Of a stretch of DNA of 64,000 nucleotides, positions 1 through 64,000 are shown in pieces. The translations under genes were made by a program, and so were the position numbers. Below the pieces are notes generated by a model. The model ran no database searches. It saw nothing but the letters and a program-made list of their open reading frames with translations, and was not told the origin of the DNA. The first letter of the stretch is position 1; each line of letters begins with the position of its first letter. The stretch is from an uncultured Pelagibacteraceae bacterium (GTDB lineage: Bacteria > Pseudomonadota > Alphaproteobacteria > Pelagibacterales > Pelagibacteraceae), in NCBI GenBank assembly GCA_902616145.1, contig CACMRM010000005.1:1-64000 (forward strand). The letters are read 5' to 3'.

Positions 1-77
1 CTGCTAAGGCAGTCAAGTTGGAAAATAAAGGTAGTTTCAGACCTTATGGTGTAGACGATAAAGTAAAAGATGAGTAA
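1..77 (+). CDS. C-terminal end of an unidentified upstream gene (partial)
   Basis: The frame starting at base 3 stays open from the window edge to a TAA at 75-77 and reads as a basic and acidic tail ending in KVKDE. The stop overlaps the msrB start codon at 70 by 8 bases, the usual packing of this genome, which suggests one operon with msrB. Only about 24 residues are visible, too few to name the protein. No motif was recognised. Confidence 0.6.
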   Translation, partial: AKAVKLENKGSFRPYGVDDKVKDE

Positions 78-447
78 AGATTGGGATCCAAATTTAACTC
101 CAGAACAAAATTATGTTTTAAAACAAGAGGGAACAGAGTCTCCAGGTAGCAGTCCTTTAAATCAAGAAAAAAGAGAGGGCTCTTATCACTGTGTAGGGTG
201 TGGAACAAAATTATTTGAGTCTACAACTAAATATGAGAGTGGTTCAGGCTGGCCTTCATTTTTCGAATCTATTCCAGGTGTATTCGAAGAAAAAAAAGAT
301 ATGCATATTGGTTATCCAAGAACTGAGTATCATTGCAAAAAATGTGGAGGTCATCACGGCCATGTTTTTGATGATGGTCCAAAACCTACTAGAAAACGAT
401 ACTGTAACAATGGTATATGTTTATTCTTTAAACCAAAAGGCGAGTAG
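70..447 (+). CDS. msrB: Peptide-methionine (R)-S-oxide reductase MsrB
   Basis: Reduces the R epimer of methionine sulfoxide in oxidised proteins; no signal peptide, so probably cytoplasmic. At 125 residues it is a complete single SelR domain. Two CxxC pairs (C41/C44 and C89/C92) should bind structural zinc. The YESGSGWPSF block and GHVFDDGPKPT block are typical, and C112 in the RYC motif is the expected catalytic cysteine. The stretch after it (NNGIC) departs from the common INS pattern. The ATG overlaps the end of the preceding gene. A second, periplasmic-type Msr (MsrA) lies at 46843, so the window covers both epimers. Confidence 0.93.
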   Translation: MSKDWDPNLTPEQNYVLKQEGTESPGSSPLNQEKREGSYHCVGCGTKLFESTTKYESGSGWPSFFESIPGVFEEKKDMHIGYPRTEYHCKKCGGHHGHVFDDGPKPTRKRYCNNGICLFFKPKGE

Positions 448-494
448 TTATACACAAACCAATTAAGTGTTTTAATACAACTTATCAAAAAATT

Positions 495-549
495 ATAATC
501 TTACTTGTCATGTCCTCTAGACCAAGGCGGCACAAGTTTGTAAGATTAT
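495..549. other. Inverted repeat / possible structured RNA between msrB and a phosphatase gene
   Basis: The 10-base arm ATAATCTTAC (495-504) is matched perfectly by GTAAGATTAT (540-549). Inside it, ACTTGT (503-508) can pair with ACAAGT (532-537), and the apex holds CCT/AGG complementarity. The loop is unusually GC-rich for this genome. There is no U-run right after the arm, so it does not look like a simple terminator. It could be a 5' leader structure of the gene at 563, a processing site or a protein-binding palindrome. Confidence 0.4.
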
Positions 550-562
550 CATTTCATCCACC

Positions 563-1120
563 ATGAAGAATCAAATTATTTCCCTACTTACAATTATACT
601 CTCGTTAATTTCATTTCATACTCACGCATCAGATTTAAATTGGAAACCAGCTCAGGACGGAGATAAAATTATTTTAATTAGACATGCCAAAGCTCCTGGA
701 GGTGGAGACCCAGAAGGATTTAAAATTGAAGATTGTAAAACTCAAAGAAATCTAGACATCATGGGCATTAACCAAGCAAAAAAAATTGGTAAACTTTTTA
801 CAGAAAAAAAAGTTAAAATTGATAAAGTTTTATCAAGCCAGTGGTGTAGATGCAAAGATACTGCAAAATATGCTTTTGGCAATTTCAAAGAATTTTCCGC
901 GTTAAATTCTACTTATACTCCGCCATACGACCAAAATGAAAAACAGCAAATTAAGAAATTAAAAAAATATGTAAGTAGCTGGAATGGTAAAGGAGGAAAT
1001 CTAGTTTTAGTTACGCATTACGTAATTATCTTGGCAATAACTGGAGAAACAACACGATCGGGAGAAGTAGTTATCACCGATAAAAATTTTAAGGTTTTAT
1101 CTACAATTGATACTTTCTAA
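563..1120 (+). CDS. Secreted histidine phosphatase family protein
   Basis: Branch of the phosphoglycerate-mutase-like (histidine phosphatase) superfamily, which uses a phospho-histidine intermediate. An N-terminal hydrophobic segment ending near HASD (residues 1-23) looks like a signal peptide, so the enzyme is probably periplasmic. The catalytic RHA motif is at R40-H41 and a second conserved His at about H152 (VTH). The middle has SSQWCRCKDTA, where SixA-type proteins carry the SPxxRAxxTA block. At 185 residues it is a short, single-domain member. Substrate cannot be read from sequence. It ends 4 bases into the convergent membrane gene. Confidence 0.8.
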   Translation: MKNQIISLLTIILSLISFHTHASDLNWKPAQDGDKIILIRHAKAPGGGDPEGFKIEDCKTQRNLDIMGINQAKKIGKLFTEKKVKIDKVLSSQWCRCKDTAKYAFGNFKEFSALNSTYTPPYDQNEKQQIKKLKKYVSSWNGKGGNLVLVTHYVIILAITGETTRSGEVVITDKNFKVLSTIDTF

Positions 1121-1461
1121 AAAAATATAAAATATCCAACTGCTATTAAAATTAAATATTCAATAAATGTTTTAATTTTTAAAAGAGTGTTTTTATCCTG
1201 AAATTTATTATTGATGAATAAAGTTAATCTAGAAAAAGCCAGGTGAACCAAAACAATACTCAAAGCTATACCAAGTAAAGCATGGTAAAAGCTAAAATTT
1301 TTAAGGCCATAAAAGCAAGCTGCGATGAAAGTGAACCAGGATATATTAGTTACAAATAAAGTGATTAAAATACCTGATCCTTTTTTAAAAATACTTTGAG
1401 ACTTAATGAAAGTATATGACCACAAAAGAGTGAATAAAAAACCTGCGTATTTAATTATCAT
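1117..1461 (-). CDS. Small integral membrane protein, unknown function
   Basis: A 114-residue protein with about four hydrophobic segments (roughly residues 3-20, 28-50, 57-78 and 95-113) joined by short basic loops. I do not recognise a family motif. It overlaps the 3' end of the histidine phosphatase gene tail to tail by 4 bases and is divergent from ccdA, from which it is separated by 50 bases that must hold both promoters. AT-rich codon use is like that of its neighbours. Confidence 0.6.
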   Translation of the reverse strand: MIIKYAGFLFTLLWSYTFIKSQSIFKKGSGILITLFVTNISWFTFIAACFYGLKNFSFYHALLGIALSIVLVHLAFSRLTLFINNKFQDKNTLLKIKTFIEYLILIAVGYFIFF

Positions 1462-1511
1462 GAGCCAATATTGTAATTGCGGTAAAGTTTAAAGGCAAAT
1501 ATAAACGTAAT

Positions 1512-2228
1512 ATGATCATTAAACTTGCGTTCGCTTTTGGGGCTGGATTTATAAGTTTTTTCACCCCTTGCGTACTTCCAATTATCCCGGGTTATATTTC
1601 TTATATCACTGGAAAAGATTTAGGAGAAATAGATAAAGACAAATCAATAGTTCTTACGAAAACTATTCTTTTTTCATTAGGGTTCTCATTTGTTTTTATC
1701 ATACTTGGAGCGGCAGCCTCTGCGATTGGAAACGTGCTTCTTTTTTTCTCAAACGAATTAAGAATAATCGCTGGATTAATAATTATTATCTTTTCATTAC
1801 AAATGTTAGGTTTTCTAAAATTTTCTTTTTTGAACACAGAAAAAAGAATCCAAACTGATTCAAGTTACAAAGATAATTATGCATTCCCTTTTATAGTTGG
1901 TGCAGCTTTTGCATTTGGCTGGACACCTTGCATTGGACCAGTTTTAGGTTCGATAATTGCTTTATCTGCTACTGAAGCTACAATAAGAAAAGGAATTTTA
2001 TTATTATCATTTTATTCACTAGGATTAGCTATCCCATTTATATTGTCCGGATATTATATGAGTAGATTTTTAAATACTAAAAAAGGTTTTGGGAAATATT
2101 ATGGAACTATTACAAAATCTGGCGGAGCTATTCTTTTAGTAACCGGTATTTTGATTACCACAAACTACATTCAAGTCATAAGTTATTATATTTTGACGAC
2201 CTTCCCAATTCTCGCTAAGCTTGGTTAA
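1512..2228 (+). CDS. ccdA: Cytochrome c biogenesis/thiol-reduction membrane protein CcdA
   Basis: CcdA-family proteins carry electrons from cytoplasmic thioredoxin across the inner membrane to periplasmic thiol proteins, including those that keep apocytochrome c reduced. The 238-residue protein has the two pseudo-repeat cysteine motifs, FFTPCVLPIIPGY (C20) and FGWTPCIGPVLGS (C140), and six predicted membrane segments, the usual length and plan. The stop overlaps the downstream kinase start by one base, so the two are translationally coupled, although no functional link is obvious. Confidence 0.9.
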   Translation: MIIKLAFAFGAGFISFFTPCVLPIIPGYISYITGKDLGEIDKDKSIVLTKTILFSLGFSFVFIILGAAASAIGNVLLFFSNELRIIAGLIIIIFSLQMLGFLKFSFLNTEKRIQTDSSYKDNYAFPFIVGAAFAFGWTPCIGPVLGSIIALSATEATIRKGILLLSFYSLGLAIPFILSGYYMSRFLNTKKGFGKYYGTITKSGGAILLVTGILITTNYIQVISYYILTTFPILAKLG

Positions 2229-3127
2229 TGAGTGAAATAACAGTCTTAGGAATTTTTGTAGCTGATATAAGTTTTTCTGGACCTAAAATTCCTTCAATAG
2301 GCGAAACTATTCTAGGAAAAAAATATAACGTTGGCCCAGGTGGAAAAGGGTGTAATCAGGCTATAGCAATTTCAAGACTTGGAGGTAATGTAAGTTTTAT
2401 AAGTAAGATTGGAAAAGATAATTATGGAGAACTAGCTCTTAATACTCTAAAAAAAAATGAAATTTCTGAAGAAAATATTTTACAAGATGGTAATCAACAA
2501 ACAGGTGTTGCTGGTATTTTAGTTGACGAAAATACTGGTAAAAATGCAATTAACGTAATCGTAGGGGCTCCAACTTCAATTACGATTGACGAAATTAACA
2601 AAAAGATAAATTTAATTAAAAAATCAAAAATTTTCTTAACTCAATTAGAACTACCAAAAAATGTTACCTTACACTGTCTTAAAACTGCTAAAGAGAGTGG
2701 GTGTATTACTATTTTAAATCCAGCACCAGCATCAGAAATTTCAAAAGAATTTTATGATAATATAGATTTTTTTACTCCTAATGAAACTGAAGCAGAATTT
2801 TATACAGGAATTAAGATTACAAATGAAAAAGAGACTAAGCAAGCTGCTGAAAAACTTATTAAATTAGGAGTTAAAAAAGTTATCATTACTTTAGGAGATA
2901 AAGGACTATTTTACACTGATGGAAAAGAAGAAATTTATCTCAAAGCAAGTTCTGTTAAAGCTATCGACACCACAGGAGCTGGAGACGCCTTTAATGGAGG
3001 TTTAGCTTATGGCTTATCTAAAGAAAAAAACATTAAAGAATGTTTACAGTTAGCAAATAAAGTTGCAGGACTCTCAACAACTAAACTTGGCGCTGGAGAC
3101 TCCATGCCATTTTTAAAAGATATCTAA
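2228..3127 (+). CDS. rbsK: PfkB-family sugar kinase, probably ribokinase
   Basis: Phosphorylates a sugar or nucleoside at a primary hydroxyl, with ribose the likeliest substrate. The 299-residue protein shows both PfkB signatures: the N-terminal GPGGKGCNQAIAISRLGG block (about residues 37-54), and DTTGAGDAFNGG with the catalytic base near D253. NPAPA and the NETE block (about residues 178-182) fit ribokinases better than fructokinases. Its start codon overlaps the ccdA stop. Alternative substrates such as other pentoses cannot be excluded, and no ribose transporter is present in the window. Confidence 0.85.
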   Translation: MSEITVLGIFVADISFSGPKIPSIGETILGKKYNVGPGGKGCNQAIAISRLGGNVSFISKIGKDNYGELALNTLKKNEISEENILQDGNQQTGVAGILVDENTGKNAINVIVGAPTSITIDEINKKINLIKKSKIFLTQLELPKNVTLHCLKTAKESGCITILNPAPASEISKEFYDNIDFFTPNETEAEFYTGIKITNEKETKQAAEKLIKLGVKKVIITLGDKGLFYTDGKEEIYLKASSVKAIDTTGAGDAFNGGLAYGLSKEKNIKECLQLANKVAGLSTTKLGAGDSMPFLKDI

Positions 3128-4239
3128 AATTCTTCAATTAACTTGTAAGCAATTTTTTTATTACCATCAGAGTTAAAGTGCACGTCATTCCAGAAGTAAT
3201 ATTTTCTATAAACTTCTAAGTAAGTGCTTTTTCGCATTTCATTGAAAAAAAAAGGGAATAAATTTAAAAATTTGTGACATTTTCCCTCGCAAAATTTTTT
3301 CCACATCATTACATGATCAGAATTAATTTTATCAAATTTTAATGACTGTGGCCAAGGATAGACGACCAAGCTTAGCTTTATATTATTTGCCTTAAGCAAT
3401 TTATATAACTCATTGATCGAATATATCATTTCAAGCTTTGTTTTAGATATTGGCTCATCATATCCCTCAATTTTATTACCTGACTCATAGGTCCATTTTG
3501 ACTTTAGAATAGCCTTTTCGTCAAAGATTGGTTTTTCACTTTTCAATGGGGGAACAGAGTTATTTAAACGATTATTCATTTTAATCACATACATATAGTA
3601 ATTTGTGATTGGAAAATTATTTCTTAAGAATTTTCTCCTTTTTAAATTTTTTTCTTTGGCCTTTTTTTCACCTACAGAAAAATCATCATTTAGTTTATAA
3701 AATGTGTTATCATCATATAAATCACCCACATCTATGAACAATATTAATTCTTCAAAGGTGTATTGGTTTTCTAATAAGTATTTAATTTTTGATAAATAAA
3801 TATTGGGTGCATATGAAGTAACTCCTAAATTAGCTACAGATAATTTCTTATTTTTTTCAAATATTCCAACAAAAGTATCTTCATAATTTAAGGCTACCCC
3901 CTCGACAAAAGAGTCACCTAAAAAAGCTACATCAAAATTTTTACTTCTCTGTACTCCACATTTATATTTGAAACCATGATTATCAGTACATAATGTATGA
4001 TAATTATTAAATGCAGGAGATTTTAAATATTCAACATTAGCTTTTAGTGTATGATGGTAATATTTATGATCAATTCTTACTAGTCTATTATAAAATTCTG
4101 TTTTTGACAGATAAGGATCTAACTTATTTAATATTGCTTTGCCAAAAAAAAAATCAATAAAAAGAGTAAGAAAAAAAGTAGTTAAAATAATAATTAGCAA
4201 TGATTTAACTAAATAAAAAATTTTTTTAAATATCAACAT
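3124..4239 (-). CDS. Membrane-anchored SGNH/GDSL-like hydrolase
   Basis: One N-terminal membrane segment (about residues 10-32) anchors a roughly 340-residue domain that should lie on the periplasmic side. FLGDSFVEG puts a candidate nucleophile at S110, and a late NDVHFNSDGN block (D352, H354) supplies the acid and base expected in SGNH hydrolases or AlgX/AlgJ-like acetyltransferases. A role in de-esterifying or acetylating a surface glycan is an inference. The gene ends inside the kinase gene by 4 bases and starts directly after grxC on the same strand. Confidence 0.7.
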   Translation of the reverse strand: MLIFKKIFYLVKSLLIIILTTFFLTLFIDFFFGKAILNKLDPYLSKTEFYNRLVRIDHKYYHHTLKANVEYLKSPAFNNYHTLCTDNHGFKYKCGVQRSKNFDVAFLGDSFVEGVALNYEDTFVGIFEKNKKLSVANLGVTSYAPNIYLSKIKYLLENQYTFEELILFIDVGDLYDDNTFYKLNDDFSVGEKKAKEKNLKRRKFLRNNFPITNYYMYVIKMNNRLNNSVPPLKSEKPIFDEKAILKSKWTYESGNKIEGYDEPISKTKLEMIYSINELYKLLKANNIKLSLVVYPWPQSLKFDKINSDHVMMWKKFCEGKCHKFLNLFPFFFNEMRKSTYLEVYRKYYFWNDVHFNSDGNKKIAYKLIEEF

Positions 4240-4497
4240 TTAGCTAGATAAAATTTTATCTAATTCACCACTTCTGTTTGCTTCTTGAAGTTTATCGTTT
4301 CCTCCAATATAATGATCACCAATAAAGATCTGTGGAATAGTTCTAGCCCCATTTGTTCTTCTTAACATTTCTTTAGCATTAGCTGGATCAGCCCATATAT
4401 CAATTTCCTCTATTTCAATATTTTTTGTTTTTAGTAATGCTTTCGCAGCTTCACAAAAGGAACAAGGATTTCCAGTATAGATTGTCACTTTTTTCAT
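4240..4497 (-). CDS. grxC: Glutaredoxin 3
   Basis: Glutathione-dependent disulfide reductase of the cytoplasm. It has 85 residues, the standard length. The redox site reads CSFC (C12-C15) in place of the usual CPYC. The cis-proline loop TIPQIFIG and the GGNDKL glutathione-binding block are present. It sits 2 bases after the TIGR03643-type gene on the same strand, so the two are likely co-expressed. The Ser for Pro change in the active site should raise thiol reactivity, but that is an inference. Confidence 0.93.
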   Translation of the reverse strand: MKKVTIYTGNPCSFCEAAKALLKTKNIEIEEIDIWADPANAKEMLRRTNGARTIPQIFIGDHYIGGNDKLQEANRSGELDKILSS

Positions 4498-4499
4498 AA

Positions 4500-4796
4500 T
4501 TAATATATATCAGTTAATTTTACTTTTTCTTTAAGTTTTTTTCTTTCTAACTGAAATTTTTTTCTATGTTTAATGCTTGTGTTATGTACTCTTTTTCTCC
4601 ATAAACGAAACGAACCTGGTTTTAAATTTTTTCTCATTATTTTAATTACTTGAGATTCATTTTTTCCAGTTTTTTCTTTTATCTCTTCGAAAGTTATCCT
4701 ATCTGCCCATGCGGCCCAAATTATCCAATTATCATCTTTTTCACGTGGTTCAGGATTTTTTACTCTTGTTTGAGGAATTAAACTTTTTTTCTTCAT
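4500..4796 (-). CDS. TIGR03643-family small protein
   Basis: A 98-residue basic protein with the conserved core WAAWADRITFEEI followed by KPGSFRLWRKRV, which I recognise as the uncharacterised TIGR03643 family. The middle can fold as a helix-turn-helix-like unit (about residues 37-60), and the C-terminal third is very rich in Lys and Arg, suggesting nucleic-acid contact. Nothing in the sequence gives a reaction. It is the first gene of a minus-strand pair with grxC and is divergent from the LysE exporter. Confidence 0.82.
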   Translation of the reverse strand: MKKKSLIPQTRVKNPEPREKDDNWIIWAAWADRITFEEIKEKTGKNESQVIKIMRKNLKPGSFRLWRKRVHNTSIKHRKKFQLERKKLKEKVKLTDIY

Positions 4797-4821
4797 AAAT
4801 TTATATATAGTTACTTTTCAA

Positions 4822-5436
4822 ATGTTTCCAACAGACTATATAATATTTTTACAAATCATTTTATTTCTATTTATCTCTCCTGGCCCACCAAGAGTTGTAA
4901 TAGTTTCTCATACATTAAATTACGGACTAAATAGATCCGTATGGACTGCTTTTGGAGATATATCTGCTAACACTATACAGGCGATATTAGTAGTATTCTT
5001 AATTGGATCTTTTTTAAGCGATAACCCTCAAGTGCTCTACTATTTAAAATGGGCAGGTATATTTTATATTGTATATTTAGCTTATGATACTTTTTCGTCG
5101 AAAATAAAAAGTATAAATTCCAAAAACCAAAATTTAAAATCATCTTTCTCATTCTACAAAGATGGATTATTAGTTGCCGGTTTAAGTCCAAAAGCTCTTT
5201 TATTTTTTGGGACAATTTTTCCGACATTTATAAATTTCGGGTCTAATATTATTTCTCAATTTCTAATATTATTAATTACTTACATAGTTTTAGATTTTTT
5301 TACCCTGATGATTTATGGGTTAGCTGCTGAAAAAATTTCGGTATGGTTAAGAAGCAAACCAAAGCTATTAAATACAATTTCTGCGTGTGTTCTTCTTATT
5401 TTAGCAGTTTACATTGCTGCGACACAGAATTTTTAA
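4822..5436 (+). CDS. LysE/RhtB-family amino-acid exporter
   Basis: Inner-membrane carrier of the LysE superfamily, which exports amino acids or small metabolites. It has 204 residues with about six membrane segments. The family's N-terminal SPGP motif is present but continues as SPGPPRVVIVSH instead of the common PGPN. GLSPKALLFFGTIFPTF is the conserved central block. No substrate can be assigned. It stands alone between a divergent gene and the liv system 1 leader; a second family member is at 27357. Confidence 0.85.
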   Translation: MFPTDYIIFLQIILFLFISPGPPRVVIVSHTLNYGLNRSVWTAFGDISANTIQAILVVFLIGSFLSDNPQVLYYLKWAGIFYIVYLAYDTFSSKIKSINSKNQNLKSSFSFYKDGLLVAGLSPKALLFFGTIFPTFINFGSNIISQFLILLITYIVLDFFTLMIYGLAAEKISVWLRSKPKLLNTISACVLLILAVYIAATQNF

Positions 5437-5465
5437 TCACTTCTTACTGTTGTCAAAATCTCTAT

Positions 5466-5512
5466 TTCTTGTTTTAATTAATTATTAATTAATTAATTAA
5501 CAAGAAGGGAAA
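5466..5512 (+). promoter_or_regulatory. AT-palindromic leader and strong RBS of the first livK-like gene
   Basis: TTCTTGTT (5466-5473) pairs with AACAAGAA (5499-5506), and the TTAATTAATT repeats between can zip the stem further with a 2-base bulge. The stem ends at the Shine-Dalgarno AGAAGGGA, 3-5 bases ahead of the ATG spacer. The segment GGGAAATA before the start recurs in front of two other binding-protein genes at 14049 and 23927. Likely the 5' untranslated region of a highly expressed mRNA. Confidence 0.55.
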
Positions 5513-5514
5513 TA

Positions 5515-6756
5515 ATGAATAAAATAGCAAAACTATTTGTTACATTTATTTCAGCAATAACTTTAGCACTTGTTTCTTTCACTTCTTCTTTTGCAAAAGT
5601 AGATGGTGAGTACATAGTGTTAGGTTCTGCAATATCTCTTACAGGTAAATACTCTTCTAATGGAGTTCATACTCAAAACGGCTATAACATGGCCGTTGAC
5701 AGAATTAACAAAATGGGCGGAGTAGAGGTACAAGGTAAGAAATATAAGTTTGAGATCATTTATTATGATGATGAGTCAAACCCAAAGAGAGCCGCACAGT
5801 TAGCTGAAAGACTAATTAAACAAGATGGCGTTCATTACATGCTTGGACCATACAGTTCAGGTTTAACGAAAGCCATTGCACCAGTAACCGAGAAATATAA
5901 AATTCCTATGGTTGAAGCAAATGGTGCGTCTAGATCTTTATTTACTAAAGGATACAAATATTTGTTCGCGGTGTTATCACCTGCAAACCAATATCTTGAA
6001 GTAGCTATCGATTTAGCGGTAGAAAAAAACGGTGGTAAAGGAGTAAAAATTGCTCAAGCATTTGAACAAGATGCTTTCTCACAAGACGTGAGACTTGGTA
6101 TTTTAGATGCAGCGAAAAGAACTGGATCTGAGATCATCATCGATGATAAACTACCAAAAGAACTTAACGATATGGCAGCTACATTGGCTAAAGTAAAAGC
6201 TGTTAAGCCAGATGTACTTGTTGTATCAGGTCACACAAAAGGTGCATTAACTGCAATCAGACAAATTTCTGAAATGAAAGTTGATGTTCCTATGTTAGCG
6301 ATGACACACTGTGATGCTGCTAAACTTTCTAAACAACACGGAAAGAAATCAGAATTCGCATTGTGTGCTTCTCAGTGGCACAAAAACTTATCTTACAAAG
6401 ATAGCTTTTTTGGCTCTGGTAAGAAATACGCTAAAGACTTCCAAAAAGAATTTGGATATGACCCGCCATATCAATCAGCAGAGTCTTCTGCAGCATTGTT
6501 AGTGTTTAAAGATGCGTTCGAAAGAGCAAATTCTTTTGACAGAGATGCAGTGAGAGATGCGCTAGTTGATACAGAAATGCAAACTTTCTATGGAAACATT
6601 AAATTTGGACCTGGTGGCCAAAACGTTGCTAAGCCAATGATCTTGTTCCAAGTAAGATGTAAAGGCGATGATTGTGAGAATAGAGTAGTAGCTCCTACAA
6701 AATGGGCTTCTGATAAATTCTATCATCCAATCCCGAAATGGTCTGAAAGAAGCTAA
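5515..6756 (+). CDS. Branched-chain amino-acid-type ABC transporter substrate-binding protein
   Basis: Periplasmic receptor of the LivK/type I binding-protein family. The 413-residue precursor starts with a signal peptide (cleavage likely after A27, SSFA). The mature protein opens with YIVLGSAISLTGKYSSNG, the usual first strand and ligand loop, and has two Rossmann-like lobes. It precedes livHMGF but is cut off from them by a strong hairpin at 6775, an arrangement that gives much more receptor than membrane complex. The ligand may be an amino acid, amide or related compound; this cannot be told from sequence. RBS and leader are strong. Confidence 0.88.
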   Translation: MNKIAKLFVTFISAITLALVSFTSSFAKVDGEYIVLGSAISLTGKYSSNGVHTQNGYNMAVDRINKMGGVEVQGKKYKFEIIYYDDESNPKRAAQLAERLIKQDGVHYMLGPYSSGLTKAIAPVTEKYKIPMVEANGASRSLFTKGYKYLFAVLSPANQYLEVAIDLAVEKNGGKGVKIAQAFEQDAFSQDVRLGILDAAKRTGSEIIIDDKLPKELNDMAATLAKVKAVKPDVLVVSGHTKGALTAIRQISEMKVDVPMLAMTHCDAAKLSKQHGKKSEFALCASQWHKNLSYKDSFFGSGKKYAKDFQKEFGYDPPYQSAESSAALLVFKDAFERANSFDRDAVRDALVDTEMQTFYGNIKFGPGGQNVAKPMILFQVRCKGDDCENRVVAPTKWASDKFYHPIPKWSERS

Positions 6757-6774
6757 TAACTTCTGAATAATTTG

Positions 6775-6807
6775 AAAAGCCCCTAGTTTTCTAGGGGCTT
6801 TTCTTTT
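6775..6807 (+). terminator. Rho-independent terminator after the binding-protein gene
   Basis: Perfect 12-base stem, AAAAGCCCCTAG (6775-6786) against CTAGGGGCTTTT (6791-6802), with a TTTT loop and a following T-rich tract. It lies between the receptor gene and livH, so it probably attenuates rather than ends the operon, because no other promoter is obvious in the 18 bases before livH. Confidence 0.9.
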
Positions 6808-6824
6808 ATAAGTTTTAAAATTTT

Positions 6825-7718
6825 ATGGACTTTCTTATTTTTAAAGCTCCAATGTTAATGGTCCAGGCATCACTGGATGGTATTCTTTTAGGTATATTAT
6901 TTGCATTAATAGCATACGGCATGGCACTTCAGTGGGGTGTAATGAATATAATTAACATCGCACAAGGTGACTTAGTAATTCTTGGCGGCTATATCGCTTA
7001 CACTATTTATCTTTGGGGAATTCATCCTGCTTGGGGAGTTATTATTTCTCCAATTATAATGTTTTTTGTCGGATGGGGACTTTATAAACTTGTAATTAAT
7101 AAAGTTGTAGACCGAGATTTATTCATTTCAATATTAGCAACCTTTGGTATTGCTATCGTATTCCAACAACTAATGAATTTTATTTTTGGTGCAGACGTAG
7201 TTGTGGCACAGTCTGAATACGGAACAACAATGTTATTTGATAATTCAGTAACCTTACCAAATTCAAAAATATTCTCAGCTTTTATTAGTGTTTTATATGC
7301 AGTAGCTTTAGTTATTTATATGAAAAAATCCAGACTTGGACGAGCTATAAGAGCTACAGCACAAAATGCTAGAGCTGCAAAAATACTAGGTGTAGACACT
7401 GAAAAAGTTTACGCTGCAACTTTTGGAATTAATGCTGCGTTATGTGGTATCGCAGGAGCTTTAATTTCAATAACTCTAACACTTCACCCTTATGTAGGAC
7501 TTCCTTATACAGTTAGATCTTTCATGATAGTTATTGTTGCTGGTCTTGGAAACTTACCTGCAGTAGCGGTTTCAGGGATGGGGTTAGGTCTTTTTGAAGA
7601 ATTTGCTGATTATATTTTGGGAACAGAGTTTAGAATAGGTGCAGTATTTTTACTTCTAGTCTTAATATTAGTTTACAGAAGATTTAAACTTTCGAAAAAA
7701 AGGGAATATTTAAAATAG
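6825..7718 (+). CDS. livH: LivH-type ABC transporter permease (system 1)
   Basis: First of two inner-membrane permeases of a branched-chain-amino-acid-type ABC importer. It has 297 residues and about eight membrane segments. GVMNIINIAQGDLVILGGY is the hallmark LivH block near the N-terminus, and GRAIRATAQNARAAKILGVD is the cytoplasmic coupling loop that contacts the ATPase. It abuts livM directly (next base) and follows the receptor-gene terminator by 18 bases. Confidence 0.92.
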   Translation: MDFLIFKAPMLMVQASLDGILLGILFALIAYGMALQWGVMNIINIAQGDLVILGGYIAYTIYLWGIHPAWGVIISPIIMFFVGWGLYKLVINKVVDRDLFISILATFGIAIVFQQLMNFIFGADVVVAQSEYGTTMLFDNSVTLPNSKIFSAFISVLYAVALVIYMKKSRLGRAIRATAQNARAAKILGVDTEKVYAATFGINAALCGIAGALISITLTLHPYVGLPYTVRSFMIVIVAGLGNLPAVAVSGMGLGLFEEFADYILGTEFRIGAVFLLLVLILVYRRFKLSKKREYLK

Positions 7719-8783
7719 ATGGAAAAAGTAAAACAAAAAGATTTAATACTATACTCTGGTTTAATCATCTTAGGTTTAGCCGCTCCTTACTTATTCTCTG
7801 CTTTTAAAGTTCAGCTTACGTATCTTTGTGTTTTGATTGTTCTAGCAATGACTTGGAACCTACAAGGCGGAGAGATGGGCTACAATACTTTTGGAAATAT
7901 ACTTTTCTATGGTTTGGGAATGTATCTTACTGCCTCAGTTCAAGTAGGAATGTTTTTCCCGTTAGCTGAGTGGACTGAAAGTGGTGGAGAAAAAACATTT
8001 GTTCATACTACTGCGCAATATTTTCAAGGAATAGGTGTCGGATTATTAGTTTCAGCAATAGTTCCTGCTGTTATTGCTGGGGCTATAGGTTACGCTATTT
8101 TAGGATTGAGAGGTCATTACTTTGCAATTTGCACTTTAGGTTTAGGTATCGCGGCAGGTGAAATTGCTGGCGGAATTGAAATTATTGGAGCAGGCCAAGG
8201 TTTCACCACACCACCTTTTCCAGCTGAAATAGTTGATACTGAAGCTAGAGGAAAATTTTTCTATTTTTTAAGTTTTGCATTATTAATTGGAACATTTGTT
8301 TTCGTTAAATACATTTACGGTTCTAGATTTAGATTAATTTTAAATGCGATTAGAGACAATGAAGATAAAGCAGAAGCTATGGGTATTCAAACTATGAAAT
8401 ATAAAATTGTAGGTTGGATGTGTTCTGCATTCTTCTGTGGTCTTGCTGGTGGAATTATGGGTGGACTAATTGGGTATATAGACTCTACAGATGTTGCTTT
8501 TGACGGAAGAGAGATGGGAGTATTCATGGTTCTTATGGCAATTCTTGGTGGTAAAGGAACTTTGTGGGGTCCTGTGATTGGTGCAACTTTATTCCATTTC
8601 TTCAAAGAGGGTCTTTGGACATTAATTTTAGGCTGGCAGTATGTTGCGCTAGGAGTTTTAATTGTTGTAATCGTAGTTTATTTCCCAGAGGGATTAATGG
8701 GTTGGTTGCGAGAAAAATACCCTGAAAGATTTGGTGAAGTGATAGATGATAAAGATCGGAAAGCACAGGTAGAATTAAAATGA
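7719..8783 (+). CDS. livM: LivM-type ABC transporter permease (system 1)
   Basis: Partner permease to LivH. It has 354 residues and about ten membrane segments. GLRGHYFAICTLGLGIAAGEI and the coupling segment RLILNAIRDNEDKAEAMG are typical LivM features. The C-terminus carries a charged tail of about 30 residues after the last helix. A roughly 30-residue insertion around TESGGEKTFVHTTAQYFQG (near residues 87-105) sits in a periplasmic loop and is not found in system 2. It overlaps livG by 4 bases. Confidence 0.92.
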   Translation: MEKVKQKDLILYSGLIILGLAAPYLFSAFKVQLTYLCVLIVLAMTWNLQGGEMGYNTFGNILFYGLGMYLTASVQVGMFFPLAEWTESGGEKTFVHTTAQYFQGIGVGLLVSAIVPAVIAGAIGYAILGLRGHYFAICTLGLGIAAGEIAGGIEIIGAGQGFTTPPFPAEIVDTEARGKFFYFLSFALLIGTFVFVKYIYGSRFRLILNAIRDNEDKAEAMGIQTMKYKIVGWMCSAFFCGLAGGIMGGLIGYIDSTDVAFDGREMGVFMVLMAILGGKGTLWGPVIGATLFHFFKEGLWTLILGWQYVALGVLIVVIVVYFPEGLMGWLREKYPERFGEVIDDKDRKAQVELK

Positions 8784-9514
8784 GTATTTTACAAGTTAAA
8801 AATGTAAGCAAATCTTTCGGCGGTGTGCAAGCTAACGTAGATATTTCTGTTTCGGTAGAACAGGGATCTATAGTTGGCTTAATAGGACCTAATGGTTCAG
8901 GTAAAACTACTTTGTTTAATTCTATTGTTGGAACTCATCCGATTGATAAAGGATCAATTGTTTTCGATAATACAGAAGTTTCCGAAATGCCTGTGCCAGC
9001 AGTCGCAAAACTTGGTTTGTTAAGAACCTTTCAACAAACAAGAATTTATTCAAAACTTAATTGTGTAGAGAATATGCTAATAAGTCACAAAGCTAGTGAC
9101 TCAGGATTTATTTTTGCAAAAGTACCTGCTGAACTTACTGAGAAAGCGGAAAATATTTTAAACTTTGTAGGTCTTTATCAAAAAAGAAATTTGAGAGCAG
9201 GTGATTTATCATTTGGACAACAAAAATTACTGGAATTAGCAATGGCTTTGATGAATGAGCCTAAAATGCTTTTATTAGACGAGCCTACAGCTGGAATTAA
9301 TCCAACTTTAATCAATGGAATCATAGATAGATTAATTAAAATAAATAAAGATTATGGAATTACTTTATTAGTCATAGAGCACAATATGAAAGTAATTATG
9401 AGTTTAGCACAAAAAATTTTCTGTTTAGCCCACGGTAAAATGCTAGCGGAGGGTTCTCCAGATCAAATTAAGAATGATAAGCGAGTTGTTGATGCTTATC
9501 TAGGAGCACAGTAA
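8780..9514 (+). CDS. livG: LivG-type ABC transporter ATPase (system 1)
   Basis: Cytoplasmic nucleotide-binding subunit, 244 residues. Walker A reads GPNGSGKTT (about residues 35-43), the signature loop SFGQQ, Walker B LLLDEPTAGINP, and the switch His is in VIEHNM. The signature is SFGQQ rather than LSGGQ, a known variation in LivG proteins. The gene overlaps both livM (4 bases) and livF (1 base), so all subunits should be translationally coupled. Confidence 0.93.
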   Translation: MSILQVKNVSKSFGGVQANVDISVSVEQGSIVGLIGPNGSGKTTLFNSIVGTHPIDKGSIVFDNTEVSEMPVPAVAKLGLLRTFQQTRIYSKLNCVENMLISHKASDSGFIFAKVPAELTEKAENILNFVGLYQKRNLRAGDLSFGQQKLLELAMALMNEPKMLLLDEPTAGINPTLINGIIDRLIKINKDYGITLLVIEHNMKVIMSLAQKIFCLAHGKMLAEGSPDQIKNDKRVVDAYLGAQ

Positions 9515-10299
9515 TGGCAAATCAATATGATGTTTTAGGTAAAGCACCCGGCTTAGAAGATTTAAATAAATTATCTCCTAACGACGTTCACCTAACTATA
9601 AGAGGCTTAAATGCTGGCTACGGAAAAATGGAGATACTACATAATTTTGACTTAACAGTTAGTAAGGCTCAATCGTTATGTTTAATAGGGCCTAACGGTG
9701 CAGGAAAATCTACAATTCTTCACTCCATATATGGATTTACAAATATTTTTGATGGAAAAATTGAATTAGAAGGAAATGAAATTACTACATTAACTCCTGC
9801 TCAGAAACTAAGTAAAGTAGGTATAGCTTATATCTTGCAAGATAATTCAGTATTTCCTGATATGACAGTCGAGGAAAATCTTTTAATGGGCGGATACATT
9901 AAAGATAAACAGGACGAGGCTTATGAGGAAGCTGAGAGAATTTTTCAAAAATATGAGAGATTAAGAAATAGAAGAAATCAACCTGCAAAAGTTTTATCAG
10001 GCGGTGAAAGAAGATTATTAGAAATTTCAAGAGCATTAGTTATGAAGCCATCAGTTTTATTAGTAGATGAACCATCAATTGGTTTGGAACCAAAATATAT
10101 AAATATGGTTTTTGAAATTTTAGAGGATCTTCAAAAAGCAGAGAAGAAAACAATAATACTTGTTGAACAAAACGCAAAAAAGGGATTAGAGTTTGCAGAT
10201 ATAGGTTACGTTTTAGTATCTGGTCAAACAGCTATTGCAGGTAAAGGGGATGATCTTTTAAAAAATCCAGACGTAGGAAGATTATTCCTTGGTGGATGA
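9514..10299 (+). CDS. livF: LivF-type ABC transporter ATPase (system 1)
   Basis: Second ATPase subunit, 261 residues. Walker A is GPNGAGKST, the signature LSGGE, Walker B LLVDEPSIGLEP and the switch His is replaced by Gln (VEQNAKKG), which is normal for LivF. It carries an N-terminal extension of about 25 residues (ANQYDVLGKAPGLEDL) absent from the system 2 copy. The extension looks soluble and acidic and its role is unknown. The stop overlaps azlC by 4 bases, tying the exporter pair to this operon. Confidence 0.92.
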   Translation: MANQYDVLGKAPGLEDLNKLSPNDVHLTIRGLNAGYGKMEILHNFDLTVSKAQSLCLIGPNGAGKSTILHSIYGFTNIFDGKIELEGNEITTLTPAQKLSKVGIAYILQDNSVFPDMTVEENLLMGGYIKDKQDEAYEEAERIFQKYERLRNRRNQPAKVLSGGERRLLEISRALVMKPSVLLVDEPSIGLEPKYINMVFEILEDLQKAEKKTIILVEQNAKKGLEFADIGYVLVSGQTAIAGKGDDLLKNPDVGRLFLGG

Positions 10300-11000
10300 T
10301 TAACTTACAAGCTTTCTTTACAGGTTTAAAATCTTTAAAAGGTGCAAGAAGTCCTGCCTTACCTTTGGCGGCGTGTTTTGTTGCTTTAGGAGCTTTATTA
10401 AAAGATGCTGGATTTAACATTCAACAAAGCGCAGCATCAAGTTTTTTTACATACGCATTACCTGGACAATTAGTAATGGCGGAGTCATTATTACTAGGCG
10501 CATCTATCGTAAATATTTTTTTAGCAGTTTGGTTAGTAAACTTTAGACTTTATCCAATGACAGTGTCTTTATTCCCTTTACTTGAGCATAAATCACAACC
10601 TAAGTGGAAATATTATTTGTCTTGTCACTTTCTTGCAGTCTCATCATGGTTAATTGCTAAAGACACCTACAAAAATATAAACGCCAAATATCGAATAGAT
10701 TTTTGGATAGGTATTGGTACTGGAACTTGGTTAACAGCTGTTCTTATGACAATTATTGGGTATTTAGCAGCAGATCTTTTAAATAAAGAAATGTTAATTG
10801 GGTTAGCAATTGTAAATCCAATCTATTTTTTTTGTATGATGATAGGAGCTATGAAAAACTTAGCTGTATCTATTTCAGTTATTTTAGGCACGACTTTAGG
10901 ACCAGTTATTTATTTATTTTCTACTGAGTGGTCATTATTATTTGCTGGATTAATTGCTGGATCAGTAGCTTTTTTATTTGGAGAAAAAAATGGCCAGTAG
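10296..11000 (+). CDS. azlC: AzlC-family branched-chain amino-acid exporter, large subunit
   Basis: Large subunit of the AzlCD two-component exporter (ygaZ in E. coli). It has 234 residues with about five to six membrane segments. Characteristic blocks are SLKGARSPALPLAACFVALGA near the start and VNFRLYPMTVSLFPLL around residues 80-95. Overlaps livF by 4 bases and azlD by 23 bases. Its place at the end of a liv-type importer operon suggests that surplus or toxic ligand can be let out again. A role in export is family knowledge and the specific ligand is not known. Confidence 0.88.
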   Translation: MINLQAFFTGLKSLKGARSPALPLAACFVALGALLKDAGFNIQQSAASSFFTYALPGQLVMAESLLLGASIVNIFLAVWLVNFRLYPMTVSLFPLLEHKSQPKWKYYLSCHFLAVSSWLIAKDTYKNINAKYRIDFWIGIGTGTWLTAVLMTIIGYLAADLLNKEMLIGLAIVNPIYFFCMMIGAMKNLAVSISVILGTTLGPVIYLFSTEWSLLFAGLIAGSVAFLFGEKNGQ

Positions 11001-11316
11001 TCAAATTATAATTTTAGCTATTATAGCAACTTCGATCGCAACATATATTTCTAGATTTATGGGAGCATTAACTTCAGAAAAAGTAAGCGTTAAATCTAAA
11101 ATCTTTAAGTGGTTTAACTGCGTCGCTTATTCAACTCTAGCAGCATTATTAGGAAGAATGATTATATTTCCTGCAGGAGTTTTAGCAGACTCAGAACTTA
11201 TAATGAGACTAATAGTATTCTTTATTTGTATAGCCATATTTATAATATCTAAAAGAAACTTAGTTATTCCAACTATCTTATCAGCGATAATGTTAAATTT
11301 TTTAATACAAATTTAA
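10978..11316 (+). CDS. azlD: AzlD-family exporter, small subunit
   Basis: Small partner of AzlC (ygaH-like), 112 residues, with four hydrophobic segments and the family block TYISRFMG near the N-terminus. The start lies 23 bases inside azlC, in another frame, which implies coupled translation and fixed stoichiometry. It is the last gene of liv system 1; the 35 bases after it before the next gene show only a T-rich run and no convincing hairpin. Confidence 0.85.
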   Translation: MEKKMASSQIIILAIIATSIATYISRFMGALTSEKVSVKSKIFKWFNCVAYSTLAALLGRMIIFPAGVLADSELIMRLIVFFICIAIFIISKRNLVIPTILSAIMLNFLIQI

Positions 11317-11351
11317 CTTTTCATTTTTTTAGATCTTTAGTATAAAAAAAC

Positions 11352-12221
11352 ATGTTTAAAAAGCTTTTTAAAATAATTTTTATTTTATTCTTTTTCTCTA
11401 ATTCATCATCTGCTGATATGAAAGTTTTAACTCTTCAAAAAATATCAGAGAGGACATCTGCCTTTGTTTCAAATTTAATTCCTGGTGAGGGAGATACTGA
11501 ATTTAGCGTAGATTTTAGGGAAAATGCTTCTCCAGATTACAGTATTTTAGCTGTTAGAGAAATAATGCCTTTGGATGACGGTAAGTTATTTACTCAATTT
11601 TCACTTTTTAACAACGAGAAGAATGGAGATGAGAGAATTACAGGAAATCTGGGTTTAGGTATTAGAAAATTATCTAGTGATAAAACATGGTTGATAGGAT
11701 TAAATAATTTTTATGATCAAGATATAGGCGAGGGTCATAGTAGAACAAGTTTTGGTATAGAGGCAAGGTCAGCAGTCCTTGATTTTCATCTAAATAGATA
11801 TTTAGCATTAGGTCACGGTTTAGACGGTGAAAAAGTTTTAGACGGATGGGATGCTCAATTCTCATCACAGGTTCCCTACTACCATTGGGCAAAAGTTTTT
11901 TTAAATTCTTATAAATGGGAAGGTGAAGACAGAACTGATATTGAAGGACTCAAATACGGATCAGAAATGATACTAAATCCAAATTTAATTTTAGAAACTG
12001 CATATGACGATAAAGAGTTAAAAGGCCTAGAAGATGAGTGGTACGCAAAATTGATATTTATTTATCCAGGAAGAACGGGTCCAACTGCATTAGATGGTAA
12101 AAGCTCCAGTATGTGGAAGGAAGAAAAAGACATGTCTGGTCAAATGTTAACAAAAGTTAAAAGACAAAACAAAATAATGATAGAATTCAGAGGATCATCA
12201 ACAGTTTCAAGGACAGATTAA
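11352..12221 (+). CDS. Inverse-autotransporter (invasin/YchO-type) beta-barrel domain protein
   Basis: 289-residue precursor with a signal peptide (about residues 1-21). The mature part resembles the inverse-autotransporter beta-domain: GNLGLGIRKL, then TWLIGLNNFYDQDIGEGHSR, then GWDAQ with alternating hydrophobic strands, and a C-terminal segment TKVKRQNKIMIEF like the hinge that normally leads into the passenger. Here the protein ends about 15 residues later, so there is no passenger in the same chain. The next gene, encoding a secreted protein, starts on the very next base. A role as a small outer-membrane barrel or two-protein secretion device is inference. Confidence 0.68.
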   Translation: MFKKLFKIIFILFFFSNSSSADMKVLTLQKISERTSAFVSNLIPGEGDTEFSVDFRENASPDYSILAVREIMPLDDGKLFTQFSLFNNEKNGDERITGNLGLGIRKLSSDKTWLIGLNNFYDQDIGEGHSRTSFGIEARSAVLDFHLNRYLALGHGLDGEKVLDGWDAQFSSQVPYYHWAKVFLNSYKWEGEDRTDIEGLKYGSEMILNPNLILETAYDDKELKGLEDEWYAKLIFIYPGRTGPTALDGKSSSMWKEEKDMSGQMLTKVKRQNKIMIEFRGSSTVSRTD

Positions 12222-12989
12222 ATGACAAATATTTATAAAATATTAATTGCTATAATTTTTTTATTTTGTTCAAGCAATTATTTGTATGCAGAATTGGGAC
12301 AAGCAACTGTATATAAAGTAACAATGGAAAAAGTTGAGCTTTGTACAAGTAGTTCAGGGGTAGATAGTTGTGAAGGTGCTGTAGTTTTGGCTGAAACAGA
12401 TCAAACTATTGATATTGCTTCAGTTGACGCTGGGGCAGCTGCTGCCTCATATGGAGATGTTGCTTTATTACCTTTAGGTGAAACTTATACTCATATGAGA
12501 GTTACAATAAGTAGAAAATTTACAATTCAAGCGGATATAGATGTATCAGGTATAGCCACACCTTGTAGAACTTATGCTGAGACCTCAGGATATCCAGGAG
12601 GACATGCTGCTGCTGGAAATGAAATTCATACACATAGGCCTGCGATGAATCCAAATCAGACTTTAGCAGATATGGATGTATATTTGCTAAATGATCAAGC
12701 TGTAATTTGCACAGCTGCCAACTGCGCCTCAACATCCGGCGCACAAACAATAACATATAGTCAAGGATCAGGCTCATCAACATATCAAACTCAACATGCA
12801 AATGGTTCTACAGATACCAGTCATGTTTTAGTTTATACTTTAACTTCACCTTATACAGTTGCTATGATAGCCCCAACAATAGATATATCATTTGGCACAA
12901 ATAACGCTGTTAAAGCTACAGAGATAGGTACGAAAGATCTTTGTAATTTTGATGCTCAAGAGCCTATCGTAAATATAACTATCAAATAA
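12222..12989 (+). CDS. Secreted protein coupled to the invasin-type barrel, unknown function
   Basis: 255-residue precursor with a clear signal peptide ending near YLYAE (residue 24). The mature part is rich in Ser, Thr, Ala and Gly, poor in Lys, and has alternating beta-strand patterns and several Cys that could form disulfides (ELCTSSSGVDSCEG, VICTAANC). I do not recognise a domain. The ATG follows the stop of the barrel gene with no spacer, so it is co-translated with it. It could be a surface-displayed or exported cargo replacing the missing passenger. Base composition is somewhat less AT-rich than flanking genes. Confidence 0.6.
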   Translation: MTNIYKILIAIIFLFCSSNYLYAELGQATVYKVTMEKVELCTSSSGVDSCEGAVVLAETDQTIDIASVDAGAAAASYGDVALLPLGETYTHMRVTISRKFTIQADIDVSGIATPCRTYAETSGYPGGHAAAGNEIHTHRPAMNPNQTLADMDVYLLNDQAVICTAANCASTSGAQTITYSQGSGSSTYQTQHANGSTDTSHVLVYTLTSPYTVAMIAPTIDISFGTNNAVKATEIGTKDLCNFDAQEPIVNITIK

Positions 12990-13023
12990 TTTTATCCTTT
13001 ATAAATTTATGATAAATTAATCT

Positions 13024-13080
13024 ATGGAACCAATATTATTAGTTTTTATTACTTTATGGATCATGGGAATTTCGGAGTAA
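13024..13080 (+). CDS. Possible 18-residue hydrophobic peptide ahead of glaH
   Basis: ATG at 13024 opens a short frame reading MEPILLVFITLWIMGISE and ending in TAA, 5 bases before the glaH start. The peptide is one hydrophobic stretch. No good Shine-Dalgarno precedes it, while its last codons (TCGGAG) provide the one for glaH. It may be a coupling or leader peptide, or chance. Confidence 0.25.
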   Translation: MEPILLVFITLWIMGISE

Positions 13081-13085
13081 ATTAG

Positions 13086-13982
13086 ATGAGCTTTGCTGTA
13101 ACAGACCATATTAATTCTAAGAGAGTACGTGTAATTAATTTAAACGAAAGTGATCTTGACAGGTTAATTTTTCCTTTTAAAAAACATTCAATTTTATCTT
13201 TAGAATACAAACCATTTTCGAGATTTAGCCTTGCTAAAAGTTTAGATGAAGTATTTGAAAATAATTTAAGTAAAACTTTAAGTGAAATTCTTAATGATCG
13301 AAAAACCGGAACTGCTATCGTTCAGCCTGATATAAAAAATAAGAAGTTTGATAAAGATTTTTTAGTCAAGCTTTCAACAGGTCTTGCTTATCTAATTGGC
13401 AATCCTAACTTTGATTCAATGACAGGTAAATACTATGCAAGATTTCATGTAAAACACCAAGACAGTAGCGATTCATATTTGAGAAAGGCATATACAAATT
13501 TAGATCTTCATACGGATGGAACATATGTAAAAGAGAAAACTGATTGGATTATAATGACCAAAATGGAAGAACAGAACGTAGGTGGAGGAGAAAGTGTAAT
13601 TTTACATCTAGATGATTGGGAACACTTGGAAGATCTAAGTAATGATCCTGTGGGTCAAGAAGATTTCGTATGGGGATCTCCAAAAAGCAAGAATGTTGAT
13701 TATAAAGTTGAACATCCTGTATTTTCAAAAGATAAAAATGGCAAGCCAGTTATTTCCTATATTGATCAATTTCCTGAACCAAAAAATATGAAACAAGGTT
13801 TATTTTTGCAAAAATTATCAGATGCTTTAGAGCAAAGTAAAAATAAAATAAGCTTTCCACTACCTGTGGGTTCGACAATTTTTTCAAATAACTATTTTTG
13901 GTTGCATGGAAGAAAAGCTTTTAAAGAGCATTCTGGGTTATCAAGAGAATTACTTAGAATTAGAGGAACTTTTTTTCATTAA
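13086..13982 (+). CDS. glaH: Glutarate 2-hydroxylase GlaH (CsiD family)
   Basis: Fe(II)/2-oxoglutarate-dependent dioxygenase that turns glutarate into L-2-hydroxyglutarate in lysine/glutarate catabolism. The 298-residue protein follows CsiD closely over its length: ALEYKPF-like start (SLEYKPF), GNPNFDSMTGKYYARF, and the iron ligands H142 and D144 (LHTDGTY) with H274 (WLHGR); R293 should bind 2-oxoglutarate. The family N-terminus is about 20 residues shorter than in E. coli. The usual partner LhgO is not in the window. The tctCBA carrier starts 66 bases downstream on the same strand, which makes a C5 dicarboxylate a candidate transport substrate. Confidence 0.9.
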   Translation: MSFAVTDHINSKRVRVINLNESDLDRLIFPFKKHSILSLEYKPFSRFSLAKSLDEVFENNLSKTLSEILNDRKTGTAIVQPDIKNKKFDKDFLVKLSTGLAYLIGNPNFDSMTGKYYARFHVKHQDSSDSYLRKAYTNLDLHTDGTYVKEKTDWIIMTKMEEQNVGGGESVILHLDDWEHLEDLSNDPVGQEDFVWGSPKSKNVDYKVEHPVFSKDKNGKPVISYIDQFPEPKNMKQGLFLQKLSDALEQSKNKISFPLPVGSTIFSNNYFWLHGRKAFKEHSGLSRELLRIRGTFFH

Positions 13983-14001
13983 TACCTAGTTGACTCTAGA
14001 T

Positions 14002-14046
14002 TATTTATTTATTTTAATATGATTAATTAATAAATACAGGGGGAAA
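14002..14046 (+). promoter_or_regulatory. AT-palindromic leader and strong RBS of tctC
   Basis: TATTTATT (14002-14009) pairs with AATAAATA (14029-14036) around an ATTAATTAAT palindrome (14022-14031). It is followed at once by the Shine-Dalgarno CAGGGGG and the spacer GAAATA ahead of the ATG. The same hairpin-then-GGGAAATA layout stands before the binding-protein genes at 5515 and 23927. Confidence 0.5.
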
Positions 14047-14048
14047 TA

Positions 14049-15041
14049 ATGTTTAATAAGTTCAAAAAACTTATCAGCCTAGTTTTCGCAACTGTTCTTT
14101 TAACTTCGGTTTCAAACACTTCTTTCGCTGCTGACAAATTACACTTCGTAATTGGTGGTGGTGCTGGTGGCGGTTGGGATGGAACTGCTAGAGGAACTGG
14201 TGAAGCTTTAACTAAAGCTGGTTTTTTAAATAGTGCATCATTTGAAAATATGTCAGGTGGTGGTGGAGGAAAAGCTTTATCATACATGATAAATACTAAA
14301 CCTTCAGATACGATTTTAGTTCAATCAACTCCATTAGTTCTTAGATCAATAACTAGACACTCTGGTTATGTAGACAAGAAGAACGCAGCTAAGGTTACAT
14401 CTTATAAAGATGTTGTACCAATAGCTGGTGTAATTGGTGATTATGGCGCAATAGTTGCAGCTAAAAACTCACCTTACAACTCTTGGAAAGATGTAGTTGC
14501 GGCTTACAAAGCAAATCCTAAGTCAGTAAAAATGGCTGGTGGATCTGTTAGAGGAAGCATGGACCATTTAATTGGTGCTTTAGCATTTAAAGAAGCTGGT
14601 GCTAATCCAAATGATGTTGTTTACATTCCTTACGATGCAGGTGGAAAAGCTTTAGCAGGACTTTTATCAGGTGAAACTCAAATCCTTTCAACTGGTTTAG
14701 GTGAAGTAATGGGCGCAAGAGATCAAGTAAAAATTCTTGGTATTACAGCTCCAAACAGAGTTGCTGATGCTCCAGATGTTCCAACTTTAAAAGAGCAAGG
14801 TACAAACGCAATCTTCGTAAATTGGAGAGGTTTCTTCGGCCCTCCAGGTATGAGTGATGGTGAGAGAAAGAAAATTGCAAAAATGTTGGGCGATGTTCAA
14901 AAAACACCTGAGTGGGAAGCAGTAAGAAAAAGAAACGCATGGGTAAATATTTACAACCCAGACAAAAAATTCGTTAAATTTTTAGAAAAACAAACAGTAG
15001 AAATGACAGGTTTGTTAAAAAATTTAGGCGTAATTAAATAG
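14049..15041 (+). CDS. tctC: Tripartite tricarboxylate transporter substrate-binding protein TctC
   Basis: Periplasmic receptor of a TTT-family secondary importer for di- or tricarboxylates. 330-residue precursor with signal peptide (cleavage likely after A27, SFAA). The mature N-terminus HFVIGGGAGGGWDGTARG is the Bug-family ligand loop, glycine-rich here. IFVNWRGFFGPPGMS near residue 255 is also typical. It is followed by tctB and tctA in the standard order. Its closeness to glaH suggests glutarate or a related acid; citrate-type acids remain possible. Confidence 0.9.
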   Translation: MFNKFKKLISLVFATVLLTSVSNTSFAADKLHFVIGGGAGGGWDGTARGTGEALTKAGFLNSASFENMSGGGGGKALSYMINTKPSDTILVQSTPLVLRSITRHSGYVDKKNAAKVTSYKDVVPIAGVIGDYGAIVAAKNSPYNSWKDVVAAYKANPKSVKMAGGSVRGSMDHLIGALAFKEAGANPNDVVYIPYDAGGKALAGLLSGETQILSTGLGEVMGARDQVKILGITAPNRVADAPDVPTLKEQGTNAIFVNWRGFFGPPGMSDGERKKIAKMLGDVQKTPEWEAVRKRNAWVNIYNPDKKFVKFLEKQTVEMTGLLKNLGVIK

Positions 15042-15058
15042 TTATAAAAGGAAGAGCA

Positions 15059-15529
15059 GTGAATATCAGTCCTTCAAAGATAATTTCACTGCTCTTTTTT
15101 ATTTTCTCAGGATTTTATTTATATACCGCACATCAAATTCAAGTTTTTGCTTTTGATGAAAACGCAGCTTTTAACGCAAAAACATTTCCAATTTATTTAG
15201 GATATGCCGGATTATTATTTTCCGCTCTATTTATAATTTTACCAGAAACAAAGCCGTCAATCGTAGATTTAAAAGTTCTAGATTATAAAAAAACAATTGC
15301 ATTAGTTTTTCTAATGATTTTGTATGGTCTTACAATTTTAAGAGCAGGGTATTTTCTCTCGACTTCTATATTTTTAGTTTTTTCGTACATAGTTTTGGGT
15401 GAGAGAAAATGGTTATGGATATTTTTTTTATCTTTCCCTTTCGTAGCAATATTCATGTATCTCCTTCACGGGCTATTAAATATTTATCTTAGAGATCCAT
15501 TTTTACAATACATAGGAATAATGGGATGA
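15059..15529 (+). CDS. tctB: TctB, small membrane subunit of the TTT transporter
   Basis: 156 residues with four hydrophobic segments, the usual size of the poorly conserved small subunit. The start is a GTG at 15059, supported by an AAAGGAAGA Shine-Dalgarno 5-11 bases upstream and by lack of a suitable ATG nearby. FNAKTFPIYLGYAGLLFS matches the family's first loop and second helix. The stop overlaps the tctA start by 4 bases. Confidence 0.85.
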   Translation: MNISPSKIISLLFFIFSGFYLYTAHQIQVFAFDENAAFNAKTFPIYLGYAGLLFSALFIILPETKPSIVDLKVLDYKKTIALVFLMILYGLTILRAGYFLSTSIFLVFSYIVLGERKWLWIFFLSFPFVAIFMYLLHGLLNIYLRDPFLQYIGIMG

Positions 15530-17031
15530 TTGAAGGTATACTTATTGGATTAGAAACAGCATTTTCATTTAAAAATTTAATGATGGTAATGATTGGATGT
15601 TTTGCAGGTACCATTATCGGGATGCTTCCAGGTCTAGGACCGATGACTGCTATAGCATTAATGATACCTATAACTTATGGTTTTGAGCCATCAACAGGAT
15701 TAATTTTAATGGCCGGAGTTTATTACGGAGCAGTTTTTGGAGGATCGACATCTTCAATATTGATAAATGCTCCAGGTATTCCTGGAACTGTCGCTACTTC
15801 ATTTGACGGTTATCCAATGGCTCAGCAGGGTAAAGCAGGAAAAGCTTTAGCTATCGCTGCGTATAGTTCTTTTGCAGGTGGTACTATTGCAGCTATTTTC
15901 CTGTTAATTGCAGCACCTAGTTTATCAAAAGTTAGTTTAGCCTTCAGATCCCCAGATTATTTTGGCTTAATGATCTTAGGTTTGACCGCGGTCTCAGCCT
16001 TTTCAGCCAAAGGTCATTTTTTAAAAGCGATGATGATGGTAGTCTTAGGACTCATGTTAGCAAGTGTTGGACAAGATACTCTATCAGATATTCCAAGATT
16101 TACATTTCAAAATATGAATTTATCTGACGGAATAAGTTTTGTCTTAGTAGTAATGGCTACTTTTGCAATGAGCGAGGCATTAACAATAATATTTAAAGCA
16201 AATGATCCGACAAGAGTTGCAAAACAAATTTCTCTATCTCAATTAGGTTCAATCAAACTGGATAAAACTGAGACAAAAAAAATGGTTACTACAATACCTC
16301 GATCTTCAGTTTTAGGGTTTATCATTGGAGTATTACCCGGAGCAGGATCAACTATAGCTTCTTTTTTAGCTTACGGTATGGAGAGAAATTTTGTGAATGA
16401 CGAGGAAAAACAAAAATTTGGTAAAGGAAGCGTTAATGGATTAGCTGCGCCAGAAACTGCAAATAACGCTGCATGCTCTGGCTCTTTTGTTCCTTTGCTG
16501 ACTTTAGGAATACCTGGAAGCGGAACAACAGCAGTTATGCTAGGAGCTTTGCTTGGTTTTGGAATTCAACCTGGACCCAGATTGTATCAAACCAATCCAG
16601 AAATATTTTGGTCGGTAATCATGTCAATGTATATAGGAATGGTCATTCTTTTAATTCTTAACCTTCCTTTGATACCTTATATAGCTAGAGTTTTAGCGAC
16701 TCCTAGAACTTTTCTAATACCGTTAATTTTATTTTTTTCAGTAACGGGAATTTATTTAATGTCATTTAATAATTTTGATATTTACATGATGATAGGTATA
16801 GCTGTCGTTGCAACGGTTTTACGCTTGTATGATTTTCCTATGCCTCCTTTAATTTTAGCGTTTGTTCTTGGAGGGCTTATGGAGGAGAATCTTAGAAGGT
16901 CTTTGCTTATAAGTGATGGCTCTTGGAGTTTCTTATGGGATAGACCACTTACAATGGTAATTATGTCTGTTATTTTCTTAATAGTTGGATGGCAGATTTA
17001 TAAGGGCTTTTTTTCAAAATTAGGTAAATAA
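15526..17031 (+). CDS. tctA: TctA, large membrane subunit of the TTT transporter
   Basis: Main channel-forming subunit, 501 residues and about 11-12 membrane segments, the usual length. The signature blocks are present in both halves: GTIIGMLPGLGPMTAIALM with YYGAVFGGSTSSILINAPGI (first half), then GVLPGAGSTIASFLAYG with SFVPLLTLGIPGSGTTAVML (second half). It closes the tctCBA operon. The gene is followed by a 142-base region with a long inverted repeat. Confidence 0.93.
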   Translation: MIEGILIGLETAFSFKNLMMVMIGCFAGTIIGMLPGLGPMTAIALMIPITYGFEPSTGLILMAGVYYGAVFGGSTSSILINAPGIPGTVATSFDGYPMAQQGKAGKALAIAAYSSFAGGTIAAIFLLIAAPSLSKVSLAFRSPDYFGLMILGLTAVSAFSAKGHFLKAMMMVVLGLMLASVGQDTLSDIPRFTFQNMNLSDGISFVLVVMATFAMSEALTIIFKANDPTRVAKQISLSQLGSIKLDKTETKKMVTTIPRSSVLGFIIGVLPGAGSTIASFLAYGMERNFVNDEEKQKFGKGSVNGLAAPETANNAACSGSFVPLLTLGIPGSGTTAVMLGALLGFGIQPGPRLYQTNPEIFWSVIMSMYIGMVILLILNLPLIPYIARVLATPRTFLIPLILFFSVTGIYLMSFNNFDIYMMIGIAVVATVLRLYDFPMPPLILAFVLGGLMEENLRRSLLISDGSWSFLWDRPLTMVIMSVIFLIVGWQIYKGFFSKLGK

Positions 17032-17048
17032 AGTGATATTTTTGTCAC

Positions 17049-17131
17049 AAAAAAAACCACAAAAAACAACATTTTTTGGCGAAATGTGTAAAATTAAACA
17101 CTTTTATTGCGTTGATTATGTGGTTTTTTTT
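17049..17131 (+). other. Long inverted repeat with nested hairpins after tctA / before OMP gene
   Basis: The 13-base arm AAAAAAAACCACA (17049-17061) is perfectly matched by TGTGGTTTTTTTT (17119-17131). Nested inside are CAAC (17067-17070) with GTTG (17111-17114), ACATTT (17069-17074) with AAATGT (17082-17087), and GTGT (17086-17089) with ACAC (17098-17101). The right arm ends in eight T, so the unit could act as a long-loop terminator of tctCBA. It could also be a structured 5' leader of the outer-membrane gene or a small RNA. Confidence 0.5.
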
Positions 17132-17143
17132 GATAAGACATTA

Positions 17144-17168
17144 TTAATTATTAATTAATAATTAAGGA
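17144..17168 (+). promoter_or_regulatory. 22-base AT palindrome and RBS of the outer-membrane barrel gene
   Basis: Bases 17144-17165 form a perfect palindrome made only of A and T, followed immediately by the AAGGA Shine-Dalgarno and an ATAAT spacer to the ATG at 17174. It resembles the leaders of the binding-protein genes and may fold back in the mRNA or bind a protein in DNA. Confidence 0.45.
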
Positions 17169-17173
17169 ATAAT

Positions 17174-17821
17174 ATGAAAAAACTAGCAACTATAGTTTTA
17201 TCTTTATTTTTGTTTGGCGCCGCTAAGGCTGAAATTGGTATTGGTATTACCGGAGGTTATCACATGTTAGATACATCGGGTACTGAAACTACAAGGTCAA
17301 GTGGTGAGAAAAACACTGGAAGTCATTCTGAAGACGTTTTAGTTCCTGAAGTATTTTTTGAGGCGACGGCCGATAATGGAGTAACAGTAGGTGTAGCTTA
17401 CATCCCAACTAGAGAGATGGGAAGTAAATCTAGATCTGACACAAATTCCGATGGAGATACTGGAACATATAAAGCGGAAGCAGAATTAGACAACGTAGTT
17501 CAAATTTATACTGATATTCCACTAACATCAGCTTTTGGATACGATCTGTATGCAAAGCTAGGAATTCAGCACGCAACTATTTCAACTCTAGAGTCATTAA
17601 ATTCTGGATCAAGTTATCCTAACAAAGATGTGTTAGGTTATACACTTGGATTAGGAACGAAAGGTGACTTACCTTACGGTAATAATCTTTATTATAAATT
17701 TGATGTTACTTACACTGACTTTGAAGATTATGCAGCAGACTCAGACTCGAGTCCTGCGAACAAAGTTGAAGCTGAGTTAGAAGATATCGCAGCTAAATTG
17801 TCAGTGGGATACAAATTTTAA
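17174..17821 (+). CDS. Small outer-membrane beta-barrel protein
   Basis: 215-residue precursor with a signal peptide ending near AAKAE (residue 19). The mature chain alternates hydrophobic and polar residues in about eight strands separated by acidic, Ser/Thr/Asp-rich loops, and ends in SVGYKF with the terminal Phe that barrel proteins use for assembly. Length fits an eight-stranded OmpA/OmpW-like barrel. Partner and cargo are unknown. It has its own leader palindrome and a strong terminator, so it is likely monocistronic and abundant. Confidence 0.75.
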   Translation: MKKLATIVLSLFLFGAAKAEIGIGITGGYHMLDTSGTETTRSSGEKNTGSHSEDVLVPEVFFEATADNGVTVGVAYIPTREMGSKSRSDTNSDGDTGTYKAEAELDNVVQIYTDIPLTSAFGYDLYAKLGIQHATISTLESLNSGSSYPNKDVLGYTLGLGTKGDLPYGNNLYYKFDVTYTDFEDYAADSDSSPANKVEAELEDIAAKLSVGYKF

Positions 17822-17842
17822 GTAAAGTTAATCTAATGAATT

Positions 17843-17878
17843 AAAAAACCTGTGAGTGAAAACTCACAGGTTTTTTTT
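17843..17878. terminator. Strong bidirectional terminator between OMP gene and doxX-like gene
   Basis: A 15-base stem (17843-17857 with 17862-17876) closes on a GAAA tetraloop. The A-run on the left and T-run on the right allow termination on both strands, which fits the convergent genes either side; its right end overlaps the last two bases of the doxX-like gene. Confidence 0.92.
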
Positions 17879-18263
17879 ATAGTCGAACGTATTTCTTTTC
17901 TTTATCTACCGCCCAATCCTTCGTTCCATTTGTTACAATAAATAAAAAACCACCTGCCAAACCAATATTTTTAAGAAATGAAATTAATTGTGTTTGACTT
18001 GAAAAATCTAAATGAAAAAGAAAGGCAGTCGTTAAACAGAAAATCGCAAGAATACCTGCAGCTACACGTGCTTGGAAGCCCACAATTACAAGTACTGGTA
18101 AAATTATTTCAATTGCTATTGCAGGAAAAATTAAAAAGCCTGTAACTCCGAAACCTTCCATCCAGCTCATAGAGTCTTCTAAATTAAAAATTTTATTGAT
18201 AGCTGAGATTAAAAACAAAGCCGAAATAAGAATTCTTCCAATTAAATCTAATACATTTATCAT
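17877..18263 (-). CDS. DoxX-family membrane protein
   Basis: 128 residues with four membrane segments and the DoxX pattern: GRILISALFLISAINKI at the N-terminus, an acidic and aromatic loop (DSMSWMEGFG), then PAIAIEIILPVLVIVGFQ and a C-terminal hydrophobic pair. DoxX proteins are linked to quinone/redox-associated membrane functions, but the biochemical role of this short type is unsettled. It ends within the terminator shared with the OMP gene. Confidence 0.85.
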   Translation of the reverse strand: MINVLDLIGRILISALFLISAINKIFNLEDSMSWMEGFGVTGFLIFPAIAIEIILPVLVIVGFQARVAAGILAIFCLTTAFLFHLDFSSQTQLISFLKNIGLAGGFLFIVTNGTKDWAVDKEKKYVRL

Positions 18264-18314
18264 GATAAAAAACTAGATTGAAAAATGATTAATGTCAAAA
18301 AAAGATTGTTTAAT

Positions 18315-19388
18315 TCAGGTTTTTTTCAAAAACCTTAATATTATAGGTACAATAAATAATATCATTAATAAGCGAATTATATGATGGAAGGACACAAACT
18401 CTGGATCTAGATTAAAAAAAATAGCTATAACTGCTACTTCGTAAATTCCGCCAGGACAGTATGATAGAAGTAAAGTAAAAAAATTTTTATCAATTATAAG
18501 ACTTGCTACCAGTGCTGCAATCACACCTAAGAAAACTAGTAAGAAGGTAGCCACAAAACTATGAAAAGCGTTTTTAGCTACTTCATTGAAAGTTTTATCT
18601 GCAAACCTACAACCAACTGACGCACCCAATATTAAAAGACAGTAATCTACAATTTTAGGAGATATCTGATAAGAAGCAATTTCTGTAATTTGGAGAAAAC
18701 CACTAGCCACTAAAGTTCCTGATAATAAAGCAGCTGGTAATTTAAATTTGTCAAATATTATAATTAAAACTATTGAAAAAATAATTAAAATTAAAAGTTG
18801 GGATATATTTTGATCTTTTAAAGTTTCTTGCACAAAATCACCTAGGTCAGCTTCATAATAGCTATTAACAAAAAAAGGAAAGACAGTTACAATTATTATT
18901 AGTCGAATTAAATGTGAGGTTGCTACATGGCTCAGGTCAGTTTTTTGGCCTTCAGCTAAAATCATTAGAGGGCCTAAAGCGCCTGGCGCGGCCGAAAAAA
19001 TAGAAGTTTTTTTTTCGTATTTAGAAAATTTTTGTAAATAAACTGAAACTAAAAAAATACTTAAAATGATGTAAGCAAACATAATTAATGAAGTAAAGAT
19101 CCATTCATGGATTTGAGAAAAAAGATCTTTATCGATATAGTTTCCAATATAAAGTCCTAACAAAATTAATATTGAGGATAAAACAATTCTAGGAATTATG
19201 ATTTTTAAACCTAGCAAAGCTCCAATAGATGCAGCTACCATTGGGCCTAAAAACCAAGCAAGTGGCAAACTGAAATAATCAGCTACGATAGCACTTGGAA
19301 CTGAAATAGTTACTACCAAAAGAAATTTCACCGAAAAGATTTGCTTAAAATTTTCTTTATTAAATGGGATAGCTTGGTTATTCTGCAT
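18315..19388 (-). CDS. AbrB/AbgT-like duplicated membrane protein (Gneg_AbrB_dup family)
   Basis: 357 residues, about ten membrane segments in two homologous halves. The half repeats show as FSLPLAWFLGPMVAASIGALLG early and FKLPAALLSGTLVASGFLQI late, and the block APGALGPLMILAEG matches the family often misnamed AbrB regulator or ammonia monooxygenase. It is a predicted transporter and not a DNA-binding protein. It diverges from the ProC-like gene with only 5 bases between start codons, so the two promoters must lie inside the opposite genes or be shared. Confidence 0.83.
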   Translation of the reverse strand: MQNNQAIPFNKENFKQIFSVKFLLVVTISVPSAIVADYFSLPLAWFLGPMVAASIGALLGLKIIIPRIVLSSILILLGLYIGNYIDKDLFSQIHEWIFTSLIMFAYIILSIFLVSVYLQKFSKYEKKTSIFSAAPGALGPLMILAEGQKTDLSHVATSHLIRLIIIVTVFPFFVNSYYEADLGDFVQETLKDQNISQLLILIIFSIVLIIIFDKFKLPAALLSGTLVASGFLQITEIASYQISPKIVDYCLLILGASVGCRFADKTFNEVAKNAFHSFVATFLLVFLGVIAALVASLIIDKNFFTLLLSYCPGGIYEVAVIAIFFNLDPEFVSFHHIIRLLMILFIVPIILRFLKKT

Positions 19389-19393
19389 AATCT

Positions 19394-20158
19394 ATGATTT
19401 TAGGATTCATTGGAACTGGAAAAATTTCTTCATCTATAATTTATGGTATTTATAAATCTAAATTAAAAGTTAAAAAGATTTATATATCTTCAAGAAATAC
19501 AAATATAGCTAAAAAACTAGCTAAAAAATTTAGATCAATTAGAGTTTTGAAAGACAATCAAGAGATTGTCGACAAATCCTCAATAATATTTTTAGGAATC
19601 ACTCCTAATATAGGAAACAAAATTCTTCCTAAATTGAAGTTCTCAAAAAAAAAAAAAGTAATAAGTTTAATTTCCACTATAAATTTAAAGAAGTTAAAAA
19701 AGTTTACAAAAGTTAAAGATTTGGTAAGAGCAACTCCTTTACCTCCTATTGAAATTAAGAGAGGTCCAATAATTATTTGTCCTCCTAGCAAGTTTGCAAA
19801 AAATATATTCAAACATTTAGGCAAAGTTTTAGAAATAAGAAATGAAAAACTTAGCTACAAATTTTGGTCTACAGCATCTTTAATGGCTGCGTATTATGAA
19901 ATTCTTAATACGAGTTCCAAGTGGCTTATAAAAAAAGGAATTAACAAAAAGTTTGCAGATATTTATATTGCTGAACTATTCTTAGCGTTGAGCCAAGACG
20001 CTTTAAATAAATCTTCTCAAGGTTATAAAAAGCTTGTAGCAGACTCTCAGACACCAAAAGGCCTTAATATGCAGGTTCTTAATGAATTGAAAAAAGGAAA
20101 ATTCTTTACTAAATTCACCAAAGCTCTTGAAAATGTAAATAAGAGAGTAAGCAAGTAA
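19394..20158 (+). CDS. Divergent pyrroline-5-carboxylate reductase family protein
   Basis: 254 residues with an N-terminal NAD(P)-binding fold (GFIGTGKISSSIIYGI, then ISSRN after the second strand, which favours NADP). A C-terminal helical dimerisation domain ends with SQTPKGLNMQVLNEL, where true ProC enzymes read SPGGTT. RATPLPPIEIKRGP replaces the usual RxMPNTP block. It is therefore ProC-like, but the substrate may differ. It lies 3 bases ahead of livH of system 2 and is probably the first gene of that operon, hinting at metabolism of an imported compound. Very Lys-rich. Confidence 0.65.
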   Translation: MILGFIGTGKISSSIIYGIYKSKLKVKKIYISSRNTNIAKKLAKKFRSIRVLKDNQEIVDKSSIIFLGITPNIGNKILPKLKFSKKKKVISLISTINLKKLKKFTKVKDLVRATPLPPIEIKRGPIIICPPSKFAKNIFKHLGKVLEIRNEKLSYKFWSTASLMAAYYEILNTSSKWLIKKGINKKFADIYIAELFLALSQDALNKSSQGYKKLVADSQTPKGLNMQVLNELKKGKFFTKFTKALENVNKRVSK

Positions 20159-20161
20159 TAA

Positions 20162-21073
20162 ATGGAATATTTTATACAACAACTGGTTAACGGTATTACT
20201 TTAGGTTCAATATACGGGCTTATCGCTATCGGTTATACCATGGTTTATGGAATTATTGGAATGATAAACTTTGCACACGGTGATATTTTTATGATCGGGG
20301 CTTTTGTTGCACTAATTTCGTTTATTATCTTTGGCTTAACTGGGGTAGCGTTGCCAATAATTTTATTACTAGTTTTATTAATAGCGATGCTTTTTACTGC
20401 TTGCTATGGATGGACAGTTGAAAAACTTGCTTATAAGCCTTTGAGAGGGTCTTTCAGATTAGCACCTCTAATTTCAGCTTTAGGAATGTCAATTGTTTTA
20501 CAAAACTATGTACAAGTTGCACAAGGAGCAAGAGTAAAACCTATGCAACCACTATTTTCTGGAGGACTTGAATTTTTTAAAAACTCAGAATTTATTGTTA
20601 CAGTCAGTTTTCTTCAAATTTTTATAGTTGTTTTAACAATTATTTTAATGGGAATTTTTACTTATTTAATTACAAAAACTGACTTAGGAAGAGCCCAGAG
20701 AGCATGTGAGCAAGATAGAACAATGACAGCTTTACTAGGTATTAATGTCGATAGAACTATTTCAATTACTTTTATAATTGGATCTTCATTGGCATCAGTA
20801 GCAGGAATGATGTTTGTACTTTACTATGGTGTTATTGATTTTTACATTGGATTTTTAGCTGGAATTAAAGCTTTCACTGCAGCAGTCTTAGGAGGAATTG
20901 GATCTTTACCAGGAGCCATGTTGGGTGGATTACTGATTGGACTAATTGAGACTATGTGGTCTGGATATGTTTCTATTGAGTATAAAGATGTTGCGGCATT
21001 CAGCGTCTTAATTGTCGTTTTGATATTTTTTCCTACAGGTTTTCTTGGAAAGCCAGATATCGAGAAAGTTTAA
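20162..21073 (+). CDS. livH: LivH-type ABC transporter permease (system 2)
   Basis: Inner-membrane permease of the second branched-chain-amino-acid-type importer, 303 residues. The classical start GITLGSIYGLIAIGYTMVYGI leads into GMINFAHGDIFMIGAF, closer to textbook LivH than the system 1 copy. The coupling loop is GRAQRACEQDRTMTALLG. It overlaps livM by one base. No terminator separates it from the ProC-like gene. Confidence 0.93.
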   Translation: MEYFIQQLVNGITLGSIYGLIAIGYTMVYGIIGMINFAHGDIFMIGAFVALISFIIFGLTGVALPIILLLVLLIAMLFTACYGWTVEKLAYKPLRGSFRLAPLISALGMSIVLQNYVQVAQGARVKPMQPLFSGGLEFFKNSEFIVTVSFLQIFIVVLTIILMGIFTYLITKTDLGRAQRACEQDRTMTALLGINVDRTISITFIIGSSLASVAGMMFVLYYGVIDFYIGFLAGIKAFTAAVLGGIGSLPGAMLGGLLIGLIETMWSGYVSIEYKDVAAFSVLIVVLIFFPTGFLGKPDIEKV

Positions 21074-22341
21074 TGGAAAAACAGGATATAATTAAATCTT
21101 TTAAAGATAGTTTATTTACTGGTTTGATAGCTTTAGCTTTATTTGGTCCTATAGTTGGGCTTCGTACTGCTTCAAAAGGGGAAGGGCTTTTCATAACTCC
21201 ACAATGGGGAGTAGTTTTTTTACTTGTTGGATTGTGTATTGTAGGAAGATTTTTAATCAATATAAATTCTGCAAGAAGAACAGAATTTAAAATTTTTTCA
21301 ACACTGACATCAAAGTTTTCAAGTATTACCAAGGATAAAGCTAAACATTTTGCAATTACAGGAATTTTGTTTGCAGTAGTATTTCCATTTCTACCGTTTA
21401 CTGACAGGTACTTTATGGATGTAGCAATAATGATTTTGACTTACATTATGTTAGGATGGGGTTTAAATATTGTAGTTGGTTTAGCAGGTCTTCTTGATTT
21501 AGGTTATGTAGCCTTTTATGCTGTTGGAGCTTATTCTTATGCACTTATCGCAACGACTTTTGGTTGGTCGTTTTGGATATGTTTACCATTAGCAGGCTTG
21601 TTCGCTGCTTTCTTTGGGATTTTGTTAGGATTTCCAGTTTTAAGATTAAGAGGAGATTATCTTGCAATTGTTACATTAGGATTTGGCGAAATAATTAGAA
21701 TTATTTTAATAAATTGGTATGAAGTAACAAATGGCCCAGATGGAATTACAGGTATTCCAAGGCCATCATTTTTTGGATTGCCATTTAAAAGATCACCAGA
21801 TGAGGGCGAGATGAGCTTTCATACTTTTTTCGGATTAGAGTATTCTACAATGCATAGAATAATCTTTTTATATTATTTAATTTTAGTATTAGCTCTAATC
21901 ACTAATTACTTTACATTGAAGATCAGAAAGTTACCTGTTGGAAGGGCTTGGGAGGCTCTACGAGAAGACGAAATTGCATGTAAGTCTTTGGGAGTTAATC
22001 CTACAAATACTAAACTTACAGCTTTTGCTATTGGCGCTATGTTCGGTGGATTTGCTGGATCTTTTTTTGCTACAAGGCAAGCTTTTATAAGTCCAGAAAG
22101 TTTTACTTTTATCGAGTCAGCGATCATAGTTGCAATTGTTGTCCTTGGAGGGATGGGCTCACAAACTGGTGTAGTGCTCGCTTCAATTTTTTTAATTGGT
22201 ATAACAGAAATTTTTAGAGATCTAGAACAATATCGAATGATCGCATTTGGAGGAGCCATGGTGCTTATCATGGTCTTCAAACCTAAAGGAATATTAGCTA
22301 ATAGAAAACCAACTATTCTAATGCATGGAGACAAAAAGTGA
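21073..22341 (+). CDS. livM: LivM-type ABC transporter permease (system 2)
   Basis: 422-residue permease, longer than system 1 because of an N-terminal extension of about 100 residues with two extra hydrophobic segments, as in E. coli LivM. Core blocks: GLNIVVGLAGLLDLGYVAFYA, RLRGDYLAIVTLGFGEI and the coupling loop GRAWEALREDEIACKSLG. It overlaps livG by 4 bases. Confidence 0.93.
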   Translation: MEKQDIIKSFKDSLFTGLIALALFGPIVGLRTASKGEGLFITPQWGVVFLLVGLCIVGRFLININSARRTEFKIFSTLTSKFSSITKDKAKHFAITGILFAVVFPFLPFTDRYFMDVAIMILTYIMLGWGLNIVVGLAGLLDLGYVAFYAVGAYSYALIATTFGWSFWICLPLAGLFAAFFGILLGFPVLRLRGDYLAIVTLGFGEIIRIILINWYEVTNGPDGITGIPRPSFFGLPFKRSPDEGEMSFHTFFGLEYSTMHRIIFLYYLILVLALITNYFTLKIRKLPVGRAWEALREDEIACKSLGVNPTNTKLTAFAIGAMFGGFAGSFFATRQAFISPESFTFIESAIIVAIVVLGGMGSQTGVVLASIFLIGITEIFRDLEQYRMIAFGGAMVLIMVFKPKGILANRKPTILMHGDKK

Positions 22342-23129
22342 GTAATTTATTATCAGTTGAAAAATTGACAATGAAATTTGGCGGTCTAGTAGCAATAGAC
22401 GATTTAAGTTTTGATGCAAAAAACAATCAAATCACTTCTATTATTGGTCCAAATGGAGCTGGAAAAACTACAGTCTTTAATTGTTTAACAGGTTTTTATA
22501 AACCAACAACTGGCCAGATGTATTTACATCAGGCTGACAATAAAGTGTCTTTAAGAAAGTACACTGATTTTAAAATTGCTCACGTTGCAAAGGTGGCTAG
22601 AACTTTTCAAAATATAAGATTGTTTCCAGCAATGTCCGTATTAGAAAATCTATTAGTTGCTCAACATAATGAGTTGATGATTGCTTCAGGATACTCACTT
22701 TATGGCTTACTTAATTTAAAATCTTATAGAGATAAAGAACAACTAGCAGTGAACAAAGCAAAGTATTGGTTAGATATTATAGGATTGACGCATAGAGCAG
22801 ATGATAATGCGGGAGATCTACCATATGGGGATCAACGTAAACTGGAAATAGTTAGAGCAATGTGTATTGAACCTAAACTATTATGTTTAGATGAACCAGC
22901 AGCTGGACTAAATCCAAAAGAATCCGCAGAGTTAAATAAACTTTTGAAGTTTATTAAAACTGAAAAAAAAACAGGAATTTTATTAATTGAACATGACATG
23001 AGCGTTGTGATGGGTATTTCCGATCACGTTGTAGTATTGAATTATGGAAAAAAAATATTTGAAGGAACTGCTGAACAAACAAAAAAAAGTAAAGAAGTAA
23101 TTGAGGCTTACCTAGGAGTAGATGAATAA
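22338..23129 (+). CDS. livG: LivG-type ABC transporter ATPase (system 2)
   Basis: 263-residue ATPase. Walker A GPNGAGKTT, the RTFQNIRLFP block typical of LivG, signature LPYGDQ, Walker B LCLDEPAAGLNP and switch His in IEHDM. The loop after the Q-loop carries the LivG-specific insertion (NELMIASGYSLYGLLNLKS) that contacts LivM. Overlaps its neighbours by 4 and 1 bases. Confidence 0.93.
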   Translation: MSNLLSVEKLTMKFGGLVAIDDLSFDAKNNQITSIIGPNGAGKTTVFNCLTGFYKPTTGQMYLHQADNKVSLRKYTDFKIAHVAKVARTFQNIRLFPAMSVLENLLVAQHNELMIASGYSLYGLLNLKSYRDKEQLAVNKAKYWLDIIGLTHRADDNAGDLPYGDQRKLEIVRAMCIEPKLLCLDEPAAGLNPKESAELNKLLKFIKTEKKTGILLIEHDMSVVMGISDHVVVLNYGKKIFEGTAEQTKKSKEVIEAYLGVDE

Positions 23130-23848
23130 TGCTTAAAATTTCAAATGTCGAAACATTCTATGGAAAAATACAAGCACTGAGAGGAGTTGATATAGACGTA
23201 AACGATGGGGAAATAGTTTCTTTAATAGGTTCAAACGGCGCCGGCAAGTCAACTTTATTAATGACTATAAGTGGGGTTAATAAAGCTAGAAATGGTAATA
23301 TAACTTTTAATGGTGAAAGAATTGAGAATAAAGAACCACATAAAATAGTTGATCTGGGAATATGCCAAGTCCCTGAGGGAAGAAGAATATTTTCTAGATT
23401 AACTGTTGAAGAAAATTTGAGACTGGGTGCATACACAAATGAACAAGGAAAGCATTTTGAGACGGATATAAGAGAAGTGTATGACTTATTTCCAGTTTTA
23501 AGCGATAGAAAAACACAAAGAGGGGGAACATTGTCTGGAGGAGAACAACAAATGCTGGCAATAGGTAGAGCACTTATGAGCAAACCAAAAGTTTTACTTT
23601 TGGATGAGCCCTCTTTAGGGATAGCTCCAAAGTTAGTAAATCAAATATTTGCCTCTATAAAAAATATTAATAAAGAAAAAAATGTTACTATTTTTCTTGT
23701 AGAACAAAATGCAAAGAAGGCGCTAGAGTTAGCAGATCGTGCCTACGTTTTAGTTAATGGTAAAGTTACCATTATGGGTTCTGGTCAAGACCTACTCAAA
23801 AATAAAGATATTCAAGCAGCTTACCTCGAGGGTGGAACAAAAAATTAA
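23129..23848 (+). CDS. livF: LivF-type ABC transporter ATPase (system 2)
   Basis: 239-residue ATPase, the standard LivF length. Walker A GSNGAGKST, CQVPEGRRIFSRLTVEENLRLG (Q-loop region), signature LSGGEQQ, Walker B LLLDEPSLGIAP, and VEQNAKKALE in place of the switch His. It ends the permease/ATPase block; the receptor gene follows after 78 bases with its own leader. Confidence 0.93.
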   Translation: MLKISNVETFYGKIQALRGVDIDVNDGEIVSLIGSNGAGKSTLLMTISGVNKARNGNITFNGERIENKEPHKIVDLGICQVPEGRRIFSRLTVEENLRLGAYTNEQGKHFETDIREVYDLFPVLSDRKTQRGGTLSGGEQQMLAIGRALMSKPKVLLLDEPSLGIAPKLVNQIFASIKNINKEKNVTIFLVEQNAKKALELADRAYVLVNGKVTIMGSGQDLLKNKDIQAAYLEGGTKN

Positions 23849-23896
23849 GTTTTTTTCGTATTTACAAGATCTAGTTAAAGGTGTTCAATAACAATA

Positions 23897-23924
23897 ATTA
23901 ATTAATTAATAACAAAGGGAAATA
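23897..23924 (+). promoter_or_regulatory. AT palindrome and strong RBS of the second livK-like gene
   Basis: ATTAATTAATTAAT (23897-23910) is a perfect palindrome; it is followed by AACAAAGGGAAATAAT and the ATG at 23927. The AACAA(G/A)...GGGAAATA segment is shared with the leader at 5499-5514 and partly with 14037-14048, supporting a conserved initiation element on binding-protein mRNAs. Confidence 0.5.
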
Positions 23925-23926
23925 AT

Positions 23927-25030
23927 ATGTTTAGAATGTTTAATAAACTTCTTTCATTAATTGCCGGAACATTAATGCTTGCAACTGCTTCAGTAAAAGC
24001 TGATGTTGTTGTTGCTTCTGCCGGACCTATGTCTGGTCAGTACGCTTCATTTGGTTCTCAGCTAAAAGCTGGTGCTGAAATGTGGTTAAAGCACGTTAAT
24101 AAAAAAGGCGGAATTAATGGTGAGAAAGTTAAATTAGAAATCGGAGATGATGCTTGCGATCCTAAACAAGCTGTAGCTGTAGCCAACAAATTTGCTGGTC
24201 AAGGTGTAGCTTATGTTGCAGGTCACTTCTGCTCTGGTTCTTCAATTCCAGCTTCTGCGGTTTACAACGAGGAAGGAATTATTCAAGTTTCACCAGCTTC
24301 AACAAATCCAGCATTAACGGATAAAGGTGGTAAATATACTTTTAGAGTTTGTGGTCGAGATGATCAGCAAGGTGAAGTAGCTGGTAAATTCTTAGCTGAT
24401 AACTATAAAGGTAAAAAAGTAGCTATCCTTCATGACAAAACTGCTTACGGAAAAGGTTTAGCAGATGCGACTAGAAAAAATATGAAGAAAGCTGGCCTTA
24501 AAGAAGCTATGTACGAAGCTTATACAGCAGGTGAAAAAGACTACTCTGCTTTAGTTTCAAAACTAAAATCAAATAACATTGATGCAGTATATCTTGGTGG
24601 TTACCACACAGAAGGTGGTTTGATCGTAAGACAAATGAGAGACCAAGGTATGAAAACTAAATTAATCAGTGGTGACGCTTTAGTTACAGCTGAATATTGG
24701 GATATTACAGGTGATGCAGGTGAAGGTACGTTAATGACTTTCTCTCCAGATCCAAGAAATAATCCTGCGGCTGCAGATGTTGTAAAAGAATTTAAAGCTG
24801 CTGGTATTGAGCCAGAAGGTTATGTTCTTTATTCATACGCTGCGTTACAAGTATTTGAACAAGCTGCTAACCAAGCTGGATCAAACGACCCTGCTAAGGT
24901 TCTTAAGGTAATGAGAAAAGGCAAGTTTGATACTGTAATTGGTTCACTAAGCTTTGATAAAAAAGGTGACGTGAGCTTACCAGGTTACGTATTTTATGAG
25001 TGGAGCAAAGGTAATTACAAAGAACTGTAA
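23927..25030 (+). CDS. livK: LivJ/LivK-type branched-chain amino-acid binding protein (system 2)
   Basis: Periplasmic receptor, 367-residue precursor with signal peptide (cleavage likely after A25, VKA). The mature sequence VVVASAGPMSGQYASFGSQ, the cysteine pair around GDDACDPKQ and AGHFCSGSS (the conserved disulfide), SPASTNPALTD and RVCGRDDQQG are all classical LivJ/K blocks, so leucine, isoleucine, valine or related amino acids are the likely ligands. The start at 23927 is set by the AAAGGGA 7 bases upstream rather than the internal Met at codon 4. It is bounded by its own leader and terminator. Confidence 0.92.
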   Translation: MFRMFNKLLSLIAGTLMLATASVKADVVVASAGPMSGQYASFGSQLKAGAEMWLKHVNKKGGINGEKVKLEIGDDACDPKQAVAVANKFAGQGVAYVAGHFCSGSSIPASAVYNEEGIIQVSPASTNPALTDKGGKYTFRVCGRDDQQGEVAGKFLADNYKGKKVAILHDKTAYGKGLADATRKNMKKAGLKEAMYEAYTAGEKDYSALVSKLKSNNIDAVYLGGYHTEGGLIVRQMRDQGMKTKLISGDALVTAEYWDITGDAGEGTLMTFSPDPRNNPAAADVVKEFKAAGIEPEGYVLYSYAALQVFEQAANQAGSNDPAKVLKVMRKGKFDTVIGSLSFDKKGDVSLPGYVFYEWSKGNYKEL

Positions 25031-25050
25031 TTCAATTACTTAACTAATTT

Positions 25051-25077
25051 AAAAGGGGGCTTAGGCCCCCTTTTTTA
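25051..25077 (+). terminator. Rho-independent terminator after livK
   Basis: Stem AAAAGGGGGC (25051-25060) with GCCCCCTTTT (25065-25074), TTAG loop, then further T. Very stable for this genome and the clear end of liv system 2. Confidence 0.93.
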
Positions 25078-25094
25078 TTTATAGAAAGGAATTT

Positions 25095-25430
25095 ATGGAA
25101 ATAACTTATGATGATTTTAAGAAAGTGAGGATTAAAGTCGGCACTGTTTTAGAAGTAAAAGTAAATGAGAAGGCGAGAAAACCTTCATTAGTAGTTAAGG
25201 TAGATTTTGGAAAAGAGATAGGCATTAAACAATCTTCAGCGCAAATTACTCACTATTACACTCCTGAAAATTTAGTAGGTAAACAAGTTATTGGGGTTTG
25301 TAATTTTCCGACAAAAAATATAGCTGGTGTTGTGTCAGAAGTTTTAGTACTTGGAGCTATTGAAAAAGACGGAAAAGTTGTCCTAGTGCACCCATCTCAG
25401 AAAACTGATAATGGTTTAGATATTGCATAA
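25095..25430 (+). CDS. csaA: CsaA-like tRNA-binding-domain protein
   Basis: 111 residues forming a single OB-fold tRNA-binding domain as in CsaA, a homodimeric chaperone-like protein, and the C-terminal domain of MetRS. Characteristic blocks: DFKKVRIKVGTVLEV near the N-terminus, SSAQITHYYTPENLVGKQV in the middle, and VLVLGA with HPS near the end. Its cellular role is poorly settled. The stop overlaps the next gene by 1 base. Confidence 0.9.
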   Translation: MEITYDDFKKVRIKVGTVLEVKVNEKARKPSLVVKVDFGKEIGIKQSSAQITHYYTPENLVGKQVIGVCNFPTKNIAGVVSEVLVLGAIEKDGKVVLVHPSQKTDNGLDIA

Positions 25431-25867
25431 TGAGTTCTGAAACATTCAATTGGAGTTGTAAACACACTTGGTCTAGAAGTGCAAAAAATACATTTTGGTG
25501 TTTATTAGGTTGTTCAATAGGTGATTTTGGAACAATTTTATTTTTTCAATTAACAAAAATTCCTTTTCCTGTTCTAGCTATTATGACTTTAGCAATTATA
25601 AACGGGATAATTACAAGTATAATTTTAGAAACTATTATCTTATTAAGACAAAATTTTTCTTTTAAGTTAGCTTTTAAAACAGCGGTTGGAATGAGTTTAA
25701 TCTCAATGGTAAGTATGGAAATTGCTATGAATGCTACTGATTATTTTCTTACAGGAGGAGCTATTTTAACTTGGTGGGTAGTGCCGATAATGTTAGCTGT
25801 CGGTTTTGTTACGCCTTGGCCATATAATTATTGGAGACTAAAAAAATTCAACGAAGCTTGCCACTAA
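25430..25867 (+). CDS. DUF4396 membrane protein
   Basis: 145 residues, about four membrane segments, with the conserved GCSIGDFGTI block after a Trp/His/Cys-rich N-terminus (WSCKHTW), and TPWPYNYWRLKKF at the end. This is the DUF4396 pattern; the conserved His, Cys and Asp suggest metal or copper handling, as does the nearby DUF411 and cytochrome genes, but that is inference. It overlaps the convergent cytochrome b561 gene by 4 bases. Confidence 0.78.
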   Translation: MSSETFNWSCKHTWSRSAKNTFWCLLGCSIGDFGTILFFQLTKIPFPVLAIMTLAIINGIITSIILETIILLRQNFSFKLAFKTAVGMSLISMVSMEIAMNATDYFLTGGAILTWWVVPIMLAVGFVTPWPYNYWRLKKFNEACH

Positions 25868-26394
25868 GTAATTTTGTTTAAGATTTTATCCTTAAAAACA
25901 AAATGATGAACAATTACCGCAAGTATATGCAGACTTACAAGTGCTAATAATAAGTAATTAGCGTAAATGTGAACTTGGTAATAAGCATCAGCTAAAACAA
26001 AATTATCTTTTTTAAATCCATATTTAAAAAATATAAAATTAAGTGTTTCTCCCATATAAAGTTTCTTAAGAATTCCAGAGATAGTTATGGTAAAAATACT
26101 TAAATAAAGTAAGAAATGATTAGCCTTCCCAATAAAGACTTGGCCTTTAAAAAAACTTCTAGTTTCAGATGGACTTGGGTTAAAAAATTTCCAAATTAGT
26201 CTAAACAAAGTAAGATAGAAAACGGTTATTCCAACTAGGATATGTATATTTTCAAGTTCAATTCTTTCATCAGAAAATTCAAGCCCTACTAAATAAAATC
26301 CAAAAGGAACTTGGGCTATTAAGACAATAAATGTAATCCAGTGGAACAATTTGGCCAATAGGCCATATTCATTTTGACTGTTAAATAATTTCAT
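25864..26394 (-). CDS. Cytochrome b561-family protein
   Basis: 176 residues with four membrane segments carrying the haem-ligand pattern: an N-terminal FHWITFIVLIAQVPFGFYL, NIHILVGITVFYLTLFRLIW in helix 2, and a C-terminal HIYANYLLLALVSLHILAVIVHHFV with paired His. It is the short YodB/CybB-like type that passes electrons between quinol and periplasmic partners. Divergent from the DUF411 and cytochrome c' genes with 18 bases between starts; a shared redox role is plausible. Confidence 0.87.
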   Translation of the reverse strand: MKLFNSQNEYGLLAKLFHWITFIVLIAQVPFGFYLVGLEFSDERIELENIHILVGITVFYLTLFRLIWKFFNPSPSETRSFFKGQVFIGKANHFLLYLSIFTITISGILKKLYMGETLNFIFFKYGFKKDNFVLADAYYQVHIYANYLLLALVSLHILAVIVHHFVFKDKILNKIT

Positions 26395-26412
26395 TATTAA
26401 TTAAAATTAGAT

Positions 26413-26895
26413 ATGTCATTTAAAAGCACTACATCTAAATTTATTATTTTTACAGTAGTATTAATCTCTGTTTTTTATATCTTTAATTTTGTCACACATA
26501 AAAAAGACGCTTTAGCCAATATTAACAATAAACAAATTGTTGAAGTCTTTAAGACACCCTCATGCGGATGTTGCTATGGGTATGTCTTATTTTTAGAAGA
26601 TGAAAAATTTAAAGTAAAACAAACAGATATGAGAAGCCTTCATACAATAAAACAAAAATATAATATTCCATTAGAAATGCAGTCTTGTCATACTACAATT
26701 ATGGGTAAATACTTTATTGAGGGTCATGTCCCGTTTGAAGCAGTTGATAAATTATTAAGAGAGCAACCAGATATTGATGGTATAGCATTACCAGGAATGC
26801 CTATTGGCACACCAGGAATGCCAGGTGATAAAGATGAGCCCTATGTTATTTATCAACTTAAAGATGGGAAATCTTCAGTTTTCATGACAATATAA
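26413..26895 (+). CDS. DUF411 periplasmic metal-binding-type protein
   Basis: 160 residues with an N-terminal membrane anchor or signal (about residues 9-26). The DUF411 core shows VFKTPSCGCCYGY (C51, C53, C54), MQSCHT (C92, H93), the EGHVP block and LPGMPIGTPGMPG. The Cys and His set suggests copper or another soft metal. It is followed after 5 bases by a cytochrome c' gene, so delivery of metal to a respiratory protein is possible. Confidence 0.85.
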   Translation: MSFKSTTSKFIIFTVVLISVFYIFNFVTHKKDALANINNKQIVEVFKTPSCGCCYGYVLFLEDEKFKVKQTDMRSLHTIKQKYNIPLEMQSCHTTIMGKYFIEGHVPFEAVDKLLREQPDIDGIALPGMPIGTPGMPGDKDEPYVIYQLKDGKSSVFMTI

Positions 26896-26900
26896 ATTTT

Positions 26901-27350
26901 ATGATGCAAAAGATAAAAATAATAAAATCACTTATTATTATTTTTTCTTTAAGTCTTTCTTTTTCTGCTAATGCTCAAACTGTGGAAGAAATTATTAAAG
27001 GTAGAAAAGCAATGTTTAGCGAAAACTATCAAAACGCTAAAAAAATATCCATATTACTGAAATCTAAAAGAATTGAGGAGGCTAAACCTTTGATGAAAAA
27101 AATTTCAGATAATTATATAAAATTATTAGATTATTTTCCTGAAAATGCAAAAGAGGGATTTAAAACAGGAGCACTACCGAGCATCTGGGAAAATAAAGAT
27201 GAATTCAATGCTTTAATGAAAAAAGCATCAGATGATATGATAAAACTTGCCAAAGCTATTGAGACTGCTGAAGATCTAAGAGCAGCGCAGAAAGAATTAA
27301 TGTGGAGCAATTGTTCGGCTTGTCATAGTAAGTTTAGAGCGCCTCATTGA
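26901..27350 (+). CDS. Cytochrome c'-type class II cytochrome c
   Basis: 149-residue precursor with a signal peptide ending near ANAQT (residue 26). The mature protein is a predicted four-helix bundle with the haem-binding CSACH at residues 138-142 close to the C-terminus, the class II layout. Such proteins bind NO or transfer electrons in the periplasm. The frame has tandem ATG codons at 26901 and 26904, and either may start. No strong Shine-Dalgarno was seen. Confidence 0.85.
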   Translation: MMQKIKIIKSLIIIFSLSLSFSANAQTVEEIIKGRKAMFSENYQNAKKISILLKSKRIEEAKPLMKKISDNYIKLLDYFPENAKEGFKTGALPSIWENKDEFNALMKKASDDMIKLAKAIETAEDLRAAQKELMWSNCSACHSKFRAPH

Positions 27351-27356
27351 ATTAAA

Positions 27357-27944
27357 ATGCAACTTTTTCCATTAATATTATTCGGTATTGCAACCGCGTT
27401 TTCCCCTGGTCCAAATAATATTATGACATCTTATACAGCTTTTAATTTTGGTTTTAGAAAAGCCATTCCCACTATGCTTGGAGTAATTATCGGATGGACG
27501 CTTTTAATTATTCTTTTGCAACTTACATCTGGAGCTATTTTTCAAAAGTATGCATTTATTCAAAATACAATAAAAATATTAGGATCAATCTACTTATTAT
27601 ATATGGCATACAAATTATCTTTTGCAGGACAAACAAAAGATAAAAAAATTGATCCAAAACCAGTAACTTTTTTAAATACTTTTTGGTTTCAATTCGTAAA
27701 TCCTAAAAGCATTATCGTTGGTTTAACTTCAATTTCTTTATTTATTGATACACAAAATAACTATTTAAGAGACTCGATTGTTTTGACATTTGTATGGTTT
27801 TTGATGGCTGTTGGAAGTCAAACAGCCTGGTGTTTAATGGGTAAATACATGAGAAAATTCGCCACAAGTGATAAATTTATTAAGAATTTTAATTACACAA
27901 TGTCTTTTTTACTTATCGTTTGTGTGATTTTGTTCTATGTATAG
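27357..27944 (+). CDS. LysE/RhtB-family amino-acid exporter (second copy)
   Basis: 195 residues, six membrane segments. The family motif reads AFSPGPNNIMTSYTAFNFG at the N-terminus, with FWFQFVNPKSIIVGLTSIS in the middle. This is closer to the canonical form than the copy at 4822. Export substrate is not known. It ends 3 bases before the aconitase start and may share its transcript. Confidence 0.87.
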   Translation: MQLFPLILFGIATAFSPGPNNIMTSYTAFNFGFRKAIPTMLGVIIGWTLLIILLQLTSGAIFQKYAFIQNTIKILGSIYLLYMAYKLSFAGQTKDKKIDPKPVTFLNTFWFQFVNPKSIIVGLTSISLFIDTQNNYLRDSIVLTFVWFLMAVGSQTAWCLMGKYMRKFATSDKFIKNFNYTMSFLLIVCVILFYV

Positions 27945-27947
27945 CGC

Positions 27948-30620
27948 ATGAAATTTAATAGTAAAAATTCCTTTAAATCATTAGATAATATTTCATCATC
28001 AGGTAAAGAATATAAAATTTTCAATTTAAAAATAGCCGAAAAGAATGGTTTAGACGGAATTTCAAAACTACCTAAATCTCTCAAAGTTTTATTAGAAAAT
28101 TTACTTAGATACGAAGACGATATAACTGTCGATAAAAAACAGATTTTAGCAATCAAAGAATGGTTAAAAAATAAAAAATCTAATACTGAAATAGCTTACA
28201 GACCAGCTAGAGTTTTAATGCAGGACTATACAGGAATCCCAGCGGTAGCGGATTTAGCTGCTATGAGAGATGCTGTAAAAGATAAAAATAAAGATCCAGA
28301 AAAAATAAATCCCTTATCAACTGTAGATTTAGTGATCGATCATTCAGTGATGGTTGATGAATATGCTTCAGGTAAATCATTTGATAAAAATGTAGAAAGG
28401 GAATTTTCTAGAAACGGAGAGCGTTATTCTTTCTTAAAATGGGGACAACAAGCTTTTGATAATTTTAGAGTAGTACCACCAGGAACAGGTATTTGTCACC
28501 AAGTAAACTTAGAATATTTATCCAAAGTTGTTTGGTCATCTAAAAGCGGGAATGATTTATATGCTTACCCAGATACTTTAGTTGGAACAGACAGCCACAC
28601 TACAATGGTCAATGGTTTATCCGTGTTAGGCTGGGGAGTTGGTGGTATCGAAGCCGAAGCTGCGATGTTAGGACAACCAATTTCAATGTTAATTCCAGAA
28701 GTGGTTGGAGTTGAAATTAAAGGTAAACTTAAAGAGGGCACAACTGCAACTGATTTAGTTTTAACAATTGTGGAAATGTTAAGAAAAAAAGGTGTTGTAG
28801 GAAAATTTGTAGAATTTTATGGAGAAGGACTAAAAAATTTAACTTTAGCTGATAGAGCAACTATTGCTAACATGGCTCCTGAATATGGAGCAACGTGTGG
28901 CTTCTTCCCTGTTGATGATGAGTCACTAAAATATTTAAAATTATCTGGACGAGATAGCGCAACAATTGCTTTGGTAGAAAAATATTCTAAAGAACAAGGG
29001 CTATGGGCAAGTAATGATGTAGAGTTTACTGATACAGTATCTTTAGATGTAAGCACAGTTGTAACAAGTATCTCTGGACCTAAAAGACCTCAAGATAAAG
29101 TTTTACTAACTGAGGCAGCAAGTTCGTTCGCTAAAGTTTATAAAGAAAACGCTAAAAGATCTAAAGTTGTAGAGTCTGATGTTGCAGGAGCAGATTTTAA
29201 ATTAAAAGATGGAGATATTGTTATTGCAGCAATTACCTCATGTACTAATACATCAAATCCAAGCGTTCTAATCGGAGCTGGACTTCTTGCCAAAAAAGCT
29301 TATGAGAAAGGATTAAAAGTAAAACCGTGGGTCAAAACTTCTTTAGCGCCAGGATCGCAAGTTGTTACAGACTACCTAGAAAAAGCTGGCTTAAATAAAT
29401 ATTTAGATGAATTAGGTTTTAATCTTGTAGGATATGGTTGCACCACATGTATTGGAAATTCAGGACCATTAAATAAAAATATATCAGATGCAATCAACGA
29501 AAAAGATTTATATGCGGTTTCAGTTTTATCTGGGAACAGGAACTTTGAGGGTAGAATAAATCCTGATGTAAAAGCGAATTATCTAGCTTCGCCTCCTTTA
29601 GTTGTTGCTTATGCTTTAGCTGGGAATATGAATTTTGATTTATATAAATCTTCTCTTGGGAAAGATAAAGCTGGAAAAGATGTTTTCTTAAAAGATATTT
29701 GGCCTAGCAACAAAGAAATTGAAGATATTATGCTTACCTCTTTAAATGCTGATATGTTTAAAAAAAGATATTCTAACGTTTCAGAAGGACCAAAAGAATG
29801 GAGAGAGATCGATACAGTTGACAGTGATATTTATAACTGGGAACAAAACTCAACATATGTAAAAAGACCACCTTTTTTTGATAATCTTTCTGATAAACCT
29901 GAGGGATTTAAGGCAATTAATGATGCTAGAATACTTTTGTTATTAGGAGACACAGTAACTACGGATCATATTTCACCAGCAGGAAGCATCAAGAAAGATA
30001 GTCCAACGGGGGATTATTTTATGGAACATCAAATCCAACAAAAAGACTTCAACTCTTATGGAGCTAGAAGAGGAAACCATGAAGTAATGATGAGAGGAAC
30101 TTTTGGAAATATCAAAATTAGAAATGAAATGGCACCTGGAACAGAGGGTGGATTTACTACTCTTCAGCCTGATGGCAAGGTTATGAGTGTTTATGAGGCT
30201 GCAATGGAATATAAAAAAAGAAATAATGATTTAGTTGTCATTGCTGGTAAAGAATACGGGACAGGATCCTCGAGAGACTGGGCAGCTAAAGGAACAAAGC
30301 TACTAGGTATTAAAGCTGTATTAGCTGAAAGTTTTGAAAGAATTCATAGATCAAATTTAGTAGGTATGGGTGTTTTGCCACTACAATTTAAAGAAGGTTT
30401 TGATAGAAAAAAATTAAAAATAACAGGAGTTGAACTCATTACAATAGTTGATATTGAAAAAGGAATTAAACCAAGAGCAGAGGTAGCTTGCGAAATAAAA
30501 TATAAAGATGGAACAATTAAAAAGATACAAGCTTTGAGTAGAATAGATACTGAAAATGAAATAGAATATTATAAAAACGGAGGAATTCTTCAGTATGTTT
30601 TACGTAACATGCTCAATTAA
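27948..30620 (+). CDS. acnA: Aconitate hydratase A
   Basis: Interconverts citrate and isocitrate in the TCA and glyoxylate cycles through a [4Fe-4S] cluster, and in some bacteria also isomerises 2-methyl-cis-aconitate. 890 residues, the standard AcnA/IRP length. Cluster ligands are C432 (SCTNTSNPS) and C498/C501 (GCTTCIG). [18 protein letters not shown] and the swivel-domain [11 protein letters not shown] are present. The stop overlaps the prpD-like gene by one base, so the two enzymes are made together. Confidence 0.95.
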
Positions 30621-32125
30621 TGAGAAATATCACAGTAAAAGTTCATCCATCTAAATCGAATTTAAAAAAGAAGGACCAACTAGCATGGAAAATTGCAGAA
30701 ATTTCATCTGACAAAGCAAAATTAAATAAAGATGCAATTGAGATGGTCATTAATAGAATTATTGACAATGCATCGGTTGCAATAGCGTCTTACAATAGGA
30801 AGCCCGTCGTTTCTGCAAGACAAATGGCTTTAGCACACCCCAGAAAGAATGGAGCAAACGTTTTTGGATTAAATCCTAAAGTAAAAGTTGACTGTGAATG
30901 GGCTGCTTGGGCGAATGGTACTGCAGTAAGAGAACTTGATTATCATGATACTTTTTTAGCAGCAGATTACAGCCACCCTGGAGATAACATACCTGCAATT
31001 TTAGCAGTTGCTCAACAAAAAGGATGCAATGGATTAGATCTTATTAGAGGAATTTTAACTGGTTATGAAGTTCAAGTTAATTTAGTAAAAGGGATTTGTT
31101 TACACGAACATAAAATTGATCATATAGCACATTTAGGACCAAGTGTTGCAGCAGGTTTAGGAAGTTTATTAAAATTAAATACAGAAACAATCTATCAGTC
31201 AGTTCAACAAGCTCTACATACAACTATTTCAACTAGACAATCAAGAAAAGGAGAAATTTCAAGTTGGAAAGCTTTTGCTCCTGCACATGCTGGTAAGTTA
31301 GCAGTCGAAGCAGTTGATAGATGTATGAGAGGCGAGGGTGCACCTAGTCCAATATATGAGGGTGAGGATAGTGTTATAGCTTATGTTCTATCAGGCCCTG
31401 GAAAAAAATATATTGTTCCTTTGCCAAAAGTTAATGAGCCAAAAAAAGCAATATTAGAAACTTACACCAAAGAGCATTCTGCTGAGTATCAGTCACAGGC
31501 ATTAATTGATTTAGCAAGAAGTTTAAATAAGAAAATTAAAAATTTAAATAATATAAAAAAAATTACAATAGAAACAAGTCATCATACACATTATGTAATT
31601 GGAACTGGTGCTAACGATCCTCAAAAAATGGATCCTTATGCAAGTAGAGAAACTTTAGATCACTCTATAATGTATATATTTGCTGTAGCTTTAGAGGATG
31701 GAGCTTGGCATCACGTAAAGTCGTACACACCACAAAGAGCTAGACGAAAAAGCACAGTTCAACTTTGGCGGAAAATAGCAACCAAAGAGAATAAGAAATG
31801 GACAAAAAAATATCATAACAGGGATCCTAAAAAGAAATGTTTTGGTGGAAAAGTTATTGTCAAAATGAAAAATGGTTCCACAATATCAGAAGAGATCAAT
31901 GTTGCAGATGCTCATCCAGCTGGCAAACGACCATTTGGAAGAAAAGAATATATTAATAAATTTAAAGTTCTAACAGATAATATTATTTCAAAAAAAGAGT
32001 CACAAAGATTTTTAAAATGCGTTCAAAATTTAAGAAAATTAAAACCTAAAGATTTAAAAGGACTGAATGTTGAAATTTTACCTAAAATGAGAAAAAGAAT
32101 TAAAAACGGTAAAAGTATTTTTTAA
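30620..32125 (+). CDS. prpD: MmgE/PrpD-family dehydratase, probably 2-methylcitrate dehydratase
   Basis: 501 residues with the MmgE/PrpD helical fold. Recognisable blocks include [23 protein letters not shown]-like [20 protein letters not shown] (active-site His and Asp), [12 protein letters not shown], and [16 protein letters not shown]. PrpD dehydrates 2-methylcitrate in propionate catabolism; the direct coupling to aconitase supports this, since aconitase can finish the isomerisation. No prpB or prpC occurs in the window, so another MmgE/PrpD substrate remains possible. Confidence 0.83.
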
Positions 32126-33088
32126 TCATTTGATTTTCTTTGCTAAATCATTAGCACTTAACCATGCATTTTCAACTTTAGGACCAATAAACCAATCAGC
32201 GCACAATCCTAACCTTAACTTTTTATTCCAATAACTCTTTAAAGGTGAACCATTTAAATTATAAGAATATTTCCATCCGTGTGTTTTTTTGAAAATAATG
32301 TTATTTTTTTTGTAGCCTGTAAAGTTTAAAAATTTTGATATTAAAGTATTTTCTGCTTTTTTACTTTTTTTATAATGATTTATATTCTTTCTAGCCCATC
32401 CAATTGAGGATTGTAATGTCCAAAGTGAATTTGAAGAAATAAATCTATTTTTACTATTTTCAAAAGCTGCCCATGTTAAAATGTCATCATTGAATTTTAT
32501 ACTACTCACAGGAACTATTTTTTGATTTTTAAAAGCCAACATTGTTGTAATGTTAGGCTCCATATTAATCTTTAAATTTGATATTTTTTTTTCAAGATAT
32601 TTACCTGCGATTTTTTTTAATTGAGGAAAAGGACAAGTTAAAATTATAGACTTAGCTTGAATATTTTCACCATTATCAAGTTTTATTTCCCAAAAATATT
32701 TATTATTTAAGATAGTCTTGACTGAAGATTGAAAACTTTTTTTTATTTTTTTGGTATAAAATTTAGAAATAAAATTGTTGCCTTTCTTACCAATAAACTT
32801 TTCTGAAATTTCCTTTTTTTCAAACGTAAAATCTAAATGATTGCCAGTCCAAATTTTTGCTTCTTTTTTTTTACAAAGATTTTTTATAAACTTTAAAAAT
32901 TCTTTAGATTTTGGAGAAATATATTGAACCCCATGGTCAAAACTTAAATTTTGTTTAAATCTTTTATTTGATGCACGTCCGCCCGGACCTCTTGCTTTAT
33001 CAAGAATATGTACTGAATATTTTTTTGAAAGATGGTGAGCTATTGTAGAGCCAGATACACCTGACCCTATAATACAAAAATCTAACAT
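32126..33088 (-). CDS. Renalase-like FAD-dependent oxidoreductase
   Basis: 320 residues. The N-terminal dinucleotide-binding motif IIGSGVSGSTIAHHLS is followed by LDKARGPGGRASNKRF, the typical block of the bacterial renalase-like group, and DHGVQYI. The C-terminal block GLCADWFIGPKVENAWLS closes the FAD site. The reaction in bacteria is probably oxidation of misreduced nicotinamide nucleotides or amines. Very Lys/Asn-rich. It overlaps the TerC gene by one base on the same strand. Confidence 0.8.
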   Translation of the reverse strand: MLDFCIIGSGVSGSTIAHHLSKKYSVHILDKARGPGGRASNKRFKQNLSFDHGVQYISPKSKEFLKFIKNLCKKKEAKIWTGNHLDFTFEKKEISEKFIGKKGNNFISKFYTKKIKKSFQSSVKTILNNKYFWEIKLDNGENIQAKSIILTCPFPQLKKIAGKYLEKKISNLKINMEPNITTMLAFKNQKIVPVSSIKFNDDILTWAAFENSKNRFISSNSLWTLQSSIGWARKNINHYKKSKKAENTLISKFLNFTGYKKNNIIFKKTHGWKYSYNLNGSPLKSYWNKKLRLGLCADWFIGPKVENAWLSANDLAKKIK

Positions 33089-33705
33089 TATAAGAATAAA
33101 AATTTATATTTTTCGTTAATCGAAAGAACTTCATAACTAACAAGTCCTCCAATTATTAACTGTATTGAAATTACTAAAATCACAAACAGGCCTAAATATC
33201 CGAGCCACATATGTTTTTTGATATATTCAGCAAAATAACTTGCAAGAGTTGCGATCAAAAATACTGATAACAACAAACCTATTACCATTAAATGAAAATT
33301 ACCTTTCGAGGCAGCTACTACTGCAATGGTATTGTCAAAACTTAATGTAAGATCAGCAATTAATACTTGATAAACCCCAACACTAAAGCTTTTAGTCTCA
33401 GCAGATTTTAGTTGTGGTGTTTTAATTTTATTTTTACCAAAAAAGTCTTGTCTTAAATTATTTATAACCCATAAAAGTAAAACCCCGCCTAGGATCTTTA
33501 TCCAAGCAAATTCAAACAAATAATTAGCCCCTGATGCAAAAACAATTCTAAACAAGAATGCTGCAGCAACACCCCATGCTATAATTTTTCTTCTATTTTC
33601 TGTTGCAAATCCTGCAGCGATTAAACCTATTATGATCGCGTTATCCGCAGCCATAACTATGTCTATGAGGATTATTTGTACTGAGATAATTACTTGCTCT
33701 AACAT
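33088..33705 (-). CDS. TerC-family integral membrane protein
   Basis: 205 residues, about six to seven membrane segments. The TerC pattern is clear: IILIDIVMAADNAIIIGLIAAG with acidic residues in the membrane, then DLTLSFDNTIAVVAASKGN. These paired Asp/Asn motifs are thought to coordinate metal ions, and the YjbE/TerC group is linked to manganese or metal export. It is the 5' gene of a minus-strand pair with the renalase-like protein. Confidence 0.88.
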   Translation of the reverse strand: MLEQVIISVQIILIDIVMAADNAIIIGLIAAGFATENRRKIIAWGVAAAFLFRIVFASGANYLFEFAWIKILGGVLLLWVINNLRQDFFGKNKIKTPQLKSAETKSFSVGVYQVLIADLTLSFDNTIAVVAASKGNFHLMVIGLLLSVFLIATLASYFAEYIKKHMWLGYLGLFVILVISIQLIIGGLVSYEVLSINEKYKFLFL

Positions 33706-33752
33706 TCGAGAATCAATGTATATAAGGTTATTAAGATATATTAAAGAATAAA

Positions 33753-35078
33753 ATGGAACTGTTCAAAAGCTCATCAAAATTTTCAAAAAAACAAATAATT
33801 TTGTTGTCCATACCGGTTTTTTTTTCAAACTTGGCTATTCCATTAGTAGGAATGGTTGATACGGGCTTGATGGGAAATCTAAGTGAAACAAAGTATTTAG
33901 CTGCAACAAGTATAGCTACATCAGTTATGACAATGATTGTTTGGAGTTTTGGTTTTTTAAGAATGGGCACCGTTGGAATAGTTGCACAGGCCTATGGAAG
34001 AAGTGATTATAGAGAGATAGTAAAAACGATTTTAAGAAATATAGCCCTTGCTCTAATTGCAGCATTTATAATAATTATTTTCTTCCCGGCTTTAAAAATT
34101 GCAATAAGTTATTTTTTTTCTCCCTCTGATGAAACAGAGGTATTAATAAAAACTTATTTAAATGTAAGAATTTTTTCAATTCCTGCAGAATTAATTATTT
34201 ATGTTTTAGTGGGTTTTTATCTAGGTATACAAAAAACTAAAATTTCAAGTTTTTTAATAATTGTTCTATCAAGTTTGAATATTGTTTTTAGTTCTCTACT
34301 AGTTTTAACATATGATTTAAAAGTTTTTGGTGTAGCTCTAGGAACATTAATTTCAAGTTATATAACCTTAATTATTTTCACATTATTTACCTATAATTAT
34401 ATTATTCAAAAATTCAAAGTAATTCCTAAATTTGAAAATTTAATAGTAAAATCTAAAATACTTAAACTTTTAAATATAAATTTAGATATTTTTATAAGAA
34501 CTTTATTTCTCACATTTGCTTTTCTATGGGTAACTTATCTTGGTTCAAAAATTGGAGAAGATTATTTAGCAGTTAATACAATATTAATGCAATTTATAAT
34601 TTTATCATCATTCTTCTTAGATGCTTATGCATTTTCGACTGAAGGTATTGTAGGTTTCGCTGTAGGGAGAAGAAACCAAAAATCTTTTTTAGAAGTTGTA
34701 AGAAATTCTATTCAGGTAAGTTTTATCACTGCTATCATTATCTCAATAATCTATTTAATTTTTTTCAAAGAAATAATTTATATCATTACTGATATTGAGA
34801 TTTTAAGATTTATTTCATTTCAGCATATCTTATGGGTAATTATAATTCCACCAATTGCATGTTTTTGTTATCAATTAGATGGAATATTTATTGGAGCGTC
34901 CCAAACAAAAGAAATTAGAAATGCAATGATAGCATCTGTTTTGAGTTATATTGGAGTATCGATCTTCTTAACAAAATATCTAGACAATCACGGTATTTGG
35001 TTATCTCTTTTATTATTTATGATATTTAGGTCTTTGACTTTACAATATTATTTTAAAAATATTTTGAAAAAATTCTAA
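33753..35078 (+). CDS. MATE/DinF-family efflux transporter
   Basis: 441 residues and about twelve membrane segments. PVFFSNLAIPLVGMVDTGLMGNL and the second-half LDAYAFSTEGIVGFAVGRR match the DinF branch of the multidrug and toxic compound extrusion family, driven by Na+ or H+. The drug or metabolite exported is unknown. The following EamA carrier starts on the next base. Confidence 0.9.
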   Translation: MELFKSSSKFSKKQIILLSIPVFFSNLAIPLVGMVDTGLMGNLSETKYLAATSIATSVMTMIVWSFGFLRMGTVGIVAQAYGRSDYREIVKTILRNIALALIAAFIIIIFFPALKIAISYFFSPSDETEVLIKTYLNVRIFSIPAELIIYVLVGFYLGIQKTKISSFLIIVLSSLNIVFSSLLVLTYDLKVFGVALGTLISSYITLIIFTLFTYNYIIQKFKVIPKFENLIVKSKILKLLNINLDIFIRTLFLTFAFLWVTYLGSKIGEDYLAVNTILMQFIILSSFFLDAYAFSTEGIVGFAVGRRNQKSFLEVVRNSIQVSFITAIIISIIYLIFFKEIIYIITDIEILRFISFQHILWVIIIPPIACFCYQLDGIFIGASQTKEIRNAMIASVLSYIGVSIFLTKYLDNHGIWLSLLLFMIFRSLTLQYYFKNILKKF

Positions 35079-35942
35079 ATGCAATTTTTATATAAAATAC
35101 CTGGTTATATTCTACTCTTATTTGGCGGTTTTTGTTTAAGCTGGGGAGGATTTATTATTAGATCTTTTGAAGAGGTAAGTATTTGGCAAATATTATTTTT
35201 AAGATCTTTTTTTTTCCTTTTAGCTCTAATAGCTTTTCTTTTTGTAACTTATAAAAAAAATACCTTTAATATTATTAAAGAGTCTGGCCTTCCAGGTTTA
35301 TTAGGAGGTTTTGTTTTATCATTTAGCTTTGTTGCTTTTGTAGTTGCAATGAGCAATACAACAGTAGCAAATGTCGTTTTTATTATAAGCACACAAACTA
35401 TGTTTCTGGCAATATTTGGATATTTTTATCTAAAAGAAAAAGTTTCTTTAATCGGCTTAATATCAATCCTTCTTGCCATGAGCGGTATTATTATAATGGT
35501 TGGAGACTCTATTTCAGGCGGATCATTATTTGGGAACATGGTGGCGTTAGCAATCCCAATAAATTTTGCGATTTTAGTAATGATAATTAGAAAAAATACC
35601 AAAGTTGATATGGTTCCTGCAATTTTTTATTCTGGAATATTTAGTTTGATTTACGGTTTTTTCTTAGCAGAGTCCTTTGAATTCACTAAACATGATCTAT
35701 GGATGGGTTTTCTTCTTGGAGTTCCGCAATTAGCAGTTAGCTTTATTTGTATAACAATCGGATCAAGAACAGTTGAGTCAGCAACAGTTGGAATTTTGAT
35801 GTTGATGGAAACTTTATGTGCGCCTCTTTGGGTATGGTTATTTTTAAATGAAATTCCTCCAATTAGTGTATTTATAGGTGGCGCAGTCATTATTTCGGCA
35901 ATAATATTGAAGAGTTTTGACAAAAAACATAGCAAGACTTGA
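35079..35942 (+). CDS. EamA/DMT-family transporter
   Basis: 287 residues, ten membrane segments in two EamA repeats (roughly residues 5-135 and 150-280). GGFCLSWGGFIIRSFEEVS starts repeat 1, and ESATVGILMLMETLCAPLWVWLFLNE is the typical penultimate helix pair of repeat 2. Export of a metabolite or amino acid is the family rule, with the substrate unknown. It immediately precedes the glycine riboswitch of gcvT. Confidence 0.88.
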   Translation: MQFLYKIPGYILLLFGGFCLSWGGFIIRSFEEVSIWQILFLRSFFFLLALIAFLFVTYKKNTFNIIKESGLPGLLGGFVLSFSFVAFVVAMSNTTVANVVFIISTQTMFLAIFGYFYLKEKVSLIGLISILLAMSGIIIMVGDSISGGSLFGNMVALAIPINFAILVMIIRKNTKVDMVPAIFYSGIFSLIYGFFLAESFEFTKHDLWMGFLLGVPQLAVSFICITIGSRTVESATVGILMLMETLCAPLWVWLFLNEIPPISVFIGGAVIISAIILKSFDKKHSKT

Positions 35943-35972
35943 ATAATTTGCATTTGACTTTTTACTGTATTT

Positions 35973-36148
35973 AGAGGAGAGTCCTCTGCGTAACGGGAGA
36001 GACCATTTAGGCGCCGAAGGAGCAACCACCCCGGAAACTCTCAGGCAAAAGGACCGTTACCGTAATAACTCTGGAAAGCAGGCGGAAGCCTCACCGAAGG
36101 ATTAAATCTCTCAGGTACATAGACAGATGGGGTTAGATAAGAGTTATT
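35973..36148 (+). promoter_or_regulatory. Tandem glycine riboswitch controlling gcvTHP
   Basis: Aptamer 1 is closed by GTAACGG (35990-35996) with CCGTTAC (36054-36060) and holds the conserved core CGCCGAAGGAGCAACC and CCCCGGAAACTCTCAGGCAA. Aptamer 2 is closed by AATAACTC (36064-36071) with GAGTTATT (36141-36148) and holds CACCGAAGGATTAAATCTCTCAGG. A small hairpin AGAGGA/TCCTCT (35973-35987) precedes aptamer 1. The closing helix of aptamer 2 ends one base before the gcvT start codon and no separate Shine-Dalgarno is seen, so control of translation start is likely. Glycine-responsive riboswitches ahead of gcvT are established in SAR11. Confidence 0.96.
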
Positions 36149-37243
36149 ATGGAAGTACAAAAAACAGCTTTATATAATTATCATAAAAACCTAGGGGCAA
36201 AATTTGTTCCATTCGCTGGCTATGAAATGCCAATCCAATATAAAGATGGTATTGTTAAAGAACATATTTCTACAAGAACACACGCTGGATTTTTTGATGT
36301 GTCACATATGGGACAATTTTTTTTAGAAGGGGATGAAACATTAATAGAGTCTTTAGAAAAAATTATACCAGCAGATTTAAAAAATTTGAAAATTAACCAT
36401 TCAAAATATTCTTTTTTACTGAATAACGAAGGTGGAATAATTGATGATTTAATTATTACAAGAACAGAAAAAGGTTTTTGTATAATCTTAAATGCAGCTT
36501 GTAAGGAAAACGATATTAAACAAATTTCACAATTTTTAAAAAAAAATCATAAACATCTTTTAAACAACGATTTGTCTTTAATAGCGTTACAAGGTCCAAA
36601 ATCTGTGGAGATTTTAGAAAAACTAATTCCAGGTGTTGCTAATTTAAAATTTATGACTGGAAGTAATTTTGAGTATGAAGGTGAAAATCTTTATGTAACA
36701 AGATCTGGATATACAGGTGAAGATGGTTTTGAAATCTCAATTTCAAACACAAAAGTTGAAAAGCTCGTCGATTATTTAATTTCAAATGAAGTTAAACCGA
36801 TAGGTTTAGGTGCTAGAGATACATTGAGATTAGAGGCAGGTCTGTGTTTATATGGTCATGATTTAAATGAAAAAATAAATCCAGTAGAGGCTAATTTAAA
36901 ATGGGCTATAGCAAAAAAAAGGAAAGAAGTTGGCGGTTTTAATGGATGGGAAAAAATAAAAAATTTATTAGTAAACGGATGTGAAAAAATTAGAGTTGGT
37001 ATAAAGCCTGATGGAAAAGTTATAGCTAGAGAAAATACGAAAATTTTTTCGTCAGATAATAATGAAATAGGATTCGTTACAAGCGGTACTTTTGGCCCAA
37101 GTGTGAACGCTCCAGTTGCAATGGGATATGTTAAATCAGAATTTTCTGAAATAGGGACATCTATTCAGCTTGAAGTAAGAGGAAAAAAATATGGGGGTAA
37201 GATTTCTGAACTTCCATTTTATAAAAAAAGTTATGTTAAATAA
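36149..37243 (+). CDS. gcvT: Glycine cleavage system T protein (aminomethyltransferase)
   Basis: Moves the one-carbon unit from the aminomethyl-lipoyl arm of GcvH to tetrahydrofolate, releasing ammonia. 364 residues, the normal length. FAGYEMPIQYKDGIVKEH, FDVSHMGQFFLEG, ARDTLRLEAGLCLYGHDL and the C-terminal GxTS-like VTSGTFGPSVNAPVAMGYV are all typical GcvT blocks. The start codon is fixed by the riboswitch: the last pairing base is 36148. It leads the gcvT-gcvH-gcvP operon. Confidence 0.96.
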   Translation: MEVQKTALYNYHKNLGAKFVPFAGYEMPIQYKDGIVKEHISTRTHAGFFDVSHMGQFFLEGDETLIESLEKIIPADLKNLKINHSKYSFLLNNEGGIIDDLIITRTEKGFCIILNAACKENDIKQISQFLKKNHKHLLNNDLSLIALQGPKSVEILEKLIPGVANLKFMTGSNFEYEGENLYVTRSGYTGEDGFEISISNTKVEKLVDYLISNEVKPIGLGARDTLRLEAGLCLYGHDLNEKINPVEANLKWAIAKKRKEVGGFNGWEKIKNLLVNGCEKIRVGIKPDGKVIARENTKIFSSDNNEIGFVTSGTFGPSVNAPVAMGYVKSEFSEIGTSIQLEVRGKKYGGKISELPFYKKSYVK

Positions 37244-37255
37244 GGGTAGACAAAT

Positions 37256-37636
37256 ATGAGTGAAAAAAAATTTTCTAAAAAACACGAATGGGTTTCACTG
37301 GATGGAGATGTTGCTACAGTAGGAATAACTAAGCACGCAACAGAAATGCTCGGTGACATTGTTTTTGTGGAGGTTCCTGATGCAGGAAAAGCTGTAGAAA
37401 AAGAAGGTCAAGCAGCTGTTGTAGAGTCCACTAAAGCTGCGAGTGATGTTTATTCTCCTATTTCTGGTGAAATTACTGAGGGAAATAAAGCCATTGCAGA
37501 TGACCCCGGTAGCGTAAATACTGACCCTGAAGGTGCGAGCTGGTTTTTTAAGTTAAAGATAAAAGATAAAGGTGAGTATGACTCCCTAATGTCTAAAGAT
37601 GAATATGATAAATTTTGTAAGGAGAACCCAAGTTAA
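37256..37636 (+). CDS. gcvH: Glycine cleavage system H protein
   Basis: Lipoyl-carrying shuttle between GcvP, GcvT and lipoamide dehydrogenase. 126 residues, standard. The lipoylation site is K60 in [14 protein letters not shown]. The N-terminus [18 protein letters not shown] is typical. It sits 12 bases after gcvT and abuts gcvP directly. Confidence 0.96.
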
Positions 37637-40504
37637 ATGATTGACGATAACTCAAAAGAATTTATTAAAAGACATATTGGTCCATCTGAAGAAGATCAGT
37701 CCAAAATGTTGCAATATGTTGGGTACAAATCATTAGAGGATTTAATGAGTAATACTGTGCCAGAAAAAATCTTATTAAAAGATGATCTTAAAATCGATCA
37801 GCCAATGTCAGAAAACGATGCTTTGAAAAAATTAAAATCTATATCTAAAAAAAATAAAATCTTTAAAAATTTTATTGGAATGGGATATTACAATTCTATT
37901 ACACCTAATGTAATTCTTAGAAATATTTTAGAAAATCCAGGATGGTACACATCTTATACACCTTATCAGCCTGAAGTGGCTCAAGGTCGTCTAGAAATGC
38001 TTTTAAATTTTCAACAATCGATAATTGACTTGACGGGCATGGATATAGCTAATGCTTCTTTATTAGATGAAGCAACAGCAACAGCAGAAGCAGTAGGTTT
38101 GAGCCAAAGATTAGATAAAACTAATTCAAAAAAAATATTTATTTCAAACAATTGTAATCCTCAGACGATTGATCTCATAAAGACTAGAACAAATCCTTTT
38201 GGTTTAGAATTGATCATTGGTGACGAAAAAAAAGAACTTACAAAAATTAATGAAGATATTATTTGTGGAGTTTTATCCTATCCAGGAACTTTAGGTGAAA
38301 TAACAGATCCTAGTGAAAGTATTAGTCAAATACACAAAAAAAATGGAAAAGCTATCTTAGTTTGTGATTTATTGGCTTTAGCTAGATTAAAAACTCCGGC
38401 AGAACTCGGGGCTGATATTGCTGTAGGTAGTGCTCAAAGATTTGGTATTCCAATGGGATACGGTGGGCCTCATGCAGCATTTTTTGCTACAAAAGAAGAA
38501 TTTAAAAGATCAATGCCAGGAAGAATAATAGGCGTTTCAAAAGATAGACACGGAAAAAAAGCTTACAGGCTTTCTTTACAAACTAGGGAGCAACACATTA
38601 GAAGAGATAAAGCAACAAGCAATATTTGTACTGCTCAAGCATTATTAGCTATTATTTCTGCTGCCTTTGCAATTTATCATGGACCTGAAGGAATACTTAA
38701 AATAGCGAATAGAACTTCTAAATTAGCTAAAATTTTTGCTGATAGCATTAAAACAGGTGGTTACAAGATTTTATCAGACCATTTCTTCGACACCGTTACA
38801 ATTAAGACCAAAGAAAAAACAAATTCTATTTATGAAGCTGCATTAAAAGAGAATATTAATCTAAGAAAAGTTGATAAAGAACATTTATCAGTTGCTTTTG
38901 ACGAAGCAAAAAAACTTGATGATGTAAATTCATTGTTAAAACTTTTTGGAGTTTCTAAAATTATCAAACAGGATATAAAGGTTGAACTAGATAACCTTCC
39001 AAAAAATCTTTTAAGAACTTCAAAATACCTAACCCATCCAGTTTTTAACAAATACCATTCCGAAACTGAAATGCTTAGATATCTAAAGAAACTAGAAGAT
39101 TGTGATATTGCACTGAATAGATCAATGATCGCTTTAGGATCTTGTACAATGAAACTTAATGCAACAGCAGAATTAATTCCAATTACTTGGAAAGAGTTTT
39201 CACTTCCACATCCTTTTGTTCCTACAAATCAAATGGAGGGTTATAAAATTCTTTTTAATGATTTAATAAATGATCTGAAAGAAATTACTGGATATGATGC
39301 AGTTTCTTTACAGCCTAACTCTGGAGCTCAAGGGGAGTATGCAGGTCTAATGACTATAAGAAAATTTCATAAGAATAATAAACAAGACAATCGTAACGTT
39401 TGTCTAATTCCGGATTCAGCTCACGGAACTAATCCAGCAAGTGCCCAAATGTGCGGGATGAAAGTGGTTGTAGTCAATTGTGACGACGACGGAAATGTTG
39501 ATATAGACGATCTTAAAAATAAAGCCGAAAAACACTCAAAAGATTTGGCTGCTTTAATGGTAACTTATCCTTCTACCCATGGAGTATTCGAGGAAAAAAT
39601 TATGGATATTTGTGAAGTTATTCATAAGCATGGTGGACAAGTTTATATGGATGGAGCAAATCTAAATGCACTTGTAGGTGTTGCAAAACCAGGGAAATTT
39701 GGACCGGATGTTTGTCACATCAATTTACATAAAACATTTTGTATACCTCACGGAGGAGGCGGACCAGGAATGGGTCCAATTGCTTGTGCTAAACACTTAG
39801 CTGATTTTTTACCAACACACGAAATTATTAAAGAAGCTGGCCCTAAGAATGGAATGGGAGCTGTATCAGCTGCTCCATGGGGAAGTTCAAGTATACTTCC
39901 AATATCTTGGATGTATATAAAGATGATGGGTGCTGAAGGATTGAAAAAAGCGTCACAAGTTTCGATTTTAAATGCAAATTATATTTCAAAAAAATTATCC
40001 AAAGATTATAAAGTTCTTTACACTGGCAAAAATGGAAATGTTGCACACGAATGCATAATTGATATCCGACCAATTAAAGCAAGTTCGGGTATCTCTGAGG
40101 AGGATCTAGCAAAAAGACTAATTGATTTTGGCTACCATGCCCCAACAATGTCATGGCCTGTTGCTGGTACAATCATGATTGAGCCAACTGAAAGTGAAAA
40201 TTTAGAAGAGATTGATAAATTTTGTAATGCACTTATAAAAATTAAAAAAGAGATAAACTTAGTAGAATCATCAAAGTTTGACAAAATAGATAACCCGCTG
40301 AAAAATGCACCTCATACTTATGTTGAATTAGCTTCTAGTGAGTGGAAGCACGCTTACACTAGAGAGGAAGCAGCTTTTCCAACTGAGTACGTAAAAAATA
40401 ATAAATACTGGGCACCGGTTGCTAGAGTAGATAACGTTTTTGGAGATAGAAATTTAGTATGTTCATGTCCTTCAATGGATGAATATAAAGATGAAGCCGC
40501 TTAA
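37637..40504 (+). CDS. gcvP: Glycine dehydrogenase (decarboxylating), GcvP
   Basis: Pyridoxal-phosphate enzyme that decarboxylates glycine onto the lipoyl arm of GcvH. 955 residues, so the one-chain (fused alpha plus beta) form. The PLP lysine is K699 in NLHKTFCIPHGGGGPG. The N-terminal half keeps the pseudo-active-site fold, and YTPYQPEVAQGRLEMLLNFQ is conserved. The next gene starts 9 bases downstream with no hairpin between, so read-through into the lipid-modification operon is possible. Confidence 0.96.
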   Translation: MIDDNSKEFIKRHIGPSEEDQSKMLQYVGYKSLEDLMSNTVPEKILLKDDLKIDQPMSENDALKKLKSISKKNKIFKNFIGMGYYNSITPNVILRNILENPGWYTSYTPYQPEVAQGRLEMLLNFQQSIIDLTGMDIANASLLDEATATAEAVGLSQRLDKTNSKKIFISNNCNPQTIDLIKTRTNPFGLELIIGDEKKELTKINEDIICGVLSYPGTLGEITDPSESISQIHKKNGKAILVCDLLALARLKTPAELGADIAVGSAQRFGIPMGYGGPHAAFFATKEEFKRSMPGRIIGVSKDRHGKKAYRLSLQTREQHIRRDKATSNICTAQALLAIISAAFAIYHGPEGILKIANRTSKLAKIFADSIKTGGYKILSDHFFDTVTIKTKEKTNSIYEAALKENINLRKVDKEHLSVAFDEAKKLDDVNSLLKLFGVSKIIKQDIKVELDNLPKNLLRTSKYLTHPVFNKYHSETEMLRYLKKLEDCDIALNRSMIALGSCTMKLNATAELIPITWKEFSLPHPFVPTNQMEGYKILFNDLINDLKEITGYDAVSLQPNSGAQGEYAGLMTIRKFHKNNKQDNRNVCLIPDSAHGTNPASAQMCGMKVVVVNCDDDGNVDIDDLKNKAEKHSKDLAALMVTYPSTHGVFEEKIMDICEVIHKHGGQVYMDGANLNALVGVAKPGKFGPDVCHINLHKTFCIPHGGGGPGMGPIACAKHLADFLPTHEIIKEAGPKNGMGAVSAAPWGSSSILPISWMYIKMMGAEGLKKASQVSILNANYISKKLSKDYKVLYTGKNGNVAHECIIDIRPIKASSGISEEDLAKRLIDFGYHAPTMSWPVAGTIMIEPTESENLEEIDKFCNALIKIKKEINLVESSKFDKIDNPLKNAPHTYVELASSEWKHAYTREEAAFPTEYVKNNKYWAPVARVDNVFGDRNLVCSCPSMDEYKDEAA

Positions 40505-40513
40505 TTTTTTTTA

Positions 40514-41740
40514 ATGAAAGTTGCTGTTATCGGCTCAGGTATCTCAGGATTATCTTCTGCATATTTTCTCTCGAAAAAATATAAAGTTGATCTGTACGAA
40601 AAAGACGATCACTTCGGAGGACATTCTTTCACTTATGAGATTAAAGAAGATGATAAGATTGTTCCAGTAGATCTAGGTTTTATTGTTTTTAATGAGGTTA
40701 CTTATCCAAATTTAGTAAAATTTTTCAACGAATTAAATGTTCCCTACGAAAAAAGCGACATGTCATTTTCTGTATCAATTCAGAATAGCAATGTTGAATA
40801 TAGTGGTAGTGGTCTAGGCGGCATCTTTGCTAATAAATTCAATTTTCTTGATTTAAAATTTTTAAATATGATTAGAGAAATAATAACATTTTATAAAAAC
40901 GCTCCAAAATTACTTAAAAGTGAAATTAAAGAGGAAACTCTCGGTAGTTTTCTTAACAAAAAAAAATTATCTAACTACTTTATCAATTATCACTTAATAC
41001 CTATGGTTGCAGCTATATGGTCAATGCCATTTAATAAAGCAAAGGAAATGCCATTAAAATTTTTTTTAAATTTTTTTACTAATCATGGATTATTTAAATT
41101 TAAAAATAGACCACAATGGTACACAGTTTCGAACAGAAGTAGAGCTTACGTAAAAAAAGTAACAGAAAAAATTAGTGGAGAAGTTTTTAAAAATTATAAA
41201 GTAGATAAGGTAATTAGAAGTAATGACAACGTAAGAGTGATTATTGGCAATGAATATGTTGACTATGATCAAGTAGTTTTAGCCTCACATGCAGACCAAA
41301 GTTTAAGAATGTTAGAAAAACCTACTGAACAAGAAAAAAATATATTGGAAAAATTTAATTATGTGAAAAATGAAGCTTATCTACATACCGATGACAAATT
41401 AATGCCTCGTAAAAAAAGGGCTTGGTCTAGTTGGAATTCAGTCTCAGATGGCGAAAAGACATGCATTACCTATTGGTTAAACAAACTACAAAATTTAGGT
41501 ACATCCAAAGACTATTTTTTAACCTTAAACCCCATTTGTAAAATCAATGAAAATTTTGTTATAAAAAAAATTAATTTTACTCACCCCTATTTGAACTCAA
41601 AGAATACTGTGCTTCAAAAAGATTTGAAGCTAATACAAGGAAAAAAAAGAACTTGGTTTTGTGGAAGTTATTTTGGTTACGGTTTTCACGAAGATGGATT
41701 AAAATCGTCTATAGATTTAATAAATAACTTTAAAATTTGA
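40514..41740 (+). CDS. FAD-dependent amine-oxidase-like protein of the CFA/DUF1365 cluster
   Basis: 408 residues. The N-terminal FAD motif VIGSGISGLSSAYFLSKKYKVDLYE and FGGHSFTYE are those of the flavin-containing amine oxidase/desaturase superfamily. Proteins of this type next to DUF1365 and a CFA-synthase-like methyltransferase are a widely conserved trio, in some alphaproteobacteria belonging to the singlet-oxygen response and lipid modification. It overlaps the DUF1365 gene by 4 bases. Substrate, presumably a membrane acyl chain, is inferred from context only. Confidence 0.82.
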   Translation: MKVAVIGSGISGLSSAYFLSKKYKVDLYEKDDHFGGHSFTYEIKEDDKIVPVDLGFIVFNEVTYPNLVKFFNELNVPYEKSDMSFSVSIQNSNVEYSGSGLGGIFANKFNFLDLKFLNMIREIITFYKNAPKLLKSEIKEETLGSFLNKKKLSNYFINYHLIPMVAAIWSMPFNKAKEMPLKFFLNFFTNHGLFKFKNRPQWYTVSNRSRAYVKKVTEKISGEVFKNYKVDKVIRSNDNVRVIIGNEYVDYDQVVLASHADQSLRMLEKPTEQEKNILEKFNYVKNEAYLHTDDKLMPRKKRAWSSWNSVSDGEKTCITYWLNKLQNLGTSKDYFLTLNPICKINENFVIKKINFTHPYLNSKNTVLQKDLKLIQGKKRTWFCGSYFGYGFHEDGLKSSIDLINNFKI

Positions 41741-42498
41741 TGAATTCCTGCATTTATAATGGCGAAGTAACTCATACAAGATTTAAACCTGTTAGACATT
41801 TTTTAAAATATAAAACTTTCTCATTATTAGTTGATTTAGATGAAATCAATCAATTAGACAGATCAATAAATATATTTTCTCATAATAAGTTTAATATTTT
41901 CAGCTTTTACGACAAAGATCATGGAGAACGTGACGGAAGTAATTTAAAAGATTGGGTTCTTAAAAATATTAGCAGGTTCAATATAGAAGGTAAAATTAAT
42001 AAAATTAAAATACTTTGTTATCCAAGAATTTTTGGCTATGTGTTCAATCCTTTAAGTATTTTTTATTGTTATGAGAAAAATAAATTAAAAGCAATTTTTT
42101 ACGAGGTAAAAAATACTTTCAATGAGCAGCATACTTATATTTTTAAGATTAAAGAGAGTGAGGAAATAGCTCAAAAATGTAAAAAAAAGTTTTATGTATC
42201 ACCATTTATGGATATGGAAACTTACTATAATTTTAAATTGCTTAATCCCAATGATAAACTTTCAGTCTTTATTAAACAAACAGACTCAATAGGAACAATT
42301 TTAACAGCCACTCAAACAGGAGAGAGAAAAAAATTTAACACTAAACAACTTATAGTTAATCTTTTTAAATACCCTTTGATGACGCTTAAAATTATCACTT
42401 CGATACATTTTGAAGCATTACTTTTGTGGAAAAAAGGGGCAATATACAGAAAAAGAAATACAAAATTAAAAAATAATTTAAGTTACGAAGAATATTAA
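41737..42498 (+). CDS. DUF1365 protein
   Basis: 253 residues with the DUF1365 pattern: N-terminal YNGEVTHTRFKPVRHFLKYKTFSLLVDLDE, then LCYPRIFGYVFNPLSIFYCYE, then VKNTFNEQHTYIF and a C-terminal hydrophobic stretch. No reaction is established, but it is almost always encoded between an FAD oxidoreductase and a CFA-like methyltransferase, as here. Start is ATG at 41737, overlapping the upstream stop, or the tandem ATG at 41740. It overlaps the next gene by one base. Confidence 0.88.
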   Translation: MMNSCIYNGEVTHTRFKPVRHFLKYKTFSLLVDLDEINQLDRSINIFSHNKFNIFSFYDKDHGERDGSNLKDWVLKNISRFNIEGKINKIKILCYPRIFGYVFNPLSIFYCYEKNKLKAIFYEVKNTFNEQHTYIFKIKESEEIAQKCKKKFYVSPFMDMETYYNFKLLNPNDKLSVFIKQTDSIGTILTATQTGERKKFNTKQLIVNLFKYPLMTLKIITSIHFEALLLWKKGAIYRKRNTKLKNNLSYEEY

Positions 42499-43688
42499 TG
42501 AGTTTAATAAAAATTTCAGAAAAATTTGTCTTAAACAAATTAAAGAATATTTCACAAGGAAATCTTAAACTTATAAATTATGATGGAAAAGTTTTTCATT
42601 TTGGTGATTTAGAGAGCAAATTATACTCAGATATCAAAATTAACAATCCTAATTTTTTCTTAAACGTCGTTATGGGAGGAAGCTCAGCCTTAGGAGAAGC
42701 TCATATGAAAAAAGATTTTTATACCTCAAATTTAACAAATTTAATTGAACTTACGGCGAGAAACATCAACACAATTTATTCTTTTTCAGGTAGTTTAAAA
42801 TTGCAAAAAATAAAAAATTTTTTAAAAAAAATATTTGCATCCAATACAAAATCTAAAAGTATAAAATATATTTCAAAACATTATGATTTAGGGAATGAAT
42901 TTTTTTCAATGTGGCTTGATAAATCTCTTACTTATTCAAGCGCGGTCTATAAAAACGAGAAAGATGATTTAGAAATTGCTCAAAAAAATAAATTTCAAGA
43001 GCTTATAAATTTGATGAATATTAGAGATGGTAACAAGGTTTTGGAGATAGGATGTGGTTGGGGCGGTTTTGCCGAATTTTTAGCTAAAAACTACGATGTA
43101 AGTGTGGACTGTATCACGATTTCAAAAAATCAATATGAATTTACTAAAAAGAAGATTTTTGACTCAGGGTTAAACAACAAAGTTACTGTTAAGTTTTTAG
43201 ACTATAGAGATCTTAACGAAAAGTACGATCATGTAGCTTCGATAGAAATGATAGAGGCTGTTGGTGAAAAATATATGGATCAATATTTTGGCACAATAAA
43301 AAAAGTACTTAATAATAATGGCACTGCTGCTATTCAAGGTATTGTGATAAAAGATGACTTATTCGAAAGATATAGAGCAAATGAGGATTTTATTCAAAAA
43401 TATATATTTCCTGGTGGATTTTTACCTTCAGTTAAATTTATGAAAAATATAATTAAAAAAAACGAACTTAAACTAGAAAAAATTAATACTTACTCTGATG
43501 ATTATGCCAAAACTTTAGCAACATGGAGAGAAAATTTTTTAGGCGTTTGGGAAAAAATTAGCCCACTTGGTTTTGATGATTATTTCAAGCGTATGTGGGA
43601 ATTTTACTTATCTTATTGTGAAGGCGGTTTTAAGTCTAGAAACATTAACTTGATTCAATTCTCTATGTCTAATAGATATTCGTCATGA
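42498..43688 (+). CDS. Cyclopropane-fatty-acyl-phospholipid synthase-like methyltransferase
   Basis: 396 residues. An N-terminal lipid-binding region is followed by the S-adenosylmethionine domain with YDLGNEFFSMWLDKSLTYSSA and VLEIGCGWGGFAEF (about residues 180-195), and SIEMIEAVGEKYMDQYF. These are the CFA/mycolic acid cyclopropanase signatures. The enzyme should add a methylene or methyl group to unsaturated acyl chains; given the neighbours, a UfaM-like methyl transfer in furan fatty acid formation is an alternative to cyclopropanation. It overlaps the DUF3833 gene by 4 bases. Confidence 0.88.
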   Translation: MSLIKISEKFVLNKLKNISQGNLKLINYDGKVFHFGDLESKLYSDIKINNPNFFLNVVMGGSSALGEAHMKKDFYTSNLTNLIELTARNINTIYSFSGSLKLQKIKNFLKKIFASNTKSKSIKYISKHYDLGNEFFSMWLDKSLTYSSAVYKNEKDDLEIAQKNKFQELINLMNIRDGNKVLEIGCGWGGFAEFLAKNYDVSVDCITISKNQYEFTKKKIFDSGLNNKVTVKFLDYRDLNEKYDHVASIEMIEAVGEKYMDQYFGTIKKVLNNNGTAAIQGIVIKDDLFERYRANEDFIQKYIFPGGFLPSVKFMKNIIKKNELKLEKINTYSDDYAKTLATWRENFLGVWEKISPLGFDDYFKRMWEFYLSYCEGGFKSRNINLIQFSMSNRYSS

Positions 43689-44209
43689 AAAAATTTGTAG
43701 TATTATTTTTACTAATTTTAACAACAGGATGTGCAAATAAAATGAAACCGACAGATTTTAAAGATCAAAAACCAAGACTAGTCATCGAAAATTATTTATC
43801 GGGTAATGTCAAAGCTTGGGGAGTATTACAAAATAGATCTGGAAAAGTTACGAGACAATTTAAAGCTGATTTAAACGGAAAATGGGATGGATCTCAATTA
43901 ATTTTAGACGAAGTTTTTGATTGGAACGATGGGGAAAGACAAACTCGTCAATGGACTATTAAAAAAATTGATGAACATAACTATGAGGGAACAGCTTCTG
44001 ATGTAGTTGGGGTAGCTAAAGGATATTCATATGGCCCAGCTTTTAAATTTGAGTACGTATTACTTGTGCCTGTTAAAGGCAAAAATATCAAAATTACTTT
44101 TGATGATTGGATTTTCATGCAAGATGAGCGTGTGGCAATTAACAGAGCAACAATGACTAAGTTTGGAATAAAAGTTGCGGAATTAACTGTAATGTTTGTA
44201 AAAGATTGA
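43685..44209 (+). CDS. DUF3833 lipoprotein
   Basis: 174 residues. A lipobox TTGC with C16 follows a short hydrophobic stretch, so it is a predicted lipoprotein. The body, with WGVLQNRSGKVTRQF, LDEVFDWNDGERQTRQW and DDWIFMQDERVAINRATMTKFG, is the DUF3833 family, commonly encoded in the same cluster as the CFA-like methyltransferase. It probably handles or presents lipids at the membrane surface, by context. One base separates it from sodB. Confidence 0.87.
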   Translation: MKKFVVLFLLILTTGCANKMKPTDFKDQKPRLVIENYLSGNVKAWGVLQNRSGKVTRQFKADLNGKWDGSQLILDEVFDWNDGERQTRQWTIKKIDEHNYEGTASDVVGVAKGYSYGPAFKFEYVLLVPVKGKNIKITFDDWIFMQDERVAINRATMTKFGIKVAELTVMFVKD

Positions 44210-44210
44210 A

Positions 44211-44795
44211 ATGTTTGAGCTTCCTAAACTAGATTACACCAATTCAGCTCTTTCCCCAATAATGTCAGAGCAAACTTTGGACTTACATCATGGTAAACAC
44301 CATCAAACATATATTACTAATCTAAATAATTTTATAAAAGGTTCAAACTATGAAAAATTATCTCTAGAAGATATAATTAAAAAATCATCTTCTGAAAAAA
44401 ACGCAGGTATTTTTAATAACGCAAGTCAACATTGGAATCATAATCTTTTTTGGAAGTGTATGAAGCCTAATGGAGGCGGAAACGTTCCATCAAAACTTGA
44501 AAATAAAATTAAACAAGATTTCGGAAGTTTTGAAAAATTTAGGGAAGAGTTTATCAATGCTGGAGCTACTCAGTTTGGATCTGGATGGTGCTGGTTATCT
44601 TTAAAAGATGATAAGCTTGTAGTAACTAAATCACCTAATGCTGAAAACCCTATAATTCATAATATGAAACCAATATTAGGTTGCGATGTCTGGGAGCATT
44701 CTTATTACTTAGATTATAGAAATAAAAGACCAGCTTACTTAGAAAATTTTTTCGATAAACTAATTAATTGGGAGTTTGTAGAATCAAACTTATAA
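44211..44795 (+). CDS. sodB: Iron superoxide dismutase
   Basis: Converts superoxide to oxygen and peroxide in the cytoplasm. 194 residues, usual length. Metal ligands lie in LHHGKHHQTYI, QHWNHNLFWKCM and DVWEHSYYLDY. The Gln in the second block and AGATQFGSGWCWL favour the Fe type. It starts one base after the DUF3833 stop, which places superoxide defence in the same transcript as lipid modification. Confidence 0.94.
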   Translation: MFELPKLDYTNSALSPIMSEQTLDLHHGKHHQTYITNLNNFIKGSNYEKLSLEDIIKKSSSEKNAGIFNNASQHWNHNLFWKCMKPNGGGNVPSKLENKIKQDFGSFEKFREEFINAGATQFGSGWCWLSLKDDKLVVTKSPNAENPIIHNMKPILGCDVWEHSYYLDYRNKRPAYLENFFDKLINWEFVESNL

Positions 44796-44860
44796 GAATT
44801 ATATAATTTACTCCCTATTTTTTCTGATTTTCAGACACAAATTAGTTATACCTTTAGTTT

Positions 44861-45325
44861 ATGACTAAGAATAAATATTTATCCTTTATATTCATTTTTT
44901 TGATCACATTTTTAGCATCTGGAATTGGTGGATTTACAACTGCCACTTTCAAAGAGCCTTGGTATTCTCAGATAATTCTTCCAAGTTTTAATCCTCCAAG
45001 CTGGGTGTTTGGGCCTGTATGGACGACTTTATATATCTTAATGTCAGTAGCAATTTGGCGTATTTGGACAAAATATTATGATTACAAAATTTTAAATTTA
45101 TATTTTTTGCACCTCTTTTTTAACATGATTTGGAGTGTTATTTTTTTTGGTTTTCATCAAATAGGATTAGCGTTACTAGATTTAGTTATAATTCTAATAT
45201 TTATAATTTTCTTGATGAAAATTTATTATTCGAAGGATAAGATTAGTTTTTCCTTAATGGTTCCCTACTTTTTATGGAGCACTTACGCTTTAGTGTTAAA
45301 TTTTTATATTTTTATTTTAAACTAA
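44861..45325 (+). CDS. tspO: TspO/MBR-family tryptophan-rich sensory protein
   Basis: 154 residues, five membrane segments, rich in Trp. GGFTTATFKEPWYSQIILPSFNPPSWVFGPVWTTLYILMS spans the hallmark ligand-binding and Pro/Trp blocks. TspO binds porphyrins and is tied to light, oxygen and tetrapyrrole responses in alphaproteobacteria. Its place between sodB and msrA fits a photo-oxidative role. Confidence 0.93.
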   Translation: MTKNKYLSFIFIFLITFLASGIGGFTTATFKEPWYSQIILPSFNPPSWVFGPVWTTLYILMSVAIWRIWTKYYDYKILNLYFLHLFFNMIWSVIFFGFHQIGLALLDLVIILIFIIFLMKIYYSKDKISFSLMVPYFLWSTYALVLNFYIFILN

Positions 45326-45343
45326 ATTAAGCTATATACACAC

Positions 45344-46144
45344 ATGAACTACAATAAAACTTTTAATTTTTTAAAATCCTTACCATCTAAATTAAACCTG
45401 TTTTACAAAAAAAAATCAAAATCTGTAATAAAAGTAAACAACAAATCAAAAAATAAGAAAGTTTTTGATCCGGTAACTAATTTTGATAAGTCTTTTGAAA
45501 AATACATAAGATCATTAATTCACAAAAAATTTCCTAAAGACTCCATTATTGGTGAAGAGTTTGAAAATAAAAAATCCGATAATCATTTTCAATGGTCAAT
45601 CGACCCGATAGATGGGACAAGAGCTTTTATTATTGGAGCACCGACTTGGTCTAACTTAATAGGTCTTTCTTTAAACAAAAAATCAAAAGTTGGTTTAGCG
45701 AATTTTCCAGAATTAAATAAATTTTATATAAATGATCAAAAAAAATCCTATATTTTTAAAAATAATAAAAAAAAAATTCTTAGATCCTCTAATAATAACA
45801 ATTTAAAAACAGTAAAAATTATCGGAAATTTTCATGGGACCTTAAGCTACGAAAGGCAAAGAAAAGTTATAAAGAAATTTGGTTGGTCATTCAGGTTAGC
45901 TGGATTTGATGCTTTAAATTATTGTTTATTAGCTGAGGGAACAGTAGACGCTGTAATAGAAGCTAACTTAAAGCCTTATGATATTTTACCTTTAATACCA
46001 ATCATAAAAAACTCAGGCGCTGTTGTAACTAACTGGAAAAATGAACCTGCAGAAATAGGAGGTAATATTATTGCTTCATCTAATAAAGCTTTACATAACA
46101 AGATTCTAAGATTACTAAAACCTTTTACAAAAAAAAATGATTAG
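45344..46144 (+). CDS. Inositol-monophosphatase-family phosphatase, HisN-like
   Basis: 266 residues. The Mg-dependent phosphatase motifs are all there: IIGEEF, then WSIDPIDGTRAFIIGAPTWSNLIGL, and GFDALNYCLLAEGTVDAVIEANLKPYDILPLIPI. DPIDGTRAF followed by a PTW loop is the pattern of the histidinol-phosphate phosphatase (HisN) branch, so a part in histidine synthesis is the best guess; hisI is at 53449. Inositol or nucleotide substrates are not excluded. It overlaps the YIP1 gene by 8 bases. Confidence 0.82.
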   Translation: MNYNKTFNFLKSLPSKLNLFYKKKSKSVIKVNNKSKNKKVFDPVTNFDKSFEKYIRSLIHKKFPKDSIIGEEFENKKSDNHFQWSIDPIDGTRAFIIGAPTWSNLIGLSLNKKSKVGLANFPELNKFYINDQKKSYIFKNNKKKILRSSNNNNLKTVKIIGNFHGTLSYERQRKVIKKFGWSFRLAGFDALNYCLLAEGTVDAVIEANLKPYDILPLIPIIKNSGAVVTNWKNEPAEIGGNIIASSNKALHNKILRLLKPFTKKND

Positions 46145-46658
46145 TTTATTTTTAAATAGAATTTATAGAGCTATCAAAATAGATATAGATCTTTACGAAG
46201 AGGTTGAAAAAGATAAAAAAGCGACTTTTCAAGCAGGTATAGTAGTCGTGTTATCAAGTCTTGCAGCCGGCGTTGGATCTTTGCATTTGGGAGCTTCAAA
46301 TTTTCTAATTGCTCCTGCGCTCTCTCTTTTAAGCTGGTATGTGTGGGCTTATATAATTTATTTTGTTGGTGTAAAACTTTTTGGGGATATTAAAACCAAA
46401 AGTGATCACGGTGAACTTTTAAGAACGATTGGGTTTTCAAGCGCACCAGGATTAATCAGAGTCTTTGGAGTTACACCAGAGTTAATGACAGTAACTTTTG
46501 TTGGTTCAGCATTCTGGATGCTTGCTTGCATGGTTGTAGCAGTTAAATCTGCGCTAGACTACGATAGCCTTTGGAAAGCATTTGGGGTTGTAGTAGTTTC
46601 TTGGTTAGTGCAAGCGTTCTTTTTATTCTTAATAATTATTTTATTTAAAGGTTTCTAA
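46137..46658 (+). CDS. YIP1-family membrane protein
   Basis: 173 residues with an N-terminal amphipathic segment and about four to five membrane helices. RTIGFSSAPGLIRVFGVTPEL in the middle is the conserved Yip1 domain loop. Function in bacteria is unknown. The stop overlaps by 4 bases a very short convergent gene at 46655. Confidence 0.8.
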   Translation: MISLFLNRIYRAIKIDIDLYEEVEKDKKATFQAGIVVVLSSLAAGVGSLHLGASNFLIAPALSLLSWYVWAYIIYFVGVKLFGDIKTKSDHGELLRTIGFSSAPGLIRVFGVTPELMTVTFVGSAFWMLACMVVAVKSALDYDSLWKAFGVVVVSWLVQAFFLFLIIILFKGF

Positions 46659-46819
46659 ATAGGAAAAATTCTTTTTGAAAGGTTACAGCTGTTACAAATT
46701 TTGTAGCTATGCATAATTAAGTTTTGTTTTACACTTTCGTCTTCTCTTCTGCATTCTTCGCAAATATTATCTGTAATACCTTTATTATCGTCTATGACAA
46801 TATGATCATCGTTTTTCAT
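46655..46819 (-). CDS. 54-residue protein with two CxxC motifs (putative zinc ribbon)
   Basis: A complete minus-strand frame from ATG at 46819 to TAG at 46655-46657. The peptide starts MKNDDHIVIDD, then has NICEECRRED and ending KICNSCNLSKRIFPI, so two CxxC pairs separated by about 22 residues, the layout of a small zinc ribbon. It fills the otherwise empty 184-base gap between YIP1 and msrA and diverges from msrA. I do not recognise a family, and there is no clear Shine-Dalgarno. Codon use fits the genome. Confidence 0.62.
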   Translation of the reverse strand: MKNDDHIVIDDNKGITDNICEECRREDESVKQNLIMHSYKICNSCNLSKRIFPI

Positions 46820-46842
46820 AAAAATTAATATATCATTAAAAT

Positions 46843-47415
46843 ATGAAAAAATATTTATTTACGATTCTAATTTTTTTAATAAGCACGTCTGCTCAATCAA
46901 AAAATTTAAAAAAAGTTTATTTTGCAGGAGGATGCTTTTGGTGCATGGAGGAGTCGTTCGATGGCATTGAAGGTGTTTTGTCAACAGTTTCAGGTTATTC
47001 AGGCGGGCATTTGAAAAATCCTACTTACAATGATGTAATATACAAAGATACAGGCCATGTAGAAGCTTTAGAAATAACTTATGATCCAAACAAAGTAAAC
47101 TATGAAAAATTACTTAATATTTTTTGGACAAATATAGACCCCTTTGACTCAGAGGGTCAATTTTGCGACAAAGGTAAAAGCTATAGATCAGTAATTTTTT
47201 ATCAAAATCAACTAGAAAAAGAATTTATTGACGAATCTTTTAAAAATTTAGAAAAGAAATTTGGTAAAAAAATTGTTACTTTAGTATGGAAATTTGAGGA
47301 ATTTTATCAAGCAGAAGATTATCACCAAGATTATTATGAAAAAAATTTTATTCGTTATCTAATGTATAAAAAGGCGTGTAAAAGAGAAGATACCTTGAGA
47401 GAAATATGGAATTGA
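46843..47415 (+). CDS. msrA: Peptide-methionine (S)-S-oxide reductase MsrA, exported
   Basis: Reduces the S epimer of methionine sulfoxide. 190-residue precursor with an N-terminal signal peptide (residues 1-19), so probably periplasmic, unlike MsrB at 70. The catalytic C31 lies in GGCFWCMEE and the likely resolving C179 near the C-terminus. GYSGGHLKNPTYNDV, DTGHVEALEITYDP and the late YHQDYYEKN are classic MsrA blocks. It overlaps the next gene by 10 bases. Confidence 0.94.
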   Translation: MKKYLFTILIFLISTSAQSKNLKKVYFAGGCFWCMEESFDGIEGVLSTVSGYSGGHLKNPTYNDVIYKDTGHVEALEITYDPNKVNYEKLLNIFWTNIDPFDSEGQFCDKGKSYRSVIFYQNQLEKEFIDESFKNLEKKFGKKIVTLVWKFEEFYQAEDYHQDYYEKNFIRYLMYKKACKREDTLREIWN

Positions 47416-47861
47416 AAAAAATAATTTTAGCAATTTTTTTCTTGAGTTTTATTAATTCAGCAAATGCAGAGATAATAAAACCAGCTGAAAATTTGTCTGC
47501 TTATGATGTTATAAAAATACAATTAAATGCTTTAAAAAATAATGATGATCAAGATAACGGCATAAAACAAACATGGATATTTGCCCATCCTGATAATAAA
47601 AAAATGACTGGCCCATATCCCAGATTCAGAATTATGCTCTACGACGTTCATTACAGAATATTGTTAAACCATTTTTCACATAAAATAGATTTAATTACTA
47701 ATACTGAGAATAAATTTGTTTATGGAGTAAAAGTTTTAACCGATGAGAAACAACAATTTTTTTATGAATGGCATGTAAGCAAAGGTAATGAGGAAAATTG
47801 TACAAATTGTTGGTTTACCACAGCAGTTTCAATGCCACTTGATCAAGGAAATTCAATTTGA
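47406..47861 (+). CDS. Secreted DUF4864-like protein
   Basis: 151 residues with a signal peptide ending near ANAEI (residue 21). The mature part, ENLSAYDVIKIQLNALKNNDD then WIFAHPDNKKMTGPYPRF, resembles the DUF4864 NTF2-like fold found in photosynthetic and marine bacteria. Two Cys near the end (NCTNCW) form a CxxC pair. It is packed between msrA and a tiny membrane gene, so a role in the same periplasmic stress response is likely but unproven. Confidence 0.6.
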   Translation: MELKKIILAIFFLSFINSANAEIIKPAENLSAYDVIKIQLNALKNNDDQDNGIKQTWIFAHPDNKKMTGPYPRFRIMLYDVHYRILLNHFSHKIDLITNTENKFVYGVKVLTDEKQQFFYEWHVSKGNEENCTNCWFTTAVSMPLDQGNSI

Positions 47862-48058
47862 AAAGACCACCTTTTGCTATTCGATACTTGATTATTGGTG
47901 CAATATTAGTGGGGCCACCAATACTCAGTACTCATTATGGAACAATATACTTAGGTAAGCATAATGGTGTGCTTCTTGGTTTTTGCGTTGGAATAGTTTG
48001 TGTATCTTTTGCGTGTTGGAAGCTGTTTATTGATGAGTGGAGGGATGACGAAGACTAA
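47858..48058 (+). CDS. 66-residue membrane protein, unknown function
   Basis: Starts at a TTG (47858) overlapping the stop of the previous gene, with no better ATG. Two membrane segments (about residues 9-27 and 34-56) and an acidic C-terminus (DEWRDDED). The stop overlaps the photolyase-like gene by one base, so it is part of the msrA-photolyase transcript. No family recognised with confidence. Confidence 0.6.
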   Translation: MKRPPFAIRYLIIGAILVGPPILSTHYGTIYLGKHNGVLLGFCVGIVCVSFACWKLFIDEWRDDED

Positions 48059-49194
48059 TGAAATTCGAAACTTCAAGAGAAGGAGCGTTAAAAAAGCTCG
48101 ATGCTTTTATAAACAGTGAATTAGCAAATTATAGTTTTAAAAGAAATTTTGATTTAGGGCCAAAAGACAAATCAAACGTATCTTGCTTATCACCTTACAT
48201 CTCTCATAGATTAATTACCGAACATGAAGTTGCAAAGACAGTTTTAGCAAAGTTTCCATATCAAAAAGTTGAAAAATATATTCAAGAAATATTTTGGAGA
48301 GTTTATTGGAAAGGTTGGTTAGAACTTAGGCCTCAAGTTTGGACTGACTTTATAGAAGATTTAAAAGGATTAAAGGAAGATGATAATTATAAAAAGGCAA
48401 TCAATGGCGAAACTCTAATTGAATGTTTTAATGATTGGGTAAAAGAGCTTAAAGAAAATAATTATTTACATAATCATACAAGAATGTGGTTTGCTAGCAT
48501 TTGGATATTTACTTTAAATTTACCTTGGCAGAAAGGTGCAGAGTTTTTTATGAAACACTTATATGATGGTGATGCCGCTTCTAATACTTTAAGTTGGAGA
48601 TGGGTAGCAGGATTGCAAACTAAAGGTAAACACTACGTTGCTCAATCATGGAATATAAGCAAGTTCACAAATGATAAATATAAAAATGTTAAATTAAATG
48701 AGAACGCTTCACCTATATCAGACAAAAGAGAATATAAATTAAATCCACTTAATTTTATTTCAGAAGATAATTCAAATGAAAATTTATTATTTTTTGAGAA
48801 CGAGTTAAATTTAGAAAATAAAAATTTAAAAAAATATAAAAATATTTATCTAGTTTTATTAAGTAATGAGGCTCGAAAGTTGAAGCTTGAAAAAAATGTA
48901 TTAGAATATAAGTCAAAAATAATAAGAGACCAAAAAAAACGATTTAGAGATATAAAAATCATAGATGAAGAAAAATTTAAAGCTCTGGCGAGTGAAATTA
49001 ATTCTTTTGATGTTATTCACCCAAGCATTGGAGAAAATTATTCTTATTTAAATGCCATAAGGAAAAAACAAAATTTAGAATTAAATTTTATTTTGCGTGA
49101 GGAAGATAAATTTTCTTGGCAATTTTCTAATAAAGGATATTTTAATTTTAAAAATAATATTCCTAAAATTTTAACAAGTTTTAATTTACAATAA
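48058..49194 (+). CDS. Photolyase/cryptochrome-family protein with FAD domain at the N-terminus
   Basis: 378 residues. Residues about 20-210 are the FAD-binding domain of photolyases: FKRNFDLGPKDKSNVSCLSPYISH, FWRVYWKGWLEL, LHNHTRMWFASIWIF and DGDAASNTLSWRWVAG. The N-terminal antenna (Rossmann) domain that should come first is missing; instead the C-terminal third contains NLLFFENELNLENKNLKK followed by strand YKNIYLVLLS, which resembles a degenerate photolyase first strand and RxDLR-like motif. This suggests a domain order swap. Role in DNA repair or light sensing cannot be decided. The stop is one base from the convergent DUF2256 gene. Confidence 0.72.
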   Translation: MKFETSREGALKKLDAFINSELANYSFKRNFDLGPKDKSNVSCLSPYISHRLITEHEVAKTVLAKFPYQKVEKYIQEIFWRVYWKGWLELRPQVWTDFIEDLKGLKEDDNYKKAINGETLIECFNDWVKELKENNYLHNHTRMWFASIWIFTLNLPWQKGAEFFMKHLYDGDAASNTLSWRWVAGLQTKGKHYVAQSWNISKFTNDKYKNVKLNENASPISDKREYKLNPLNFISEDNSNENLLFFENELNLENKNLKKYKNIYLVLLSNEARKLKLEKNVLEYKSKIIRDQKKRFRDIKIIDEEKFKALASEINSFDVIHPSIGENYSYLNAIRKKQNLELNFILREEDKFSWQFSNKGYFNFKNNIPKILTSFNLQ

Positions 49195-49195
49195 A

Positions 49196-49324
49196 TTATT
49201 TAGAAGAACATTTTTTTGAACAGTATTTTACCCTCTCCCAATTTAGTCTCCATTTTTTTCTCCAAGAAAAAGGTTTATTACAAACTAGACAAGTTTTTTT
49301 TGGCAAATTAGCTTTTTTTATCAT
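49196..49324 (-). CDS. DUF2256 small zinc-ribbon protein
   Basis: A 42-residue frame from ATG at 49324 to TAA at 49196-49198. The sequence MIKKANLPKKTCLVCNKPF, then SWRKKW and VKYCSKKC, matches the DUF2256 pattern: Cys pair CLVC and CSKKC around SWRKKWxxxW. This family is nearly always beside CryPro-type photolyases and DCC proteins, exactly as here. It overlaps the end of the DCC gene by 17 bases in another frame. Function is unknown, probably binding of zinc and partner protein. Confidence 0.88.
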   Translation of the reverse strand: MIKKANLPKKTCLVCNKPFSWRKKWRLNWERVKYCSKKCSSK

Positions 49325-49667
49325 TTAGTTGGTGTTTATTTTTTATAAAAAGAAAATAAGCTGCAATCTCATAAAAGATATTTAATATAAAAAATAAAGG
49401 TTTAATTTTAAATATTTTATATAAAAAATTATATTTAGGAACATTTTTCCAAATTATTAAAAAAGACTCTGCTCCATCAATTACTCTACCATCTTGTATA
49501 ACATGCATTCTTCTTAAAAGATCTTTATAAGATTTAGAAGTAATTTTCTGAGCTTCTTCATTATCAGTTACATCTATCCACTCAACACTATTATCGCTAT
49601 GTTTTTTGTAATGATTGATTTCAGCTCTACAAATATTACATGAATTGTTAAAAAAAACTTTAACCAT
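49308..49667 (-). CDS. DCC-family (DUF393) thiol-disulfide oxidoreductase-like protein
   Basis: 119 residues. The family is named for its DxxCxxC motif near the N-terminus; here it reads NNSCNICRAEI (C10, C13), so the first Asp is Asn. GAESFLIIW is the second conserved block. A C-terminal hydrophobic stretch could sit at the membrane. The start overlaps the CryPro gene by 8 bases, so it is translated with it. Confidence 0.87.
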   Translation of the reverse strand: MVKVFFNNSCNICRAEINHYKKHSDNSVEWIDVTDNEEAQKITSKSYKDLLRRMHVIQDGRVIDGAESFLIIWKNVPKYNFLYKIFKIKPLFFILNIFYEIAAYFLFIKNKHQLNDKKS

Positions 49668-51141
49668 TAGTATTATCTTTTATAAAATTATTGGCAGCTT
49701 TAAAAATTCTTGTTTTTCTCTCTTTATTCATTTTTTCAGAAACTCTAACCATCATTGCAAGACGTGGATTTTTTAAAAAGAATTTCTTATGTCTATCTAT
49801 AAATTTCCAATATAATCCGTCCATTACATCACACCAAGGACCTTTTTTAAAATGCATCATTTTAAGAAAATAACTAGATCCACAAATATAAGGTTTCGTT
49901 GCAAATATTCCGCCATCACTAAATAATCCCATTCCGTAAACATTTGGCGCCATTACCCAGTCAGATGAGTCTACGAACATTTCCATAAACCATTTGTAAA
50001 CTTGTTTAGGGTTTATCTCACAAAGATTCATTATGTTTGCCAATATCATTAGTCTTTCAATATGATGCGACCAGCCGTAGTTTTTAGCATTATTAATTGC
50101 ATGATCTAACGGATCTAAACCAGTATTTCCGTCGTACCAAGATTTTTTCATTTTTCTTTTATGATTAAAAAAATTAGTATTATCTAATCGGTGATCATAG
50201 TTTTGATAAATTCCTCTCATAAACTCTCTCCAACCTATAATCTGTCTAATATACCCTTCTAAAGAATTCATAGGTATTTTATTTTCAATCTTTCTTAACT
50301 TCTCTATTATTTCTTCTGGAGCTATTAGACCTAGGTTTATAAGTGGACTTAGCGCACTATGAAAAACAGTATTTGATTTATCTGTTACTGCATCCTCATA
50401 ATCCCCAAAAAGCTTTATTCTCTCTCTCAAAAAATCATCTAGCCACTTATTTGCATCTTTTCGTGTTGTTGGGAACCAAAATCTATCAGTATTCCCTGGA
50501 TGATCTTGAAAATTAGAATTAATAAATTTTTTAAGAGCAATAGTTTCCTTTGTCTCTTTTACCTTAGAAATTACAGGGACTTTTATAGTATTAGGAAGTT
50601 TTTTTCTATTTTCTTCATCGAAACTCCATTTATTTCCTTTTGGAGTTCCATTTTTATTCATTAATAAATTCATTTTTGTTCTTACGATTTTATAAAAATT
50701 TGCCATGAAAGGTCGTTTATTTTTAGAAAGGTAATCTTTAAATTCCTGTCTCTCCATTAAAAACATCGGAGATCTAACTTGGTTAATCTTAAGTGAATTT
50801 TTTTTTCCCAAATTTAATATTCTTTTTTCAAAAAATTTATCCTCAATTTCAAAAAAGGTAATTTCTTTTATCTTTTTTTCTTTAATAGTCTTTTCTAATT
50901 TTTTTTCGTAGGATAATTTAAAATCTTTATTTACATCTTTATATATTAAATTAAAATTTTTCGATTTAAGCTCATCTTTAAATGATCTCATTGAAGATAA
51001 AAATAACAGTATTTTTAATTTGTGATGTTTTTCAAAGGTGCATAAACCGTAGTCTTCTGCCATAAAAAAAGTATGATCTTTATAATCAGAGAGATATTTT
51101 GGGTTAAAAAGTTGATTTCCTAAAATTATAAAAAGCTTCAT
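49660..51141 (-). CDS. CryPro/FeS-BCP-type cryptochrome/photolyase without the usual cluster cysteines
   Basis: About 493 residues with the bacterial (6-4) photolyase fold: MKLFIILGNQLF and the antenna domain first, then DRFWFPTTRKDANKWLDDFL, SLEGYIRQIIGWREFMRG, WSHHIERLMILANIMNL, DWVMAPNVYGMG and KPYICGSSYFLKMMHFKKG. The Cys before the HHIERLM block and the CxxC expected near FKKGP are absent, while a Cys in GPWCD remains, so a [4Fe-4S] cluster is unlikely. Start set to ATG at 51141; a TTG three codons upstream is possible. Encoded with DCC and DUF2256 genes. Confidence 0.88.
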   Translation of the reverse strand: MKLFIILGNQLFNPKYLSDYKDHTFFMAEDYGLCTFEKHHKLKILLFLSSMRSFKDELKSKNFNLIYKDVNKDFKLSYEKKLEKTIKEKKIKEITFFEIEDKFFEKRILNLGKKNSLKINQVRSPMFLMERQEFKDYLSKNKRPFMANFYKIVRTKMNLLMNKNGTPKGNKWSFDEENRKKLPNTIKVPVISKVKETKETIALKKFINSNFQDHPGNTDRFWFPTTRKDANKWLDDFLRERIKLFGDYEDAVTDKSNTVFHSALSPLINLGLIAPEEIIEKLRKIENKIPMNSLEGYIRQIIGWREFMRGIYQNYDHRLDNTNFFNHKRKMKKSWYDGNTGLDPLDHAINNAKNYGWSHHIERLMILANIMNLCEINPKQVYKWFMEMFVDSSDWVMAPNVYGMGLFSDGGIFATKPYICGSSYFLKMMHFKKGPWCDVMDGLYWKFIDRHKKFFLKNPRLAMMVRVSEKMNKERKTRIFKAANNFIKDNTNG

Positions 51142-51225
51142 AAGTAACAAAATACATATTTTATTAAGATATTACACGCGTCATTATTTGCATGTAAATA
51201 ACCTTTAATAATGTTATTTTTAATT

Positions 51226-51936
51226 ATGAAAAAAGTAATTTTAGGAGCGACCGGATCAATCGGAACTTCTTTGGCAAAAAAATTGTATGAAAGCGGTGAA
51301 GAATTACACTTGGTAGGAAGAGATGAGTCTAGTTTGTCATCTTTAGCAAACGATCTAAAATCAACATTTACCGTTTGCGATGTTCTCGAGGAAAATTTTT
51401 CTGAAAAAATATCGACTGATTTAAAAGATGATCAAATTAATGGTCTAGCTTTTTGTGTAGGCTCAATAGATTTAAAACCATTAAAGTTAACTAAAAAAAG
51501 TGACTTTATGCAGTCTTTTAATCTTAATCTTATCTCAGCTACTGAGGTAATAAGATCATTAGTAGATAATTTAAAAAAAAACAAAGGTTCAATAGTTTTA
51601 TTTTCAACGGTTGCAGTAAAACAAGGTTTCCCAAATCATGCGATCGTTTCATCAGCTAAAGGAGCTATAGAAGGTCTGACTTTGGCATTAGCAGCCGAGT
51701 TTGCTCCTAATGTTCGTGTAAATTGTATAGCACCTAGTTTGACTAATTCCAAAATTTCTAACTTTTTACTCAAAAACGAAAAGGTTGCTGAAGGTATTGC
51801 CAAAATGCACCCAATGAAAAGGATAGGCCAAGGGGAAGACTCTGCCTCAGTAGCTAAATTTCTTCTTACGGATGAGAGTTCCTGGATTACTGGCCAAATA
51901 TTTGGCGTGGATGGAGGAAGATCATCTGTCGCATAA
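51226..51936 (+). CDS. SDR-family oxidoreductase lacking the catalytic Tyr
   Basis: 236 residues from the ATG at 51226 (an in-frame ATG at 51211 would add MLFLI). NAD(P) motif GATGSIGTSLAKKL, then LVGRDESSL after the second strand. The active-site region reads LFSTVAVKQGFPNHAIVSSAKGAIEGLT: the Ser and Lys positions are kept but Val stands where the YxxxK Tyr should be. This atypical HAIVSSAKG form is known from SDRs near CFA/photolyase clusters. Reaction unknown, and it may act as a reductase with a different acid/base or as a binding protein. Divergent from the CryPro operon. Confidence 0.82.
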   Translation: MKKVILGATGSIGTSLAKKLYESGEELHLVGRDESSLSSLANDLKSTFTVCDVLEENFSEKISTDLKDDQINGLAFCVGSIDLKPLKLTKKSDFMQSFNLNLISATEVIRSLVDNLKKNKGSIVLFSTVAVKQGFPNHAIVSSAKGAIEGLTLALAAEFAPNVRVNCIAPSLTNSKISNFLLKNEKVAEGIAKMHPMKRIGQGEDSASVAKFLLTDESSWITGQIFGVDGGRSSVA

Positions 51937-51966
51937 CAATTTATTTTAAAGTTGTTAATAAATTAT

Positions 51967-52467
51967 ATGAAAAATTTTATAACTTTATTAATTTTTATCT
52001 TACTCAGTTCTAATCTTTTTGCTGCTGGCAGCGACAGTAGCGGAAGTAGCGGCGGAGGTGAAGATGTTTCAAAATCTAATTACAAACAAGCTGTAAGTTT
52101 AATTAAAAGAGCAGGTAAATTAGAAAAAAAAGATAAAACGGATAAAGCAATAAAACTTTACTCTCAAGCTTTTGATAAACTTGAAAAAGCACATAAGTCT
52201 GACAAAAAAAATCCAGATATATTAAACTATATGGGCTTTACTACACGAAAGGCCGGAAATTTTGATCAAGCTGAAAAATATTATTTAAAAGGATTAAGTA
52301 TTAACCCTAATCATAACGGTATTAATGAGTACCTAGGTGAACTTTACGTACAAACTAATAGAATTGATAAGGCTAACGAAAGATTAGAAGTTCTTAAAGG
52401 TTGTAACTGTGACGAGTATGGTGAACTCGAGCTAATAATTAAAACTCGAGGTTCGAAAATTTACTAA
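51967..52467 (+). CDS. Secreted TPR protein
   Basis: About 166 residues, start at the ATG 51967 so the signal peptide MKNFITLLIFILLSSNLFAA begins cleanly (an upstream ATG at 51952 adds five residues). A Ser/Gly linker is followed by a Lys-rich helix and about two to three TPR motifs: the central ILNYMGFTTRKAGNFDQAEKYY is clearly one. The C-terminus carries CNCDEYGELE. A periplasmic protein-protein adaptor is likely. Overlaps the convergent DUF2237 gene by 4 bases. Confidence 0.82.
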   Translation: MKNFITLLIFILLSSNLFAAGSDSSGSSGGGEDVSKSNYKQAVSLIKRAGKLEKKDKTDKAIKLYSQAFDKLEKAHKSDKKNPDILNYMGFTTRKAGNFDQAEKYYLKGLSINPNHNGINEYLGELYVQTNRIDKANERLEVLKGCNCDEYGELELIIKTRGSKIY

Positions 52468-52841
52468 GATAAATCTACTGCAAATTTTTTCAATTTCTCA
52501 ATTGGTATAAGATCTAAAGTTTTAATATTAGTTTTTTTTAAAAAAACTGAACAGGCAACATCCTCTTCTATTGCTCTCGCATACCAAGTTGCACAGACAC
52601 ACCAACAATCACCATCTTTTAAACCAGGAAATCCAAACTCCGGATGCGGTGTAATTAAATCATTTCCTACCTTCTTAGACCAAATTAAAAATTTATCTGT
52701 TACTTTTGCACAAACCGTATGAACCCCTCTATCATTTTTATCAGTATTGCAACATCCATCTCTTAACCAACCAGTTAGTGGATCGCTAGAGCATGGCTCT
52801 AACGGCTCACCAAAAACATTTTTTTGTATTTCATTACTCAT
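52464..52841 (-). CDS. DUF2237 protein
   Basis: 125 residues, with the pattern NVFGEPLEPCSSDPLTGWLRDGCC, then HTVCAKVTDKFL, then PGLKDGDCWCVCATWYARA, highly conserved in DUF2237 and rich in Cys (eight in total). The Cys set might bind a metal or be redox-active. No reaction is known. It overlaps the 2OG oxygenase gene by 4 bases and lies downstream of it on the same strand. Confidence 0.9.
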   Translation of the reverse strand: MSNEIQKNVFGEPLEPCSSDPLTGWLRDGCCNTDKNDRGVHTVCAKVTDKFLIWSKKVGNDLITPHPEFGFPGLKDGDCWCVCATWYARAIEEDVACSVFLKKTNIKTLDLIPIEKLKKFAVDLS

Positions 52842-53446
52842 CTTGAGAAAACATTAGCAATTTTAGAATCTATTTCTAAATTAAATGAAAAAGATCTTCT
52901 TTCTCCACCCGACTTAAATGGATATGCTGTATGCATCAAATAATGTGGAAAAAGAATTACATCACCTTCTTTGGGCTGATGATTGTAAATGCTATTACTT
53001 AAAAACATCTTGTTTCCATTTATAAAATCTATTGTGCCATCAATTTTTGATTTTTTACGGCCCTTTGGAACAAATTTTGGAATTTTTAAGTAACCCACAC
53101 CAGATATATGTCCATCATGGTAATGTATTGGATTATATTCATTATTAAATTGTCTCACTATCCAAAAATTTTTAATTGAAATTTTCTTTACATTTTTTCC
53201 AATAGTTTTAAAAACATATTTTTTTACTTCATTAGAAATTACTTTTTCCAAATTTTTTTTTACAAAAGATTTCGGTAATTGAAATTCTTGTTTTACCTGC
53301 CCGACTAATTTTTTCGAATAATCCAGTTTTTTTAATAAACTCTTTTTATTTAAAATTTGGTCAACCTCATTATTAATTTTTTTTATTAGTTTATTTGAAA
53401 ATTTTAATTTAGCTATTTTTGGACCAAAAGGGCTTAATACTTTCAT
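52838..53446 (-). CDS. Putative 2OG-Fe(II) oxygenase
   Basis: 202 residues. NPIHYHDGHISGVGYLKIP supplies the first His ligands and strand, VILFPHYLMHTAYPFKSGGERRSFSFNLEI gives the distal His and the Arg that binds 2-oxoglutarate. This is the TIGR02466-like double-stranded beta-helix family found widely in marine bacteria and phages. Substrate is unknown. Sits 2 bases after hisI on the same strand, overlapped by DUF2237, so the three form a small operon. Confidence 0.8.
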   Translation of the reverse strand: MKVLSPFGPKIAKLKFSNKLIKKINNEVDQILNKKSLLKKLDYSKKLVGQVKQEFQLPKSFVKKNLEKVISNEVKKYVFKTIGKNVKKISIKNFWIVRQFNNEYNPIHYHDGHISGVGYLKIPKFVPKGRKKSKIDGTIDFINGNKMFLSNSIYNHQPKEGDVILFPHYLMHTAYPFKSGGERRSFSFNLEIDSKIANVFSR

Positions 53447-53448
53447 AA

Positions 53449-53916
53449 TTATAGCTTAGTTGGATTAGGTTGACCTTTATAAACTTTTTCAGGATCAAAT
53501 TTTTTTTCTTTTTCTTTAAATTCTAATTTAATTTCTTCAGAATTTTCAATTTTTCCTAAAGGTATTGATCTGTAAAAGCATGATTTATATCCTACATGGC
53601 AACTTGCTCCGTTTCCTATATCTACTGACATCCACAATGCATCCTGATCATCATCTATTCTTAAATCAATAACTTTTTGCACAAAACCGCTTGTTTTTCC
53701 TTTGTGCCATATATCTTTTCTAGATCTACTCCAATAATGAGCCTCTTTAGTTTCAATTGTTTTTTTTAGAGCTTCCTCATTCATGTAACCGTGCATTAAT
53801 AATTCACCGGAGCCACTGTCAGAGGTGGTTACTGGAATAAGTCCATCTTTATCAAATTTAGGAGATAGAAATTTTCCCTCTTCTACCTCAAATACACTCT
53901 CTCTTTTTTTAAACAT
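53449..53916 (-). CDS. hisI: Phosphoribosyl-AMP cyclohydrolase
   Basis: Third step of histidine synthesis, opening the adenine ring of PR-AMP. About 155 residues with the conserved LMHGYMNEEALKKTIET, HYWSRSRKDIWHKGKTSG, and the zinc site DIGNGASCHVGYKSCFYR. I place the start at ATG 53916; a longer frame to 53958 would add a 14-residue non-conserved tail. No hisE domain is fused. A HisN-like phosphatase is at 45344. Divergent from folE with 74 bases between. Confidence 0.93.
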   Translation of the reverse strand: MFKKRESVFEVEEGKFLSPKFDKDGLIPVTTSDSGSGELLMHGYMNEEALKKTIETKEAHYWSRSRKDIWHKGKTSGFVQKVIDLRIDDDQDALWMSVDIGNGASCHVGYKSCFYRSIPLGKIENSEEIKLEFKEKEKKFDPEKVYKGQPNPTKL

Positions 53917-53990
53917 GATCGTAAAATAATGAAAAAAAGGCAAAATAGCAATTTGCATTAATCAAATATGTCCTATAAAACCTTTTAACA

Positions 53991-54599
53991 ATGAAGTTAG
54001 TTAAAGACGCAGATAAAAGTTCCTCAAAAAAGCCTGAAGTTTCCGACAAACAGGCAGAAGAGGCATTTAAAACTATTCTTAAATGGATCGGGGAAGATCC
54101 AAATAGAGAGGGCTTAATTGAGACACCTAAAAGGGTTATTAAAGCTTTTAAAGAATATTTTAAAGGGTATCATCAAGACGCTGAAGCAGATTTATCTAAA
54201 ACTTTTGGTGACGTTGAAGGCTATGACGATATGGTTGTTGAAAAAAATATTACTCTTGAAAGTCATTGTGAACATCATATGGCACCAATTATTGGGGTTG
54301 CTCACGTTGCTTACATTCCAAACAAAAAAGTTGTGGGGTTAAGTAAATTAGCTAGAACAGTAGAAGTCTTTTCAAAAAGACTACAAACCCAAGAGAGACT
54401 TACAATGCAAGTAGCAAAAACTTTAATGAAAACACTTGACGCAAAAGGCGTTGCGGTAACTGTTGATGCAGCGCACCAATGTATGACAATGAGGGGGATC
54501 AAAAAGGAAAAAGCTACTACAGTAACTAACTATTTTTTAGGTTCTTTCAGAGAAGATTTAAGTATACAAAATAGGTACTTAAGATACATTGCTAAATAG
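53991..54599 (+). CDS. folE: GTP cyclohydrolase I
   Basis: Makes dihydroneopterin triphosphate from GTP, first step of folate (and pterin) synthesis. 202 residues. ESHCEHHMAPIIG (zinc Cys and catalytic His), VGLSKLARTVEVFSKRLQTQERLT and HQCMTMRG are diagnostic. The pterin product also feeds methenyl-tetrahydrofolate, an antenna cofactor in many photolyases, though no link is shown here. Abuts the next gene. Confidence 0.95.
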   Translation: MKLVKDADKSSSKKPEVSDKQAEEAFKTILKWIGEDPNREGLIETPKRVIKAFKEYFKGYHQDAEADLSKTFGDVEGYDDMVVEKNITLESHCEHHMAPIIGVAHVAYIPNKKVVGLSKLARTVEVFSKRLQTQERLTMQVAKTLMKTLDAKGVAVTVDAAHQCMTMRGIKKEKATTVTNYFLGSFREDLSIQNRYLRYIAK

Positions 54600-55601
54600 A
54601 TGTTTGAAAAATTTAAAGCAATAGTAATAGATAATCAAAACGAAAAATTTACAAGAGAAATTAAAGAAATTGATACAAGTCATCTTAAAGACGGAAACGT
54701 TTTAGTAAAAATAGATTATTCAAGTTTAAATTTCAAAGATGCCATGATTTTGAAAGACGGTGGGAGAATAGTAAGAAAATTTCCATTTGTGCCAGGAATT
54801 GATTTTTCAGGTACTGTAGTTGAAAGTCAAGATGATAAATTTAAAAAAGATGATAAAGTAATTTTAACTGGGTTTAGAGTTGGAGAAGCTTACTTTGGCG
54901 GTTTCGCTCAGTATGCAAAAGTTGACGCTAATTTTTTAATTAAAATACCAAAAAATTTAGATACCCATAAGTCTATGATGCTAGGTACAGCTGGCTTTAC
55001 GGCTCTTCTATGTTCTTTTGCGGTTAAAGCCAAAGAGGAATTATTGTTAGGTGAAAAAATAAAAGATGTTTTGGTAACTGGTGCTACAGGAGGTGTTGGA
55101 AGTATTGCCATAATGATCTTATCTAAAATGGGATATGATGTTCACGCTGTAACAGGAAAAAAAGATAAAAACGACTATCTAAAAGATTTAGGTGCAAAAA
55201 ACATTATAGATAGAAAAGAATTCGAGGGAGAAAGTAAGCTTCTTGAAAAAGGAGTTTGGGACGGAGTAGTTGATACTGTGGGAGGCGCTTCTTTAACAAA
55301 AATATTAGCTCAAACCAAACCAGGTGGAATTGTGGCCTTACCAGGAAATGCAGGAGGAATTAAGATAAATACAAATTGCATGCCTTTTGTTATCAGAGGT
55401 GTTAAACTCTGGGGCATCGACTCATCTGGATCTTCAATAAAAAGACGTGAGTTTGTTTGGAATGAAGCTGCAAAATTAATTGACTTTTCAAAAGTAAATT
55501 CATTTACAAAAGAGCTTTCTTTTACGGAGCTTTTAGATGTTTATCCAAAGCTTCTAAAAGGCGAGTTATTTGGAAGAACTATAGTAAATCCAAATAAATA
55601 A
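54600..55601 (+). CDS. MDR oxidoreductase of the YhdH/AcuI (acrylyl-CoA reductase) type
   Basis: 333 residues of the zinc-free medium-chain reductase family. SLNFKDAMILKDGGRIVRKFPFVPGIDFSG and TGFRVGEAYFGGFAQYA are the YhdH/AcuI hallmarks, and VTGATGGVGSIAIMILSKMGYDVHAVTG is the NADPH site. AcuI detoxifies acrylyl-CoA and takes part in DMSP breakdown, common in SAR11, so this is a plausible role. No DMSP lyase gene occurs in the window, so the call is to family level. Confidence 0.85.
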   Translation: MFEKFKAIVIDNQNEKFTREIKEIDTSHLKDGNVLVKIDYSSLNFKDAMILKDGGRIVRKFPFVPGIDFSGTVVESQDDKFKKDDKVILTGFRVGEAYFGGFAQYAKVDANFLIKIPKNLDTHKSMMLGTAGFTALLCSFAVKAKEELLLGEKIKDVLVTGATGGVGSIAIMILSKMGYDVHAVTGKKDKNDYLKDLGAKNIIDRKEFEGESKLLEKGVWDGVVDTVGGASLTKILAQTKPGGIVALPGNAGGIKINTNCMPFVIRGVKLWGIDSSGSSIKRREFVWNEAAKLIDFSKVNSFTKELSFTELLDVYPKLLKGELFGRTIVNPNK

Positions 55602-55619
55602 ACTATAATCATTTAAATA

Positions 55620-56510
55620 ATGGATTGGGATAAATTAAAAATTTTTCATACTGTTGCTGAGGCATCGAGTTTCACCAAAGCATCAACTATCTTAAATTTA
55701 AGCCAATCAGCAATTAGCCGCCAAATTCAAGGTTTAGAGACCGATTTAAAGGTCCAATTATTTGAACGTCATGCTAGAGGTTTAGTTCTTACTGAAAATG
55801 GCGAATATCTCTTTAAATCAGCTCATGAAATTATTTCAAAGCTAAAAGATGTTGAGTCAAATTTAAGTGGTCAAAAAGATAAGATAAACGGAAAATTAGT
55901 TGTTACTACTGTCGTAAGTTTTGGAACTACATGGTTAACTCCTCGAATAAAAGAATTCATGGATCTTCATCCTGATATAGAAATAGAGCTAATTTTTAAT
56001 GATGTAGAGCTTGATTTAGCAACTCGTCAAGCTGACGTTGCAATTAGGATGAGAAGACCAAAACAATTAAATTTGATACAAAAAAAATTTGTAGATTTTA
56101 ATTATCATATTTATGGTTCAAATGAATATTTAGAGAAAAATGGTTATCCAAAAACCCTAAAAGATTTAGATAAACATAAATTTATAACTTATGGTAAGGG
56201 AGCTCCATCTCCAGTTTATAATCCCGATTGGGTTTTAAAAATAGGTGCAAAAGATGGAAAAAAAAGAAAATCTGTGATGAAAGTAAACAGTGTTTACGGG
56301 CTGTTATTAGCTGTTCAAAGTGGAGTTGGTTTAGCTGCGCTTCCAGATTATATTACTCATAATATTAGTGGCATCACTAAAATTTTACCAACCGAACCAG
56401 GTAAGCCAACGGAAACTCATTTTGTATATCCTGCATCATTAAAAAATAATGCAAGACTTATAGCTTTTAGAAATTTTTTATTTAGCAAAGTAAACGAATG
56501 GAAATTTTAA
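55620..56510 (+). CDS. LysR-family transcriptional regulator
   Basis: 296 residues. N-terminal winged helix-turn-helix (about residues 1-60: FHTVAEASSFTKASTILNLSQSAISRQIQGLE) and a periplasmic-binding-protein-like effector domain. It sits 18 bases after the AcuI-type gene and overlaps rseP by 13 bases. Which genes it controls is not known; the adjoining reductase is the first candidate. Only regulator of its kind in the window. Confidence 0.92.
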   Translation: MDWDKLKIFHTVAEASSFTKASTILNLSQSAISRQIQGLETDLKVQLFERHARGLVLTENGEYLFKSAHEIISKLKDVESNLSGQKDKINGKLVVTTVVSFGTTWLTPRIKEFMDLHPDIEIELIFNDVELDLATRQADVAIRMRRPKQLNLIQKKFVDFNYHIYGSNEYLEKNGYPKTLKDLDKHKFITYGKGAPSPVYNPDWVLKIGAKDGKKRKSVMKVNSVYGLLLAVQSGVGLAALPDYITHNISGITKILPTEPGKPTETHFVYPASLKNNARLIAFRNFLFSKVNEWKF

Positions 56511-57616
56511 TCTCATTTATAATACCCTTTATAATACTACTTACAGTTGTAGTATTTATTCATGAATATGGCCACTATTACTATGCTAAGAAGTACGGAG
56601 TAGGTGTCACAGATTTTTCTATAGGATTTGGTAAAGAAATATTTGGTTTTAATGATAAATCTGGAACAAGATGGAAATTTTGCGCAATTCCTCTTGGCGG
56701 ATATGTAAAATTTTTTGGCGATAGAAATGTTTTTAGCCAAGCAGAGCAAGAAGAATTATTAAAAAAATATAGCAAAGAAGATCAAGAAAAATTATTTGTT
56801 GTTAAACCTTTATATCAAAGATCTATAATAGTTGCGGCTGGACCTTTTGCAAACTTCTTGTTAGCCATACTTATTTTTGCATTCATTTACATGTTTGCCG
56901 GAAAAGATTTTACTCCTGCCCAAATACAAGAGGTTCAGATTGAAAGTCCTGCAGAAGAGGCAGGCATTAAGTCAGGAGACATTATCAAGTCTATAAACGG
57001 TAAAGATGTAAATAGCATTATGGAAGTTTCCGCTTTCATTAATTCGTCTTCATCAGAGATAATTGATATCGGCATATTAAGAAATGACAGTGAAATTACA
57101 TTTTCTGTAAAACCTGAGGTAATTAAAGGGGAGGACTCTTTAGGTAATAAAGCAAATAAAAAGATTATCGGTATAAAAATAGCTCCTTTAAATGATGAAA
57201 TTAATAGAGAAAGATTAGGCCCAGCAACTGCTTTATTTTATGCTTTTAAAGAAACTTGGTTTGTAATTGATGCTTCATGGAATTTTATTATTTCAATGTT
57301 TAAGGGTACCGGAGATACTACTCAATTAGGCGGTCCTATAAAAATAGCTAAAATCACTGGTCAAGTTGCAAAACTGGGCGTTATAGCTTTTTTAAGCATT
57401 ATGGCTTACATATCGATTAGCTTAGGATTCATTAATTTGTTGCCTATTCCTATGTTAGATGGTGGACACTTAATGTTTTATGCTTTTGAGAAGGTTTTAG
57501 GCAGACCTTTAACTCAAAGGACTCAGGAGGGATTTTTTCGAATCGGTCTTTTTTTGCTACTTTCTTTAATGTTTTTTACAACATTTAATGATTTAAGGGA
57601 TTTAGGCTTATTTTAA
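56498..57616 (+). CDS. rseP: Site-2 intramembrane metalloprotease RseP
   Basis: 372 residues. HEYGH (residues 22-26) in the first helix is the zinc site, with Tyr in place of the usual Leu. IPLGGYVKFFGD, one clear PDZ domain (SPAEEAGIKSGDIIKSINGKDV) and LPIPMLDGGHLMFYAFEKVLGR complete the family. It cleaves anti-sigma factors or signal-peptide remnants in the membrane. In this window there is no sigma-E/anti-sigma pair. Ends in a small terminator. Confidence 0.92.
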   Translation: MEILISFIIPFIILLTVVVFIHEYGHYYYAKKYGVGVTDFSIGFGKEIFGFNDKSGTRWKFCAIPLGGYVKFFGDRNVFSQAEQEELLKKYSKEDQEKLFVVKPLYQRSIIVAAGPFANFLLAILIFAFIYMFAGKDFTPAQIQEVQIESPAEEAGIKSGDIIKSINGKDVNSIMEVSAFINSSSSEIIDIGILRNDSEITFSVKPEVIKGEDSLGNKANKKIIGIKIAPLNDEINRERLGPATALFYAFKETWFVIDASWNFIISMFKGTGDTTQLGGPIKIAKITGQVAKLGVIAFLSIMAYISISLGFINLLPIPMLDGGHLMFYAFEKVLGRPLTQRTQEGFFRIGLFLLLSLMFFTTFNDLRDLGLF

Positions 57617-57627
57617 GCCATTTTTTT
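57605..57627 (+). terminator. Short terminator at the end of rseP
   Basis: GGCTTA (57605-57610) pairs with TAAGCC (57614-57619) around a TTT loop, followed by A and seven T. The stem overlaps the last codons and stop of rseP. Further on, ATCAAAAA/TTTTTGAT (57629-57662) and CAACA/TGTTG (57668-57682 region) are weaker repeats in the leader of the HU gene. Confidence 0.6.
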
Positions 57628-57758
57628 AATCAAAAAAGTCAATAATATCAGGGCTTTTTGATCATACAACATATTGTGTTGATATTTACGTGAAACACCA
57701 AAAAATTGTTGATTTTATTGGATTTTTATAGAGATTAGATAATAACTAAGGGGCATAA

Positions 57759-58034
57759 ATGAATAAAAAACAACTAGTAGCAAAAATATCGTCCACACTG
57801 GGTCAAAGCAAAGCTGATGCTGAGAGAACTTTTGATTCAATAACGACTATTATTTTAGATGCTTTAAAGAATGATGATACTGTAAAAATAGCTGGATTTG
57901 GTACTTATAAAGTAGCAAAAAGAAAAGCTAGGGTAGGAAGAAACCCGCGAACAGGTGAGTCAATTCAAATTGCTGCATCTCAGAAAGTTAAGTTTTTACC
58001 AGCTAAAAGCTTAAAAGAAATGTTTAACAGATAA
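57759..58034 (+). CDS. hup: HU-family DNA-binding protein
   Basis: 91 residues, a standard HU/IHF subunit. The nucleoid-protein signature GFGTYKVAKRKARVGRNPRTGESIQI (about residues 46-71) includes the arm with the intercalating Pro. N-terminus MNKKQLVAKISSTLGQSKADAE is typical of HU beta. A 142-base leader precedes it, with RBS AAGGGG 5-10 bases ahead of the ATG, and it is likely strongly expressed. Confidence 0.94.
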   Translation: MNKKQLVAKISSTLGQSKADAERTFDSITTIILDALKNDDTVKIAGFGTYKVAKRKARVGRNPRTGESIQIAASQKVKFLPAKSLKEMFNR

Positions 58035-58044
58035 ACGTTTTATT

Positions 58045-58077
58045 TAGCCCTTATTTGATTTGCTCAAATAAGGGCTA
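58045..58077. other. 14-base hairpin after HU gene
   Basis: TAGCCCTTATTTGA (58045-58058) is perfectly matched by TCAAATAAGGGCTA (58064-58077) around TTTGC. A strong stem, but no T-run follows on the plus strand; TTTTATT precedes it. It may stabilise the HU mRNA 3' end or end transcription without a U-tract. A small TGCAAAAATTGCA hairpin follows at about 58083. Confidence 0.7.
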
Positions 58078-58171
58078 ACTACCTGCAAAAATTGCATAGC
58101 TCAAATTAAGTTAAATCAATTCTTTTTCAATTTTTAAAATCCTATAAACCTCGTTTAACAAGGGAGTTATT

Positions 58172-59464
58172 ATGAAAAAATACTTAGGATACTTTCTAGC
58201 AGGTACAGCCATTTATTTTGGTTTTGCCGGTCTTGGATACGCTGAGACCACAGTGTCTGCAGAAGTACAATACATTTTTAATACCCTATTATTTTTAATG
58301 TCAGGTTTCTTGGTCATGTGGATGGCCGCAGGTTTTGCAATGTTAGAGTCAGGATTAGTAACATCGAAATCTGTATCAGCAATCTGTGCAAAAAATATAG
58401 GTCTTTATTCAATCGCCGGAGTAATGTTCTGGTTGGTTGGTTACAATTTAGCTTACGGTATCCCAGAAGGCGGATATATAGGTTCATTCACACCATGGAG
58501 TGATAATTCAGCATTAGAGACAGGATATTCTGATGGTTCTGATTGGTTTTTCCAAATGGTGTTCTGTGCAACTACAATGTCAATCGTATCTGGTACGTTA
58601 GCTGAGAGAATTAAGATCTGGCCATTTTTCTTATTTGCCGCAATTTTAACTGGATTTATATATCCAATTTCAATGGGTTGGCAGTGGGGTGGTGGATGGT
58701 TATCAGCTGCTGGATTTTCAGACTTTGCTGGTTCAACATTAGTACATGCTGCAGGTGGTGCTGCCGCTTTAGCAGGTGCAATAGTGTTAGGAGCCAGAAC
58801 TGGAAGGTTTAGTTCTAGCGGCGGAGTCAAAGCCATGACGCCATTTGCTGCATCATCTATTCCGTTAGCAACACTAGGAGTGTTTATACTATGGTTAGGT
58901 TGGTTCGGATTTAATGGTGGATCACAGTTAGCTTCTGGTACGTTAGAAGATGTTTCATCAGTCGCAACAATTTATATCAATACGAACTTAGCTGCAGGTG
59001 GCGGTGTATTAGCTGCTGCAACAGTATCAAGATTGATTGGTGGTAAAACTGACGTAGTAATGATGCTTAACGGAGCGATAGCTGGTTTAGTAGGTATTAC
59101 AGCAGAACCATTAACACCAAGTCCGTTAGCTGCAATTTTTATTGGGGCAATAGCAGGAGTATTAATGTACTTCTCAGTTAAATTATTGTTCAAGATGAAA
59201 ATTGACGACGTAGTTGGCGCCATACCAGCACACTTAGTAGCTGGAGTATGGGGTACATTAGCAGTACCATTAACAAACAGTGATGTTACTTTTGGAGCAC
59301 AATTCCTAGGAACAATCTCAGTAGTGGTATTCGTATTCATAGTCTCGTTTATTGTTTTCCAAATTATTAAAAATACAATTGGATTAAGAATAAGCAAAGA
59401 AGCTGAAAGACTAGGAACTGATAAAGCAGAAGTCGGTGTAATAGCTTACGGTATAAGAGACTAG
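58172..59464 (+). CDS. amtB: Ammonium transporter AmtB
   Basis: Inner-membrane ammonium channel. 430-residue precursor with signal peptide (ending near GYAET) and eleven membrane helices. FLVMWMAAGFAMLESGLV, FFQMVFCATTMSIVSGTLAERI, and GDWFFQ-like and HAAGGAAALAGAIVLGARTGRF blocks with the conserved His are present; the twin His is in VGAIPAHLVAGVWGTLAVP. Leader RBS CAAGGGAG. The C-terminal 30 codons are duplicated at 59844. No glnK lies beside it. Confidence 0.94.
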   Translation: MKKYLGYFLAGTAIYFGFAGLGYAETTVSAEVQYIFNTLLFLMSGFLVMWMAAGFAMLESGLVTSKSVSAICAKNIGLYSIAGVMFWLVGYNLAYGIPEGGYIGSFTPWSDNSALETGYSDGSDWFFQMVFCATTMSIVSGTLAERIKIWPFFLFAAILTGFIYPISMGWQWGGGWLSAAGFSDFAGSTLVHAAGGAAALAGAIVLGARTGRFSSSGGVKAMTPFAASSIPLATLGVFILWLGWFGFNGGSQLASGTLEDVSSVATIYINTNLAAGGGVLAAATVSRLIGGKTDVVMMLNGAIAGLVGITAEPLTPSPLAAIFIGAIAGVLMYFSVKLLFKMKIDDVVGAIPAHLVAGVWGTLAVPLTNSDVTFGAQFLGTISVVVFVFIVSFIVFQIIKNTIGLRISKEAERLGTDKAEVGVIAYGIRD

Positions 59465-59507
59465 AACAATTTAGCTTATCTCCTCCCTCGTTAGTTGGAG
59501 AAATACT

Positions 59508-59541
59508 AAGGCCCGGAGACCCCCTCCGGGCCTTTTTTTTT
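59508..59541 (+). terminator. Rho-independent terminator after amtB
   Basis: AAGGCCCGGA (59508-59517) pairs with TCCGGGCCTT (59525-59534) around GACCCCC (59518-59524), followed by seven more T. Very GC-rich for this genome and clearly the end of amtB. Confidence 0.95.
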
Positions 59542-59843
59542 AGAAAATAAATAGATTTTTTTTCAGGTTGTATTTTTGCTATACTTTATAACCCATCCAA
59601 ATTTAAATTTATAAAAATTTCTCTAAAAGCCGTTATATTTAAACTGATATAGATTTTATTTAGTTTTAGATTTAAAAACTTTAATGGATTTGAGTAATTT
59701 TATACTTGAAAACTTTTAAATCACCTAAAAGAGTATATCGACAATTGCCGCGAAAAATATAGTTAAATTCGCTATATGTTCACTCGTATTCTTTATGTAT
59801 ATTTAGTTTTGCGTTATCTTGGGCTACTTTTACTGCTCTTAAG
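59542..59843. other. 302-base non-coding stretch between amtB and its relic
   Basis: No reading frame of useful length on either strand. It holds a promoter-like TGCTATACT at about 59577, an AAATTTAAATTT palindrome, an ATATAG/CTATAT hairpin near 59760-59785, and one copy of TCGACAATTG (59738-59747) repeated at 59844-59853. The most likely reading is the decayed upstream part of a lost second amtB locus. Confidence 0.45.
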
Positions 59844-59936
59844 TCGACAATTGGTTTAAGAATTAGTAAAGCAGCTGAAAAACTAGGAACTGATAAAGCT
59901 GAGGTAGGTGTTACAGCTTATTCAATAAGAGACTAA
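59844..59936 (+). pseudogene. amtB: 3'-end relic of a second amtB
   Basis: Thirty codons ending in TAA at 59934-59936 read TIGLRISKAAEKLGTDKAEV then GVTAYSIRD, against TIGLRISKEAERLGTDKAEV then GVIAYGIRD at the end of the intact AmtB at 58172. The third-base differences show it diverged as a coding sequence before truncation. There is no start codon or upstream amt sequence left. It is followed by its own terminator. Confidence 0.9.
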
Positions 59937-59947
59937 AATTTAAGTTT

Positions 59948-59985
59948 AAAGGCCCCTAAAACTTCACTCGAATGGGGCCTTTTTA
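59948..59985. terminator. Terminator after the amtB relic
   Basis: AAAGGCCCC (59948-59956) pairs with GGGGCCTTT (59974-59982) across a 17-base loop, with T-run to 59984. It still ends any plus-strand transcript and overlaps the last bases of the minus-strand gene, for which the A-run on its left may also work. Confidence 0.85.
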
Positions 59986-60549
59986 TTCTATTTTTTCAAG
60001 CTGTGTATTAGTAATTTTCCCTGAGCAACTTAAATCTTTAGATTTATTGGGATGAAATATGTTTATATTTATATTCGTATTCTCAATTATTTTCTTTCTT
60101 AAATCATTATCTAAAGAGGAAATGTTTAGAATTTTTTCATTTATTGTATTAAACAACAACTCATCGTTTACTAGATTATTTAGCCTCTGAGAAAAAAGAG
60201 AATATCCGTATTTATTTGTAAATATTTTATTACGAATTTGAATACAGTCCTTTAATTTTGGATAATATTTTTTTGAAGTATATCGTTTTTTATCCATCGT
60301 TGCATTTAAAGAGATTGAGATGATGTTTTTTTTATTAATATTAATGTTGTAATTTAAATCTTGATAAGCTACTCCTGTTATTCCTCCACCTCTAAATACA
60401 TTTGTTAAGTTTTTTTGGATAAATAGATCATATTTTAAAATTAAAAAATCTTTTAATGGCAAAAATCTATTTTTAAAATCCAATTCTGCTGCATTAATAC
60501 TTAATAAAAAAAATGAAAAAAATATAAGTATAATTTTACTAATTTTCAT
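59983..60549 (-). CDS. Secreted protein of unknown function
   Basis: About 188 residues with a signal peptide (MKISKIILIFFSFFLLSINAAE) if started at ATG 60549; the frame can begin two codons earlier at 60555. The mature protein is Asn/Lys/Ile-rich with no recognised motif; two Cys (DCIQI and SCSGK) could pair. It overlaps the end of the glycosyltransferase-like gene, so the two are co-transcribed. Confidence 0.55.
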   Translation of the reverse strand: MKISKIILIFFSFFLLSINAAELDFKNRFLPLKDFLILKYDLFIQKNLTNVFRGGGITGVAYQDLNYNININKKNIISISLNATMDKKRYTSKKYYPKLKDCIQIRNKIFTNKYGYSLFSQRLNNLVNDELLFNTINEKILNISSLDNDLRKKIIENTNININIFHPNKSKDLSCSGKITNTQLEKIE

Positions 60550-61552
60550 TCTCATCCCATAATTTTTTTATATTTACAAAAGGAGAAACGCCAAAAATAG
60601 AATTGATATTTGCACAGTGTACAGCTAAAGATGGCATCGGAGATAAACACGGATGTGTTTTATATATTTCATGAAGGGGTTTTTCCCATGGATCTTCCCA
60701 CTCTATTCCCATTTTTTTTAATTCCTCAAAATTTTTTTTTATTAATCTTGAACTTGTCATAAATGTTACGAGACTTTCTGAAATAAGTCTCCAATGATAT
60801 TTTTCACCTAAATAAATTTTAGTGTTTTCAGTTTTTGAGTACAAATAAGGGTAATCTGAAGGTAATAAAACTAAATCTTGTAAAAAAATTGAGTAAAATT
60901 TTTCATAACTCAATATCATTTCTACGATTGAATTTATTGAGTGCAAATAATCATCTTCAACAAAATAGATAATATCTGCCTCCTCATTTTTTGCTATTAA
61001 AAGTGAATTGTAAAAATTAGCCATATTTGAAAATTTTGCTTTTGAGTATCCATCTTTAATTTTGTGTTTAAATTCACTCAAGTTAATCGATAAAATTTCA
61101 TTCTTTATTACTGACCCTTTTAAAATTTCTTTGAATATTTTTAAATCATTTTCTGGAGAGTTGGTATCAGTTACAACTAACTCAAAATTTATATTTTCAA
61201 ATTTTTCTTTTGCCTTATTAGATGCTTTGACAATTGATCTTAATGTTCTGAAGGTGTACTCATTTTTCTCACAATCAAAAATTCTTCTCTTGTTTTGATC
61301 CATAATTAGCTCAGATGTACAAGTACGAACTATAATTTTAAGTGATTGAACTTTCTTTTTTATATCAATTTTACCTAAAGGAATAGTTATTGATTTTTCC
61401 CCTTGAATACTGAGCATTTCGTTTAAATCTTTTCCCAATGTTGGAGAGCTTAAATTAGACTGGTCAATAATTTCAAAACCTAAAATTCTGCAAATTTTGA
61501 TAAAAATTTTTTTAAATAAGTTGTTTTTTTTCTTATTTTTTATTTTTTTCAT
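60539..61552 (-). CDS. Glycosyltransferase-like protein
   Basis: 337 residues. A basic N-terminus is followed by a GT-A-like nucleotide-sugar fold: strand LKIIVRTCTS, FELVVTDTNSPEND, and the metal-binding YFVEDDYLHS (E199-D201), then a late HxCLSPMPSLAVHC. It lacks membrane segments. A part in surface glycan synthesis is likely, but no sugar can be named. Lys-rich, with base composition like its neighbours, so no sign of recent transfer. Confidence 0.65.
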   Translation of the reverse strand: MKKIKNKKKNNLFKKIFIKICRILGFEIIDQSNLSSPTLGKDLNEMLSIQGEKSITIPLGKIDIKKKVQSLKIIVRTCTSELIMDQNKRRIFDCEKNEYTFRTLRSIVKASNKAKEKFENINFELVVTDTNSPENDLKIFKEILKGSVIKNEILSINLSEFKHKIKDGYSKAKFSNMANFYNSLLIAKNEEADIIYFVEDDYLHSINSIVEMILSYEKFYSIFLQDLVLLPSDYPYLYSKTENTKIYLGEKYHWRLISESLVTFMTSSRLIKKNFEELKKMGIEWEDPWEKPLHEIYKTHPCLSPMPSLAVHCANINSIFGVSPFVNIKKLWDENEN

Positions 61553-61590
61553 TCTGGTTAAATATATATATTAGTTTATATTCTACTTCT

Positions 61591-61989
61591 ATGAACATAA
61601 AGTCTTCGCAAAAATTAGTAGAGGAAGCCAACAAAACTATTGAAACATTAAGCCCAATGGAAGTAAAGAGTTTGCTGGAAAAAAAAGAAATTACTTTAAT
61701 AGACGTTAGAGATATTAGAGAGCTTTGGAGAGATGGCACAATTGAAAATTCTAAACATATTCCAAGGGGGATGCTTGAATTTTGGCTTGATCCTAATAGC
61801 AGTTATTATGAGCAGAATAAAATTAAAGATATTAAAAAAATGGTTTTTTTCTGTGCCATGGGGTTTAGATCTGCACTGGCTACTAAATCTTTAATTGATA
61901 TGGGTTTTAAAAATGTAGCTAATGCCGAAGGCGGATTTGATGCTTTAAAAAATGCTGGGCTTAAGGTTATAGAAAAAGAAAAAAAATAA
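61591..61989 (+). CDS. Rhodanese-domain protein
   Basis: 132 residues, one rhodanese domain. LIDVRDIRELWRDGTIENSKHIPRGMLEFW is the first half and the active loop is CAMGFRS with C88 as the sulfur-carrying residue and R93. Sulfurtransferase or redox-sensing roles are family knowledge. Convergent with the HCCA isomerase-like gene directly at 61990. Confidence 0.88.
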   Translation: MNIKSSQKLVEEANKTIETLSPMEVKSLLEKKEITLIDVRDIRELWRDGTIENSKHIPRGMLEFWLDPNSSYYEQNKIKDIKKMVFFCAMGFRSALATKSLIDMGFKNVANAEGGFDALKNAGLKVIEKEKK

Positions 61990-62577
61990 TTATTTACTTG
62001 CTTCTTTAATCACAAATTCAATCCTATCTTGACCCCAAAATAATTTATTATTTGACATGAAAGTTGGAGCTCCGAACACACCTTTTTCATAAGCTTCACT
62101 TGTTCTTTTTTTTAAAAAATCTTTAACTGACGACGATGTAGCTCTTAAAGCAAATGTTTTGGGATTTACATTTAAATTTTTAAGAACTTTTTGAATTATT
62201 GTATCGTCGTTCATATTTAAACCATCTTGCCATATTGCATCAAAAATATTGTCTATATAATAGCTTTTATAATTATCTTCCTCGGCTACAAATACACCTC
62301 TCATAAGATTTAAACTTCTTATAGGAAAATAAGAATTAAACTTAAATTTAATATTTTTTTTTTCAGCAATAAGCTTACAGTCTCTTATCATATGTTTCGC
62401 TTTAGCAGGAATAAATGCAGGAGCTTTAATTCCATGTAAATTATGTAATCCTCCTAAAAGAATAGGTTTATAATTTATTTTAATATTTGTTTTTACTTCA
62501 ATTTTTCTAATTTCTTTGTGTGCTAGAAAAGAATATGGACTAATGAAGTCAAAATAAAAATCAAATGGCTTAATCAT
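61990..62577 (-). CDS. 2-hydroxychromene-2-carboxylate isomerase (DsbA/kappa-GST-like)
   Basis: 195 residues. YFDFISPYSFLAHKEI gives the catalytic Ser (about S13-S16) in place of the DsbA Cys pair, PILLGGLHNLHG and GVFGAPTFMSNNKLFWGQDRI are typical. Known members act with glutathione in aromatic degradation, but in small marine genomes the substrate is unclear. Overlaps the ABA4-like gene by 8 bases. Confidence 0.86.
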   Translation of the reverse strand: MIKPFDFYFDFISPYSFLAHKEIRKIEVKTNIKINYKPILLGGLHNLHGIKAPAFIPAKAKHMIRDCKLIAEKKNIKFKFNSYFPIRSLNLMRGVFVAEEDNYKSYYIDNIFDAIWQDGLNMNDDTIIQKVLKNLNVNPKTFALRATSSSVKDFLKKRTSEAYEKGVFGAPTFMSNNKLFWGQDRIEFVIKEASK

Positions 62578-63040
62578 TTAAACTAATTTTTTTTGAAAAG
62601 AAAATTCTAAAAAACCAAAAAATTACTATTCCTACCGGTCCGGTAAAATAAGTTAAAATCAATGAAGGAATAAAGATTATTCTTGGAATTAAATATTTTT
62701 TCGATTCTCGCACTATCCATGCTCCTAAAAACAAACTTATGGCTAAAAAATGTAACCAAAAAATCAGTAACACGGTTTCATTTGCAAACATCGAATATAA
62801 ACCGTCTAACCCATTATAAAGTTCAAACCCATCAAACAAGTTGTTTTCTAAGTAGAGATTATAAGATAAATAAGCGTATCCTAGCGCCAGAAGTAATGGC
62901 GCTATAATAGATTGTACAAGGAAATTAGTTAAACTATTGAATGGAGCAAAAATTAGTAGTAACCAAAATGGAATTACCCCCCAATTAGCAACTAAATAAA
63001 TATTTTCAGAATTTAGTAAATCTAAAAGATTATTTATCAT
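62570..63040 (-). CDS. ABA4-like (DUF4281) membrane protein
   Basis: About 156 residues from the ATG at 63040, four to five membrane segments. NWGVIPFWLLLIFAPFNSLTNFL, SIIAPLLLALGYAYLSY, and LHFLAISLFLGAWIVRESKK with GPVGIVIFWFFR are the ABA4-like family, whose plant member is linked to neoxanthin formation. In bacteria the role is unproven, possibly carotenoid-related. A longer frame to 63109 would run through the recX start and is less likely. Confidence 0.78.
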   Translation of the reverse strand: MINNLLDLLNSENIYLVANWGVIPFWLLLIFAPFNSLTNFLVQSIIAPLLLALGYAYLSYNLYLENNLFDGFELYNGLDGLYSMFANETVLLIFWLHFLAISLFLGAWIVRESKKYLIPRIIFIPSLILTYFTGPVGIVIFWFFRIFFSKKISLND

Positions 63041-63065
63041 TAAAATAATATAGTATATTAACATC

Positions 63066-63626
63066 ATGAATCCCACATCAAATAAAAGTGATTTCGAAGA
63101 CTTGACCACATCTTTAAAAGATTTGGCGTATGCTTATCTTGAAAAGTACAATCCATCTAAACAGCAATTGAAAGTATATTTGCTTAAGAAATACTTAATA
63201 AAAATAAAAGGAACTAAGTCAAAAAAAGAGGTGTCTTCAATTATAGACCAAATTGTTTCAAATTTAGAAAAAAATAAATTTTTAAATGATGAGATGTATT
63301 CAGACTCAAAAGCTCGAATGTTTTTGAGAAGAGGATACTCTCTAAATAAAATCAATCAATCTCTAAGAAACAAAGGAATTGAAGAAAAGTATGTAACCCA
63401 AAGTATAAACAAAATTAAAGAAGATCAGATCGAACCAGATTTTGTCTCAGCTCTGAAGTTATGTAAAAGAAGAAGAATTGGACCTTTAAGACCTCAAAGT
63501 AACAGAGAGTTATTTTATAAAAAAGATATGGGAATTTTAGCTAGAGGCGGGTTTAGTTTTGACTTATCTAAAAGAGTTTTGGATCTTGAGTCAGAAGAAT
63601 TTAAGAAATTAATCAAGATTATCTGA
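63066..63626 (+). CDS. recX: RecX-family regulatory protein
   Basis: 186 residues made of RecX three-helix repeats: LKDLAYAYLEKYNPSKQQLKVYLLKK, then LEKNKFLNDEMYSDSKARMFLRRGYSLNKINQSLRNKGI. RecX limits RecA filament growth. No recA is next to it. The stop region overlaps a 47-residue gene on the other strand. Start at ATG 63066, 25 bases from the divergent ABA4-like start. Confidence 0.86.
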   Translation: MNPTSNKSDFEDLTTSLKDLAYAYLEKYNPSKQQLKVYLLKKYLIKIKGTKSKKEVSSIIDQIVSNLEKNKFLNDEMYSDSKARMFLRRGYSLNKINQSLRNKGIEEKYVTQSINKIKEDQIEPDFVSALKLCKRRRIGPLRPQSNRELFYKKDMGILARGGFSFDLSKRVLDLESEEFKKLIKII

Positions 63627-63752
63627 CTTTTTCTTTTTTTCCTCTTCTACTAAAAAATCTAGTTTTCTTTTTAAGGCATTTCTTACTAAAATGAAAAATA
63701 GCACACCGAAAAAAGTTACAGAAATTATAATAATAAGTATAGTTTTAATCAT
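63609..63752 (-). CDS. 47-residue single-pass membrane protein
   Basis: Complete frame from ATG 63752 to TAA 63609-63611: MIKTILIIIISVTFFGVLFF then ILVRNALKRKLDFLV and a Lys-rich end KKKKSDNLD. One N-terminal membrane segment and a charged cytoplasmic tail. Overlaps the end of recX by 18 bases and the end of the CysQ-like gene by 8. No family recognised; coding is supported by position and the clear anchor. Confidence 0.55.
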   Translation of the reverse strand: MIKTILIIIISVTFFGVLFFILVRNALKRKLDFLVEEEKKKKSDNLD

Positions 63753-64000
63753 TTAAATTTTCTGAGCGTTTAATTAATAAACTTGGATTTTTGTAATCTT
63801 CTTTTCCATATAAAAAAGGCTTATCATCTAAAGTTTTAATTATTGCTCCAGCATTTTCAGCCACGGCATGTCCAGCTGCATAGTCCCACTCATTTGCTCT
63901 CTCACTTGCGGCGTATATATCAAATTCACCAGTAGCAATAACACAAAATTTATAAGAACTTGCCATTTTGACAATAGAGGTAACTTTATGATCTTTTAGT
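63745..64000 (-). CDS. CysQ-like 3'(2'),5'-bisphosphate nucleotidase, C-terminal part
   Basis: The frame stays open to the window edge, so this is the C-terminal 84 residues or so. SSYKFCVIATGEFDIYAA and EWDYAAGHAVAENAGAIIKTLD are the substrate-loop and WDxAAG metal motif of the CysQ branch of the inositol-monophosphatase family, which clears 3'-phosphoadenosine 5'-phosphate. The Met at 63966 is internal. Downstream (same strand) lies the 47-residue gene. Confidence 0.83.
   Translation of the reverse strand, partial: LKDHKVTSIVKMASSYKFCVIATGEFDIYAASERANEWDYAAGHAVAENAGAIIKTLDDKPFLYGKEDYKNPSLLIKRSENLND

Follow-up and report, generated by a model that had tools for sequence, protein, structure and literature searches.

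Genes and features of the locus

The DNA analysed, referred to as the window, is a 64,000-nucleotide stretch from an uncultured bacterium of the SAR11 group (Pelagibacteraceae). It carries an intact ammonium transporter gene, amt1, which is the first member of an ancestral tandem pair, followed by a terminator hairpin, the relic of a second gene (amt2), a terminator-like hairpin and a convergent gene (Table 1). The window's genome, which is ~94 % complete, contains no further Amt matches besides amt1 and the relic.

Table 1 Features of the amt locus in the window, with strand and basis of assignment
Feature	Coordinates	Strand	Basis
amt1, intact ammonium transporter gene, 430 aa	58172..59464	+	ORF; Pfam PF00909, E=2e-95
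amt1 terminator hairpin	59508..59534	+	terminator scan; fold -23.4 kcal/mol, z=-4.45
Old N-terminal part of relic, start region and leader lost	59546..59735	+	alignments; DNA search (matches in relatives 80-89 % identity); profile matches
TM2-region piece of amt2	59736..59792	+	nhmmer 53 bits; alignments
Junction of 890-bp frameshifting deletion, TCT microhomology	59790..59792	+	junction contexts in ten intact genes; same junction in G031
C-terminal tail of amt2, without usable start codon	59793..59936	+	nhmmer 154 bits; protein match
Terminator-like hairpin 3' of relic, between convergent units	59948..59982	+	fold -16 kcal/mol, z=-3.08
Convergent neighbour gene, 190 aa, without Pfam match	59983..60555	-	ORF; 79 % DNA identity to G031

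A sequence-only reading of the window had described a 30-codon repeat of the amtB tail, with a terminator of its own, as the relic of a second ammonium transporter gene. The repeat is confirmed, as the repeat search pairs 59375-59466 in the amt1 tail with 59847-59938 at the relic (84 % identity over 92 nt), and an independent Pfam Ammonium_transp match lies at 59787-59921 (E=1.2e-4, with a score under the curated cut-off). A terminator-like hairpin does follow the repeat and may still act as a terminator for the convergent genes. The extent is far greater than the 93 bases proposed: in a global alignment to intact amt2 loci, 59546-59936 is collinear with amt2, so that ~390 bases of the gene survive and 59844-59936 represents the last 31 codons of its C-terminal tail. 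The presence of the relic, its identity, its extent and its junction are direct observations.

An amt1 protein search of the window matches 59766-59933 (2.9e-13), and an nhmmer profile of intact amt2 DNA detects both the tail and the upstream TM2 piece, at scores (Table 1) to be set against a best score of -1.2 bits in a control of 2,900 shuffled sequences. The TM2 piece is ~93-97 % identical to intact amt2 genes and lies in a different frame from the tail. The stretch therefore combines homology to Amt (PF00909), disabling lesions (loss of the start and leader region, truncation and a frameshifting deletion) and an orthologue that relatives retain intact at this site. The 84 % identity to the amt1 tail would also be expected if the 3' end of amt1 had been partly duplicated with no second gene involved, an origin that is excluded for practical purposes, as the tail protein has a 45-residue match that is 100 % identical to the intact amt2 of genomes G155 and G132 and only ~70 % identity to amt1 tails, and additional stretches of amt2 precede it in the expected order. 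A dispersed repeat was also considered and rejected, AGGTTGTATTT being single in the window and its longer form having one exact match in the genome.

The tandem pair in related genomes

A DNA match to amt1 (E<=1e-20) was found in 138 of 169 genomes of the genus, and dozens of same-genus genomes carry an intact amt2 at the same site, starting ~157 bp after amt1 and encoding a protein with ~65 % identity to Amt1. The order in these relatives is rseP-HU-amt1-amt2-gt, and the flanks of the site are constant, with rseP, HU and amt1 followed by a convergent 337-aa gene, a rhodanese gene, dsbA and an ABA4-like gene. The amt1 and amt2 proteins of the genus form separate clades in a tree, and the pair is therefore old. 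Among the fetched loci, which are not a random sample and include a few from a sister family, 51 have both genes, 49 have amt1 only and 18 have amt2 only; either member of the pair can be lost. The proposal of an older tandem amt pair, which would have been in doubt if no relative held a second amt gene, is thus borne out by the many relatives with an intact amt2, and the present stretch is a remnant of that gene.

Deletion junction

The junction lies within a TCT microhomology of 3 bp that is common to the junction contexts, and the single-cell genome AG-349-C11 (G031), a relative in the same genus, has its junction at the same place. Nine of ten intact references give a deletion length of 890 bp, the tenth alignment having put the gap elsewhere, and since 890 mod 3 is 2, the frame is shifted at the junction. 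The sequence-only reading had suggested that a 10-base repeat, TCGACAATTG, marks the deletion. The repeat is indeed present at 59738 and 59844, but alignment of the deletion ends placed the scar at the TCT instead. Both copies of TCGACAATTG are inside blocks collinear with intact amt2 (codons STIAAKNI and STIGLRIS), and for this reason neither can be a deletion edge; the exact 10-mer does not occur in both positions in any of 49 intact amt2 genes, and its role as a deletion repeat was rejected.

The junction also bears on the possibility that the locus is an assembly artefact joining unrelated pieces. The window's genome consists of 15 contigs and a mosaic could mimic a chimera, but the junction and the neighbours on both sides recur in G031, an independent genome, which leaves an artefact very improbable.

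Mosaic structure of the relic

The relic is not uniformly diverged. Its N-terminal part, which is common to the window and G031, G164, G130, G096, G142, G167 and G105, is ~56 % identical to intact amt2, and the C-terminal tail is ~89-90 % identical. A neutral remnant of a single age would be expected to diverge evenly along its length, unlike what is seen here. Measured against the relics of G164, G130, G096 and G142 and against several intact genes, 67 of 76 sites to the left of ~59727-59745 agree with the relics, and 16 of 18 beyond it agree with intact amt2 (maximum chi-square 24-51 according to the references chosen, permutation p 0.0005 to 0.0015). The nearest relative therefore changes significantly along the sequence, and this sharp switch joins an old relic, shared among relatives, to a fresher piece of amt2.

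A second discontinuity was found by comparison with G031. In 250-bp intervals, identity between the window and G031 is 88-98 % between 53.4 kb and the relic, falls to 72-84 % on the right of the relic as far as 63.9 kb, and stays near 79 % until ~78 kb. The step, from ~94 % to ~79 %, occurs inside the amt2 tail, with 100 % identity at 59796-59831, 88 % at 59832-59936, 72 % in the terminator region and 79 % in the next gene, the 190-aa convergent gene being the start of the flank that is strongly unlike G031. On contig G000:C5 the low-identity stretch runs from 59832 to ~78 kb, or ~18 kb (loci L144, L245, L246, L248 and L249), which suggests a large exchanged segment with one end inside the relic.

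Within the tail, the window and G031 differ by 11 synonymous and 2 conservative changes. Third positions of the tail differ at 10 of 35, compared with 19 of 285 over all sites in the relic leftward (p=0.0003), and third-position differences between the two genomes are 37-50 % in the genes rightward and 12-16 % in those leftward. The two tails appear to have diverged inside working genes, because the differences are mostly synonymous and the third-position divergence is what such an origin would predict. Homologous recombination with a lineage carrying amt2 is inferred to have supplied the tail and the right flank in one or both of the two lineages. A search for a donor haplotype close to the window, with the sds-type neighbour and an intact amt2, found none, and the nearest tail, that of G169, still differs from the window at 10 of 138 bases.

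The simplest history is a single recent deletion of an intact amt2 that left a uniform neutral remnant, as the sequence-only reading had supposed. The intact amt2 of relatives, the one internal deletion junction and the two well-preserved pieces that flank it all agree with such an event, but the N-terminal part, at ~56 % and common to relatives without the tail, is set apart from the TM2 piece and tail at ~90 %, and the identity between the window and G031 changes within the tail itself. Given these two breaks, one simple deletion is an unlikely account of the locus. The preferred interpretation, to which we assign a probability of about 0.8, is that amt2, the second member of an old tandem pair with amt1, survives at 59546-59936 as a mosaic remnant that no longer functions.

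A tentative sequence of events and exchanges leading to such a mosaic would be as follows. An amt2 gene would have been inactivated and would then have decayed in an ancestor common to several relatives, and the old N-terminal part would be what remains of it. A fresher 3' portion of the gene, together with the DNA flanking it, would next have been acquired from a lineage carrying amt2, by homologous recombination with a join at ~59735, and the 890-bp microhomology deletion would then have taken out most of this fresher part. Later, in the lineage of either the window or G031, a further exchange would have replaced the right flank (~18 kb), its seam falling within the tail of amt2. The good preservation of the tail would thus reflect a recent origin in a functional gene and not selection on the relic. 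As indicated here, relics can be reshuffled by recombination, and the best-preserved piece of a remnant is therefore no guide to the age of the whole.

Absence of a predicted product

The relic most likely makes no product. The ORF list contains no ATG, GTG or TTG opening the frame of the tail, promoter matches at the relic were no more than expected by chance, no Rfam match reached the gathering score, and the relic folds no better than its shuffles. A small RNA was rejected on the last two of these results.

The tail could conceivably be, or form part of, a short peptide under selection, for example one that interferes with Amt trimers or with the regulator PII, and the 11 of 13 synonymous differences in the tail between the window and G031 (P ~1e-5 under neutrality) are what such selection would leave. 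Divergence inside working genes predicts the same third-position pattern, however, and the start-less frame, the frameshift at the junction, promoter matches at chance level and two stops in G031, one in the shared 57-codon frame and another in its TM2 piece, make a peptide very unlikely. The same lesions count against a selected short peptide in a relative, the finding that the sequence-only reading had named as evidence against a relic.

Comparison with known systems

SAR11 bacteria are considered an extreme case of genome streamlining in which pseudogenes are almost absent. The decay seen at this site resembles general bacterial pseudogene decay in its truncation, frameshift, loss of the start region and graded stages among relatives. 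It differs from what is described for SAR11, as P. ubique HTCC1062 has been reported to be without pseudogenes (cited in PMC4285135).

The closest precedent comes from 2007, when HTCC1002 was reported to have lost one of two tandem ammonium transporters (SAR11_0049/0050, in HVR1) that are kept in HTCC1062 (PMC2217521). As here, the organisms are SAR11, the tandem amt genes are divergent and one member is lost in one lineage, but the genes of HTCC1062 and HTCC1002 have autotransporter, sodium symporter and pilin genes as neighbours and are not in the rseP-HU-amt1 setting, and the part of that account available describes a deletion and not a relic or mosaic. The same text notes high recombination in SAR11 and the swapping of HVR2, between the rRNA genes, by homologous recombination (PMC2217521), and recombination has also been described population-wide in SAR11 (PMC7542561). 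The present locus is like these variable-region swaps in showing abrupt identity changes between related lineages with conserved sequence as the seam, and differs from them in that the seam is in the remnant of a lost gene and not in an intact core gene. Presence and absence of tandem amt genes in SAR11 being already published, the locus is a new and well-resolved example of processes already known, in which the less expected element is that the remnant is itself a recombination mosaic.

Stages of amt2 loss among relatives

Taken together, the orthologous loci display transporter loss in graded stages, which run from both genes intact through partial fragments and a heavily decayed relic to clean loss, and in some genomes it is the other paralogue that has been lost. 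In G061 (L160), a C-terminal fragment of amt2 stands by itself ~90-160 bp after amt1, directly past the amt1 terminator and followed by another gene, and N-terminal fragments are present in G070 and G087. Clean loss of amt2 was found in G027, G024, G026, G165 and others, in which the next gene begins ~75-100 bp after amt1. Reciprocal loss, that of amt1, is represented by genomes in which amt2 alone remains and takes the place of amt1, with HU on one side and the convergent gene on the other (G004, G016, G005, G071, G135, G179, G180 and others; L197-L213).

Nine genomes (G126, G171, G163, G088, G028, G085, G022, G125 and G145) have kept only two short blocks that resemble amt2 in sequence and in spacing. 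An origin of this set in amt2 is likely. The most decayed relics (types B-D) did not score above shuffled sequence when tested genome by genome, and are putatively assigned to amt2 from the motifs and spacing in common.

A broader interpretation, which we advance tentatively and hold to be somewhat less probable than not, is that gene loss in SAR11 spreads by homologous recombination, the remnant of one loss event providing the homology seam for exchange of deleted alleles and of the variable DNA next to them, with amt1 and amt2 lost repeatedly and reciprocally at one site and decayed relics missed by annotation. If true, heavily decayed relics that escape annotation would account in part for the lack of pseudogenes reported for SAR11.

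Some further observations were made at these loci. The two blocks of the nine genomes, TTTTTTAGGTTGTATTT and TTGTATTTACAAAT, lie ~110-320 bp after amt1 with a stretch between them that is not conserved, and TTGTATTTACAAAT contains the palindrome TTGTA-TT-TACAA. An extra reverse-strand coding region is present between the relic and the 337-aa gene, ~350-800 bp after amt1, in G142, G164, G130, G096, G167 and G105 (L145-L150) and is absent from the window. In G030 (L051), amt2 is cut after 98 codons near 39.2 kb of contig C1, with unrelated sequence next and the remainder of the gene on another contig, which is either a misassembly or a real break.
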